DNA of 49,136 nt from Galbibacter marinus (GTDB lineage Bacteria > Bacteroidota > Bacteroidia > Flavobacteriales > Flavobacteriaceae). Each line of letters opens with the position of its first letter. The first letter of the stretch is position 1. The DNA lies in the NCBI RefSeq assembly GCF_000300875.1, contig NZ_AMSG01000022.1:1-49136 (forward strand), in the 5' to 3' direction. This document shows, piece by piece, positions 1 through 49,136 of this stretch. The notes under the pieces were generated by a model that was not told where the DNA came from, made no database searches, and saw only the letters and a program-made list of their open reading frames with translations. The position numbers and the translations under genes are program-made.

Positions 1-47
1 AAAAAAGAAGTGGTTAAAAGTATCGTTTAACCCAACAATACATTTAT

Positions 48-98
48 AAATTTATAGGGTATATTAAGGTTGTTATTCTTGATATACCCTATAAATTT
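48..98. repeat. 17-bp perfect inverted repeat, possible terminator
   Basis: Bases 48-64 are the exact reverse complement of bases 82-98, with a 17-nt spacer. The stem is AT-rich with a GGGT/ACCC core. No clear T-run follows on the plus strand, so it may end a gene lying outside the window or act in both directions. It lies upstream of the methionine operon promoter. Confidence 0.5.
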
Positions 99-138
99 TA
101 TAGCGGTTAAGGCTAGGGGGTTTTAAATCAAACTCAGC

Positions 139-169
139 TTGGTTACCACTAAAATCTGCGTTATATTTG
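139..169 (+). promoter_or_regulatory. Probable promoter of the methionine operon
   Basis: TATATTTG at 162-169 matches the Bacteroidota -7 consensus TAnnTTTG. TTGG at 139-142 lies 19 nt upstream, where the TTTG-like -33 element is expected. Transcription would begin around 175, leaving the whole SAM riboswitch inside the 5' leader. Confidence 0.6.
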
Positions 170-198
170 CACCTCATAAGTTCCTAATTGTACTGTGT

Positions 199-308
199 GT
201 TATCAAGAAAGGTGAAGGGATAGACCCGTAGAAGCCTTAGCAACCCTTTGTTTTTCCAACGAAAAATTAGAGAAGGTGCTACATTCTACCACATAGTGGA
301 AAGATAAC
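199..308 (+). promoter_or_regulatory. SAM-I (S-box) riboswitch
   Basis: The conserved S-box blocks are visible in order: TTATCAAGAAAGGTGAAGGG from 200, the GACCC...GAAGCC..AGCAACC segment, AAGGTGCTACATTC near 273-286, and a closing GATAAC at 303-308. P1 is formed by 199-204 (GTTATC) and 303-308 (GATAAC). It lies directly upstream of metH and metF, the expected targets of S-adenosylmethionine feedback. Downstream, CTTCT plus a run of seven T (316-328) and the segment 326-335, which is complementary to 201-210, are candidate expression-platform parts. The class is clear; the switching mechanism is inference. Confidence 0.88.
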
Positions 309-407
309 TAAAAGACTTCTGTTTTTTTCTTGATACTTACCGCGTAATTTACAATAACATTTTAAAGGGACTCTTAAGCTTAAAAGACAATTTTTAACAG
401 AAATGAT

Positions 408-1421
408 ATGGAAAAGGATATTGAAAAGGCGTTAGAAAAACGAATCTTGGTATTAGATGGGGCGATGGGAACCATGCTGCAACGTTATAAATTTACCGAG
501 GAAGATTTTCGTGGCGAGCGATTTAAAACCTTTGAGTATCCACTACAAGGAAACAACGACCTCCTATCTATTACCCAACCTGAAGCAATTGCAGAAGTAC
601 ACGCCAAATATTTTGAAGTGGGTGCTGATATTGTTGAAACCAATACATTCTCCAGTACCCGTATTGGTATGGCCGATTATCACATGGAGGATTTGGTATA
701 TGAACTAAATTTTGAGTCTGCAAAAATTGCCAGAAAGGTGGCCGATGAGTTTACAGCTAAACAACCAGAAAAACCTCGTTTTGTCGCTGGTGCAATGGGT
801 CCGACGAATCGTACTGCGAGTATGTCACCTGATGTCAATGACCCAGGGTTTAGAGCTGTTACCTTTGATGAATTACGTCTAGCTTATACCGAGCAAATCG
901 AAGGGTTGATCGATGGAGGTGTTGATCTGTTACTAGTTGAAACCATATTTGATACCCTAAATGCTAAGGCAGCATTATTTGCCATAGAAGAAGTTAAAGC
1001 AGCACGTGGTTTAGATATTCCTATTATGGTTAGCGGAACAATTACTGATGCCTCTGGGAGAACACTTTCGGGTCAAACTGCGGAAGCATTTTTAATTAGT
1101 ATCTCCCATATACCTCTACTGAGTGTCGGGTTTAACTGTGCGCTCGGTGCAGATCAATTATTGCCTTATGTAAAACGATTGTCCAATCAATCGCCTTTTT
1201 ACATTTCAGCTTATCCTAATGCAGGTTTGCCGAATCACTTTGGGGAATACGACCAAACTGCAGAAGAAATGCAAGATTTGATTCGAAATTACCTAGAAGA
1301 GCATGTGGTAAATATCATAGGCGGTTGCTGTGGGACAACACCCGAACATATTGGCTTAATAGCAGAAATCGCCGCTGAGTATACCCCTAGGAAGGTGCTA
1401 GATTCAAGCCTAGCGAATTAA
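408..1421 (+). CDS. metH: Homocysteine S-methyltransferase module of split methionine synthase
   Basis: This 337-residue protein is the N-terminal, homocysteine-binding barrel of cobalamin-dependent methionine synthase, encoded here as a separate gene. It binds homocysteine through zinc and receives the methyl group from methylcobalamin carried by the partner protein downstream. The N-terminal motif LDGAMGTMLQ and the three zinc cysteines are present: C244 in FNCALG and C307/C308 in GGCCGT. The start at 408 is chosen over the overlapping ATG at 403, which is out of frame. It is followed after 43 bp by the rest of MetH, and both lie under the SAM riboswitch. The break falls at a domain boundary and both halves are intact, so this is a split gene rather than a frameshift. 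Split MetH is common in Flavobacteriia. Confidence 0.9.
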   Translation: MEKDIEKALEKRILVLDGAMGTMLQRYKFTEEDFRGERFKTFEYPLQGNNDLLSITQPEAIAEVHAKYFEVGADIVETNTFSSTRIGMADYHMEDLVYELNFESAKIARKVADEFTAKQPEKPRFVAGAMGPTNRTASMSPDVNDPGFRAVTFDELRLAYTEQIEGLIDGGVDLLLVETIFDTLNAKAALFAIEEVKAARGLDIPIMVSGTITDASGRTLSGQTAEAFLISISHIPLLSVGFNCALGADQLLPYVKRLSNQSPFYISAYPNAGLPNHFGEYDQTAEEMQDLIRNYLEEHVVNIIGGCCGTTPEHIGLIAEIAAEYTPRKVLDSSLAN

Positions 1422-1464
1422 AAAATATCACCCCGAGCATTAATGATCTTTGAAGTAGAAAAAA

Positions 1465-4167
1465 ATGATTGACCAACAAGATATAGAAGAGCGAAGTAAA
1501 CGATTGCCATTGGCCTTATCTGGATTAGAGCCACTAATTATTGATGAGAATACAAACTTTGTAAATATTGGAGAGCGTACCAATGTAACGGGATCTCGAA
1601 AATTTCTTCGACTCATTAAAGAAGAAAATTACGACCAAGCTTTAGAAGTTGCCAGAGCCCAAGTAGAAGGAGGTGCCCAAATCATCGATGTAAACATGGA
1701 TGAAGGGATGCTTGATGGTAAGTATGCAATGGTGAAGTTTTTAAATTTAATCGCAGCTGAGCCTGATATTGCGAGAGTTCCTATAATGATAGATAGCTCC
1801 AAATGGGAAATCATTGAAGCGGGATTAAAAGTCGTTCAAGGGAAAGGAATTGTGAATTCGATCAGTTTAAAAGAAGGGGAGGCTGAATTTATACATCACG
1901 CTAGACTTATTAAACGGTACGGGGCAGCAGTCATTGTTATGGCCTTCGATGAAACAGGCCAAGCTGATAATTATCAACGAAGAATCGATATATGTAAACG
2001 CTCCTATGACATTCTTGTCAATCAGGTGAAGTTTGCACCACAGGATATTATATTTGATCCTAATATTTTCCCGGTGGGAACAGGTATGGAAGAACACCGT
2101 CAAAATGCGGTTGATTTTTTCCGTGCCACAAAGTGGATTCGCGAGAACTTACCCCATGCACAAATTAGTGGTGGCGTCAGTAATGTATCGTTCTCCTTCC
2201 GTGGGAACAATACAGTACGCGAGGCCATGAATGCCGCATTTTTATACCATGGAATTAAAAATGGTATGACCATGGGTATAGTCAATCCAGAAATGCTGGA
2301 GGTGTATGATCAAATCGATAAAGAGCTTCTTATATATATAGAAGATGTACTTTTGGATCGTAGGGACGATGCTACAGAACGCCTCTTGGATTATGCTGAG
2401 ACCGTACAAGGAAATTCCAAAGAGAACCTGAAACAACAACAGCAGTGGAGAAGTGGAAGTCTACAAGATCGAATCACTCATGCGCTGGTTAAAGGTATCT
2501 TAGAATTTATCGAAGAAGATGTAGAGCAGGCCCGTCAATTAGCAGAGAAACCTATTGAAGTCATAGAGGTTAACTTGATGAACGGAATGAATGTGGTAGG
2601 TGATTTGTTTGGAAGCGGTAAGATGTTTTTACCCCAAGTGGTAAAATCTGCCCGAGTCATGAAAAAGGCCGTTGCTTATCTACTTCCTTTCATTGAGGCT
2701 ACTAAAGAGGATGATTCCAGATCTGCAGGTAAAATTGTAATGGCCACAGTTAAGGGTGATGTGCACGATATTGGTAAAAATATTGTCGGTGTGGTATTGG
2801 CATGTAATAATTATGAAATCATTGACCTTGGGGTAATGGTTCCACCCGAGAAAATTATTCAAACTGCTTTGGATGAAAAGGCGGATATTATAGGGCTGAG
2901 CGGATTGATTACACCTTCTTTGGATGAAATGGTTTATCTGACCAAGGAATTAGAAAAGCTCAATTTAAGTATCCCTGTGATGATTGGTGGTGCCACTACT
3001 TCAAGAGCGCATACAGCTGTGAAGATAGCCCCGGTTTATTCCAAGACAGTGGTCTATGTTAGTGATGCTTCCAGATCCGTTAGCGTTGCTGGGAATCTAT
3101 TAAATCCAAAGGTAAATCAGCAGTATGAAGCTGAATTAAAACAGGAGTATGACACTGTAAGAGCTGGGTTTTTAAAACGAACTCGTATAAAAAATTATTT
3201 AACCATCGATCAAGCCAGAGCCAATAAGATGCAACTTGATTGGGATCAGTACTCTGCGCCCAAACCTAGTTTTATTGGGGTTAAACAAATCGAACTCGAT
3301 TTAAAAGAGCTATTGCCTTATATCGATTGGACCCCATTTTTTAGATCCTGGGAGCTTCATGGAAAGTATCCTAAGATTTTGACTGATGAACTAGTAGGTG
3401 AAGCCGCAACTAAACTCTTTGAAGAAGCTACTCAAATGCTCAATCAGATCATTAAACAGAAATGGCTTACTGCTAAAGGTATATTAGGTATTTTCCCTGC
3501 AAACCAAGTAAATGACGATGATATTCAACTCTATTCAAAGAGTGGAGAGGAGCTTGAAAAATTCCTAACTCTGCGTCAACAATCACAAAAAACCAAAGGA
3601 GCACCAAATATTGCCTTGGCTGATTTTATTGCTCCTAAAGATAGTGGGCAACAGGATTATATGGGCGCTTTTTGCGTCTCCACAGGATTTGGTGTGGATG
3701 AGATCTCTGAAAAATTTGTCAAAAATTTAGATGATTATAACTCTATTATGATCAAAGCCTTAGCAGATCGATTAGCAGAAGCGTTCGCGGAGTATCTTCA
3801 CAAAAAAGTACGTACCGAAATATGGGGGTATGACCAAAGCGAACAACTCACCAACGAAGAATTGATTAAAGAGTCTTATAAAGGAATTCGACCAGCGCCT
3901 GGATATCCAGCATGTCCAGATCACCTAGAGAAACGAACCATTTGGAGTTTGTTAAAAGTCGAAGAGCGAATAGGAGTTAAACTAACCGATAGCCTTGCCA
4001 TGTGGCCAGCCTCATCCGTATCTGGTTATTATTTTGCCAATCCTAAAAGCCGATATTTTGGATTAGGTAAAATAAAAGAAGATCAAGTGGCAGATTATGC
4101 AAAACGTAGAGGAATTCCTGTAGAGGAGGCCGCTAAATGGTTGAGTCCGAACATTGCAGATTCTTAA
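1465..4167 (+). CDS. metH: Cobalamin-dependent methionine synthase, folate/B12/activation modules
   Basis: This 900-residue protein supplies the remaining modules of methionine synthase. The pterin-binding (methyltetrahydrofolate) barrel covers about residues 25-290 and starts with [14 protein letters not shown]. The cobalamin cap and binding module follows at about 320-560, with the DxHxxG motif DVHDIG in which H434 is the lower cobalt ligand, then SGLITPS and GGATTSRAH. The C-terminal AdoMet-dependent reactivation domain contains [12 protein letters not shown]. It lacks only the homocysteine barrel encoded immediately upstream, so the two proteins should work together. All catalytic motifs are present, the cytoplasmic location is expected, and metF follows 38 bp downstream to supply 5-methyltetrahydrofolate. 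Confidence 0.93.
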
Positions 4168-4205
4168 AATTCCATTTCTTGTAAACAAAACCAACAAAAA
4201 GTCTC

Positions 4206-5159
4206 ATGAAAGTAACAGAACATATCGAAGCTGCTCAAAATAAAACCTTATTCTCTTTTGAAATCGTTCCACCTCAAAAGGGTAAAAATATTCAAGAACT
4301 CTACGATAACATTGATCCATTGATGGAATTTAATCCACCCTTTATTGATGTTACCACCTCAAGAGAGGAGTTTGTGTATCTAGAAAAGGATGGGTTATAT
4401 GATCGAAAAGTAACTCGAACAAGGCCTGGAACTGTCGGTATTTGCGCTGCCATAAAGCACAAATATAAAGTAGATACAGTCCCTCATGTTTTATGTGGTG
4501 GGTTTACTAAAGAAGAAACGGAGTATATGCTTGTGGATTGTCAGTATCTAGGTATTCAAAACGTGATGGCCCTACGCGGTGACGCCATGAAGCATCAACG
4601 ATATTTTGAAGCAACCAATGGGGGACATACCTATGCCTACGAATTGGTCGAGCAAATTAGAAATATGTGTCAGGGAAAGTACTTACACGAAACCCTAGAG
4701 AATAGCAATACAGACGATTTTTGTATTGGGGTGGCAGGATATCCTGAAAAACACCTTGAGGCGCCTTCTTTGGAGTTTGATCTGAAAAAACTCAAGCAAA
4801 AGATTGATGCGGGAGCAGATTATATTGTGACTCAGATGTTTTTTAATAACAGCAAATACTTTGAGTTTGTTGAAAAAGCACGTCAGGCAGGTATTACAGT
4901 GCCTATTATTCCAGGAATTAAACCTATAGCTGTTAAAAAGCACTTACAATTACTGCCTCAGGTGTTTAAAATTGATCTTCCAGAAGATTTAATTTCTGCG
5001 GTAGATGCATGTAAGAACAACAAGGAAGTACGTCAAGTCGGAGTAGAGTGGTGTATTGCTCAATCCAAAGAACTAAAGGAAGCTGGTGTACCTGTATTAC
5101 ATTATTATTCTATGGGTAAATCCGATAACATTAAGAATATTGCTCAAGCGCTATTTTAA
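4206..5159 (+). CDS. metF: 5,10-methylenetetrahydrofolate reductase
   Basis: MetF reduces 5,10-methylene- to 5-methyltetrahydrofolate with FAD, providing the methyl donor for MetH. The 317-residue length is usual for the family. Characteristic segments are SFEIVPPQKG near the N-terminus, VPHVLCGGFT, NVMALRGD, GVAGYPEKH and DYIVTQMFF, followed by PIIPGIKPI. The gene begins 38 bp after metH, has no recognisable promoter of its own, and should be controlled with it by the SAM riboswitch. Confidence 0.95.
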   Translation: MKVTEHIEAAQNKTLFSFEIVPPQKGKNIQELYDNIDPLMEFNPPFIDVTTSREEFVYLEKDGLYDRKVTRTRPGTVGICAAIKHKYKVDTVPHVLCGGFTKEETEYMLVDCQYLGIQNVMALRGDAMKHQRYFEATNGGHTYAYELVEQIRNMCQGKYLHETLENSNTDDFCIGVAGYPEKHLEAPSLEFDLKKLKQKIDAGADYIVTQMFFNNSKYFEFVEKARQAGITVPIIPGIKPIAVKKHLQLLPQVFKIDLPEDLISAVDACKNNKEVRQVGVEWCIAQSKELKEAGVPVLHYYSMGKSDNIKNIAQALF

Positions 5160-5195
5160 ATTATTAAGTTTACTTTAGCATTTGAAAAATAACCG

Positions 5196-6302
5196 ATGCG
5201 AAACCTAATTATAGTATTGATGTCGATATTTTGTTTGGGGTTAAGCGCCCAACAAAACGACAAGGCACATACTTCTTATATTGATCTGAGCTACTTTTAT
5301 GGTAATATAAGTAAGCACAATAATGACATTTTACATTTAGTTACGGATCATCCAGAGGGTTATCTACTTAGTTGGAATAGAAAAACCTATGGGCATAAAG
5401 AATGGGAACAATTGTATAATTATCCTGACTACGGTGCCTCTATGATTTATCACAACTTCAAGAATCCATATATGGGAAGTAATACGGCCTTTTACGGGCA
5501 TTATAACTTCTACTTTTTCAATAGAAACTTGATGTTTAGAGTAGGACAGGGGGTTGCCTTTGCAGAAAAGCCATATGATAAAGAGGACAATTATCGAAAT
5601 GTTGCTTTTGGGTCTACTCTTTTAAGCAGTACCTATCTGATGTTAAACTATAAAAAGGAGCGAATTTTCAATAGATTTGGACTGCAGGCTGGACTAACTC
5701 TTATCCATTATTCCAATGGAAATACCAAAGCGCCAAACACAAGTATTAATACCGTTAACTTTAATATTGGTTTGAATTATAATCTGGAAGCTACCCAGCC
5801 AGAGTATATCAGAACAGCAGGACTTAGCAGCGCCTTTACCGAGCCAGTACGTTTTAATTTTGTATTTAGAACAGGGATAAACGAAAGTGATGTGATTGGA
5901 AGTGGACAATTTCCATTTTACGTATTTTCGGTATATGCCGATAAACGACTCTCTAAAAAGAGTGCTATTCAACTGGGAACCGATGTCTTCTATTCTAATT
6001 TTTTAAAAGAATACATACGCTATAGTAGCATTTCCTATCCAGAGCGAGGGATTGATGGATCAGAAGATTTTAAAAGAGCAGGTGTATTTATCGGACATGA
6101 ACTTTTTTTGAACCAACTCTCAGTGGTTGCTCAAGCTGGATATTATCTATATTACCCAGTAGATTATGAGGGGGAAGTTTATTTAAGAGGTGGATTAAAA
6201 GGCTATCTTACAAAGAGTAAAAAACTCTTCGCCGTGATTACTGTAAAGGCACATGCAGCTCAAGCAGAAGGGGTTGAAATTGGAATTGGTTATAGATTGT
6301 AG
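5196..6302 (+). CDS. PagL-like lipid A 3-O-deacylase (acyloxyacyl hydrolase)
   Basis: This 368-residue protein has an N-terminal signal peptide ending near SAQQ and a body rich in alternating aromatic and polar residues, as in outer-membrane beta-barrels. The motif LIHYSNGN, with H171 and S173, matches the His/Ser catalytic signature of the PagL family, which removes the 3-linked acyl chain of lipid A. It is much longer than Pseudomonas PagL, as is usual for Bacteroidota members. A TACTTTAG element at 5171-5178 may be its promoter. It is followed at once by a GIN-domain lipoprotein gene. The family call is fairly sure; activity on lipid A is inferred. Confidence 0.72.
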   Translation: MRNLIIVLMSIFCLGLSAQQNDKAHTSYIDLSYFYGNISKHNNDILHLVTDHPEGYLLSWNRKTYGHKEWEQLYNYPDYGASMIYHNFKNPYMGSNTAFYGHYNFYFFNRNLMFRVGQGVAFAEKPYDKEDNYRNVAFGSTLLSSTYLMLNYKKERIFNRFGLQAGLTLIHYSNGNTKAPNTSINTVNFNIGLNYNLEATQPEYIRTAGLSSAFTEPVRFNFVFRTGINESDVIGSGQFPFYVFSVYADKRLSKKSAIQLGTDVFYSNFLKEYIRYSSISYPERGIDGSEDFKRAGVFIGHELFLNQLSVVAQAGYYLYYPVDYEGEVYLRGGLKGYLTKSKKLFAVITVKAHAAQAEGVEIGIGYRL

Positions 6303-6303
6303 T

Positions 6304-7095
6304 ATGAGACACTTGGATTTATTACGGCTAAAAAAATATATAATTGCTTTGCGCTATTGGACTGCATTGGTCTGTTTTTTCTTCCTTATAGGGTGTGATG
6401 ATAAGAGTGTGAATGATTGTATACAATCCGCTGGAACGACTATTGAGCAGCAGGTAGAAGTAGCTCCGTTTGATCGTATACTTATAGAGCGGAATCTCCA
6501 TATGGTTTTTACTCAGGAGAATGAAGCTAAGGTGGTGATTAAAACGGGTGAAAATTTGTTGCCAGATATTAAGGTTCAGGTTGTTGATGGACAATTACAA
6601 TTAAGAAATGAAAACCAGTGCAATTTTTTTAGAGATTATGGACTAACGACCATCTATGTATCTAGTCCGGATATCTCAGAAATCCGTAGCTCTACACAGG
6701 GAGATGTTCGCTCACAAGGAATTATTACCGTAGATAAATTAAGAGTGTATTCCGAAAACTTTAGAAACAATGAGTACCTAACAAGTGGAGAATTTTACTT
6801 AAATGTACACGCCAATGATTTTCAGTTAGTATTCAACGGAGTATCAAATATGTATATTCAAGGGCAGTCTAAGCAATTGAATATCACGATGGCCTCTGGA
6901 AATGGGAGATTTGAAGGGCGAGATTTCGAGGTTGAAAACGCCAACATCTATCACCGAAGTTCCAATGATGTCATCGTAAATGTTACCGGTCACTTAAAGG
7001 CGGATCTCTATGGAACGGGAGACCTTATAGCAGTGAAGCCTCCTGCGAGCAAAGAGGTGAATCAGCACTATAAAGGCCAATATATACTCGAATAA
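6304..7095 (+). CDS. GIN-domain (DUF2807) lipoprotein
   Basis: The start at 6304, one base after the previous stop codon, gives a 263-residue protein with a hydrophobic N-terminus and a lipobox LIGC (Cys31), so a lipoprotein is predicted. An upstream in-frame ATG at 6253 lies inside the deacylase gene and is less likely. The mature part resembles the putative auto-transporter adhesin, head GIN domain family: PFDRILIERNLHMVFTQ followed by repeated short beta-strands ending in DLYGTGDLIAV. The biochemical role of the family is unknown. Tight spacing suggests cotranscription with the PagL-like gene. Confidence 0.75.
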   Translation: MRHLDLLRLKKYIIALRYWTALVCFFFLIGCDDKSVNDCIQSAGTTIEQQVEVAPFDRILIERNLHMVFTQENEAKVVIKTGENLLPDIKVQVVDGQLQLRNENQCNFFRDYGLTTIYVSSPDISEIRSSTQGDVRSQGIITVDKLRVYSENFRNNEYLTSGEFYLNVHANDFQLVFNGVSNMYIQGQSKQLNITMASGNGRFEGRDFEVENANIYHRSSNDVIVNVTGHLKADLYGTGDLIAVKPPASKEVNQHYKGQYILE

Positions 7096-7129
7096 TAAGG
7101 TTAGGATATAGCAGCCTTAGCTAAAAAAA

Positions 7130-9199
7130 TTACTTTTTATCGGGACGGGTATAAAGTTCTCCGTTTTTCAATTTTCTATTGTACTCCTTAAGGTCTTTTT
7201 TCACTTCCCCTATTAGAATATACATACCGATCATATTTGGAAATGCCATGGTAATAATCATCATGTCTGCGAAATCCAATACAGCACCAAGCCCAACTGA
7301 TGAGCCTACCACAACAAAGAATAAAAACATGACCTTATAGACCAGTTCTACAGTATTGCTTTTTCCAAATAGGAAAGTCCAGGCTCTCATGCCGTAATAG
7401 GACCAAGATATCATGGTGGAAAATGCGAATAATAAAACCACTATTGTTAGTACATATGGAAACCATGAGATTATCGTTGAGAAAGCAGCCGAGGTGAGTT
7501 GAACACCACCAACTCCTTGAACTTCGTGCATACCTGTAAAAATAAGCACAAGGGCCGTTAATGTGCAAACCACTACTGTATCGATAAATGGTTCGATTAA
7601 GGCTGCATACCCCTCCGATACTGGATGATTTGTCTTTCCAGCACTATGCGCAATGGCTGCAGATCCAACTCCTGATTCACTTGAAAATGCTGCTCTTTGA
7701 AATCCTACAATCATAACACCTATAATACCTCCTTTTAGGGCTGATGCATTAAATGCTCCATCGATAATAGCGGATACTGCCGCGCCTAGATTTTCGATAT
7801 TTACTCCGATAATAATAATAGCCGCGAGAGCATAAATTCCTGCCATTACCGGTACAATACGACCAGTAACTTTTCCAATACTCTCAATACCTCCAATAAT
7901 CACTGCCCCGACTAGAAATGCTAAAAAGAGACCAAAATAAAGCCCTTTCCCTTGCATAAATTCAAATTGACTGGCTAAAATTTCAAAAGACTGATTGGCT
8001 TGGAACATGTTTCCCCCACCCAAAGTGGCTCCCACACAAAGTACTGCAAAGAGCACTGCTAAAACTTTACCTAACTTCTTGGCATTTCTTTTCTCTAGAC
8101 CATGTTTAAGATAATACATTGGCCCACCAAAAATCTTACCATCAGAATTGATTGTTCTGTATTTGATCCCTAGGGTACATTCAGTGAATTTAGAGGCCAT
8201 TCCAAGAAGACCAGCAAGAATCATCCAAAATGTAGCTCCAGCACCTCCAACTGAAATTGCAATGGCAACACCAGCGATATTTCCAAGTCCAACAGTTGCC
8301 GACACGGCCGTGGTCATGGTTTGGAAATGGGTGATTTTACCTGGAGCATTAGGATCATCATATTTTCCTTTTGCTAGATCAAATGAATGCCGAACTCCTT
8401 TAAAGTTTATAAAACCTAATCGAATGGTAAAGAAGAAAGCGCCAAAAATAAGCCAAATTACAATTAAGGGTATGTTACTAGTTTTGGGATCACCATTAAG
8501 GTGTCTCACTAGCACAGGTTGGTCAAGCTTGATCTCTGCAAGATTATGAGCTCCAATCTCTATTACATGTGCCTTATTGTCAGCATTGTAAATAACCTCG
8601 TTCGGATCGTTTAGATGTTTGAGTGTTCCTGCGGCATTTGCATAAACATTTAAATCCCCTTTTTGGTAAGAACTCACCACTGCGATAAGGTCACCTGATT
8701 CCACGTGCTTACCTTCTTCAACCTCCCACTGTTTAAGTACAAAATGATCATCAATACCTGCTGTCCATCCTGGAATAGGAACCTTCTTAATGTCTGCGTA
8801 AACCTTTGGATCATAAAGTCCAAAGGCAGTAAAAGGGTCCCAAAATAATACTTTGTACATTTGATTTACCAAGGGTACAGCAGTACCGTTAAGAAACTCT
8901 GGAATATTCTCCGATTTAATCTTATAGCTATGTTGAACACTTTTTCCCTGACTATCTGTGATGGTCACCGTATAGGGAATCCCCTCGGTAAGTCCTATTG
9001 CGGTATCAGAATCTAAAGGTGTATTTTGATTAGACCACTTATAAGTATAGGGAGGAAGACCACCTTGGACCTCTAAGGAGATATATCCATCATTGATAAT
9101 CTTTGATTTATTACCTAAGGTTTCTTTTACCACTAAATCCTGGCTCTGAAGAGAAAGAAATGAAATGGTGAATAGTAGGGTAAAAAGATATTTAATCAT
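7130..9199 (-). CDS. AGCS-family sodium:amino-acid symporter with periplasmic N-terminal extension
   Basis: The C-terminal part, about residues 240-680, is an alanine/glycine:cation symporter with family motifs such as TAVSATVGLGNIAGVA, GGPMYYLKHGL and FQRAAFSSESGVGSAAIAH. It should import a small amino acid with sodium. Before it lies an unusual extension of about 230 residues: a signal peptide (1-20), a SprB-like repeat containing GGLPPYTYKWSN (46-57), and a lipoyl/biotinyl-like beta segment around 130-215 (VEEGKHVESGDLIAVVSS). I chose the start at 9199 because MIKYLFTLLFTISFLSLQSQ is a good signal peptide; an in-frame ATG at 9253 would add 18 residues lacking that character. The gene converges with the preceding plus-strand gene. 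Confidence 0.85.
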   Translation of the reverse strand: MIKYLFTLLFTISFLSLQSQDLVVKETLGNKSKIINDGYISLEVQGGLPPYTYKWSNQNTPLDSDTAIGLTEGIPYTVTITDSQGKSVQHSYKIKSENIPEFLNGTAVPLVNQMYKVLFWDPFTAFGLYDPKVYADIKKVPIPGWTAGIDDHFVLKQWEVEEGKHVESGDLIAVVSSYQKGDLNVYANAAGTLKHLNDPNEVIYNADNKAHVIEIGAHNLAEIKLDQPVLVRHLNGDPKTSNIPLIVIWLIFGAFFFTIRLGFINFKGVRHSFDLAKGKYDDPNAPGKITHFQTMTTAVSATVGLGNIAGVAIAISVGGAGATFWMILAGLLGMASKFTECTLGIKYRTINSDGKIFGGPMYYLKHGLEKRNAKKLGKVLAVLFAVLCVGATLGGGNMFQANQSFEILASQFEFMQGKGLYFGLFLAFLVGAVIIGGIESIGKVTGRIVPVMAGIYALAAIIIIGVNIENLGAAVSAIIDGAFNASALKGGIIGVMIVGFQRAAFSSESGVGSAAIAHSAGKTNHPVSEGYAALIEPFIDTVVVCTLTALVLIFTGMHEVQGVGGVQLTSAAFSTIISWFPYVLTIVVLLFAFSTMISWSYYGMRAWTFLFGKSNTVELVYKVMFLFFVVVGSSVGLGAVLDFADMMIITMAFPNMIGMYILIGEVKKDLKEYNRKLKNGELYTRPDKK

Positions 9200-9253
9200 A
9201 ATGTTTGCTATCGTTTCCACTTTTGGATAGGAATGTTTTAAAACCAAATGCAT

Positions 9254-9555
9254 ATCTACAGTATTTCAAGACTACTTTAAAGAGCAGCCCTTCTGTTAAA
9301 TTATAACAACTAGTAAATTTACTAAAGTGAATAAATCAGCTTTAGCATAAAAAGCTGTTAGGTCATACCCTTTAAGCTATAAGTAAATTTAATCGAAATG
9401 TGAAGATAAAGCATATAAAGCTCCCGTAACCGCCGAGAAGAAAAATAATTTAGTTTATAGAACCATCCTATTTTTAAAATCCGTTAAAAATTAAGCAACA
9501 AATATAATAGATTTATCTAGCATGACCAGTGATCTTCTAATTAATTTGCTTGTAA
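9254..9555. other. Intergenic region with a 14-bp palindrome
   Basis: No gene is seen here. A perfect 14-bp palindrome TAGTAAATTTACTA lies at 9311-9324, about 110 bp before the symporter start, and could be an operator. The sequence near 9332-9352 can form a 7-bp hairpin (CAGCTTT/AAAGCTG) with no T-run. I found no TAnnTTTG match on the minus strand. Confidence 0.35.
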
Positions 9556-9996
9556 TTAGTGTAATGGAACGGCAAGAAGAGGGACATTTAATTCGTCCAC
9601 AAGGTCCTTTTTGTTATTAGCGGTAAAGAGATTGTATAAAAAATCCTTTCTTCGATGTCCTGCTATAACTAAATCGATATTAAACTTATCGACCTTTTCC
9701 CTGATAACTTTTGAGACAGCACCCTGAACCAAAATGCTTTCGGCTTCGATATTGTGGTTTTGAGTGATCGCTTGTGCTAAATTTTGAATAAAAGCTGCCT
9801 CTTTTTTGCGATTCTCCGCTCTTTGATCATAGATGAATTGTGGTCCAGATTCTCTGCCAATTAACGAATCAGGATCTGGTGTAGCCACGTGAATAATCCA
9901 GATTTTTCCGTTTGAATAGCTTGCGAATTTAACAGCTTGAGCAATAAGTTTTTCTGCATCTTTAGTTTGACCAATGGCCACAAGAATATTTTTCAT
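9556..9996 (-). CDS. Universal stress protein (UspA family)
   Basis: A 146-residue single-domain Usp protein that starts MKNILVAIGQTKDAEKLI and ends DELNVPLLAVPLH, the usual first and last strands of the fold. The start at 9996 fits family N-termini; an in-frame ATG at 10032 would add 12 residues of atypical sequence. The usual ATP-binding pattern GxxGx(9)G(S/T) is degenerate here (AGHRRKDFLYNLFTANNKKD), so nucleotide binding is uncertain. No partner gene is evident. Confidence 0.85.
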   Translation of the reverse strand: MKNILVAIGQTKDAEKLIAQAVKFASYSNGKIWIIHVATPDPDSLIGRESGPQFIYDQRAENRKKEAAFIQNLAQAITQNHNIEAESILVQGAVSKVIREKVDKFNIDLVIAGHRRKDFLYNLFTANNKKDLVDELNVPLLAVPLH

Positions 9997-10097
9997 ATTT
10001 GTCTTTCGGTTTAATATAGGATTAAGATACAAATATTAGTTGAACTAAGAAATCCCTCAGTCATTAAACTTTGTTCAATCAGGGCCTTGCCTGAATT

Positions 10098-10994
10098 CTA
10101 TGACTTAGTCAGTTCGATAAATAGGCTTTCTAAATCTTTATTCTTTTGATTTAATTGTAGTGTTTTAAGTCCGTTATCATGAGCAAAATCAAACAGGGAG
10201 CCTCGCATATCTTTATCGGTATCAAAGGTGATTTGGTATACAAATCCAACCGTGTTTTTAACCTCCAATACCCGTGGTAACTGTTCTAGTAAGATGTTTT
10301 CTACGCGATAGTCAAATTCTACCTCGATCACCTGTTTTTTTGAAGAACGAAGATCTTGAAGAATTTTATCAGCGACAATCTGCCCGTCTTTTATAATGAT
10401 AACGCGATCACAAATAGCTTCAACTTCTTGCATGATATGAGTGGATAAAAGAATGGTTTTTTCCCTACCTGCTTCCCGTATTAGATTTCGGATTTCGATA
10501 AGCTGGTTTGGATCTAGTCCAGTAGTTGGCTCATCTAGAATAAGAACCTCTGGATTACTAACCAGGGCCGCGGCCAGGCCAACCCTTTGCCTGTATCCTT
10601 TTGATAATGATCCTATTTTTTTGTTAGCATGATCACCCAGACCACAGTCTTGCAATACGGGTTCTATTTGATCTTTACTTACCTTATAAATCGAAGTGAT
10701 GTATCTTAAGTACTCACGCACATACATCTCTAGATGTAAAGGATTGTGTTCTGGTAGGTAGCCAATGCTTCCCTTGACCTGCATGGGCTGAGTTGAGGCA
10801 GAATAATTATTTACCATCACACTTCCCTTATCTGGAGAAAGGTAGGTGGTTAGAATTTTCATTAAGGTAGATTTACCAGCTCCATTTGGACCTAATAAAC
10901 CTACGATTTCTCCTTTTTTAATAGAAAACGATATGTTGTCAAGAGCTTGTTTATCACCATAGCTCTTGCTGATGTTTTTAATTTCTATAGACAT
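10098..10994 (-). CDS. gldA: Gliding-motility-type ABC transporter ATP-binding protein
   Basis: This 298-residue ABC ATPase has Walker A GPNGAGKST, the signature LSKGYRQRVGLA, Walker B VLILDEPTTGLDP and an H-loop LSTHIMQEVEAICD, followed by a C-terminal extension of about 80 residues. Length and sequence resemble GldA, which works with the membrane proteins GldF and GldG in Flavobacterium gliding motility and type IX secretion. No gldF or gldG lies in this window; gldA is also separate from gldFG in F. johnsoniae. Another ABC-2-type exporter ATPase is the alternative. Confidence 0.72.
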   Translation of the reverse strand: MSIEIKNISKSYGDKQALDNISFSIKKGEIVGLLGPNGAGKSTLMKILTTYLSPDKGSVMVNNYSASTQPMQVKGSIGYLPEHNPLHLEMYVREYLRYITSIYKVSKDQIEPVLQDCGLGDHANKKIGSLSKGYRQRVGLAAALVSNPEVLILDEPTTGLDPNQLIEIRNLIREAGREKTILLSTHIMQEVEAICDRVIIIKDGQIVADKILQDLRSSKKQVIEVEFDYRVENILLEQLPRVLEVKNTVGFVYQITFDTDKDMRGSLFDFAHDNGLKTLQLNQKNKDLESLFIELTKS

Positions 10995-11177
10995 CCTTTG
11001 TCAATTAAATGCATATGCCAACCAAAGTAAGTAATTCTGAAGTTTAATTCCAAGAATCCCTAAATATAGCGGAATTTTAATTTGGTTCAAGAGTAAAGAC
11101 AATCCTAATCATCCACTAGTGCGCAGAAGTATTAGAGATTCGAATTCAACGCTCTTTTTTTAAAACCTTCTAGATTT

Positions 11178-12092
11178 TTAATTAAATAAACTTTTAAATT
11201 CTGAAGGAGACTGATTCGTTTTTTTCTTAAATAATTTGCTAAAAGACTGTGGATGTTCAAACCCAAGTTCAAATGCAATTTCACTAATGGATGAATTCGT
11301 AGTGCTCAAGCGAGCTTTGGCATAATGGATCATGCTACTCTGGATGTGCTGTTGCGCATTTTGCTGAGTATTAATGCGTAATAGACTACTTAAATAATTG
11401 GGAGAAATGTTTAATTCATCCGCGATGGTACTAACTAATGGCACACCGTTAATCAGTCCCGACTGGTTGTCAAAGTAACGCTTCAATATAGACTCAAATT
11501 TCTCCAATAGCTGGTAATTGGATTTTTTACGAGTGATGAATTGGCGCTGGTAAAAACGTTCTGCGTAAATAAGCAGTCGCTCTACTTGGTTTATTATTAG
11601 GCCTTGGGAAAACTTGTCAATTTGAGATTGGTATTCACCTTCAATAGTAAGTAGGATTTGCTCAATGGTATTTTCTTCATTATTTGATAAGAATAGCGCC
11701 TCATTAATGGCATATCCAAAGAAATCAAATGTTTTAATTTTTTTTGCCAATGGCGTTTGCCATAAGAAATCGGGATGAATCAGAAGTAGCCAACCACTTG
11801 GTTTTGTGTGTTGATTCTGATCGATTTCAATTTTCAGAAATTGAAGTGGTGAGATAAAACTAAGAAGCCCTTTGTTAAAATCATACACTTGCTGTCCGTA
11901 ATTGAATTTGGAAGTGACATTTCGCTTAAGACCTATGGTGTAAAATTCCTGAATCCAGCTTAATTGACTTTCTTGAAAAGGGTATCTAACCTTACTGTAA
12001 TCAATCAAACTGATTAGTGGATGCTCAGGTTGAGGGAGTCCACATAATTGATGGAATTCTGCGATAGACTGTAAACGAAATGTCTGTTCCAT
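11178..12092 (-). CDS. AraC-family transcriptional regulator
   Basis: A 304-residue regulator with a cupin-like N-terminal half and a C-terminal AraC DNA-binding domain (about residues 205-302). The two helix-turn-helix units are visible in TIADELNISPNYLSSLLR and SISEIAFELGFEHPQSFSKLFKKKT, ending in SPSEFK. The start at 12092 (MEQTFRLQSIAEFHQ) fits the family better than the in-frame ATG at 12137. It lies 74 bp after the SDR gene on the same strand and may control that gene; the effector is unknown. Confidence 0.87.
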   Translation of the reverse strand: MEQTFRLQSIAEFHQLCGLPQPEHPLISLIDYSKVRYPFQESQLSWIQEFYTIGLKRNVTSKFNYGQQVYDFNKGLLSFISPLQFLKIEIDQNQHTKPSGWLLLIHPDFLWQTPLAKKIKTFDFFGYAINEALFLSNNEENTIEQILLTIEGEYQSQIDKFSQGLIINQVERLLIYAERFYQRQFITRKKSNYQLLEKFESILKRYFDNQSGLINGVPLVSTIADELNISPNYLSSLLRINTQQNAQQHIQSSMIHYAKARLSTTNSSISEIAFELGFEHPQSFSKLFKKKTNQSPSEFKSLFN

Positions 12093-12166
12093 ATGTAAAG
12101 GTAATTGTTTTGAGTTATAATTTGGGGTGAAAACCAAGACCGTTTTCTAATTTGTCCACCTTTAAA

Positions 12167-12910
12167 TTAAAAAGTTTTCTGTCCCGTAGGCCTCACAACC
12201 AATTCGTTAACATCAACATCTTTTGGTTGAGAAATAGCAAAAGCTACTGCATTTGCGATAGCTTGAGCAGGTAGTAAATTCGTTCTGAACTGTTTTTTAG
12301 CGACCTTGCGTAACTCAGGATCTGAGATATGCTCAGCTAGTTCGGATTCCGTTGCTCCTGGAGCTACAATGGTTACTCGTATGTTTTCGCTAACCTCCTG
12401 ACGTAACCCTTCTGAAATAGTCCTTACCGCAAATTTAGTTGCACTATAAATAGTAGAAGTTGGGCCTACCCAGCGATCAGCAACAGAGGTAATATTAATG
12501 ATCTGGCCTTTGTCTTTTTCTTCGAAAACTGGGAGTGCTGCTGCAATACCGTGTAATACCCCTTTGATATTTACATCGATCATAGCATTCCATTCGTTGA
12601 TTTTATAATCGTTGATCATCGATAACGGCATGATTCCAGCATTGTTTATAAATACATCCAAAGAGTTGAATTCTTCTATGGCATATGCTATAAATGCTTG
12701 AACTTGCTTTGGATCCGTAACATCTAATTTTTTGTAAATCACCCGGGAATCGTTATTTGAAAGCTCTTTGGCGATTTTCTCTAATCTGTCATCTCTTCTA
12801 GCGCCTATTACAACATTTGCTCCTAAAGCGGAGAGATGTCGAGCAATTGCCTCTCCGATTCCGCTACTTGCTCCTGTAATTGCCACTACTTTTCCTTTAA
12901 TGTTTTCCAT
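12167..12910 (-). CDS. SDR-family NAD(P)-dependent oxidoreductase
   Basis: A classical short-chain dehydrogenase of 247 residues. The cofactor loop TGASSGIG, the motif NNAG and the catalytic Ser/Tyr/Lys set (ITSVADRW... YSATK) are all present. The GARRDD segment after the second strand suggests a preference for NADP(H), as in YdfG-like 3-hydroxy acid dehydrogenases. It is transcribed ahead of the AraC regulator. The substrate cannot be told from sequence. Confidence 0.88.
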   Translation of the reverse strand: MENIKGKVVAITGASSGIGEAIARHLSALGANVVIGARRDDRLEKIAKELSNNDSRVIYKKLDVTDPKQVQAFIAYAIEEFNSLDVFINNAGIMPLSMINDYKINEWNAMIDVNIKGVLHGIAAALPVFEEKDKGQIINITSVADRWVGPTSTIYSATKFAVRTISEGLRQEVSENIRVTIVAPGATESELAEHISDPELRKVAKKQFRTNLLPAQAIANAVAFAISQPKDVDVNELVVRPTGQKTF

Positions 12911-13076
12911 CTTTTTATTGATTTAATTTGTGTAGTACAAAATTGCTTTAAGAGGAAATCTTATGCGTGTTCAAATCAATAAAAACTGTGTCCAAATCGT
13001 GATTATACCATAAAATGGGTTTGTTTCTATGGTAAAAGAATCACCTCATGGGTGTTATAGGTCGTAAAAAGAAAGA

Positions 13077-14264
13077 TCAATCAATGCGAAGTAGTTTTTG
13101 AGCTAGGCTAATCATCTCTGGATCACCAGTATGTTTGTTGGGTTCATCAGAAATCTTTACCGTTGGTACCCAACTCTTATTACTGGTTAGAACCTCGGTG
13201 AGTTTAATAACGATATTCATAGGTTTAAGACCCACATCATTGGTAAGATTGGTCCCAATACCAAATGAAAGTCCGATTTTTCCTTTACATGCCTTGGTTA
13301 TGGCTTCTACTTTTTCTGGATTTAATCCATCTGAAAAAATGATGTATTTGTACAGCGGATTAATCCCGTGTTTGTTGTAATGCTCAATGGTCTTTTCTGT
13401 GAACTCGTAAGGATCTCCACTATCATGGCGTACACCATCAAATAGTTTAGCAAACTTGGTATCGAAATGTCTAAAGAATACATCAGTGGTGTAGGTGTCT
13501 GATAAGGCCACACCTAAGTCTCCCCGATAAACATCCACCCAGTGTTCCAATGACATGGAATTAGCCATTTTAAATCCGTACTCTGCGGCGTGATACATAA
13601 ACCATTCGTGTGCGTGTGTCCCGATAGGTTTAACGTGATGGATCATTGCCATATGAACATTGCTAGAACCAGTAAAAATATCACCTTTGTAGGTTGAAAG
13701 CGTATTCATAACAACTCTATGGGTTCTATAGGAATGTCTTCTTCTGGTTCCAAACTCTGCAAATTTGACCTGTAGTTCATCATAGAGTTTGATTTTCTCT
13801 AGGGTATTGGCTACAATTTTTTCATTACTCCATGCTTCTTGATCAGTTAACTTATAAAAGAGTTCACTAATTAGTGATAATAAAGGTACCTCCCAAAGAA
13901 TGGTACGATACCAGTAACCTTGAACACTGACTTTTAAATCCTCACCATCTTGTTGTATGTTTACCTCAGAAGGGTCATAGCGATAACCTTCTAAAAAATC
14001 AATATAAGCAGGGTTGAGATATGGACAATTTTCAATTAGAAATTGTTTTTCATCTTTGGTCAATTGCAGCTGTGTCATCTGATTGATCGCAGTTCTCAAT
14101 GCTTGATCAAAACCTCTGGGGAATTTATGCTCCCCGCGATTTATGAATTGATACCTAGACTGTATTCTGGGAAAAAGTTTCACAACAGCACACTGCATAG
14201 TGAATTTATAAAAGTCGTTATCTAATATTGAATTAAATACAGCGAATTGAGTATCCATAAGCAT
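13077..14264 (-). CDS. pncB: Nicotinate phosphoribosyltransferase
   Basis: PncB converts nicotinate and PRPP to nicotinate mononucleotide in NAD salvage. At 395 residues it is close to the E. coli enzyme. Family motifs include SILDNDFYKFTMQ, EFGTRRRHSYRTH, GTSNVHMA-like GSSNVHMA, IGTHAHEWFMYH with its conserved histidines, and HDSGDPYEF in the phosphoribosyl-binding part. A second in-frame ATG two codons later (14258) is an equally good start. The kmo gene near the end of the window belongs to the complementary tryptophan-to-NAD route. Confidence 0.93.
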   Translation of the reverse strand: MLMDTQFAVFNSILDNDFYKFTMQCAVVKLFPRIQSRYQFINRGEHKFPRGFDQALRTAINQMTQLQLTKDEKQFLIENCPYLNPAYIDFLEGYRYDPSEVNIQQDGEDLKVSVQGYWYRTILWEVPLLSLISELFYKLTDQEAWSNEKIVANTLEKIKLYDELQVKFAEFGTRRRHSYRTHRVVMNTLSTYKGDIFTGSSNVHMAMIHHVKPIGTHAHEWFMYHAAEYGFKMANSMSLEHWVDVYRGDLGVALSDTYTTDVFFRHFDTKFAKLFDGVRHDSGDPYEFTEKTIEHYNKHGINPLYKYIIFSDGLNPEKVEAITKACKGKIGLSFGIGTNLTNDVGLKPMNIVIKLTEVLTSNKSWVPTVKISDEPNKHTGDPEMISLAQKLLRID

Positions 14265-14610
14265 TCCAAGCTTTGTAATTTTTTTCGAAAGTTACTATTT
14301 ATTTTTCTAAAATAGTATTTTATGACTTTGATCAACGGAGGATTTTAAGGGGCAAATTTTTAAAAAAGGCGACCTTATATATGCGTATTTGTGTTTTGCT
14401 AAGCCAAATACTTAGCAGAATTGAAATAAAAGGGATAATAGGTTAAATACTTAGAATCTTTTTTTTAGTAAAATTGACCTAGCACTCAAGTCAAAATAGC
14501 TAATATTGATATCCAAACCGACTAATTCTGCCTAAGACACTAACAGATGGGATGGGTTTTGAAAATAAACTACCCTTATGGATTTATGGTTTTGTTAATA
14601 TTAATCTATA
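14265..14610. other. Intergenic region upstream of pncB with hairpin and direct repeat
   Basis: No gene is seen. A 7-bp inverted repeat TGCTAAG/CTTAGCA with a 7-nt spacer occupies 14397-14417. The decamer AAATACTTAG occurs twice, at 14406-14415 and 14445-14454, 39 bp apart, the first overlapping the inverted repeat. These could be regulator sites for pncB, but AT-rich chance matches are possible. No clear minus-strand -7 element was found. Confidence 0.3.
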
Positions 14611-15477
14611 TTAATATTCTAACATCGATTTATAATCAGCTTTACTAACGCTCATATTTTCTTTAGAAAACTCAATACATTTCATGCTATAGGTATCAGC
14701 ATTTTTTTTGCTAGGTATAAATTCCATCTCCATCATCATTGATTTTCCATCCATTGGAATGAAGGTGTTAGGGAGACTGTTGTCTGTATTAAAAAGTCCA
14801 CTGTTAAACCCTACAGGTGTTTGATCAGTTACCCAAATTTTTGAAACACCGTCTTGTGTGGTGAATTCATATCCTTTGCAATGATAGCCTAAGATGGTTT
14901 TGCTTTCTATTTCTACAAAGTCAATATTCTCAGGTTTTGATTCTTCTTCAGCATTTTCAAGTATCTTTTTAAATAATTGATTATCGGTTCGCATAGGCAT
15001 TATTAATCTTTGATCATCCGTATGCATAAACATGGTCATGCTTTGGTTGTCTAAATCTAGTACCGTAAGGTTGTCTTCGCCGGTCTGGGTTATTTTCGTC
15101 CCAAAATAACGTACATCAGGTTCAAGCCAATATTCCAATTGATTTTTATCATTTTTGGAGGTGATTTCCATTACCGCCTTATAAGAGAAACTATACTGAT
15201 CAGGAATGTTATCGATATTTCCGCCACCAAATAAGGATTGAATGCTTTGTTGCATATTCTTAGAATTCTGATCCGCCTGGTTTTCATCCCCCTGAGATTC
15301 TATCATTGAGTCAATAGCATCATCTGTAGCTTCTGATACTTCTTTTTCTGTTCTATTTAAAACGGTTTGTTCAACGGCTTCTCCAGCTTTCTTTTTCAGC
15401 TTTTTCAAAAATTGCGCCTCAGTAGGGGTCACAAAGCACAAAAGAATTAATACGGTAAGGAATTTAATTGATTTCAT
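14611..15477 (-). CDS. Secreted DUF4412-domain protein
   Basis: A 288-residue protein with a signal peptide (MKSIKFLTVLILLCFVTPTEA) followed by a charged, helical segment (about residues 22-75) and a beta-rich region with LEYWLEPDVRYFGTKI and the segment GYHCKGYEFTTQDGVSKIWVTD typical of DUF4412. The family has no assigned biochemical role; members are exported and found mainly in Bacteroidota. The gene stands alone on the minus strand, divergent from the pheA leader. Confidence 0.72.
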   Translation of the reverse strand: MKSIKFLTVLILLCFVTPTEAQFLKKLKKKAGEAVEQTVLNRTEKEVSEATDDAIDSMIESQGDENQADQNSKNMQQSIQSLFGGGNIDNIPDQYSFSYKAVMEITSKNDKNQLEYWLEPDVRYFGTKITQTGEDNLTVLDLDNQSMTMFMHTDDQRLIMPMRTDNQLFKKILENAEEESKPENIDFVEIESKTILGYHCKGYEFTTQDGVSKIWVTDQTPVGFNSGLFNTDNSLPNTFIPMDGKSMMMEMEFIPSKKNADTYSMKCIEFSKENMSVSKADYKSMLEY

Positions 15478-15833
15478 AACTTTTGGAATTACTAATGATC
15501 TTTTAAAGTTAACAACATTATGTTTAAATTGCTTTAGAATCCGTGAGTTACCATTGTTATTCGGTGAATGGTATTAAATAACTCTCCAATAAGACCTAAT
15601 TTAAGCACTTCTAAGTGTTTTGGTTGTTTTGTAAAGACTCAATAGAGGGAGTATTAAGGAACTGTATTACCGAGAAACATTTTAAAGTCGCCCTATATTC
15701 GTATTTAAAGGTTGCTTTTGAAATCAAATCGTTAAAAAAAGTTATATTTTATCAGAAAATGAAAAAAATTGAGGGACTAGGGTTTTATATTTCAAATTAA
15801 TAGTTACTTTAGCACCACAGACATCAAGAGATC
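15478..15833. other. Divergent intergenic region between the DUF4412 gene and the pheA leader
   Basis: No supported gene is seen. A minus-strand TAACTTTA (plus 15504-15511) could serve the DUF4412 gene. For the plus strand, TACTTTAG at 15805-15812, with a T-rich TTTTA about 18 nt upstream (15783-15787), is a plausible promoter that would start transcription roughly 15-20 nt before the leader ATG. Confidence 0.4.
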
Positions 15834-15911
15834 ATGTTTACAAACGCTTATAACTGGAACTTTTATTTTTTCTTCTTTTACTTTTTTAAGAGAGGAACGG
15901 GACTGTTGTAG
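15834..15911 (+). CDS. Aromatic-rich attenuator leader peptide of the pheA operon
   Basis: A 25-codon reading frame from ATG 15834 to TAG 15909-15911. Of 25 residues, eight are Phe, three Tyr and one Trp; codons 10-18 read F-Y-F-F-F-F-Y-F-F without interruption, then KRGTGLL and stop. This is the architecture of a ribosome-stalling leader peptide. Codons 22-24 (ACG GGA CTG) contain the antiterminator strand, so a ribosome that reaches the stop codon blocks it. The downstream genes make phenylalanine and tyrosine, matching the codons sensed. The frame is too short for normal gene calling. The reading is direct; that it is translated is inference. Confidence 0.88.
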   Translation: MFTNAYNWNFYFFFFYFFKRGTGLL

Positions 15912-15966
15912 GTATTTGTAATAAAAATAATATGTTAGTCCCGGAAGAAATTTCGGGACTTTTTTT
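15898..15966 (+). terminator. Phe/Tyr-responsive transcription attenuator (antiterminator and terminator)
   Basis: The terminator is a 10-bp stem (15937-15946 with 15951-15960, one G-U pair) closed by a GAAA tetraloop and followed by Ts to 15966. The 7-mer CGGGACT of its 3' strand (15954-15960) also occurs upstream at 15898-15904, at the end of the leader peptide. That copy can pair with AGTCCCG at 15937-15943 and prevent the terminator. Stalling at the Phe/Tyr codons leaves the upstream copy free, so reading continues; full translation covers it and transcription stops 18 bp before pheA. Confidence 0.88.
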
Positions 15967-15983
15967 ATGATATAAACTCAGAA

Positions 15984-16811
15984 ATGAATAGGAAAATTGC
16001 AATACAAGGAATATTAGGATCTTTTCACCATCAAGTGGCTCAGGAATACTTCGGTCAAGATGCTGATGTAGATGAATGCTTGTCATTTGACGCCTTAGTT
16101 GATAGTCTGATGAGTAAGAAAAGTTCAGTAGCAGTGATGGCTATTGAAAACTCCATCGCTGGTTCTATTATTCCAAACTATGCCCGCATTGATGACAATG
16201 ACCTGCATATTATCGGGGAGCACTACATTAGTGTACACCACAATTTATTAGCCCTAAAAGGACAATCTATCTCAGATATTAAAGAGGTTTATTCTCATCC
16301 TATGGCTTTACTACAATGTAAGGCTTTTTTTAGGCAATATCCCCACATAAAATTAATTGAAGATGTGGATACGGCAGAGGTTGCAAGAAGAATACACCAA
16401 GGACAATTAAAAGGAATTGGAGCCATTGCAAGTAAAGCAGCCGCTTCCATTTTTGAATTGGACATCCTAGCAGAGAGCATTCAGACAATGACTAATAATG
16501 CGACCCGATTTGTGATTGTTCAAACGCAGAATTCTGTAATTCCTATTGAAGAAATTAATAAAGCATCCGTAAAGTTTGAATTAGGTTCCAAACGAGGAAG
16601 TCTCGCTACAGTTTTAAATGTAATGAGTGATTGTAAACTAAATTTAACCAAGATTCAATCCTTACCGAAAATTGAAACCCCTTGGCGGTATTCATTTTTC
16701 GTGGATGTGACCTTTGAGGATTATGCAGATTTTCAAAAAGCGAAATCTTTATTAGCCATTATGGCATCAGAATTTAAAGTTCACGGAGAGTACATAAATA
16801 CAATGCGATGA
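15984..16811 (+). CDS. pheA: Prephenate dehydratase
   Basis: A 275-residue monofunctional enzyme converting prephenate to phenylpyruvate. The catalytic domain (about 1-185) contains AIENSIAGSI, a segment VYSHPMALLQC and the active-site motif NNATRFVIV. A C-terminal ACT domain (about 195-275) has RGSLATVLN at the GALV position, but the usual Phe-binding ESRP motif reads QSLP. There is no fused chorismate mutase; that activity sits on the last gene of the operon. The gene is first after the attenuator and overlaps the next by 4 bp. Confidence 0.93.
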   Translation: MNRKIAIQGILGSFHHQVAQEYFGQDADVDECLSFDALVDSLMSKKSSVAVMAIENSIAGSIIPNYARIDDNDLHIIGEHYISVHHNLLALKGQSISDIKEVYSHPMALLQCKAFFRQYPHIKLIEDVDTAEVARRIHQGQLKGIGAIASKAAASIFELDILAESIQTMTNNATRFVIVQTQNSVIPIEEINKASVKFELGSKRGSLATVLNVMSDCKLNLTKIQSLPKIETPWRYSFFVDVTFEDYADFQKAKSLLAIMASEFKVHGEYINTMR

Positions 16812-17959
16812 TAAAAGTAGCAGATCGTTTAAAAAGCGTCGAAGAATATTACTTCTCTAAAAAGTTAAGAGAGGTAGGTGGTTTAATTGCTCAAGGCAAA
16901 CCGGTTATTAATATGGGGATTGGTAGTCCAGACCTAGCGCCAGCTGACCAAGTACTAGAAGCACTTGTGAGTTCACTGGGAGATGAGAAAGCACACCAAT
17001 ACCAATCCTATCAAGGATTGCCAGAACTAAGAAAAGGAGCATGCTCGTTTTATCAGCAGTATTTTGATGTGAGTTTAGATAGCAATACTGAGGTGTTGCC
17101 CCTTATGGGTTCTAAGGAAGGGATCATGCATATTAGTATGGCTTTTTTAAACCCGGGTGACCAGGTCTTAATACCGAATCCAGGATATCCTACCTATACT
17201 TCTGTGACTAATTTGGTCGGGGCCGTGGCAAAGTATTACGATTTAAGTCAAGACTCGAATTGGTTACCAGATATCAAAGCGTTGGAACAAACAGATCTTT
17301 CTAAAGTGAAGATTATGTGGTTGAGTTATCCACACATGCCTACAGGAGCAAACGCTAATGTGGAAATCTTTAAAGAATTAGTTGACTTTGCAAAACGAAA
17401 TGATATTCTTTTAGTGAATGACAATCCATACAGTTTTGTTCTAAACGAAAATCGATTGAGTTTGCTTTCAGTGGATGGAGCTAAGGATGTTGCATTGGAA
17501 CTTAATTCCCTGAGTAAAACTTTTAATATGGCAGGCTGGAGAGTTGGATTTGTTTTTGGAAGTACCGATCATATAGGAGCTATTCTAAAGGTGAAAAGCA
17601 ATATGGACAGTGGAATGTTTTACGGATTGCAAAAAGGAGCCGTTAAGGCATTGGAATTATCCAAGGACTGGTATGCAAATTTAAATCAAGTGTACGCCCG
17701 CCGTAGAGAGCTTATCTTTCAATTGGCCGATAAATTAGGTTGTACGTATGATACAAGTGCCTCTGGTATGTTTGTTTGGGCTAAATTACCAGAAGGAATT
17801 CACTCAGCTGAAGAATTTATTGACGGTGTACTTTACGACAAAAGCATATTTATTACTCCTGGAACCATATTTGGAAGCCAAGGGGAAGGATATATTCGTT
17901 TTTCTTTATGTGTCAAAGAAGCACAAATTCAACAAGCGATTCAACGATTTAAAGCTTAA
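16808..17959 (+). CDS. PLP-dependent aminotransferase, probably aromatic amino-acid transaminase
   Basis: A class I/II aminotransferase of 383 residues. The PLP-binding lysine lies in LNSLSKTFNMAGWRVGF, with NPGYPTY, SYPHMPTGA and a C-terminal YIRFSLC motif. It overlaps pheA by ATGA, so translation is probably coupled. Lying between pheA and tyrA, it most likely transaminates phenylpyruvate and 4-hydroxyphenylpyruvate to Phe and Tyr. Its sequence type also resembles LL-diaminopimelate or aspartate aminotransferases, so the substrate is inferred from position. Confidence 0.85.
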   Translation: MIKVADRLKSVEEYYFSKKLREVGGLIAQGKPVINMGIGSPDLAPADQVLEALVSSLGDEKAHQYQSYQGLPELRKGACSFYQQYFDVSLDSNTEVLPLMGSKEGIMHISMAFLNPGDQVLIPNPGYPTYTSVTNLVGAVAKYYDLSQDSNWLPDIKALEQTDLSKVKIMWLSYPHMPTGANANVEIFKELVDFAKRNDILLVNDNPYSFVLNENRLSLLSVDGAKDVALELNSLSKTFNMAGWRVGFVFGSTDHIGAILKVKSNMDSGMFYGLQKGAVKALELSKDWYANLNQVYARRRELIFQLADKLGCTYDTSASGMFVWAKLPEGIHSAEEFIDGVLYDKSIFITPGTIFGSQGEGYIRFSLCVKEAQIQQAIQRFKA

Positions 17960-17993
17960 ACTAATTCTGATAAATGAAAAATAGAAATTCAAA

Positions 17994-18854
17994 ATGAAAG
18001 TACTGGTAATAGGATTAGGACTCATAGGTGGATCAATGGCCATCGATTTAAGAAGCACTAGAAAAGATGTAGTGCTTTTGGGATATGATGCCAATGAACA
18101 GCATCTAGATGCAGCGCTATCGCTAGGATTAATCGATCAGAAGGCAGGTTTGCAGGATGCTGCTTCAGTTGACGTTGTTATAGTAGCTATACCAGTAAAT
18201 GTGTCTTTAAAGGTGATTCCTAGTGTTTTGGACATCGTAAAAGATGACACATTGGTCTTTGATGTTGGCTCAACAAAAGCAAATATTTGTAAGTTGATAA
18301 GTGAGCATCCAAACCGAAGAAATTTTTTAGCTGCTCACCCTATTGCAGGTACTGAGTATTCAGGACCACAGGCTGCTATAAGAGGCTTGTATAAGGGTAA
18401 AACAAATATTGTTTGTGAGGTAGAAAAAACGGCGTTCAAAGTACAGGAACTTGCCATGGATATTTTTAATGATCTTGGGATGCGAATTCGGTACATGGAA
18501 CCAAAGGCTCACGATCGCCATATTGCCTATGTGTCACATTTATCTCATATCAGTTCTTTTATGCTGGGTAAAACCGTGATTGATAAGGAGCGAAATGAGC
18601 GCGATATATTTGATATGGCGGGAAGTGGATTCGAGAGTACGGTACGTTTAGCCAAAAGTTCACCTGCTATGTGGAGTCCAATATTTGAGCAAAATAAAGA
18701 TAATGTAATAGAAACTCTTGAGGAGTATATTGTGAATCTCCAACGATTTAAACAGCTCATGGAATCAAATGACTTTGAGGCCATTTACAGAGAGATGGAG
18801 GACACCAACAGGATTAAAGAAATATTAGAAGGAATAACAATCAAATCATCATAA
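17994..18854 (+). CDS. tyrA: Prephenate dehydrogenase
   Basis: A 286-residue enzyme oxidatively decarboxylating prephenate to 4-hydroxyphenylpyruvate, the Tyr branch. An N-terminal Rossmann fold carries GLGLIGGSMA, then DVGSTKANI, AAHPIAGTEYSGP with its catalytic histidine, and the helical C-terminal domain with HDRHIAYVSHLSHI. No ACT or chorismate mutase domain is fused. It is the third gene of the attenuator-controlled operon, with a 34-bp gap before it and 10 bp after it. Confidence 0.93.
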   Translation: MKVLVIGLGLIGGSMAIDLRSTRKDVVLLGYDANEQHLDAALSLGLIDQKAGLQDAASVDVVIVAIPVNVSLKVIPSVLDIVKDDTLVFDVGSTKANICKLISEHPNRRNFLAAHPIAGTEYSGPQAAIRGLYKGKTNIVCEVEKTAFKVQELAMDIFNDLGMRIRYMEPKAHDRHIAYVSHLSHISSFMLGKTVIDKERNERDIFDMAGSGFESTVRLAKSSPAMWSPIFEQNKDNVIETLEEYIVNLQRFKQLMESNDFEAIYREMEDTNRIKEILEGITIKSS

Positions 18855-18864
18855 GTATTTTAAA

Positions 18865-19947
18865 ATGGAAAATTCAGCAACGTTAAGAACATGGTTAGAT
18901 GATATGAACCTGTCGCACCCTTTGGTGATTGCAGGGCCATGTAGCGCAGAAACAGAAGAGCAAGTGCTAAAGATTGCACACGAACTAAAAGGAACGGATG
19001 TCAATTACTACCGTGCAGGTATTTGGAAACCTAGAACACGTCCAGGAAATTTTGAAGGTGTTGGAGCTTTAGGATTAAAATGGCTGCAAAAGGTAAAAGA
19101 AGAGACAGGTTTAAAAACAGCTACTGAGGTAGCTAACAAAGCCCACGTAGAATTAGCATTGGAGCACGATGTGGATTTGTTGTGGATCGGAGCGCGTTCT
19201 ACTGTGAGTCCTTTTATTATACAGGAAATTGCAGATGCTTTACACGGAACCGATAAAATTGTTTTAGTGAAAAACCCAGTGAACCCTGATCTGTCTTTAT
19301 GGTTAGGTGGGATAGAGCGTTTGTACAGTAGCGATATTAAAAATCTAGGTGTGATTCACAGAGGGTTTTCCACTTATGAAAAATCAAAATACAGAAACAA
19401 TCCTGAGTGGCAATTAGCCATTGAGCTTCAGAATAAATTTCCGGATCTTCCGCTGATATTGGATCCTTCGCATATTACTGGTAAGAGAGATATGATATTT
19501 GATGTTTCTCAAACAGCATTAGATTTAAACTATGACGGTTTGATGATTGAGACCCATACCGATCCAGACAATGCATGGAGTGATGCTGCGCAACAGGTGA
19601 CTCCAGATTCTCTCAAACAAATCATGAGAGATTTGAAAATCAGAAAGGAAACTGATCAGGAAGCAGATTACAATAATAAGCTTACAAATTGCCGTGCTCA
19701 GATAGATGTGATTGATAATGCACTTATCGAGATGCTCGGTAAGAGAATGAAGGTGTCCGATCAAATTGGTGAATTGAAAAAGCAACGTAACGTAGCTGTT
19801 TTACAATCAAAACGATGGAATGAAATCCTAGGTAATATGGTTTTAGAAGGTGATCAAGTTGGACTGAGTGAGGAATTCATCCTTCGCATCTTTAAGGCGA
19901 TTCACCAAGAATCGATCAACCATCAACAGAAAATTGTACAGCAATAA
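18865..19947 (+). CDS. Bifunctional DAHP synthase / chorismate mutase
   Basis: A 360-residue fusion. Residues about 1-255 are a DAHP synthase of the KDO8P-synthase-like class (AGPCSAETEEQ, GIWKPRTRPGNFEG, LILDPSHITGKRD), which starts the shikimate pathway from PEP and erythrose 4-phosphate. Residues about 270-352 are an AroQ-type chorismate mutase (CRAQIDVIDNALIEMLGKRM, and a later KRWNEIL helix). The protein thus catalyses the first step and the branch-point step, and supplies prephenate to the PheA and TyrA encoded just upstream. Such fusions often use the mutase domain as the allosteric sensor. It is the last gene of the operon. Confidence 0.92.
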   Translation: MENSATLRTWLDDMNLSHPLVIAGPCSAETEEQVLKIAHELKGTDVNYYRAGIWKPRTRPGNFEGVGALGLKWLQKVKEETGLKTATEVANKAHVELALEHDVDLLWIGARSTVSPFIIQEIADALHGTDKIVLVKNPVNPDLSLWLGGIERLYSSDIKNLGVIHRGFSTYEKSKYRNNPEWQLAIELQNKFPDLPLILDPSHITGKRDMIFDVSQTALDLNYDGLMIETHTDPDNAWSDAAQQVTPDSLKQIMRDLKIRKETDQEADYNNKLTNCRAQIDVIDNALIEMLGKRMKVSDQIGELKKQRNVAVLQSKRWNEILGNMVLEGDQVGLSEEFILRIFKAIHQESINHQQKIVQQ

Positions 19948-19957
19948 GGAATTATTG

Positions 19958-20020
19958 GAAGTCAAAGGTGCTCCTAGAGGTTGGGCAACTTCTAAATTCG
20001 TACTTTTGACTTCTAATTTT
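19958..20020 (+). terminator. Nested inverted repeat after the aromatic operon, overlapping the rsgA promoter
   Basis: GAAGTCAAAG (19958-19967) pairs with CTTTTGACTTC (20003-20013) with one bulged T. Inside it AGAGGTT (19976-19982) pairs with AACTTCT (19987-19993). TAATTTTT follows at 20014-20020. It can end the aromatic operon. Its 3' arm contains TACTTTTG (20001-20008), a good -7 element for rsgA, so both functions share the same bases. Confidence 0.5.
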
Positions 20021-20025
20021 TCACT

Positions 20026-20973
20026 ATGAAAGGAACGGTTTATAAATCTACTGGTAGCTGGTATTATGTAAAGGCCCAAGATGGAAGCTTTATCAATTGT
20101 AGGATAAAGGGGCGTTTTCGCATACAAGGTATTAAGAGTACTAATCCTGTGGCTGTAGGTGATGTTGTTGAATTTGAAATTCAAGACAAAGCTGGGGAGC
20201 AAGTTGGAGTGATCACTGATATACACGATCGTAAGAATTACATCGTCAGAAAATCAGTTAATCTTTCTAAACGCACCCATATTATTGCCGCCAATGTTGA
20301 TCTTGCCTTTATGCTAGTGACCTTAAAGGATCCAGTAACCTTTACTGATTTTATCGATCGTTTTTTAGTTACTTGTGAGGCCTACCATGTCACGCCCATA
20401 CTGGTTTTTAATAAAATAGACCAGTATACAAAGCAAGAGTTAGTGCTGGTGAAGAATCTCATTGCGCTCTATAGCGATATTGGATATCAGACCATTGAAG
20501 TTTCTGCTGCCACCGGAAAGAATGTCGAGGAGCTAAAATCAATGATAAAAGGGAAAACCAGTATTTTCTCTGGTCATTCAGGAGTTGGTAAATCAACTTT
20601 AGTCAATGCTTTAGAGCCTGGATTAAACCTTAAAACAGCAGAGATTTCACAGCAGCACAAACAAGGCCAACACACCACCACCTTTGCTGAGATGTTTGAC
20701 TTGAGTTTTTCAGGACAAATTATTGATACCCCAGGGATAAAGGGCTTTGGGATTGTGGATATGGAAAACAGTGAGATCGGAGATTACTTCCCAGAATTCT
20801 TTGCCATTAAAGGTGATTGTAAATTTCATAATTGCCTTCATTTGGACGAGCCAAAATGTGCGGTAAAACAGGCAGTGGAACAGGGAACTGTAGCATGGAG
20901 TAGATATAAGAGTTACTTGCAGATAATCCAAGGTGAAGACGAAAATTATAGAACAGACCTTTACGCAGAGTAA
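20026..20973 (+). CDS. rsgA: Ribosome small-subunit-dependent GTPase A
   Basis: A 315-residue circularly permuted GTPase that assists late 30S subunit assembly. An N-terminal OB-fold (about 1-70) precedes motifs in the permuted order G4 (FNKID), G1 (SGHSGVGKSTLVN) and G3 (DTPGIKGFG), ending in a zinc knuckle with C, H and two further C (CKFHNC...KC). A TACTTTTG promoter element ends 17 bp before the ATG. It is followed by dtd on the same strand. Confidence 0.95.
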   Translation: MKGTVYKSTGSWYYVKAQDGSFINCRIKGRFRIQGIKSTNPVAVGDVVEFEIQDKAGEQVGVITDIHDRKNYIVRKSVNLSKRTHIIAANVDLAFMLVTLKDPVTFTDFIDRFLVTCEAYHVTPILVFNKIDQYTKQELVLVKNLIALYSDIGYQTIEVSAATGKNVEELKSMIKGKTSIFSGHSGVGKSTLVNALEPGLNLKTAEISQQHKQGQHTTTFAEMFDLSFSGQIIDTPGIKGFGIVDMENSEIGDYFPEFFAIKGDCKFHNCLHLDEPKCAVKQAVEQGTVAWSRYKSYLQIIQGEDENYRTDLYAE

Positions 20974-21004
20974 AAGGTAGTTAGCCTAATGAATTTGAGG
21001 ATAC

Positions 21005-21457
21005 ATGAAAGTTGTTATACAGAGAGTAAAACAATCAGCAGTACATATAGATGGAGCTGAAAAAGCAAAAATAGGCCAAGGACTCCTAGTTCTTGTGGGA
21101 ATAGAGGAGATTGATGGTCAAAGTGATATTGATTGGCTGTGTCGTAAAATAGTGGGTTTACGAATTTTTGAAGACCAGGACCAGGTTATGAATCGATCGG
21201 TACAGGATATTGACGGGGAGATTATAGTGGTGAGTCAATTCACCTTACAGGCCTCTACAAAGAAAGGTAACAGACCTTCTTATATAAAGGCAGCCAAACC
21301 AGAGGTCGCGATTCCTTTATATGAAGCTTTTGTAAAATGCTTGGAGCAAAATATAGGAAAAAAAGTAGGGACGGGTACCTTTGGAGCTGACATGCAAGTT
21401 TCACTTATCAATGATGGCCCTGTAACCATACTTATTGATTCTCAAAATAGAGTATAG
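21005..21457 (+). CDS. dtd: D-aminoacyl-tRNA deacylase
   Basis: A 150-residue protein hydrolysing D-amino acids from mischarged tRNA. The family motifs SQFTLQAST and NDGPVTI are both present, with the usual N-terminus MKVVIQRVKQ and the usual length. It lies 31 bp after rsgA, probably cotranscribed. Confidence 0.95.
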   Translation: MKVVIQRVKQSAVHIDGAEKAKIGQGLLVLVGIEEIDGQSDIDWLCRKIVGLRIFEDQDQVMNRSVQDIDGEIIVVSQFTLQASTKKGNRPSYIKAAKPEVAIPLYEAFVKCLEQNIGKKVGTGTFGADMQVSLINDGPVTILIDSQNRV

Positions 21458-21546
21458 CTGAAATCAGCTTTAAAATACAGATTGTTAAAGCTTCTTGAAA
21501 AAGAGGAGATATATTTTAAATCACAGTAAAACTTAAAGTCAATCGT

Positions 21547-21876
21547 ATGGATTTAAAAAATGCACAACTCGAGGTAGACAAGTGGATTAAAGAGCACGGA
21601 GTCCGCTATTTCAATGAACTTACCAACATGGCTCAGTTGACAGAAGAAGTTGGAGAAGTCGCACGTATTATCGCTAGAAGGTATGGCGAGCAGAGTGAGA
21701 AAGAGAGTGATAAAGACAAGGATTTAGGTGAAGAACTCGCAGATGTTGTATTTGTGGTACTTTGTCTAGCCAATCAAACTGGGATCGATTTACAAAAAGC
21801 CTTCGATGCTAAAATGGATCTTAAGTCAAAAAGAGATCACAACCGTCACCATTCAAACCAGAAGTTAAAATCCTAA
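21547..21876 (+). CDS. MazG-like nucleotide pyrophosphohydrolase
   Basis: A 109-residue all-alpha NTP pyrophosphohydrolase. The metal-binding pattern is seen as EEVGEVARI followed by DLGEELADVVFVV. Such short MazG-like proteins hydrolyse non-canonical or excess (d)NTPs; the exact substrate is not predictable. It is 26 bp before aroA. Confidence 0.85.
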   Translation: MDLKNAQLEVDKWIKEHGVRYFNELTNMAQLTEEVGEVARIIARRYGEQSEKESDKDKDLGEELADVVFVVLCLANQTGIDLQKAFDAKMDLKSKRDHNRHHSNQKLKS

Positions 21877-21902
21877 AAAATTACCCTTAAGAATTCAGGA
21901 AC

Positions 21903-23132
21903 ATGAATATTCGAATACAATCCAATCAAACCAAATTTCAAAAACAAATTACTATAACTGGCTCCAAGAGTGAGAGCAATCGCTGCTTATTACTTAGAGC
22001 GTTGTATCCAGGTTTAACCATTGAAAATCTTTCTAATTCAGATGATTCTGTGGTTATGGAAAAAGGACTTGAGATTACTAGCGGAACAGTGGATATTCAT
22101 CATGCGGGAACGGCGATGCGATTTTTAACAGCGTTTTTCGCTGTCAAACCAGGTGCTGAAATTATTCTTACTGGTTCTAAACGAATGACCGAACGTCCGA
22201 TCGAAATTCTTGTTGATGCTCTAAGACAGTTAGGTGCTGAAATCTCCTATGAAAATAACCAAGGGTATCCTCCTATAAAAATAAAGGGGAAACAAATTAT
22301 CCAAAACAAAGTCACTTTAGCTGCAAATATCAGTAGTCAATACATCTCCGCCTTATTGCTTGTAGCGCCCTCTCTTGAAAATGGTTTAATACTTCAATTA
22401 GAAGGAAAAATAACCTCAGTTCCCTACATCAGGATGACACTTTCCTTATTGGAAGAGCTGGGAGTTCAAACTAACTTTGAAGCAAATACCATCACGGTTA
22501 AACCTTTAGATGATTTACCAATGCAACAATTGGTTGTAGAATCTGATTGGAGTTCAGCTTCCTATTACTACAGCATAGTGGCCCTATGTGAGGTAGGAAC
22601 TACAATCACGCTTTCAAGTTATAAGCAAAACAGTCTTCAGGGAGATAGTGTGCTTCAAGAAATATATAAAGAATTTGGTGTGGAATCTTCTTTTAAGGGT
22701 CATGATCTTCTGCTCTCAAAAGTTAAGGATGTTTCTAAGGATACTGTGATTAATCTTGATCTATCCAATGCGCCTGACATTGCTCAAACTATAGCAGTAA
22801 GTTGTTTTGGTTTATCAATAGGGTGCGAACTTAAAGGACTACACACTTTAAAAATTAAAGAGACTGATCGTTTAGAAGCCCTAAAGGCAGAACTCGGAAA
22901 ATTAGGGGCTGATATATCTGTAACTGATAAAACCTTGTCATTAAAAGCTACTTCAGAAATCAAACCAGAGGTCGCCATCGATACTTATGATGATCACCGC
23001 ATGGCAATGGCTTTTGCTCCCTTGGCACTTAAAGTACCAATTTTAATTAATGATGCAGAGGTTGTTAGTAAATCGTATCCAGATTTTTGGAAAGATCTTA
23101 ACTCTTTAGGTTTTCAGATAGAAGACTTATAG
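21903..23132 (+). CDS. aroA: 3-phosphoshikimate 1-carboxyvinyltransferase (EPSP synthase)
   Basis: EPSP synthase joins shikimate 3-phosphate and PEP, the sixth shikimate step. The protein is 409 residues, slightly shorter than the usual 425-430. It has ITGSKSESNR near the N-terminus, GTAMRFLTAFF, SKRMTERPIEIL, SSQYISALLL, KETDRLEALKAEL and DDHRMAMAFAPLAL. It is separated from the attenuator-controlled aromatic operon by three unrelated genes, so it is probably not under the leader peptide. Confidence 0.93.
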   Translation: MNIRIQSNQTKFQKQITITGSKSESNRCLLLRALYPGLTIENLSNSDDSVVMEKGLEITSGTVDIHHAGTAMRFLTAFFAVKPGAEIILTGSKRMTERPIEILVDALRQLGAEISYENNQGYPPIKIKGKQIIQNKVTLAANISSQYISALLLVAPSLENGLILQLEGKITSVPYIRMTLSLLEELGVQTNFEANTITVKPLDDLPMQQLVVESDWSSASYYYSIVALCEVGTTITLSSYKQNSLQGDSVLQEIYKEFGVESSFKGHDLLLSKVKDVSKDTVINLDLSNAPDIAQTIAVSCFGLSIGCELKGLHTLKIKETDRLEALKAELGKLGADISVTDKTLSLKATSEIKPEVAIDTYDDHRMAMAFAPLALKVPILINDAEVVSKSYPDFWKDLNSLGFQIEDL

Positions 23133-23361
23133 TGTAGGATTGCTAGTTTAGGATCCTTGCTGGAAAAATATTTAGATCAATAGTTATGTTGACCGCTAAG
23201 GTTATTAGATAGAATAAATATAGCGTCGATATACCCTTGATGGTTTTGAAACTATCCTAAAATAATTCGAGAAGTTAATCCTAGTTTTTGGTTTTCAAAA
23301 TATTGATAAAAGACTTTTTTAACTGCATAATTGCTTGAATATTAAAATAATTGATGATTTA

Positions 23362-23394
23362 CTTGACAACGGCTATCTGGGGGTCGTATATTTG
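23362..23394 (+). promoter_or_regulatory. Probable queA promoter
   Basis: TATATTTG at 23387-23394 matches TAnnTTTG exactly. CTTG at 23362-23365 lies 21 nt upstream. This predicts a leader of roughly 180 nt before queA. The remaining bases from 23133 to 23361 hold no gene or structure I recognise. Confidence 0.55.
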
Positions 23395-23490
23395 CAATTC
23401 GTAAAAATCTATTTTGAGATAAAGGTTTTTATAATCGAATAATACACAGAATATATAACGGATTTGAATCTATAATCATTTAGAACTATT

Positions 23491-23542
23491 GCCGATTTTT
23501 CTATGCTCTTTAAAAAGAGTGATAGTGCGTCGGTTTTTTTTT
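23491..23542 (+). terminator. Terminator-like hairpin in the queA leader
   Basis: An inner stem pairs CTAT (23501-23504) with ATAG (23522-23525) and CTCTTT (23506-23511) with AAAGAG (23514-23519). An outer stem pairs CCGA (23492-23495) with TCGG (23530-23533). Nine Ts follow at 23534-23542, and the queA start is 36 bp further on. It looks like an intrinsic terminator inside the 5' leader, so conditional readthrough is possible. No known riboswitch class was recognised. Confidence 0.5.
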
Positions 23543-23578
23543 GTGATGTGCATAGGTTCCTTGAAAACAAAGAAATAC

Positions 23579-24628
23579 ATGAAATTATCTAATTTTAATT
23601 TTGAACTTCCTAAAGAATTATTAGCTGAATATCCTTCTGAGGATAGAGATGAAGCTCGTTTGATGGTATTACATCGTAAAGAGCAAAAAATCGAGCATAA
23701 GCTTTTTAAGGATGTGATTGATTATTTTGATGAAGGAGATGTTATGGTCCTTAACAATACCAAAGTTTTTCCTGCTAGATTATTTGGTAATAAAGAAAAA
23801 ACTGGTGCTCGTATCGAAGTTTTCTTGCTTAGAGAACTTAACGAAGAACAACGCCTTTGGGATGTTTTAGTTGATCCAGCTAGAAAAATCAGAATTGGAA
23901 ATAAATTGTATTTTGGAGACGATGAGAGTCTAGTAGCTGAGGTTATAGATAATACAACTTCAAGAGGACGTACACTTCGTTTCCTTTATGATGGATCTTA
24001 TGAAGAGTTTAGAGATAAATTAAATGAGTTAGGTGAGACTCCACTTCCTAAATATATCAAAAGAGATGTTGAGCCAGAGGATGAAGAGCGTTACCAAACC
24101 ATTTATGCAAAAGCAGAAGGAGCTGTTGCAGCGCCTACTGCAGGGCTTCACTTTTCAAAACATTTACTAAAGCGTTTAGAGATTAAGGGAATTGATTTTG
24201 CGGAACTTACCCTTCATGTTGGTCTAGGTACTTTTAACCCTGTTGAGGTTGAAGATCTTTCTAAACACAAAATGGATAGTGAAGAATTGTTCATTGATAA
24301 CAAGGCAGCTTCAATAGTAAACAACGCTAAAAACGGAAAAAGAAAAATATGTGCCATTGGTACAACTGCGATGCGCGGATTGGAGAGTTCTGTATCTTCA
24401 AACCATATGCTAAATCCTTATGAAGGATGGACTAATAAATTTATCTTTCCTCCATATGATTTCAGTATTGCCAATTGTATGATCACCAATTTCCATACAC
24501 CAAAATCTACACTTTTGATGATGATCTCTGCTTTTGCAGGTCATGATTTTGTGATGAAAGCTTATAAAGAAGCCATTAAAGAAGAGTACAAGTTTTACTC
24601 TTATGGAGATGCGATGTTGATTTTATAA
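23579..24628 (+). CDS. queA: S-adenosylmethionine:tRNA ribosyltransferase-isomerase
   Basis: QueA transfers the ribosyl part of SAM to 7-aminomethyl-7-deazaguanine in tRNA, making epoxyqueuosine. The 349-residue protein starting at 23579 ([20 protein letters not shown]) has the usual length. Motifs include [35 protein letters not shown] and [14 protein letters not shown]. The frame is open to an ATG at 23489, but those 30 extra codons overlap the leader hairpin and do not resemble the family. The gene is followed by a strong terminator. Confidence 0.95.
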
Positions 24629-24657
24629 TAAGCATCCCAGGTTTAAATAAAAATAAA

Positions 24658-24697
24658 TAAAAAGGAGTCCTATTTGATTTAAGTGGGACTCCTTTTG
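24658..24697. terminator. Intrinsic terminator after queA
   Basis: An 11-bp perfect stem (AAAAGGAGTCC at 24660-24670 with GGACTCCTTTT at 24686-24696), extendable by two pairs, ends in TTTT on the plus strand and AAAA before it, so it can work in both directions. Confidence 0.8.
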
Positions 24698-24747
24698 AAA
24701 AATACCACAATATTAAATAGAAGGCTATTAGAAATGTTAGCATGGCC

Positions 24748-24776
24748 TTTGAATTGTAATTCATACCCTACCTTTG
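24748..24776 (+). promoter_or_regulatory. rlmN promoter giving a near-leaderless mRNA
   Basis: TACCTTTG at 24769-24776 matches the -7 consensus and TTTG at 24748-24751 is the -33 element with a 17-nt spacer. The rlmN ATG begins at 24781, four bases after the -7 element, where transcription would be expected to start. Confidence 0.6.
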
Positions 24777-24780
24777 TAGC

Positions 24781-25824
24781 ATGCAAAATTCGAAAAAAGA
24801 CATACGCGCTCTAACCAAGGACCAACTCCGAGACTTTTTTGTCTCTAAGGGAGATAAGGCTTTTCGTGGTAATCAAGTCTATGAGTGGTTATGGGGAAAA
24901 GCTTGTTATTCTTTTGAAGATATGACCAATCTTTCAAAACAAACAAGACAGCTCTTAGATGAGAATTTTGTCATTAATCACATTCGAGTGGATCAAATGC
25001 AACGAAGTTCAGATGGTACCATTAAAAATGCCGTACAGCTTCATGATGGATTAATAGTAGAATCTGTACTTATTCCTACACCTTCAAGGACCACGGCCTG
25101 TGTATCTAGTCAAGTAGGATGTAGTTTAGATTGCAAATTTTGTGCTACTGCAAAACTCAAAAGGATGCGGAATTTAAATCCTGATGAGATTTATGATCAA
25201 GTAGTGGCAATAGACAATGAAAGCCGTTTGTATTTTGATCGCCCCCTTTCAAATATTGTATTTATGGGAATGGGTGAGCCGCTGATGAACTTTAATAATG
25301 TCCTTTTGGCTATTGATAAGATAACGGATCCAGAAGGTTTAGGGATGTCTCCTAAACGTATTACTGTTTCCACTTCGGGTGTTCCTAAAATGATTAGAAA
25401 ATTAGCAGATGATCAGGTGAAGTTTAAATTGGCCGTTTCGCTACACTCAGCTATTGATGAGGTAAGAACTAGTATTATGCCATTTAATGCCACCTTTCCA
25501 TTGAAAGATTTAAGAGAAGCCCTTGAATACTGGTACCAGAAAACAAAAAGTAGGATTACATATGAATATGTGGTGTGGAAGGGAATTAACGATCGACAAA
25601 AAGATGTGGACGCATTGGTGCAGTTTTGCAAATTCGCTCCTTCTAAAGTTAATTTGATCGAATACAATCCTATTGGCGATCAGATGTTTGAACAAGCAGA
25701 GGAAAGTGCAATTCAGATGTATCAAACTAATTTACAGCGCAATAATATAACTGTAACAGTGAGAAGATCAAGAGGAAAGGATATCGATGCAGCCTGTGGT
25801 CAATTAGCTAACAAAACAGCATAA
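24781..25824 (+). CDS. rlmN: 23S rRNA (adenine-C2)-methyltransferase
   Basis: RlmN is a radical-SAM enzyme methylating C2 of A2503 in 23S rRNA and A37 in some tRNAs. The 4Fe-4S cysteines are C114, C118 and C121 (CSLDCKFC). GMGEPLMN and STSGVPKMIRKL follow, and the methyl-carrying C-terminal cysteine is C339 (DIDAACGQL). The 347-residue length is normal. The ATG is only four bases from the promoter -7 element, and no Shine-Dalgarno is visible. Confidence 0.95.
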   Translation: MQNSKKDIRALTKDQLRDFFVSKGDKAFRGNQVYEWLWGKACYSFEDMTNLSKQTRQLLDENFVINHIRVDQMQRSSDGTIKNAVQLHDGLIVESVLIPTPSRTTACVSSQVGCSLDCKFCATAKLKRMRNLNPDEIYDQVVAIDNESRLYFDRPLSNIVFMGMGEPLMNFNNVLLAIDKITDPEGLGMSPKRITVSTSGVPKMIRKLADDQVKFKLAVSLHSAIDEVRTSIMPFNATFPLKDLREALEYWYQKTKSRITYEYVVWKGINDRQKDVDALVQFCKFAPSKVNLIEYNPIGDQMFEQAEESAIQMYQTNLQRNNITVTVRRSRGKDIDAACGQLANKTA

Positions 25825-25845
25825 TTAAACTTTTCTAACAAAAAG

Positions 25846-25872
25846 TTAGTTTAAAAGGCAACTAATTTTTTT
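25846..25872 (+). terminator. Weak terminator after rlmN
   Basis: TTAGTT (25846-25851) pairs with AACTAA (25860-25865) over an 8-nt loop and is followed by seven Ts (25866-25872). An overlapping CTAAC/GTTAG hairpin just upstream competes for the same bases. Confidence 0.45.
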
Positions 25873-25906
25873 ATCCACTTAATATAATATTATCTTTAAA
25901 ACCTCA

Positions 25907-26884
25907 ATGAAGGTAGTAGAACAAATTAAAGAGCCAATACGCCAAGAGATGGAACTTTTTGAACAGAAGTTCCACGATGCCATGTCTTCTAAAGTGGCGT
26001 TGCTCAACCGCATTACCTATTATATTGTTAACAGAAAAGGGAAGCAAATGCGTCCTATGTTTGTGTTTCTTGTTGCTAAAATGATATCAAAAGGAGAGGT
26101 AAACGAACGCACCTATAGAGGAGCTGCGGTTATAGAATTGATTCATACAGCTACACTTGTTCACGATGACGTGGTTGATGATAGTAATCGTCGCCGTGGT
26201 TTTTTCTCCATCAATGCATTATGGAAAAATAAGATTGCGGTATTGGTAGGTGATTATTTGTTATCCAAAGGATTATTACTTTCCATTGATAATGGTGATT
26301 TTGATTTGCTAAAGATCATCTCTGTTGCCGTAAGAGAAATGAGTGAAGGTGAGTTGTTGCAAATTGAAAAGGCCAGAAGACTTGATATCACCGAAGAGGT
26401 GTATTATGAAATCATACGCCAAAAAACCGCTACGCTAATTGCGGCATGTTGTAGCCTAGGAGCATGTTCTGTTGCACCAGAGTCCCAAGAGGTAGAGAAG
26501 ATGAGGAAATTCGGCGAACTCATTGGAATGGCTTTTCAAGTAAAAGACGATTTGTTCGATTATACTGATGGACCTATTGGGAAACCTACAGGAATAGACA
26601 TTAAGGAACAAAAAATGACGCTTCCCCTTATTTACGCTTTAAATCAAAGCGATAAAAGCGAGCGAAAATGGCTCATTAACTCTGTTAAAAGGCATAATAA
26701 AGATAAAAGGAGAGTTCGTGAGGTTATACAGTATGTGAAACAAAAAGGAGGCATGGAGTATGCGGAATCCAAGATGTTGGATTTTCAACAACAAGCCTTA
26801 GCCATACTAGAAGATTTTGAAGAATCCTCCTATAAAGCTTCGTTAAAACAAATGGTGAATTACGTGATTGAAAGAAAAAAATAG
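25907..26884 (+). CDS. Polyprenyl (all-trans) diphosphate synthase
   Basis: A 325-residue trans-isoprenyl diphosphate synthase with both aspartate-rich motifs: LVHDDVVDDSNRRRG (first) and KDDLFDYT (second). It extends allylic diphosphates with isopentenyl diphosphate, most likely to make the menaquinone side chain as IspB-like enzymes do; product length cannot be read from sequence. TATCTTTA at 25891-25898 may be a weak promoter. dnaG follows 60 bp downstream. Confidence 0.88.
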   Translation: MKVVEQIKEPIRQEMELFEQKFHDAMSSKVALLNRITYYIVNRKGKQMRPMFVFLVAKMISKGEVNERTYRGAAVIELIHTATLVHDDVVDDSNRRRGFFSINALWKNKIAVLVGDYLLSKGLLLSIDNGDFDLLKIISVAVREMSEGELLQIEKARRLDITEEVYYEIIRQKTATLIAACCSLGACSVAPESQEVEKMRKFGELIGMAFQVKDDLFDYTDGPIGKPTGIDIKEQKMTLPLIYALNQSDKSERKWLINSVKRHNKDKRRVREVIQYVKQKGGMEYAESKMLDFQQQALAILEDFEESSYKASLKQMVNYVIERKK

Positions 26885-26944
26885 TATTTTCATTTACGTG
26901 GTACATTTCTACATCGTAATTTTAAAAATTAAAACTAGTTCAAA

Positions 26945-28948
26945 TTGATTTCCAAAAGCACCATAGATAAAGTTTTTGAAGTCTCCCGAGTTGAGGAGGT
27001 TATTGGTGATTTTGTACAACTCAAAAAATCTGGATCTAATTTTAAAGGACTCAGTCCATTTACCGATGAGCGAACTCCCAGTTTTATGGTTTCTCCGGTA
27101 AAACAGATATGGAAAGATTTTAGTAGTGGGAAAGGAGGGAATGTAGTAGCTTTTGTGATGGAGCACGAACATTATACCTACCCTGAGGCTATCAGATATC
27201 TAGCTCGAAAATACAATATCGAAATAGAAGAGACCGAGCAAAGCGAAGAGTCAATAGAAAAGACCAACGAGCGAGAGAGTATGTATGTAGTCTCTGAGTT
27301 TGCTCAAGAGTATTTCCAAGATAATTTGAAAAATTCAGAGCTTGGGAAAGCTATTGGAGGCTCCTATTTTAAGGAACGTGGCTTTACCGAAAAAACTATA
27401 GAAACATTCAAACTTGGTTATAGTCTTGATCAGTGGGATGCTTTTACCAGGGCTGCCATGCTTAAGGGGTATAAGCTGGAGTTTTTGGAGAAGACAGGTT
27501 TAACGATTGTCAAGGATGAGCAGTCTTATGATAAAAAACGAATGTATGATCGTTTTAAAGGTCGTGTAATGTTTCCGATACATTCTTTGAGTGGTCGCGT
27601 ACTAGGTTTTGGGGGGCGTATTTTAACTTCAGATAAAAAAGCAGCCAAGTATCTTAATTCACCAGAGAGTGATATCTACCATAAGAGCAAAGTTCTATAT
27701 GGTATTTTTCAAGCTAAGCAGTCTATTGCAAAGGAGGATAATTGTTATTTGGTAGAAGGCTATACGGATGTGATTCAATTCCATCAAAATGGTGTTGAAA
27801 ATGTCGTTTCCTCAAGTGGAACTGCATTGACCTCAGAACAAATTAGACTTATTCGTCGGTTGACTAAAAACATTACCGTTTTATTTGATGGGGATCAGGC
27901 TGGGATACGGGCATCAATTCGAGGAATCGACTTGATTTTAGAGCAAGGAATGAATGTTAAGATTTGCACTTTCCCTGAGGGTGAGGATCCTGATAGTTTT
28001 GCCAAGAGTCATAGCGAAGAAGAATTAAAACAGTTTCTAGAGGAAAATGCCACTGATTTTATACAGTTTAAAGCTTCTTTACTAGCTAAGGAAAGTCAAA
28101 ATGATCCTATTCAAAAAGCTGAAACAATTCGAGATATCATCAATAGTATCTTTAAAATTCCAGATCGCATTCAGCAGGAAGTTTACATTCAGGAGTGTGC
28201 TAGGATTATGGATATTTCTGAAGAAGTACTCTACAGTACTTTGGCCCAAATGGGTCGAAAGGAGATTGCTGATGCAGATAGAGATTACCGCAAAAAACGA
28301 CAAGAAGAAACCATGAATGTGGTGAAAACTCCACATGGTGGTGTTGGTCGCAAAGTGAATCTTCTTGATGAGCTGGAAAAAAACATTATAGCCATCTTGC
28401 TTTTCTACGGTGCTAAAGAAGAGCGGTTTAATGATACCGTATTACAGGAAAATGAAGAAGGGGAGGTTGTTGAACAAGAGGTTCAGCTTGATCAAAAGGT
28501 TTACGAAAAGATTTTTCTTGAGCTTCAGTCCGATGAAATTGAATTCAGCAATGAGGCATTCCATGAAATTTATACCAACCTTATAGATATCTACAACAGA
28601 GAAGGAGAGGTTCAAGTTGATAAATTCCAACAACTGTTGACTCAAGAACAGAGTAAGTTGGTAGTGGATATATTGATGAATGAAGAGAAATACAGCTTAT
28701 CTAATTGGGAAAGTAAGGATATTTTAGTGAAAACCAAAGAGATGTCTATTGGATTGTTGGTCTTCCAAACAATCGCGATGTTACGCCTTAAATTACTCAA
28801 TAATCTAGTAGATCAAGTGCACGCTGAGATTGGTGCAAACAATAATGCTACTGCTCAACAGCTTGAGGATATCAAAAATTACTGGGAGCTTCGTAAAATG
28901 CTTTCCTATAAATTTGGACTAGTCACCAATACAACATTCTATAATTAA
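26945..28948 (+). CDS. dnaG: DNA primase with a degenerate zinc-binding domain
   Basis: DnaG makes RNA primers at the replication fork. The 667-residue protein has the N-terminal zinc-ribbon fold region (1-95), the TOPRIM catalytic core with VEGYTDVIQFHQNG and LFDGDQAG, and a C-terminal helicase-interaction region. The four zinc ligands of classical primases are all replaced: S37, T40, D58 and S61 stand where Cys, His, Cys and Cys occur. The start is a TTG at 26945; the next in-frame ATG is at residue 48, inside the conserved domain. The replacement pattern seems to be usual for Flavobacteriia, so this is not a broken gene. Confidence 0.93.
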   Translation: MISKSTIDKVFEVSRVEEVIGDFVQLKKSGSNFKGLSPFTDERTPSFMVSPVKQIWKDFSSGKGGNVVAFVMEHEHYTYPEAIRYLARKYNIEIEETEQSEESIEKTNERESMYVVSEFAQEYFQDNLKNSELGKAIGGSYFKERGFTEKTIETFKLGYSLDQWDAFTRAAMLKGYKLEFLEKTGLTIVKDEQSYDKKRMYDRFKGRVMFPIHSLSGRVLGFGGRILTSDKKAAKYLNSPESDIYHKSKVLYGIFQAKQSIAKEDNCYLVEGYTDVIQFHQNGVENVVSSSGTALTSEQIRLIRRLTKNITVLFDGDQAGIRASIRGIDLILEQGMNVKICTFPEGEDPDSFAKSHSEEELKQFLEENATDFIQFKASLLAKESQNDPIQKAETIRDIINSIFKIPDRIQQEVYIQECARIMDISEEVLYSTLAQMGRKEIADADRDYRKKRQEETMNVVKTPHGGVGRKVNLLDELEKNIIAILLFYGAKEERFNDTVLQENEEGEVVEQEVQLDQKVYEKIFLELQSDEIEFSNEAFHEIYTNLIDIYNREGEVQVDKFQQLLTQEQSKLVVDILMNEEKYSLSNWESKDILVKTKEMSIGLLVFQTIAMLRLKLLNNLVDQVHAEIGANNNATAQQLEDIKNYWELRKMLSYKFGLVTNTTFYN

Positions 28949-29452
28949 TTATTCTCCATTGAATTTTTTGTCTACCATGTGGGTTATGGACAATCAGATC
29001 AAAATTTTTAGAAACATCCCTGACTTTGTTACAATATTTCGATAAAACACCCCTTGCTTTATTACAAAAAACACTTTAAATATTTAGTAATAAGTAGTTT
29101 AGGGGTATTTTGCAATTGGTTAAATAATGGTGAGAGAACTAGGGTTCAAAATATTGGCCTGGTGGTTATTTATTTGTAGGATAATAACAATGAAATTTAG
29201 ACTTTATCTAGTTAATATAAAGAATAAAAACAACTAACATTCTGTTTATAGTCTTGTGGATTATAGATTGTGATACGTCCGAACGATTGGAGATGTATTA
29301 CTATATGAAAGGAGAGACCATCCTTTTAAGGATAGCCTCTTTCTATTTTTTATTCTGCATATTAACCCAATGCCTGTGTAAATTTTAAGATCAAGAAGAC
29401 CTCAAAAAGTAAATGAGTTCCTTAAAACTATATCATTAACAATAGATTAAGA
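28949..29452. other. Convergent intergenic region with a terminator-like hairpin
   Basis: No protein gene is supported. At 29307-29352 a hairpin (GAAAG/CTTTC outside, ATCCTT/AAGGAT inside) is followed by a T-rich tail, resembling an intrinsic plus-strand terminator. It is about 360 nt from the dnaG stop, so it could end a long 3' leader or an undetected small RNA. I found no exact TAnnTTTG ahead of it. Confidence 0.4.
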
Positions 29453-30523
29453 TTACAATTCAAGCGGTTCTGTCATATATTCTTTCTGAGAATCCTCCAA
29501 GTCGAAAAGTTTTAAAATAGTCGGAGCAATTCCAGTGGTATATAGTTGTTCTTTAGACTTTATCTCACCCAATGGCTTTACATCTTTTCCGAAGGCTATA
29601 AACCAAACCTCTCTAGCACCTTCAATATCGCTCCCATGGCTTTTCCACTCTTTCAGAGGCTCTGTTCCTCTGCCATGATCAGTAGTCATTAGAATGGTTG
29701 TTTGTCCCTTATAAAATGGATCACTCTCTATAAACTCCCATAAATCTTTAAAGAAGGCATCAGTGTTTTGAGCTGAATTTAAATAAGCTGCATAATCACC
29801 TCCATGGGCAAAATCATCAGTTTCACCATAGGCAATGTGGACCAAATTTGGATGATATTTTTTCATAGTCTCTATCGCGTAGTGATGTGTAAAGGCATCC
29901 AAGCGAACACTTGACCAAGGGCTTGGTATTTGAGATTGTAATTCATTAAGGAATTTTTCCTTGTCTGTAAGATCCTCACCTTTCGCTGTTTCAAACCCCG
30001 CATTTACCGGTACGCCACTTCGCTGCTCGTTAATAATAAAAGGGAAGACATCCCAACTACCAAACGAAAAGACCTTATCCTTAAATTGAGGAACATTGTT
30101 TATTATTTCTAATACAGTGGTATTAACATTGTTTGTTTTGGAGTTGCTATTAATGCGCTCATCATCCGCTCTTCCGGTAAAAATCTCATTATACCCAGGA
30201 TATGAAAATAACATATTATTTGTCAAGTCCACTTTGCTTCCTAAGACCCTATTGCCGTGTATCTGACCATTTTTAGCAATATAGCTCCAAACAAATGGCA
30301 TTAAAACTTGCCTTCTTTCCTCTGGTGTATTACGCCAGAATTTCTCTTTAAGACTTTCATTACCACGATAGTCTTTGTTGGCTACTAATTTTTCATCAGC
30401 CCCAGAGAAAAGCTCTTGCCAACGTAGTCCGTCAAGGGTAATCAAAATTATTTTTTGATCTGTGTTTTGAGCCTTCAAAAACGGTCCAATACAGATTAGT
30501 ATGAATAAAAATACACGTTTCAT
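29453..30523 (-). CDS. Secreted alkaline-phosphatase-superfamily phosphodiesterase/phosphatase
   Basis: A 356-residue exported protein (signal peptide about 1-18) of the type I phosphodiesterase/nucleotide pyrophosphatase fold. Two-metal ligands are visible: D31 in LITLDGL, the DDFAHGGD segment and TTDHGRG. The nucleophile position probably corresponds to the Ser in FSYPGYNEIFTG, where Thr is usual in NPP enzymes; that alignment is by eye. It is the last gene of the minus-strand SusCD operon, so it probably acts on phosphate esters in material that SusCD captures. Monoesterase and diesterase activity cannot be separated here. Confidence 0.8.
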   Translation of the reverse strand: MKRVFLFILICIGPFLKAQNTDQKIILITLDGLRWQELFSGADEKLVANKDYRGNESLKEKFWRNTPEERRQVLMPFVWSYIAKNGQIHGNRVLGSKVDLTNNMLFSYPGYNEIFTGRADDERINSNSKTNNVNTTVLEIINNVPQFKDKVFSFGSWDVFPFIINEQRSGVPVNAGFETAKGEDLTDKEKFLNELQSQIPSPWSSVRLDAFTHHYAIETMKKYHPNLVHIAYGETDDFAHGGDYAAYLNSAQNTDAFFKDLWEFIESDPFYKGQTTILMTTDHGRGTEPLKEWKSHGSDIEGAREVWFIAFGKDVKPLGEIKSKEQLYTTGIAPTILKLFDLEDSQKEYMTEPLEL

Positions 30524-30568
30524 AGATTTGTTATTTGAATTAAATTTATCAATTTTAAGTTTATTATA

Positions 30569-32053
30569 TTATTGTAGCCACCACGGGATTTGACGAATTC
30601 CATCATTTCCTGTTCCATACTGACTTTCTATAGCCTTTGCTACATTAGCCTGATTACGTAAATATTCGCTTTGAGGATACATCCATCTCGTTGGTGGAGT
30701 TGCATCTTGGTTATGTACAAATTCAGGATACCCTGTTCTTAAATGTTCGAAATACATTCTTGAACCTGATTGTAAAAATGAGGTGAAATACTTTTGAGTA
30801 ATAATCATCTCAATTTTTTGTTCAAGGGTGATTGCGTTGGAGAAATTTACCATTGTTCCTGATAAGTAAGTGTCAGCGTCAGAGGATTTAACGTATTGAT
30901 CTAAACCATCCTTTGCATAGGTGTTGTAGAACTCAAAATTTGCTCTTACGCCTTTTTCATAATGTGCATGAGCATCTCCATTTATCCATCCACGTACAAT
31001 AGCTTCCGCCAACAAAAATTCAACCTCTGAATAACTCAATAGATTATGGGGTTCAGTAGTCGGATCAGTGGTGTAGCGGAGGTTTGGTTTAGAGATTTCT
31101 CCTGCCGCTGCTTGATCATTGATCTCCGCATATGGTGCCAAGGGGTTGCCGCCATTATACGCATCAAAATCATCTTTGGCTAAACCTGCCTCTAACGCAT
31201 TGCGGGTTCTTCCACAAAAAATGAAAAGTCTAGGATCCTGATGTTCCTGGAGCATATCTATAAAGGTGCCATCCATATATAAACCTGATCCATATGAACT
31301 TTCGTTAAACTCAGTATATTGACTGCCTTCTTGATCGATAAATGTCAAGGCACCACTTTCAGAGTTAGATGCGATAATTGGCTGATTGTTTACTATGGAA
31401 GCGAATGTTGCTGCTACCTTGAAATCTGAATCTGAAGTTTTGTTTGACAAGGTCATTAAAACCCGTAGTCGAAAGGAATTAATAAGTTTTCTCCAGGCTA
31501 ATGGATGACCATCATAAATGATATCCCCATTCATAATTTCATCAGTATGTGATAGAATATCGTTAGCCTCTTCTAATTCTTTTAGTATTCCCATAAATAC
31601 TTTCTTTTGACTGTCGTATTCAGGTGTATATACTTCTTCGGTTTCTCCTTTTACAGCCTCACTATACGGTATATCGCCAAAACTTAGAGTTAGCTTATAA
31701 AAATAAAAAGCCTTAAAGAATTTAGCAACTGCCAAATAGGTTTCATTTTCAGTCCTTTCGGATTCTTCCATCATTTTGTTCACATCCCTAAGGCGGTTGT
31801 AATTGTCAAAACTTCCCCGTTGCCAGTTATAATATTGACCACTATTTTCACCATCTGTTTGTACAATCATTCTTGCGGCGTACAGGATACCCTTCCCTTC
31901 AACTGAAAATGCTTTATGCGACAGTTCGGTCAATAGGAGTTGAGGGTGAGTCTGCTCGACATTGTTAGGATTTTCATTGGTTTCTGAAAGATCAGTGCAA
32001 GAGGAAAAAAACAGTGCTATAATGGTGTTTAAACATATAAATATACGTCTCAT
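30569..32053 (-). CDS. SusD-like outer-membrane lipoprotein (SusD_2 / RagB type)
   Basis: A 494-residue surface-exposed substrate-binding lipoprotein. The lipobox is FFSSC near residue 19. The mature N-terminus contains NENPNNVEQTHPQLLL, typical of the SusD_2 branch, followed by the helical TPR-like body with KFFKAFYFYKLTLSFGDIPYSEA and a C-terminal part with PPTRWMYPQSEYLRN. It pairs with the SusC encoded 20 bp upstream on the same strand. Confidence 0.9.
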   Translation of the reverse strand: MRRIFICLNTIIALFFSSCTDLSETNENPNNVEQTHPQLLLTELSHKAFSVEGKGILYAARMIVQTDGENSGQYYNWQRGSFDNYNRLRDVNKMMEESERTENETYLAVAKFFKAFYFYKLTLSFGDIPYSEAVKGETEEVYTPEYDSQKKVFMGILKELEEANDILSHTDEIMNGDIIYDGHPLAWRKLINSFRLRVLMTLSNKTSDSDFKVAATFASIVNNQPIIASNSESGALTFIDQEGSQYTEFNESSYGSGLYMDGTFIDMLQEHQDPRLFIFCGRTRNALEAGLAKDDFDAYNGGNPLAPYAEINDQAAAGEISKPNLRYTTDPTTEPHNLLSYSEVEFLLAEAIVRGWINGDAHAHYEKGVRANFEFYNTYAKDGLDQYVKSSDADTYLSGTMVNFSNAITLEQKIEMIITQKYFTSFLQSGSRMYFEHLRTGYPEFVHNQDATPPTRWMYPQSEYLRNQANVAKAIESQYGTGNDGIRQIPWWLQ

Positions 32054-32073
32054 TTCTGTTCGATTTGTTTTGT

Positions 32074-35000
32074 TTAAAATTTTAGGTTGAATCCAAGTCC
32101 TATATACCGTGAGGAAGGGTCTTGTAAATTATCGTCATTGCCAAAGTCAGGATCTATGATATCTGCCTTTTTAAGTACAAGTAAATTGTACCCATTTAAT
32201 GTGATATCGGCATACTTAATGCTGTCTATGTTAAGTATATCTGTGATATTGTATTTAAAAGTAACGGATCTTAATTTCACAAATGTCCTATCAAATACGT
32301 TCGCAAATTTTTCACTTTCTTCTTCGGTAACTCGGGCCTGATAAGGGTAGTTTTGGCTCCAGGTTTGCCAACTTACCGCTGTGGTGTTAGGTGCAAAGGT
32401 TCGACTGTCAGAAATAATTTCGCCATTGACATCCTGAATTAACTCTCCACCAGTCACCACTACCCCAGGGTGCACATAAACAGGTTTACCTGCAGCATAC
32501 TCAGCATCTCTATACTCAGTTGAATTAGGGTGTTTACCACCCCACCACATTTTTTCTACAGTTAATGAACGCATTAATCCTCCCCATGAACCATCTATTC
32601 CAATATCTAAACTCATGTTTTTATATTTAAAACTGTTTTGCAGGCCGAATACCCAACTTGGATCATGGTGGCCAATATTCTTTTTGTAATTGTCATGGAT
32701 AGGCAATCCATTATTGTTTAAAATAAGAGCTCCTTCGGGAGATTTTTGCCATACATTAGCATAAAAGGCATCCGCACGGTCATTGAGCTTTAAGTCACCA
32801 AAACCTTCTTGTTTGTCATATATTTCAGTCAAACGATTCACTCTTCTACTCCAATTTACATTCGTGTTCCATTGGAAATTTTCACTTTGAAAAGGGATTG
32901 CCCCAAGTACGACTTCAACCCCATTGGTGGTGTACACATTTCCATTGACCTTTCTACTGTTAAAACCAGAAGCTTCCGAAATAGGTAAATCAATAATTTG
33001 ATTACTGTCCTGAACATTATAATAAGTGACACCGGCTTTTATCCTTCCATTAATAAACGAGAGTTGAGTACCCAATTCATAAGAATCTGAACGAGCTGGT
33101 TCAATATCAGGGTTAATAATACCAGAAGGATATGTCAACTTAGGAGAGGAACCATAAATTCCGCTATTGTTGTAATAAGAAGTAATTTGATACGGATTTA
33201 GATCAGAGGAAACTTGTGCCCAAGAACCGTATAACTTTAGAAAATCAAACCAATCGGGAAGCTTGATATAATTGGAAGCAACAGTGCTTATTGATGCTGA
33301 TGGATAAAAATAAGATCTGTTTTCCAAGGGTAGTGTAGAGGACCAGTCGTTACGCCCTGCAACGTTTAGAAACACAGCATCGAAGAGGTCAACACCTAAT
33401 GTCGCGTAAATGCTTTGAGTGGCACGTTTATCAGTATGGGTAGTTGCTCTGAGGTTCCCTTGTGAGTTGTTCAAACTATATACATTGGGAACGATGAGTC
33501 CATCTGTGGCATTATACTCTTGTTGGTATTTGCGATAATATGAAGACGCTCCAAGATTGATATCAAAAGCAATATCCTCAGTTATCTTTCTGTCATAGGT
33601 GAGTAAGGCATCATAATCTACGGTTAAACGTTCACTATTCCACGTTTGAAAATCACCACGAGAGCGATCATAGTCCATATAGGATTTTGGTGTTTGCATA
33701 TCCTGGTATAGATCACGAATTACTGCGGAACCTCTAACTTGAAAATTTAGATGGTCCGATATACTGTAATTAAGTTTTAATTGGCTATTTATTAAGTTCG
33801 CATCATGAACCTGGTTGAGTTCATGGGTAGCAAAGTATACGTTGTTATACCAAGCGTAATTCCAGTTTGCTTGTATATATCCTTCATCTCCAGGTCGGTA
33901 CATATGTCTTTCTAAGTCATGTCCATTGACATCGTCACCCATCCAGATCAATATGGTATACATGTGATTCCTAGGCCCATAACCGTGTCGTGGGTAATTA
34001 GGAGAATACACTTTGTTATAGGCTAGCTTACTATCAAGCGTTAATCGATCGCTTAACTTGGTTGTTGATCTGAAACTTAAGCTTCCTGTCTTTAGGCTCG
34101 AATTGGGAACTCTTGATTTTTGATCGGAATACATCCCTGAGATTCTAAAAGAACCCTTTTCACCTCTATGAGCAATTGAAAAATCTGTAGTCATAACATG
34201 ACCCTGTTCCAGATAGTTCCCTAAATTGTCATGATATTCCCATGGAGTTGGAACCCGAGAGTAACGGGAACGATCATTATATTGAGTACCCACTAAATCG
34301 CCCCACCATGGAATGGTTTCCCCAGTGACATTGTCATATATGGGACTATTCCATTGTGGGAGTTTTATTCCTGTTCCAAATTTTGGTCCCCAAATCATAT
34401 CGCCATCGGAAGTACCCCCATCGCGTCCATCCCAAAACTCATATTTTCCGTTTGAGCCGTTCCCGTATTCGGTTTGAGTTTTCGGGAAGGCTGTAAAACC
34501 AGCGGTGTATAGCGTATTGTGGGATACAGTGATTTCCATGTCTTCTGAGGTAGCTGTTTTGGTGGTAATTAATACTGCACCATTTCGTCCACGTGATCCA
34601 TATAGCGCAGAGGCAGTAGTCCCTTTAAGGACATTAATATCAGCGATATCACTAGGAGTAATATCGAAAAAGTTAGTCTCAACAGGAATCCCGTCAATGA
34701 CAATTAGAGGAGTTTTTCCTCGCAAGGAAAATGTAGGTGCTTGAAATAATCCTGTAGGGTTGGTAACGGTAAGTCCTGCAACCTGACCTGTAAGTAAATT
34801 ACCGACATTGGGAGCATTTACTTCTTCTATAGCAGCTAACTTCACTTCCTGAGTGGCGTAGCCTATTTTCTTTTCCTCACGCGTAATACCCAAGGCTGTG
34901 ACCACTACTTGATCCAAGCTTTGAGCGTCTTCCTCCAATTCAATGGTCAAATTTGTTGTTTTTTGGGATATAGGAACTTCCTTTGAAATGAAGCCGACAT

Positions 35001-35496
35001 AGGAAGCTATTAGAATTACATCATCACTGAATACTGTGATGTTGAATTCTCCATCAAAATTGGTTGCTACTCCGTTGTCCTTTCCTTTTTCGACTACACT
35101 CGCGCCCATAAGTGGTACGCCCATTGCATCTACTATTTTTCCGGAAATAACCACTTGTTGTTGCTGTAGTTTATCCTTCTTTACTAAAACCGTTTTATCT
35201 ATAATATCATAATGGACCATTGCCTTTTGAGCTAAAACATCCATGATTGTTTTAATGGTGACATTATGGACATCTAATGAGAATGTACGAGTGTCCATAA
35301 TAATGTCTTCGCTATAATTAAAATAGTAATCGGTTTTGTTTTCCAAACGGGAAAAAATAGTGTTTAACGTAGCATTTTCGATCGAAACACTTATATTTGA
35401 GTTGGTCGTGTCTCCACCATTTGCATAAGCAGCGGTCTGCATAAGGGCCAGTACGATCACAAATACTGATAGTGGTTTTAAAATATTAAATTTCAT
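32074..35496 (-). CDS. SusC-like TonB-dependent receptor with STN signalling domain
   Basis: A 1140-residue outer-membrane active transporter. Order: signal peptide (1-25), an STN domain (about 38-108, FSRLENKTDYYFNYSEDI), a carboxypeptidase-like beta sandwich (about 117-195, VVISGKIVDAMGVPLMGASV), the plug (about 205-320, ALGITREEKKIGYATQEV) and a 22-strand barrel. The STN domain is the part that talks to a FecR anti-sigma factor, and a FecR gene lies just upstream. A hairpin 38 nt before the start codon resembles one before the second susC. Confidence 0.93.
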   Translation of the reverse strand: MKFNILKPLSVFVIVLALMQTAAYANGGDTTNSNISVSIENATLNTIFSRLENKTDYYFNYSEDIIMDTRTFSLDVHNVTIKTIMDVLAQKAMVHYDIIDKTVLVKKDKLQQQQVVISGKIVDAMGVPLMGASVVEKGKDNGVATNFDGEFNITVFSDDVILIASYVGFISKEVPISQKTTNLTIELEEDAQSLDQVVVTALGITREEKKIGYATQEVKLAAIEEVNAPNVGNLLTGQVAGLTVTNPTGLFQAPTFSLRGKTPLIVIDGIPVETNFFDITPSDIADINVLKGTTASALYGSRGRNGAVLITTKTATSEDMEITVSHNTLYTAGFTAFPKTQTEYGNGSNGKYEFWDGRDGGTSDGDMIWGPKFGTGIKLPQWNSPIYDNVTGETIPWWGDLVGTQYNDRSRYSRVPTPWEYHDNLGNYLEQGHVMTTDFSIAHRGEKGSFRISGMYSDQKSRVPNSSLKTGSLSFRSTTKLSDRLTLDSKLAYNKVYSPNYPRHGYGPRNHMYTILIWMGDDVNGHDLERHMYRPGDEGYIQANWNYAWYNNVYFATHELNQVHDANLINSQLKLNYSISDHLNFQVRGSAVIRDLYQDMQTPKSYMDYDRSRGDFQTWNSERLTVDYDALLTYDRKITEDIAFDINLGASSYYRKYQQEYNATDGLIVPNVYSLNNSQGNLRATTHTDKRATQSIYATLGVDLFDAVFLNVAGRNDWSSTLPLENRSYFYPSASISTVASNYIKLPDWFDFLKLYGSWAQVSSDLNPYQITSYYNNSGIYGSSPKLTYPSGIINPDIEPARSDSYELGTQLSFINGRIKAGVTYYNVQDSNQIIDLPISEASGFNSRKVNGNVYTTNGVEVVLGAIPFQSENFQWNTNVNWSRRVNRLTEIYDKQEGFGDLKLNDRADAFYANVWQKSPEGALILNNNGLPIHDNYKKNIGHHDPSWVFGLQNSFKYKNMSLDIGIDGSWGGLMRSLTVEKMWWGGKHPNSTEYRDAEYAAGKPVYVHPGVVVTGGELIQDVNGEIISDSRTFAPNTTAVSWQTWSQNYPYQARVTEEESEKFANVFDRTFVKLRSVTFKYNITDILNIDSIKYADITLNGYNLLVLKKADIIDPDFGNDDNLQDPSSRYIGLGFNLKF

Positions 35497-35534
35497 AGGG
35501 TTAAATGACTTTTTTTAAAGATTCGTTTAATACT

Positions 35535-35562
35535 GCCCGAACTTGTAGCAGCAGGTTCGGGC
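35535..35562 (-). promoter_or_regulatory. Conserved-apex hairpin upstream of the minus-strand susC
   Basis: Read on the minus strand, GCCCGAAC and GTTCGGGC form an 8-bp stem, then a C-A mismatch, a TG/CA pair step and the loop CTGCTA. It begins 6 nt after the fecR stop codon and ends 38 nt before the susC ATG. No T-run follows in this direction. The apical sequence TGCTGC..ACAA recurs upstream of the other susC. Confidence 0.6.
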
Positions 35563-35568
35563 TTTTAA

Positions 35569-36498
35569 TCAGTTAGATTTCGATACCTTTATTACATTAG
35601 AATTAATTTTTAGGTTATACTTGGTTATATAATTTAATTTAGAAATCACCTGCTCCACATTTTCTCCTTTTAAAATGGATACCCTTACCTTACTACTTTT
35701 TAGTGAGGTATCCTGAAATTGGAATGGGGTTCCAAAACGCAATTTCATAACAGTTGACAATTCACTTAAGGTGATGCTACCATAATCCATATTTTGGTTC
35801 ATCCAATTAGAATAAAGTTGTGCATTTACCCTTTGCTTGTTCAAACCTATCTCTTTAGTAAATAAGGCTTGTTCATTAGCAATAAGGGATAAACTCTGTT
35901 GTTTTGAACTTACCATTACTTTTCCTGATGCCACGGTGATATTTATTGAAGAATCCTGTTTGGAAACATTGAAAGTGGTACCTAAAACCCGGGTTGTAAT
36001 ACCATCAGAAATCACCGAAAAGGGCCTGTCCTCATCATGGGCTACTTTAAAAAAAGCGCTTCCTTTTTTTAATTCCACCGTGCGGGAATTATCACCAAAT
36101 TGTTGAGGATAAATTAGGGTTGTATATGGACTCAAGTAGACGGTGCTACCATCACTCAATTTTAAGGAGTCCTGAGTCATACTTGTTTTAATACTTAGGT
36201 TTTCACTATTGAATGTTGTGGATGATGGCCAGAAAAGGAGGCATAAACAAGCCGCAATAGACGCCATAGCCATAAGAGCAATATGGCTTCTCCTTTGCTT
36301 TTTTCTTTGGAGCTCGGGTAATTTTTTTTCAATACCTCCAAAGAGTTGTTTTTGTTTTTTATTACTTAGCAAAGGGGTGGGCCCGTTTTGCTGTAGCTGG
36401 TCAAAAAACTGTTCTATCCTTTTGGTTTCACCATCGCTGGTTTTCCCTAGTTGGTATTTCTCCAATAAAGCCAAAAATTCTTCTCTATTCAAAATCAA
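35569..36498 (-). CDS. FecR-type anti-sigma factor
   Basis: A 309-residue inner-membrane regulator: cytoplasmic N-terminal part (about 1-70), one transmembrane helix near 70-90 (IALMAMASIAACLCLLFW), and the periplasmic FecR domain (SIKTSMTQDSLKLSDGSTVYL... TRVLGTTFNVSKQDSSI), ending with a DUF4974-like domain. It should hold the ECF sigma factor inactive until the STN domain of the loaded SusC signals. It lies between the sigma gene and susC on the same strand. Confidence 0.92.
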   Translation of the reverse strand: MILNREEFLALLEKYQLGKTSDGETKRIEQFFDQLQQNGPTPLLSNKKQKQLFGGIEKKLPELQRKKQRRSHIALMAMASIAACLCLLFWPSSTTFNSENLSIKTSMTQDSLKLSDGSTVYLSPYTTLIYPQQFGDNSRTVELKKGSAFFKVAHDEDRPFSVISDGITTRVLGTTFNVSKQDSSINITVASGKVMVSSKQQSLSLIANEQALFTKEIGLNKQRVNAQLYSNWMNQNMDYGSITLSELSTVMKLRFGTPFQFQDTSLKSSKVRVSILKGENVEQVISKLNYITKYNLKINSNVIKVSKSN

Positions 36499-36591
36499 GT
36501 CCTTTTAAGGTAAGTGTCAAAAATGTATATGTACACTTAAGCTCAAAATGCGGTTTAACGATTCGGTAAAATAGAAGGGAAGAAATTTACT

Positions 36592-37167
36592 TTATAGAAA
36601 GATTGAGATAACAATAATGATCAAATAAAGGGATTCATCCATTTGTGATCGAAGCTGCTTTAATGCATGACTAATGTGAGTTTCAACAGTTCGTATTGAA
36701 ATTTTGAGCTGAGTAGCTATTTCTGCATTTGTTTTATGTTGAAATCGGCTCAACACAAAAACCTCCCTGCACCTTATAGGGAGTGCAGTAATTTTTGTAT
36801 TGATTTCTTCTTCAAATTCTTGGTATTCTAGAGTGTTCTCAATTGTACTCCCTTCGGAAAGGGAACTCAAAGTTTCTGGTGAAATACTCTGGAAATTGAG
36901 ACGGTTAACATGTTTGGAAACTTGATACTTAATTGCCTTAAACAAATAAGCTTCTAAATTCAGAATTACCACATGTTCCCTATTTTCCCAAAGGGAAACA
37001 AAGAGGTCTTGAACACAATCATCGCATAGATCAGAATCTTGATAAATTTTGTATGCATAGAAGTAGAGCCGTTTCCAATAGCGATTAAAAATAACTTTAA
37101 ATGACTGGCTGTCATTTTGTTTAATTCGTAGAAGTAATTCATCGTCTGCTAAGTCGAACGTATTCAT
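36592..37167 (-). CDS. ECF RNA polymerase sigma factor, FecI type
   Basis: A 191-residue extracytoplasmic-function sigma factor. Region 2 includes FNRYWKRLYFYAYKIYQDSDLCDDCVQDLF, and region 4 has a helix-turn-helix NAEIATQLKISIRTVETHISHALKQL. This is the Bacteroidota group paired with FecR and SusC. It is the first gene of the minus-strand operon and should activate transcription of its own susCD and possibly of the divergent locus. The last dozen residues are strongly hydrophobic (LYLIIIVISIFL), which is seen in this group. Confidence 0.92.
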   Translation of the reverse strand: MNTFDLADDELLLRIKQNDSQSFKVIFNRYWKRLYFYAYKIYQDSDLCDDCVQDLFVSLWENREHVVILNLEAYLFKAIKYQVSKHVNRLNFQSISPETLSSLSEGSTIENTLEYQEFEEEINTKITALPIRCREVFVLSRFQHKTNAEIATQLKISIRTVETHISHALKQLRSQMDESLYLIIIVISIFL

Positions 37168-37746
37168 AACTATAGGTCTGGTGGTTGACTAGGCAAAGTA
37201 AATGAACAGAAATGTTCTAATATTCATGAGGGGTTTAAGTTTATGTTAACAAAAGGAGTGTTTACATAACCCTTGTTTTTTAAAGGGATTCGGAAGAGTT
37301 TAGCTTATGTTATCGAAAAATTAAACTGCAAACTCTTGACATAAATTTAAAAATAACTTACATTACGAAATGTTAAATATTAAGCGGCCATTGGAATTAA
37401 GTTTAGGATTTGAGCATGATTGATCAAGCGTAGGGCCAGGATAAGTCCTAAAAATACAACCCCCTCCAATTACAAGTTTTAGCTGTAAAGCTTTTATAAT
37501 CCGAATAACAACGCCCCCTTCTACAAAACTGTAAGACGAAACAGTAAGTACTTAGAAATCATAAATTTATTTTTTTCGAAATATATCAGTTTACAGTAAG
37601 GTAAATTACGGTTAACCCCAATTTAATAAGTATCAATAGAAACAGTCGTAGTTTTGCACCGAAATTTATTATGGAAATCCTCAATACCACGGCGTATGTA
37701 AGAAAACGAAAAATAATTCCGATACCATCTTAAATCAAAACCGCAA
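37168..37746. other. Divergent intergenic region between the two SusCD loci
   Basis: No gene is seen. It must contain the sigma-factor promoter (minus) and the plus-strand susC promoter. TAGTTTTG at 37649-37656 matches the -7 consensus for the plus strand, with no convincing -33 element. A minus-strand TACTTTG near 37193-37199 is one base short of consensus. A short GAACA-GAAA-TGTTC hairpin lies at about 37204-37217. Confidence 0.4.
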
Positions 37747-37766
37747 TTGCTGCGAACAATTGCGGT
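37740..37766 (+). promoter_or_regulatory. Conserved-apex hairpin upstream of the plus-strand susC
   Basis: A perfect 10-bp stem, ACCGCAATTG (37740-37749) with CAATTGCGGT (37757-37766), closes the loop CTGCGAA. It lies 40 nt before the susC ATG at 37807 and inside the transcript predicted from the 37649-37656 element. No T-run follows, so it is not a terminator. The apical sequence TGCTGC..ACAA matches the hairpin before the other susC although the stems differ. Confidence 0.62.
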
Positions 37767-37806
37767 AGATAAAATTAAGCATTGTGCAATCAATTACTTA
37801 ACATTT

Positions 37807-40800
37807 ATGTATTTTAAAATTAATCAAAAAAAGCCAAAAAATATAATCTTTGGATTATCTGCGATTCTCCTATGTCAAACGGGCTTTGCCATAGGCGCAG
37901 AAGAGAGTAGAAATGAAGTTTATATAGCTGCTCAAACAAATCAGCAACAACCCATAAGTGGAACTGTTACTGACGACACCGGAATTCCTCTACTTGGCGC
38001 CTCTGTTGCTATTAAAGGAACAAGCACAGGTGTTACCACAGATTTCGATGGAAAGTTTACCATTGAGGCCAGACAAGGTGATGTTCTTCAAGTTACATAC
38101 GTTGGATTCGAAACTTATGAGGTTACCATTGACGATCAAAGTGTCTTAACGATTCAAATGAGTGCTAACACTTCTGTTTTGGATGAGGTTGTAGTTGTAG
38201 GGTATGGTACCCAACGAAAAGGGAACCTAACTGGAGCAGTAGGTAATATTGATGCTGAAGATATCGCCTTACGTCCAGCACCAGATGTTACAAGTGCACT
38301 GCAAGGTTTACTTCCAGGATTAAATATTCAAATGAACTCTGGGGACCCTACAGCAACTCCAGATATAAACATTCGTGGATTTAATTCCATAAATGGAGGA
38401 TCTCCATTGGTATTAATTGATGGTATCGAAGGAGATATTACCAATCTTAACCCTCAAGATATTGAAAGTATTTCTGTTCTTAAAGATGCCGCCTCTGCTG
38501 CTATTTATGGTGCAAGGGGAGCATTTGGGGTTATCATTATAACGACCAAAACAGGTAAGTCTGGGGATTTAGTGATTAACTATACCAATAACTTTAGTTA
38601 TACTACTCCTGCCACAAGAAAAGATTTTATTTCCGATCCTTACCTATATGGAAAAACCGTGGACGCCGCCATTTACGGTTATAATGGGACAACTTACACA
38701 GGTTATAATGAGCAAGATTGGAATACCATCAAAGGTGTTGCTAACGGAAGTATTGCCCCTCATCATCAGTTGCAACCAGATGGAAGTTATAAGTTTTTCT
38801 ACAAGACTGATTGGTACGACTATTTGTTTAAAAAATGGCAACCTTCTAGTATGCACAGTATTTCAGTCTCTGGAGGAAGTGAAAAGCTAAAAGCATACCT
38901 TTCAGGAAGAATCTACGAGCGTGAGACAATCAATAATATTCAAGATTCAGAAACCTCCAGAAACAATTTAAAGTCCACCATTACTTTTAAAGCCAATGAT
39001 TGGCTGGAGTTATCAAATAACATTCTATTTAGTCATGAGCAAAGTAAAGAATACGGTGGCTATAGAACTGGATATGGTGGATTATTCAGCACTACCACTT
39101 GGTATGACTTAATGGCTTTCTATCCCAATTTTATCGATGGTGTTCCAACTGAAGTTGGCCGTGGAGGTACAGGTGGCCAAGGGGGCGCTGCTGCGATGGA
39201 AGCTGGTGGAAACTGGCTAAATTATGACACCGAAGAATTCACCAATACCTTTGGCGCGAAATTAACGCCCTTGGATAATCTGGTGATTAACCTTAATTAT
39301 AGTAATAGATTTACCAATACTGCGAATACATATCGTTACAATGAATTTGATTACCTAAGTACGGATAAACTAACACCGACTACTGCAGGACTCAATCGTC
39401 TAACAGAATATCGTTGGAAAGATAAATACAAGGTACTTAACCTCTATGGTACCTATAGGTTGGATTTAGCCGATTCTCATAACTTCAAATTAATGTTAGG
39501 ATATAACCAAGAAGAATTTGACAGAGATCGCGTTTCAGCACAACAGGGTGGATTGCTTGTCCCTGATCTAGCTAATCTTTCCTTAGGTACAGAAATAATG
39601 GGAGCGAACGGATCTGCACTACTATGGTCTGTTCAGGGCTATTATGGCCGTTTTAATTATGATTATAAAAATAAATACCTATTGGAGGTTAACGCCCGAT
39701 ACGATGGGTCTTCACGCTTTCCCTCTGATAGTAGATGGGGATTTTTCCCATCAGTATCAGCAGGTTGGCAAGTCAATAGAGAGTCATTTTGGGAGCCTAT
39801 AGAGGATATCGTTAGCTCATTTAAGCTAAGAGCGTCTTACGGGCAATTAGGTAACCAAAGTGTCGGTGTAAATACCTTCCAACAAATTATGAATGCCGGT
39901 AGATCATCATGGCTTGATAACGGAGAACGAATTAACTACGTCAGTGCACCAGGATCACTTCCAAGAGTAGTGAGTTGGGAGACCACCTCTACTCTAGATT
40001 TTGGAGTCGATATAGGATTCTTAGACAACAAGCTTACCGCCACATTTGATTGGTATGAAAAGAATACGGAAGATATGTACCTTCCAGGGGAGCCCTTGCC
40101 AGCAGTATTCGGTGCTTCTGAGCCTAGGGAGAACTTAGCTTCTTTGAGAACAAGAGGTTTTGAACTAGGTATCGGTTATCAAGACTCCTTTAATGTAGGG
40201 GGACATCCATTAACGATAAATGCCAGTGCAAGTGTGACCAACTTCAAGGGAATTATTACCAAATACAAAAACCCAGAAGGGTTGATGAGTACCTATTGGG
40301 AAGGTCAAGAATTAGGTCAGATTTGGGGTTACCATGTCGATGGACAATTCCAATCAGACGAAGAAGCGTTGGCTTACCAAAATTCATTTGAAAATCCAAG
40401 TAATAGCCTTGGAAATGTCTACAACTTTATTTTGAACATCGCTCAGAATAACCAGTGGAATAAGTTAAGAGCAGGTGATATCAAATATGTAGACGTAGAT
40501 GGAGATGGTAGAATAGACAAAGGAAACTATACTCTTGAAGACCATGGAGATTTGCGTCCAATTGGAAACGCTATGCCTAAGTTTCCTTTTGGATTTAATA
40601 TTAGTGCAAATTGGAATCGCCTAGATCTTTCCATAGCAGGAGCAGGGGTAGGGAAACAAAATTGGTATCCCACAGGTGATATCTATTGGGGTACTTACCA
40701 ACGTCCTTACCTTTCATTACTTAGAAAAGATTTGGTAAGCCAAGCATGGACTCCAGAGGGACGAGGAAGATTTCCGCAAATCGATCGGGGATACGCCTCT

Positions 40801-41121
40801 TTAGGGACAGGTCGTTCTTTATATGAGATGAATGACTATTATCTAGAGAATGTTGGGTTTTTGAGAATTAAAAACATTACCCTAGGTTATACCCTTCCAC
40901 AAGAAGTCACTCGAAAATTCCATGTAGAACGTCTACGAATATATTTCAGTGGAGAAAACCTAATTACATGGCGTTTTGGAGATCTTTCCAGATACATAGA
41001 CCCAGAAGCTGCCGGTTCTGCCATTGACTATTCCAACCCAGGTGATGCGGTAGGAAGAGCAGATCTGAGATCATATCCAATAGGGAAAACCTTTTCACTA
41101 GGCCTTAATGTTACACTTTAA
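37807..41121 (+). CDS. SusC-like TonB-dependent receptor without STN domain
   Basis: A SusC transporter of about 1104 residues. After a signal sequence come the carboxypeptidase-like domain (ISGTVTDDTGIPLLGAS), the plug with the SusC signature VVVVGYGTQRKGNLTGAV and the barrel, ending KTFSLGLNVTL. No STN domain is present, so it cannot signal to FecR in the manner of the other SusC here. I chose ATG 37807 because the in-frame ATG at 37747 overlaps a hairpin and adds 20 atypical residues. susD follows after 18 bp. Confidence 0.93.
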   Translation: MYFKINQKKPKNIIFGLSAILLCQTGFAIGAEESRNEVYIAAQTNQQQPISGTVTDDTGIPLLGASVAIKGTSTGVTTDFDGKFTIEARQGDVLQVTYVGFETYEVTIDDQSVLTIQMSANTSVLDEVVVVGYGTQRKGNLTGAVGNIDAEDIALRPAPDVTSALQGLLPGLNIQMNSGDPTATPDINIRGFNSINGGSPLVLIDGIEGDITNLNPQDIESISVLKDAASAAIYGARGAFGVIIITTKTGKSGDLVINYTNNFSYTTPATRKDFISDPYLYGKTVDAAIYGYNGTTYTGYNEQDWNTIKGVANGSIAPHHQLQPDGSYKFFYKTDWYDYLFKKWQPSSMHSISVSGGSEKLKAYLSGRIYERETINNIQDSETSRNNLKSTITFKANDWLELSNNILFSHEQSKEYGGYRTGYGGLFSTTTWYDLMAFYPNFIDGVPTEVGRGGTGGQGGAAAMEAGGNWLNYDTEEFTNTFGAKLTPLDNLVINLNYSNRFTNTANTYRYNEFDYLSTDKLTPTTAGLNRLTEYRWKDKYKVLNLYGTYRLDLADSHNFKLMLGYNQEEFDRDRVSAQQGGLLVPDLANLSLGTEIMGANGSALLWSVQGYYGRFNYDYKNKYLLEVNARYDGSSRFPSDSRWGFFPSVSAGWQVNRESFWEPIEDIVSSFKLRASYGQLGNQSVGVNTFQQIMNAGRSSWLDNGERINYVSAPGSLPRVVSWETTSTLDFGVDIGFLDNKLTATFDWYEKNTEDMYLPGEPLPAVFGASEPRENLASLRTRGFELGIGYQDSFNVGGHPLTINASASVTNFKGIITKYKNPEGLMSTYWEGQELGQIWGYHVDGQFQSDEEALAYQNSFENPSNSLGNVYNFILNIAQNNQWNKLRAGDIKYVDVDGDGRIDKGNYTLEDHGDLRPIGNAMPKFPFGFNISANWNRLDLSIAGAGVGKQNWYPTGDIYWGTYQRPYLSLLRKDLVSQAWTPEGRGRFPQIDRGYASLGTGRSLYEMNDYYLENVGFLRIKNITLGYTLPQEVTRKFHVERLRIYFSGENLITWRFGDLSRYIDPEAAGSAIDYSNPGDAVGRADLRSYPIGKTFSLGLNVTL

Positions 41122-41139
41122 AACGATAACAAAATCAAT

Positions 41140-42876
41140 ATGAATACGAAGTTTTTATTCAGTTTTTTAATAGTGTCAAGCTTGTTTATAAGCTGTGATG
41201 ACGATATTCTTGACCTTCCGCCAGAGGATCAACTCACGACAGATCAATTTTTTAACACTGCCAAAGACTTGGAGGTTGCTACTAACGATTTCTACACCAT
41301 GTTGCCTACAACGGGGACCTATACAGATGATTCTTCATCTGATAACATTATGTCCTTGACGCCAGCGGCTCGAATTAGAGGCGGTCGAATAGTGCCTACA
41401 GAGCGTGGTAGTGGTGGATGGAACTGGTCTCGACTAAGAGATATAAACTTTTTTCTTCAGCATTACAAACAGGTTGAAAGTCTTGATGCCCAAAAACATT
41501 ATGGAGGAATAGCTCGTTTTTTTAGGGCCTATTTTTATTTTGATAAAGTAATGCGATTTGGTGATGTGCCATGGTATGGTGAAGTTCTTGAGGCAGGAGA
41601 TGAGGGACTCTACAAAGCAAGAGACTCACGAGTGCTAGTGATGGATTCCATTATGGCTGACATCGACTATGCAATTGAGAATATTCCAGCTGAAGTTGAA
41701 TTAAATAGGATTACTAAATACACCGCACAAATTCTTAAAGCCAGAATTGCACTCTTTGAAGGAACCTTTAGAAAGTATCACGGAATAAGTGGAGGTGAGG
41801 ACTTCTTAGAAGAAGCTGCTAATACTGCAGAAGACCTGATGAGCTCTGGAGCTTACAGTTTGTATACAGTGGGAGGACCTGATGAGGCTTATAGAGGGTT
41901 ATTCTCTCGTAATAATCAGGATGCTGTTGAAACCATTCTTGCTAGGGATTTTGATCAAGAATTGGAAACGCACAATTTGGGATATTTGATGACCGCTCCT
42001 ACTATGGGAGGTTGGGGAATGATGAAGGATGCAGCGAATAGTTATTTGATGGCAGACGGTACACCTTTTACAGATATTGCTGGTTATCAAACCATGGGAT
42101 TCTATGATGAGATGCAAAACAGAGATCCAAGATTAACACAGACCACAGCTGGTCCTGGGTTTACAGTACTTGGATCAGATGATCCAGAACCAGTTTCTTT
42201 AGAGTCTTCTACAACAGGATACAGAATTATCAAAGCGCTCCCAGATAGAAGCCAATGGAGTTCTGCTTATTTTGATGTGATTATTTTTCGTTATGCTGAA
42301 GCCTTACTTATCTATGCGGAGGCCAAAGCAGAACTCGGGAACCTCACACAAAGTGATTTAGATATCAGCATTAATTTACTTCGCGATCGTGTTGGTATGC
42401 CTCATCTAAATATGGCACAGGCCAATGCCAATCCTGATCCCTATCAAGAATCTTTTTATAAAAATGTGGATCAAGGAGCAAACAAAGGTGTTATTCTTGA
42501 GATTAGAAGAGAACGAAGGATAGAGCTGTTTAATGAAGGTCTTAGATGGGAAGATCTCATGCGATGGAAAGAAGGGAAGAAACTTGAACAGCCCATGTTA
42601 GGGATTTATTTTCCAAGTTTAGGAGCACATGATTTTGACAATGACGGCATAGCAGATGTGTACTTGCACCAAGGGGATCCTTCTGGGGCTCCAGAGGGTA
42701 TAACGACTTTTATAAATGTGCTTCAACGGCCACTTACCCAAGGGACTTCTGGAAATATGGATCCTTTTAGCGATGGAGGGGAATTTGATGAGGCGAAAGA
42801 TTATTATTATCCAATACCTATTGAAGATCTACAATTAAACAAACAATTAGAACAGAATCCTAAATGGGAACATTAA
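41140..42876 (+). CDS. SusD/RagB-family substrate-binding lipoprotein
   Basis: A 578-residue SusD protein with lipobox LFISC near residue 19, then DDDILDLPPEDQLTTDQFF typical of the family N-terminus. The helical body carries IARFFRAYFYFDKVMRFGDVPW, YAEALLIYAEAKAELG and RRERRIELFNEGLRWEDLMRW, and the protein ends DYYYPIPIEDLQLN...NPKWEH. It forms the lid of the SusC encoded upstream. Its last 13 bases overlap the next gene. Confidence 0.94.
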   Translation: MNTKFLFSFLIVSSLFISCDDDILDLPPEDQLTTDQFFNTAKDLEVATNDFYTMLPTTGTYTDDSSSDNIMSLTPAARIRGGRIVPTERGSGGWNWSRLRDINFFLQHYKQVESLDAQKHYGGIARFFRAYFYFDKVMRFGDVPWYGEVLEAGDEGLYKARDSRVLVMDSIMADIDYAIENIPAEVELNRITKYTAQILKARIALFEGTFRKYHGISGGEDFLEEAANTAEDLMSSGAYSLYTVGGPDEAYRGLFSRNNQDAVETILARDFDQELETHNLGYLMTAPTMGGWGMMKDAANSYLMADGTPFTDIAGYQTMGFYDEMQNRDPRLTQTTAGPGFTVLGSDDPEPVSLESSTTGYRIIKALPDRSQWSSAYFDVIIFRYAEALLIYAEAKAELGNLTQSDLDISINLLRDRVGMPHLNMAQANANPDPYQESFYKNVDQGANKGVILEIRRERRIELFNEGLRWEDLMRWKEGKKLEQPMLGIYFPSLGAHDFDNDGIADVYLHQGDPSGAPEGITTFINVLQRPLTQGTSGNMDPFSDGGEFDEAKDYYYPIPIEDLQLNKQLEQNPKWEH

Positions 42877-43862
42877 GAATTACGCCTCTACTTTTAGGGG
42901 TAGGGTTAGGGTGTGTGTTATTCCTGCATAGCTGCAGGAATAACAACCGCTCCACACCTAAAGAGGATCAAACCGGTAAAATCCAGACCACCAAAATCAG
43001 TTCAGAAAAGGAGCCTTTAGAAGTAGGATTTGCTATTAGTTTAACTAAGATCACAAAGGATACCCTATTGTTGGCAAAGGAGGCTGGCATTGATCATATA
43101 GAAGTTTCAGGCTTAGGTATGTTTGTAGATAAGGATCGGAATTTTAGGAAAACCGATCAAGAAATTATTGAAAAACTAAACCAAGTTAAAGCAGCAGCCG
43201 ATAGTGCAGGGATTAACATATGGTCGATTCACATGCCATTTGGATCTAAGATCGACCTTTCTATTACTGATGAAAGTCAGCGTGAAGAAGTTGTTCAGAT
43301 GCATCAAAGGTTACTGCGTCACCTAAGGATATTAGCTCCCGAAGTAGTGCTTTTCCATCCGAGTTACTATTTAGGACTACAGCAAAGAGAAGAGCGGGAA
43401 AACCAACTCATTGCATCCTCTTCAACACTAGTGAAGGATGTTCAAAACATCGGAGCTATGATGGTTATTGAAAATATGCTAGGGCCTGAACTGTTGGTGG
43501 ATCAAGATAGAGAACGACCCTTAATGCGAAGTGTTGAAGAATCAGTGGAGATATTTTCTAAATTACCTAAATCCATTGGATTGGCTGTGGACACCAACCA
43601 TATTCTTCATGCCGAGGAACTCATTTTAGCCTTAGGTGATCGATTAAAAACACTTCATATTGCCGATGGAACTGGACAGGCAGAAAATCATTGGTTTCCA
43701 TGTGATAATAAAGGAAAAAATAATTGGGATAAGGTTCTCTCGGCCCTAGAACAAGTGAACTACCAAGGCCCATTTATGTATGAGAGCCAGGCAAAAGAAT
43801 TGCAGCAGTATAATGCTTGTTATAAGGAGCTGTATGCTCATTATAAAGAGCAGAAAGGCTAA
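42864..43862 (+). CDS. Exported xylose-isomerase-like TIM-barrel lipoprotein
   Basis: A 332-residue protein of the sugar phosphate isomerase/epimerase (AP endonuclease 2-like) superfamily. The lipobox LHSC (Cys24) predicts membrane anchoring outside the cytoplasm. Motifs include FAISLTKITKDTLLLAKEAG, IHMPFGS, MVIENM, LAVDTNH and ADGTGQAENHWFP, which supply the metal-binding acids and histidines of the barrel. Exported members in Bacteroidota probably act on sugars or cyclitols in polysaccharide loci; the reaction is unknown. The ATG overlaps susD by 13 bp, and a strong hairpin covers the signal-peptide codons. Confidence 0.82.
   Translation: MGTLRITPLLLGVGLGCVLFLHSCRNNNRSTPKEDQTGKIQTTKISSEKEPLEVGFAISLTKITKDTLLLAKEAGIDHIEVSGLGMFVDKDRNFRKTDQEIIEKLNQVKAAADSAGINIWSIHMPFGSKIDLSITDESQREEVVQMHQRLLRHLRILAPEVVLFHPSYYLGLQQREERENQLIASSSTLVKDVQNIGAMMVIENMLGPELLVDQDRERPLMRSVEESVEIFSKLPKSIGLAVDTNHILHAEELILALGDRLKTLHIADGTGQAENHWFPCDNKGKNNWDKVLSALEQVNYQGPFMYESQAKELQQYNACYKELYAHYKEQKG
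42916..42945 (+). repeat. 13-bp perfect hairpin inside the start of the TIM-barrel gene
   Basis: TGTTATTCCTGCA (42916-42928) is the exact reverse complement of 42933-42945, with the tetraloop TAGC. Outer pairing (42908-42915 with 42953-42959, and CCTCT 42885-42889 with AGAGG 42962-42966) extends it. The element starts 9 nt after the susD stop and lies in the signal-peptide codons of the next gene. Confidence 0.7.
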
Positions 43863-43886
43863 TAATAAATTAAATAAGCCATCGCG

Positions 43887-44972
43887 ATGCACCGTAAAAC
43901 CATACGACTCCTTTTATTTATTCAGTTGTTAAGTTTGATAACTTTTGGGCAAGACAAACAGCTAACATATTACCCTGCGACTGACTTTGGGATTCGCGGG
44001 CAAGCTAAGGAAATAGCTTCCCAAGGCTTTACGAGAATTGATTCTGTATACCATAAGAACTTATCAGAATCCTTGCAAAATCTATCTAAAAACACCGCTG
44101 GATTGTATGTGGAATTTCAAACTAATTCAAGTTTTATTGATTTGAAATGGGAATTGGAAACCTATAAGGTTTTACCGAACATGACACCATTAGCAGTTAA
44201 TGGATTTGATTTGTATGGATTAAAGGATAATCGCTGGCAGTATGTTGCTTCAGCACCACCTAGGGGCCAGACAAATAAGGTTCGTGTAATCAAAAACTTG
44301 AGGTCTTCTTCACAGCGATTTAGACTTTATTTCCCTTTGTATTCACAGGTTAAAACATTGCTTATAGGCATTGATGAAAAGGCAGATATTGCAGCTACTG
44401 AACTTATAGAAGCTAGACCAAAGATCCTAATTTACGGATCTAGCATTACCCAAGGAGCGTCGGCCTCCCGTCCTGGGATGGCCTTTGCATCGATATTAGG
44501 TAGGTCACTGGATGCTGAGGTTTACAACTTTGGTTTTAGTGGATCGGGAAAAATGGAATCTGAAATGGCCGAAATCCTTCAAAAGGTTAAAGCGGATGTT
44601 ATTATTTTGGATTGTGTACCCAATCCTTCCCCTGAACAAATTTCTCAGCGGACGATTCCATTTGTAGAACTACTACGTAAAAGACAACCCAATGTTCCGA
44701 TTTTGATGGTTGAGAGTGTATTTAGGGAAGCAGGGAACTGGGATGAAAAACTTGGGCAAAGAGTACGGAATCAGAATAATGCGTTCCATAACAGTTATGA
44801 GCAGCTTCTTAAAAAAGGGTATGTGCAATTATATTACATCGAAAGTGATCAGCTTATCGGAAGTGATCACCAGGCGACCACTGATGGTGTTCATTTTTCA
44901 GATTTAGGACACTATCGAATGGCTAAGACTTTAGAAAAGCAATTAAGAACAATACTACATACGACAAAGTAG
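43887..44972 (+). CDS. Secreted SGNH/GDSL-type hydrolase with GxDLY N-terminal domain
   Basis: A 361-residue exported esterase (signal peptide to about residue 21, LITFGQ). An N-terminal beta-sandwich contains NGFDLYG, the hallmark of the SGNH N-terminal domain, and the catalytic domain carries YGSSITQGAS with nucleophile S186 and DGVHFSDLGH with D333 and H336. It probably removes acetyl or other acyl groups from a carbohydrate. It lies 24 bp after the TIM-barrel gene in the same operon. Confidence 0.87.
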   Translation: MHRKTIRLLLFIQLLSLITFGQDKQLTYYPATDFGIRGQAKEIASQGFTRIDSVYHKNLSESLQNLSKNTAGLYVEFQTNSSFIDLKWELETYKVLPNMTPLAVNGFDLYGLKDNRWQYVASAPPRGQTNKVRVIKNLRSSSQRFRLYFPLYSQVKTLLIGIDEKADIAATELIEARPKILIYGSSITQGASASRPGMAFASILGRSLDAEVYNFGFSGSGKMESEMAEILQKVKADVIILDCVPNPSPEQISQRTIPFVELLRKRQPNVPILMVESVFREAGNWDEKLGQRVRNQNNAFHNSYEQLLKKGYVQLYYIESDQLIGSDHQATTDGVHFSDLGHYRMAKTLEKQLRTILHTTK

Positions 44973-44996
44973 TAAGTAGAAACTAAAATAAAAAAA

Positions 44997-46172
44997 ATGA
45001 CAAATTTAAAAATTACATTAAGACTATTATGGTGTTCCTTGCTATGTGCAGGTACTTTAGTAGGACAAGAAACTAAAGAGAGGAACACCAAGATACAACT
45101 TCCAGATATCCCTGGTTATATCACACTAAAAGCAGATTTTCACTTGCATACTGTTTTTTCAGACGGTCATGTCTGGCCAAGCTTTAGAGTAAGAGAAGCA
45201 CAACGCGATGGACTCGATGTTATTTCACTTACCGAACACATAGACTATGAAGGTTTCCCAGATCAAATTCAGTACGATAGAGAAGCCGGTTTTGAGATTG
45301 CTAAAAAGCGGGCAGAAAAAACAGATGTACTAGTGATCAGAGGTGTAGAGATATCTCCTAGAGTACCGCCATATCACAACAATGCATTATTCCTTACCAA
45401 TGTGGATAATCTGCCATATGATTATATGAAGGATACTCAATCCACCTTTGTGATGAAGGACAATATAAAGAAAAAAGAGCTGATGGCTCCGTTTTTAGAA
45501 GTAGAAAAGCAAGGAGGCTTTGTTTTCTACAATCACCCATCTTATAACTGGTGGGATAAAAAGGATAAGGAACTCTTTACCGATATTCATAAGGAGCTAC
45601 TCTCTAAAGGAATTTTGGGAGGTGTTGAAGTGGTCAATTCTGGGCGCTATAATCTGATAGGACATAGGATGGCTGAAAAATACAATCTTACTCTTATCGG
45701 AAATTCTGATGCGCATTATGAAATTGAAGGTTCATTTAAAACGCATCGTCCTATGACGTTGGTTTTTGCAAAACAGAAGACGGAAGCTTCCATAAAAGAT
45801 GCGCTTTTAAACAGGCGTACGATGGTTTATTTTGATAATTTACTGGTTGGGAGAAAACCCGAGGCTGAACCTTTTTTTCAAAATGCAGTAAGCGTTACTA
45901 CCGAGAAAATAACAACGGGTAAAGCGCCAAGACTTAAGGTAAGTATTACCAATAATTCAGATATCCCTTTTGACTTAACATGTACAACGGATTATATTGC
46001 AACCAATATGCCATTGGGAAAGATAAAAGTGCCCGCTAAAGAAACTGCTTCTTTTGTTCTTTTTCCAGTTTGGGAATATCCCGAAAAATTACATATCAAA
46101 ACCACTGTGGAGAATATTTTGATATCCCCAGAAGAGGTTCTTAAAACAGAGTTAATCGTTGATATAGAATGA
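44997..46172 (+). CDS. Secreted PHP-domain phosphodiesterase (Sb-PDE-like)
   Basis: A 391-residue exported protein (signal peptide to about residue 23). The PHP metal-binding motifs are ADFHLHTVFSDGH (H49, H51), SLTEHIDYEG, RGVEISPR, YNHPSYNWWD and GNSDAHYEIEG. A C-terminal beta-sandwich follows (about 300-391). It resembles the Sb-PDE group of PHP phosphodiesterases, named for a Sphingobium organophosphate diesterase; the natural substrate in Bacteroidota is not established. In this operon it would cleave a phosphodiester outside the cytoplasm. Confidence 0.8.
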   Translation: MTNLKITLRLLWCSLLCAGTLVGQETKERNTKIQLPDIPGYITLKADFHLHTVFSDGHVWPSFRVREAQRDGLDVISLTEHIDYEGFPDQIQYDREAGFEIAKKRAEKTDVLVIRGVEISPRVPPYHNNALFLTNVDNLPYDYMKDTQSTFVMKDNIKKKELMAPFLEVEKQGGFVFYNHPSYNWWDKKDKELFTDIHKELLSKGILGGVEVVNSGRYNLIGHRMAEKYNLTLIGNSDAHYEIEGSFKTHRPMTLVFAKQKTEASIKDALLNRRTMVYFDNLLVGRKPEAEPFFQNAVSVTTEKITTGKAPRLKVSITNNSDIPFDLTCTTDYIATNMPLGKIKVPAKETASFVLFPVWEYPEKLHIKTTVENILISPEEVLKTELIVDIE

Positions 46173-46187
46173 TTTGAATATTCAAAT
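46172..46187. promoter_or_regulatory. 16-bp perfect palindrome before the phosphodiester glycosidase gene
   Basis: ATTTGAATATTCAAAT is identical to its reverse complement. It begins at the last base of the PHP gene stop codon. TATCTTTA at 46191-46198, four bases further, is a -7-like element. The arrangement suggests an operator and an internal promoter for the last gene. Confidence 0.45.
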
Positions 46188-46236
46188 TACTATCTTTAAA
46201 AATTAAAAATAAAGGTGAAAAATAAAATTTGTCTAT

Positions 46237-47091
46237 ATGCTTAAATATATTTTACTAGGATTGTTTTTAAATTTTGGAGCCTTCACTACTCTCCAAGGAC
46301 AAAATGAGGCTTCAGAAGTAAATAAAATTGCAAATGCTCCATGGGAAAGTGAAGAGGTATCTGAGGAAATCGTGTGGAAATATCATCAATTTGAAGATTT
46401 GTTTAATTCTAGACAAAGCATAACCGTATTTGAAGTGGACCTTTCTAAAGAAACTATAGAAGTGGCATTGCCACATGTAGAATCTGGATTTGTATCCACG
46501 AGTGAATTTGGGGAACAAGTTGGTGCAATTGCGGCTATTAATGGCTCGTTTTTTAATACCAAAACTGGTGGATCCACCGTTTTTTTAAAGGAAAACGATA
46601 GCATCTACGCAAAAACGGGTGAAAAGTTTACATCTTACAGAGAAAATGCTGGTTTTGCCATTAGTCAACATGGAGATATTTCTGTGATAAAATGCCCAGA
46701 TCAAGGATGGGAGTCTCTAGTGGAGCATTCTTCAATTCTGGCCTCGGGCCCATTATTATTGGATAGGGATCAAATGGTGGATCAAAAAGATCAGGCCTTT
46801 AATACCAACCGTCATCCTCGTACCGCCATCGGAATTACAAAAGACAATAGGCTAATTGCAGTGGTTGTCGACGGAAGAAATACCAATGCTCATGGCGTTA
46901 GTATTAAGGAGCTTTCCATCATTATGAAAGCCTTGGGATGTACAGATGCTATGAATTTAGATGGTGGTGGCTCATCCACAGCTTGGGTGAAAGGTCATGG
47001 CGTAGTGAACTATCCCAGTGATAACAAAAAATTTGATCACAAGGGAGAGCGTGCCGTAGCGAATGCTCTTTGTTTCAAGTTAAAAAATTAG
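46237..47091 (+). CDS. Phosphodiester glycosidase (NAGPA / DUF2233 family)
   Basis: A 284-residue exported protein (signal peptide to about residue 22). The catalytic domain matches the family of the mammalian mannose 6-phosphate uncovering enzyme, which removes GlcNAc from a sugar-phosphate diester. Motifs: AAINGSFFNTKTG, ASGPLLLDRDQ, NRHPRTAIGIT, VVVDGRN and MNLDGGGSSTAW. It completes the plus-strand operon and is the clearest hint that the target contains a glycosyl phosphodiester. A palindrome and -7-like element upstream may give it a separate promoter. Confidence 0.88.
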   Translation: MLKYILLGLFLNFGAFTTLQGQNEASEVNKIANAPWESEEVSEEIVWKYHQFEDLFNSRQSITVFEVDLSKETIEVALPHVESGFVSTSEFGEQVGAIAAINGSFFNTKTGGSTVFLKENDSIYAKTGEKFTSYRENAGFAISQHGDISVIKCPDQGWESLVEHSSILASGPLLLDRDQMVDQKDQAFNTNRHPRTAIGITKDNRLIAVVVDGRNTNAHGVSIKELSIIMKALGCTDAMNLDGGGSSTAWVKGHGVVNYPSDNKKFDHKGERAVANALCFKLKN

Positions 47092-47127
47092 ATGCCGCCC
47101 CAAGTAGCATATTTACATATATTATTG

Positions 47128-47180
47128 AAATCACAGAAGTAAAAACGGGTATTTAGTAAACTCAGCTACTTCTGTGATTT
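47128..47180. terminator. Bidirectional terminator with 14-bp perfect stem
   Basis: AAATCACAGAAGTA (47128-47141) pairs perfectly with TACTTCTGTGATTT (47167-47180) across a 25-nt loop. It sits between converging genes; A-rich and T-rich ends suit termination in both directions. Confidence 0.75.
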
Positions 47181-47197
47181 GTTTTATAAACCTAAAA

Positions 47198-47446
47198 TTA
47201 TTCGAACTGTTGAGAAAGTTTGTTAACACGAATCTGATATTCTTCTATAGCTTCTCTAACCATATCCACATTATCAGAAGCCTTTTGATGTGCATCTTCC
47301 ATGACTTTTTCCAACTTAGAATCAGGTTGAGAAAACAAGTCTGTGATAACATGATTTATTTTGTCAATGCAACTTTCTTGCGAATTTTTTATATCCTCTA
47401 GCTTGTTTAAAATTTTTCGCATGTGCTCTAATTTTTCCTCACTCAT
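47198..47446 (-). CDS. Small charged coiled-coil-like protein, function unknown
   Basis: An 82-residue cytoplasmic protein with no signal peptide. It is almost entirely charged and polar with regular hydrophobic spacing (MRKILNKLEDIKNSQESC, AIEEYQIRVNKLSQQFE), as in a helical hairpin or coiled coil, with one cysteine. I do not recognise the family. It is monocistronic, bounded by a terminator at its 3' end. Codon use and clean boundaries support it as real; its role cannot be stated. Confidence 0.6.
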   Translation of the reverse strand: MSEEKLEHMRKILNKLEDIKNSQESCIDKINHVITDLFSQPDSKLEKVMEDAHQKASDNVDMVREAIEEYQIRVNKLSQQFE

Positions 47447-47533
47447 AATATTAAAGTTTTGATTTGTAACAAAATACGAAAAATTATTGAGTTCTCTTTG
47501 GTGCTAGGGTAAAGTCAACTATTTGAAATTTCT

Positions 47534-47572
47534 TAACTTTGAGCGATTTCCCGTAACTTCACGGGAATTTTT
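47534..47572 (+). promoter_or_regulatory. kmo promoter element and 5' hairpin
   Basis: TAACTTTG at 47534-47541 fits the -7 consensus; no good -33 element was found. Seven bases later a 7-bp hairpin (TTCCCGT 47548-47554, ACGGGAA 47561-47567, loop AACTTC) is followed by five Ts, so the mRNA would start with a terminator-like stem. The kmo ATG is at 47588. Confidence 0.45.
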
Positions 47573-47587
47573 ATACTTAATTTACCC

Positions 47588-48934
47588 ATGCAAACACCTA
47601 AGAAAGTAGGGATAACTGGAAGTGGACTTGTCGGTAGTTTATTGGCTATCTATTTAAAAAGACAAGGTCACCATGTCGATGTTTATGATAGGAGGCCTGA
47701 TATTCGCAATATGGAATTCTCTGGAAGATCCATCAACTTAGCAGTATCCACAAGAGGATGGAAGGCTTTGGAGTATGTAGGGATCAGAGAAGACATCCAA
47801 GCATTAGCCATACCTATGGACAAGCGTGCAATTCATGTTCAAGGTAAACCTGTGTATTATCAATACTACGGTAAAGAAGGAGAAGCTATTTACTCCATTT
47901 CAAGGGGAGTTCTCAATAAGAAAATGATTGATTTGGCTGAACAAGCTGGTGCCAATTTTATATTTAATTCTAAGGTGTGGGATGTATCACTATCTGAAGC
48001 AATATTATATACTGGAGGTAGCGAAAAAGAATCATGGGAACCGCAGGAGTACGATTTAATTTTTGGTGCAGATGGTGCCTTTTCCAGGATCCGACATAAG
48101 ATGCAACGTAGTAGCATGTTCAATTACAGTCAAAAGTTTTTGAAAACCGGATATAAAGAATTGTCCATACCTGCAGGGGCAGGTAACACCCATAAAATGG
48201 ATAAAAATTCACTTCACATTTGGCCAAGAGGTGAGTTTATGCTCATTGCTCTTCCTAATTTAGATGGTAGTTTTACCTGTACCTTGTTTATGCCATACCA
48301 TGGAGCCTGCTCGTTTGAGCAATTGGATACGGAATCAAAGGTTACTGAATTTTTCAAAGCCCATTTTGATGATGTCATAAAGGATATGCCTGAATTACTT
48401 ACAGAGTTTTTTAAAAATCCCACAAGCTCCCTTGTGACTATTAAGTGCGAGCCTTGGACAAGTTTTGATAAGGTGGCATTAATTGGAGATGCTGCGCACG
48501 CTATAGTCCCTTTTTACGGTCAGGGAATGAATGTAGGATTTGAAGATATTACCGTGTTGAATCAATTCATAGAGAAACATGGTGACAATTGGAAAGCCAT
48601 ATTTGAGAATTATCAAAGCGAGCGCAAACCAAATGCTGATGCTGTAGCAGAACTTAGTTATCGAAATTTTATAGAAATGAGCTCCAAAACTGCGGATGAG
48701 AAATTTATATTAAGAAAGAATATTGAAAAACGATTTGCAGCTAAGTATCCAGATAAGTGGATGCCTTTATATAGCAGGGTTACCTTCTCAACAGATCCTT
48801 ATTCCCATGCATTAGAACAAGGTGATTTTCAGAAATCGATCATGGATAAGGTTATGGAAATGGATGACATTGAGCAAATATGGGATAGTCAAGAAGTTGA
48901 AAATAAAATACTTCAGGAGCTTCAGACGAAGTAA
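47588..48934 (+). CDS. kmo: Kynurenine 3-monooxygenase
   Basis: A 448-residue FAD-dependent aromatic hydroxylase turning kynurenine into 3-hydroxykynurenine with NADPH and oxygen, on the route from tryptophan to quinolinate and NAD. The N-terminal FAD motif is GITGSGLVGSLLAIYL, followed by SGRSINLAVSTRGW, typical of KMO; the second FAD motif is ALIGDAAHAIVPFYGQGMNVGFED. Length agrees with bacterial KMOs. No other kynurenine gene lies in the window. About 200 bp of unassigned sequence follow. Confidence 0.95.
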   Translation: MQTPKKVGITGSGLVGSLLAIYLKRQGHHVDVYDRRPDIRNMEFSGRSINLAVSTRGWKALEYVGIREDIQALAIPMDKRAIHVQGKPVYYQYYGKEGEAIYSISRGVLNKKMIDLAEQAGANFIFNSKVWDVSLSEAILYTGGSEKESWEPQEYDLIFGADGAFSRIRHKMQRSSMFNYSQKFLKTGYKELSIPAGAGNTHKMDKNSLHIWPRGEFMLIALPNLDGSFTCTLFMPYHGACSFEQLDTESKVTEFFKAHFDDVIKDMPELLTEFFKNPTSSLVTIKCEPWTSFDKVALIGDAAHAIVPFYGQGMNVGFEDITVLNQFIEKHGDNWKAIFENYQSERKPNADAVAELSYRNFIEMSSKTADEKFILRKNIEKRFAAKYPDKWMPLYSRVTFSTDPYSHALEQGDFQKSIMDKVMEMDDIEQIWDSQEVENKILQELQTK

Positions 48935-49136
48935 CATAGCACGTATCAATTTTGTCAACTGTCCGAATTTGGTCGATTGCTAAACTAGAATCATCCGAGT
49001 TTTTGAAAGCCTGACAAAATCAGAAATTGAAAATTGTAAAGCAGTGATAAAAGAAACCTTTGTTGACTAAAAAATAAAGTTTGATGCTTAACCATCCAAC
49101 TACTAATAGGTACTGTGTTAAAAAACAAGTTTTTTG

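Follow-up and report, generated by a model that had tools for sequence, protein, structure and literature searches.

A Probable Ribosome-Mediated Attenuator with Mixed Phenylalanine and Tyrosine Codons before the pheA Operon of Galbibacter marinus and Its Relatives

Introduction

Between pheA and its upstream neighbor in Galbibacter marinus, a member of the Flavobacteriaceae, lies a short open reading frame crowded with Phe and Tyr codons and followed by a terminator. Is this leader a ribosome-mediated attenuator, of which kind is it, and how far among the relatives does it extend? The locus was studied in a stretch of 49,136 nucleotides (positions 1–49,136 of contig NZ_AMSG01000022.1, hereafter the window), for which the original prediction, made from the sequence alone, had proposed an attenuator in a minimal, three-strand version. 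Leader-peptide attenuation is textbook control of proteobacterial amino-acid operons; little was found for Bacteroidota among the matches listed in our literature search, chiefly a study of Flavobacterium psychrophilum (PMC9723704). In 2010, the accessible part of one article counted only Proteobacteria and Actinobacteria as groups with demonstrated leader-peptide systems, with ermC as the exception, and itself added Firmicutes (PMC2965389); a survey of the same year by Lopatovskaya and others, cited in PMC4833913, may cover Bacteroidetes. A candidate pheA motif of Actinobacteria (PMC2864571) and, for Bacteroides thetaiotaomicron, long 5′ UTRs with short ORFs that recall leader peptides (PMC7366714) are mentioned in the portions available of two further papers.

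The Leader and Its Operon

Read base by base, the frame is what it had been taken for: 12 of its 25 codons are aromatic (8 Phe, 3 Tyr, and 1 Trp), and nine Phe/Tyr codons follow one another without a break (table 1). The identities of the four operon genes likewise bear out the claim that the genes downstream make Phe and Tyr. The closest named pheA genes belong to Galbibacter and Joostella (83–86% identity). The order pheA-aminotransferase-tyrA was kept in all 80 named loci, and the DAHPS-CM gene came next after tyrA in 76 of the 80, the downstream DNA being short in the other 4. The gene 5′ of the leader (14611–15477) is divergent, on the minus strand, so the terminator of the leader does not end the transcript of that neighbor.

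TAnnTTTG is the flavobacterial −7 consensus, and a candidate element of this type stands before the frame. Allowing one mismatch at most, 182 of 183 loci had the motif 55–8 nt 5′ of the leader ATG, compared with 106 of 183 for a control stretch placed another 60 nt upstream; exact matches numbered 41 in the promoter stretch and 9 in the control stretch of the same loci. The motif is weak, and as backing for a predicted promoter it is supportive only. Two side observations concern the surrounding DNA. Another GGGACT at 15773–15778, 5′ of the presumed promoter and outside the leader RNA, is probably a coincidence, and a SAM riboswitch (RF00162, 73.2 bits) was found at 197–310, near the start of the window.

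Table 1. Positions in the window of the parts of the pheA leader and its operon
Feature	Position	Strand	Description or basis
Candidate promoter −7 element	15805..15812	+	TACTTTAG, TAnnTTTG type; sequence motif
Leader peptide ORF	15834..15911	+	25 codons, MFTNAYNWNFYFFFFYFFKRGTGLL then stop; read from sequence
Regulatory codons 10–18	15861..15887	+	nine Phe/Tyr codons without break; read from sequence
Protector hairpin (strand 1:2)	15838..15921	+	folding, covariation
Antiterminator strand 2	15898..15904	+	CGGGACT, copy of the terminator 3′ strand, within codons 22–24
Antiterminator hairpin (strand 2:3)	15898..15943	+	folding; core pairs covary across genomes
Intrinsic terminator (strand 3:4)	15937..15966	+	GAAA loop, U tract; terminator scan, folding
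pheA, prephenate dehydratase	15984..16811	+	PDT domain; ACT match below its cut-off
Class I/II aminotransferase of the pheA operon	16808..17959	+	
tyrA, prephenate dehydrogenase	17994..18854	+	
DAHP synthase-chorismate mutase (DAHPS-CM)	18865..19947	+	

The RNA downstream of the run can form hairpins that exclude one another. The terminator, as had been seen at the outset, has 10 pairs (AGTCCCGGAA-GAAA-TTTCGGGACT, 15937–15960) and then T6; its MFE was −14.6 kcal/mol (z −3.9 vs. shuffles). The second copy of CGGGACT, claimed as the alternative antiterminator, was supported by both sequence and covariation, and it starts 10 nt after the last aromatic codon, just past the run, where stall sensing had been said to need it. 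The 7-nt copy itself stood, while folding gave the antiterminator a larger extent (15898–15917 with 15925–15943): 15898–15905 pairs with 15936–15943, extended by 15907–15910/15931–15934 and 15913–15917/15925–15929, with an MFE of −16.6 kcal/mol at 37 °C (z −3.7 vs. shuffles). Folded by itself, the leader ORF forms a long hairpin, in which codons 2–9 and part of the Phe/Tyr run pair with the strand bearing CGGGACT. The protector hairpin joins 15838–15844 to 15915–15921 and 15846–15857 to 15903–15913 around an inner stem (15870–15880/15887–15897), and its MFE was −23.6 kcal/mol (z −4.4 vs. shuffles). Because this stem is stable and covaries, the leader has four strands, and the minimal three-strand version was not borne out; a layout of three strands only was dropped once the covariation of the protector had become evident.

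Conservation within the Family

The 189 loci compared comprised 109 family genomes (the window's own included; 178 had a pheA match) and 80 named records, two sets between which species overlap is possible. As a leader we counted any ATG-started ORF of 8–70 codons that lies no more than 450 nt from pheA and has a stretch of 10 codons of which 6 or more are Phe/Tyr. We found such a leader before pheA in 184 of the 189 loci (window included) and on the reverse strand in 1 of 189. Upstream of 606 other ORFs (at least 150 codons, both strands, from the 80 named loci and the window), 4 reached the same definition, two of them being pheA itself (L069 and L109), which leaves 2 of 604. Among the loci scored as lacking a leader, contig ends leave just 37 nt of upstream DNA in L040 and 150 nt in L094, and in L133 (seen again as L231) the leader lies further up, at −458. 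In L166 (= L232, G023) and L187 (G035, 376 nt searched), pheA is apparently without an aromatic leader. The script placed a terminator in the interval from leader to pheA in 183 of the 184 leader loci; in the sole miss (L111), inspection by eye showed an imperfect hairpin and a T tract. The proposed comparison with relatives, which looked for a kept frame and compensatory changes in the stems, thus came out in favor of the prediction. As far as sequences can tell, the comparison indicates that a leader normally precedes pheA in the family examined and often does so in other families.

The composition of the DNA was also considered. When the 450 nt before pheA were shuffled 2,000 times with dinucleotides preserved, ATG-started ORFs of 8–70 codons contained at most 7 Phe/Tyr per 10 codons, against 9 in the real leader. 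Seven consecutive Phe/Tyr codons matched 8 times in the window's own genome (3.57 Mb, 80 contigs), at 5 places and all on one strand, and the backward control of the pattern gave 3 + 3 matches, so that Phe/Tyr runs by themselves are not rare in this genome. An in-frame ATG (the sole start codon considered) was present at 1 of the 5 places, the pheA leader, and the other four runs were rejected as leaders because they have none.

Covariation of the Stems and Spacing of the Run

Searching for an exact copy gave too low a count for the antiterminator, because many genomes use a G-U pair, and a pairing search with controls was used instead. A score of at least 14 was reached by the strands of the same genome in 165 of 183 loci, by strands of different genomes in 32%, and by base-shuffled leaders in 8.5%; choosing the best-pairing helix biases the search towards the model, and the swap and shuffle controls were handled alike. 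Three of the six core positions switch in the antiterminator and the terminator alike (C-G to U-A and G-C to A-U), while the sixth core position of the antiterminator was paired in only 94 of 139 rows. These 139 rows are distinct, and six more without a recognizable core were left out. Two loci with helices of fewer than five pairs (L145 and L165) were left out of the core-position, spacing, folding-state, and leader-fold (z) analyses, and of the protector part of the analysis that scored the promoter motif.

The antiterminator strand holds its distance to the aromatic run and not to the stop codon. In 152 of 170 distinct leaders, 8–13 nt lie between the last aromatic codon and the start of the strand (sd 3.3 nt), whereas its position relative to the stop codon has an sd of 8.2 nt and ranges from within the ORF to past the stop. 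Given the size of the ribosome footprint, a distance of 8–13 nt is roughly what would be needed for the strand to stay uncovered while the last aromatic codon occupies the A site.

The protector was compared in 15 Galbibacter-like sequences chosen by peptide resemblance. Its consensus stem had 87.6% paired cells, and its covariation was 0.387, against 0.219 (sd 0.020) with shuffled partners and at most 0.147 with slid partners. Pairs with two-sided changes numbered 8 versus 6.3, a count that was reached in 72 of 500 shuffles and is not telling alone. In a 45-sequence set from another group (A2), the consensus retained just a short inner stem, and no pair in it changed on both sides; the set is so uniform that it is a poor test of the protector. 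Across 148 distinct leaders, the leader region was more stable than its shuffles, with a median z of −2.7 and 72% of values under −2. The covariation argues for the classical four-strand layout at least in the window's group, and outside it the protector is predicted from folding energies.

Interchange of Phe and Tyr and the Place of Trp

In 46 disjoint pairs of close leaders, 17 of the 24 single-base amino-acid changes at aromatic codons were between Phe and Tyr, where mutation alone predicts 8–14%. Twelve multi-base changes at these codons were set aside (3 Phe-Tyr, 2 Phe-Trp, and 7 to other residues). Judging from these substitutions, the aromatic codons are under selection as codons. A response to both Phe and Tyr had been suggested from codon content, and the evolutionary interchange of the two supports it further. 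Moreover, all 148 distinct family peptides contain Tyr, with 6–11 Phe/Tyr codons per peptide.

The leader might also sense Trp and thus read all three aromatics of the pathway that the operon's DAHP synthase opens. Trp occurs in 89 of the 148 distinct family peptides, mostly beside the run or a few codons before it, and at one position of a 45-sequence alignment, 28 sequences have Trp, 8 have Phe, 1 has Asn, and 8 have a gap, though TGG to TTT takes two changes. However, 59 of the 148 peptides have no Trp, a single codon would be a weak sensor, and these counts come from related sequences and are not independent. In the window's group TGG is invariant, but it lies inside the protector stem, so its conservation there may come from RNA pairing. 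We regard Trp sensing as an unlikely extension, yet one of some plausibility, of a leader that would respond to Phe and Tyr.

Folding States and Proposed Mechanism

The enterobacterial pheL and trpL attenuators have a four-strand layout. What is expected of a classical attenuator in sequence was found here as well: an ORF with codons for the product, a terminator, an antiterminator that excludes it, the spacing between them and the run, and, in the window's group, a protector. Based on these features, the pheA leader is very probably (about 93%) a ribosome-mediated transcription attenuator of the classical four-strand kind.

From the parts of the leader, we infer a promoter, translation, stalling, termination, and a response to starvation, in the following order. 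RNA polymerase would start shortly 5′ of the frame, and a ribosome would translate the leader. If charged tRNA-Phe or tRNA-Tyr were scarce, the ribosome would stall within codons 10–18, break the protector stem, and free the CGGGACT strand, which could then pair with the emerging 5′ strand of the terminator. The terminator would be blocked, and pheA, the aminotransferase gene, tyrA, and the DAHPS-CM gene would be transcribed. With both tRNAs plentiful, the ribosome would reach the stop codon (15909–15911) and cover CGGGACT, allowing the terminator to form; after release of the ribosome, the protector stem would hold CGGGACT too.

Folding at 30 °C was calculated for 170 leaders. When the RNA was free starting 9 nt beyond the last aromatic codon, 163 of them gave the antiterminator a probability above 0.5 before synthesis of the 3′ strand. 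With the ribosome at the stop codon, the terminator exceeded 0.5 in all 170, the probability of the antiterminator being zero there because its strand is covered. In truncated RNA free of ribosomes, the antiterminator still formed in 121 of the 170. For the full RNA at equilibrium with a stalled ribosome, the median probability of the terminator was 0.92 (stall on the last codon) and 0.88 (mid-run), and the values for the window were 0.72 and 0.26, respectively. Since the terminator is likely at equilibrium despite the stall, the switch must be partly kinetic, resting on the order of synthesis.

Alternative Explanations

In TnaC-type leaders, arrest of the ribosome is driven by the peptide. 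By the same token, the nascent chain of the pheA leader could itself stall the ribosome, perhaps with free Phe or Tyr as co-effector, and the peptide is indeed similar among many Flavobacterium loci. Over the family, however, the length, order, and flanks of the run vary and Phe and Tyr replace each other, yet an arrest peptide should keep its residues; the near-fixed feature is the spacing from run to antiterminator. Such an arrest is therefore improbable.

Another mechanism would dispense with the ribosome, the ORF being incidental to an attenuator made of RNA only or bound by a protein (a riboswitch, a T-box, or the target of an RNA-binding protein). A structured leader with mutually exclusive hairpins would suit it. 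Against it, no Rfam family matched the leader RNA at gathering scores, and at E up to 10 the 23 matches were all under their own cut-offs, with the T-box absent. Phe_leader (RF01859) reached 20.9 bits against a gathering score of 55 and Trp_leader (RF00513) 18.4 bits against 41. The lowest E-values belonged to MicC (E 0.013) and tsr26 (E 0.012), which lay far under their gathering scores and were taken as chance. Moreover, the aromatic codons appear to be selected as codons, and the arm sequences differ between families while the run is kept. Thus, a mechanism without the ribosome is even less probable than peptide-driven arrest.

Finally, a chance run beside an ordinary terminator, conceivable in AT-rich DNA where Phe/Tyr runs (backward control included) are not rare, is practically discounted by the scarcity of such frames on the reverse strand and before other long ORFs, by the shuffles, and by the presence of the leader in a stretch of 56% GC (L247).

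Distribution beyond the Family

A ribosome-mediated attenuator was also sought before pheA in 52 further loci, two of which were second looks at genomes already counted (L231 and L232). Order and class labels are the kinship labels of the genome collection, and the class holding these loci we take to be Bacteroidia (GTDB). A leader within 500 nt was found in 31 of the 52: in 5 of 6 from the own family, 9 of 19 from other families of the order, and 17 of 27 from elsewhere in the class. Among the 31, a terminator was found by script in 26 and antiterminator pairing of at least 14 in 23. Inspection by eye showed an imperfect hairpin and a T tract in three of those lacking a scripted terminator (L198, L229, and L240), and in L205 neither script nor eye found one, so that its leader is doubtful. 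Three others (L191, L192, and L194) had a Phe/Tyr score of only 5, yet possess a terminator and a long antiterminator. The gap from run to antiterminator was 6–14 nt in the 26 terminator-bearing loci, and the arm sequences differ by group, e.g., GAGCGGTC/GACCGCTC and GAGGCTTTT/AAAAGCCTC.

One locus (L236, about 289–514) carries two tandem frames with aromatic runs before a single pheA, MLQTRFFFGYYYFYAAA and MPICIMVPTQQVFFTYGYYFFYLKKPARCCQC. Each is followed by a hairpin that resembles a terminator by eye; script and terminator scan reported none.

Several loci of the order were without a leader, including all 4 of family f5, in which pheA is distant. Further loci of the class had one in 3 of 3. 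Outside the class, 15 of 17 phylum-level loci were without a leader, and the 2 with one were those whose pheA was the most similar of the 17. It is conceivable, though we would not give it even odds, that the aromatic attenuator of the pheA operon is old and extends across much of the class. Its interchangeable Phe/Tyr (often Trp) codons would then report a shortage of any aromatic, with the arms rewritten in each family and the run, spacing, and logic kept.

His and Trp Leaders of the Same Genome

Other amino-acid genes of the window's own genome were inspected by eye. On contig 3 (L243), the frame MKLYNVHHHFYTGTQAR (then stop), with HHH, precedes hisG and is followed by a GC-rich hairpin and a T tract; on contig 12 (L244), the frame MRTIRKNTWWWYNLRQMS (then stop), with WWW, precedes trpE and is followed by a hairpin and a T tract. 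They are probably a His and a Trp attenuator, respectively. Inspection by eye showed no cognate leader before ilvD or a second chorismate-binding gene, so that 2 of the 4 genes looked at have one. The hisG and trpE leaders fit a habit in which the identity of the codons follows the product of the operon.

Comparison with Known Systems

The probable attenuator is ordinary in kind, and signs of it have already been noted in a related species, F. psychrophilum. There, 64 structured 5′ regions were described, with clues to leader-peptide attenuation before amino-acid operons; the structured elements before pheA and hisG occur in other genera too, without Rfam hits (PMC9723704). The pheA element there concerns the same gene and family as the leader of the window. 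In its available portion, that account specifies neither a peptide nor alternative stems nor a Phe/Tyr content for pheA, all of which are added here together with the covariation and the other families (PMC9723704). Among the matches listed, judged by titles and the starts of abstracts and with subscription journals mostly outside their scope, we found no description of a pheA leader peptide in Bacteroidota.

Similar arrangements are known from other lineages. The pheL and trpL leaders and AroR, a leader with Phe-Tyr-Phe, are described in PMC11802643. In the accessible text, AroR of Corynebacterium glutamicum likewise carries its motif before an aromatic operon (aroF), but it belongs to another phylum and another gene, its motif is short, and Tyr availability is reported as irrelevant there (PMC11802643, citing Neshat 2014). 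In Acholeplasma, uORFC-13-1 before aroF likewise combines a proposed Phe-dependent uORF, a terminator, and an aromatic gene; it differs in lineage and gene and is likened here by description, not by sequence (PMC8632094, as far as available). The enterobacterial pheL-pheA and trpL systems, as outlined in the part available, likewise place a leader peptide with codons for the product before a terminator, and pheL, too, controls pheA (PMC11802643).

The present comparison yields a data set with three covarying RNA strands, and the mixed codons raise the question of whether one leader can pool the signals of two or three amino acids. To our knowledge, pheL of E. coli has Phe codons and no Tyr codons. 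In contrast, Tyr is part of every family peptide compared here, and the operon also contains tyrA and the DAHPS-CM gene. What is new beyond the enterobacterial examples is the wide distribution of the leader and its mixed Phe/Tyr(/Trp) codons.
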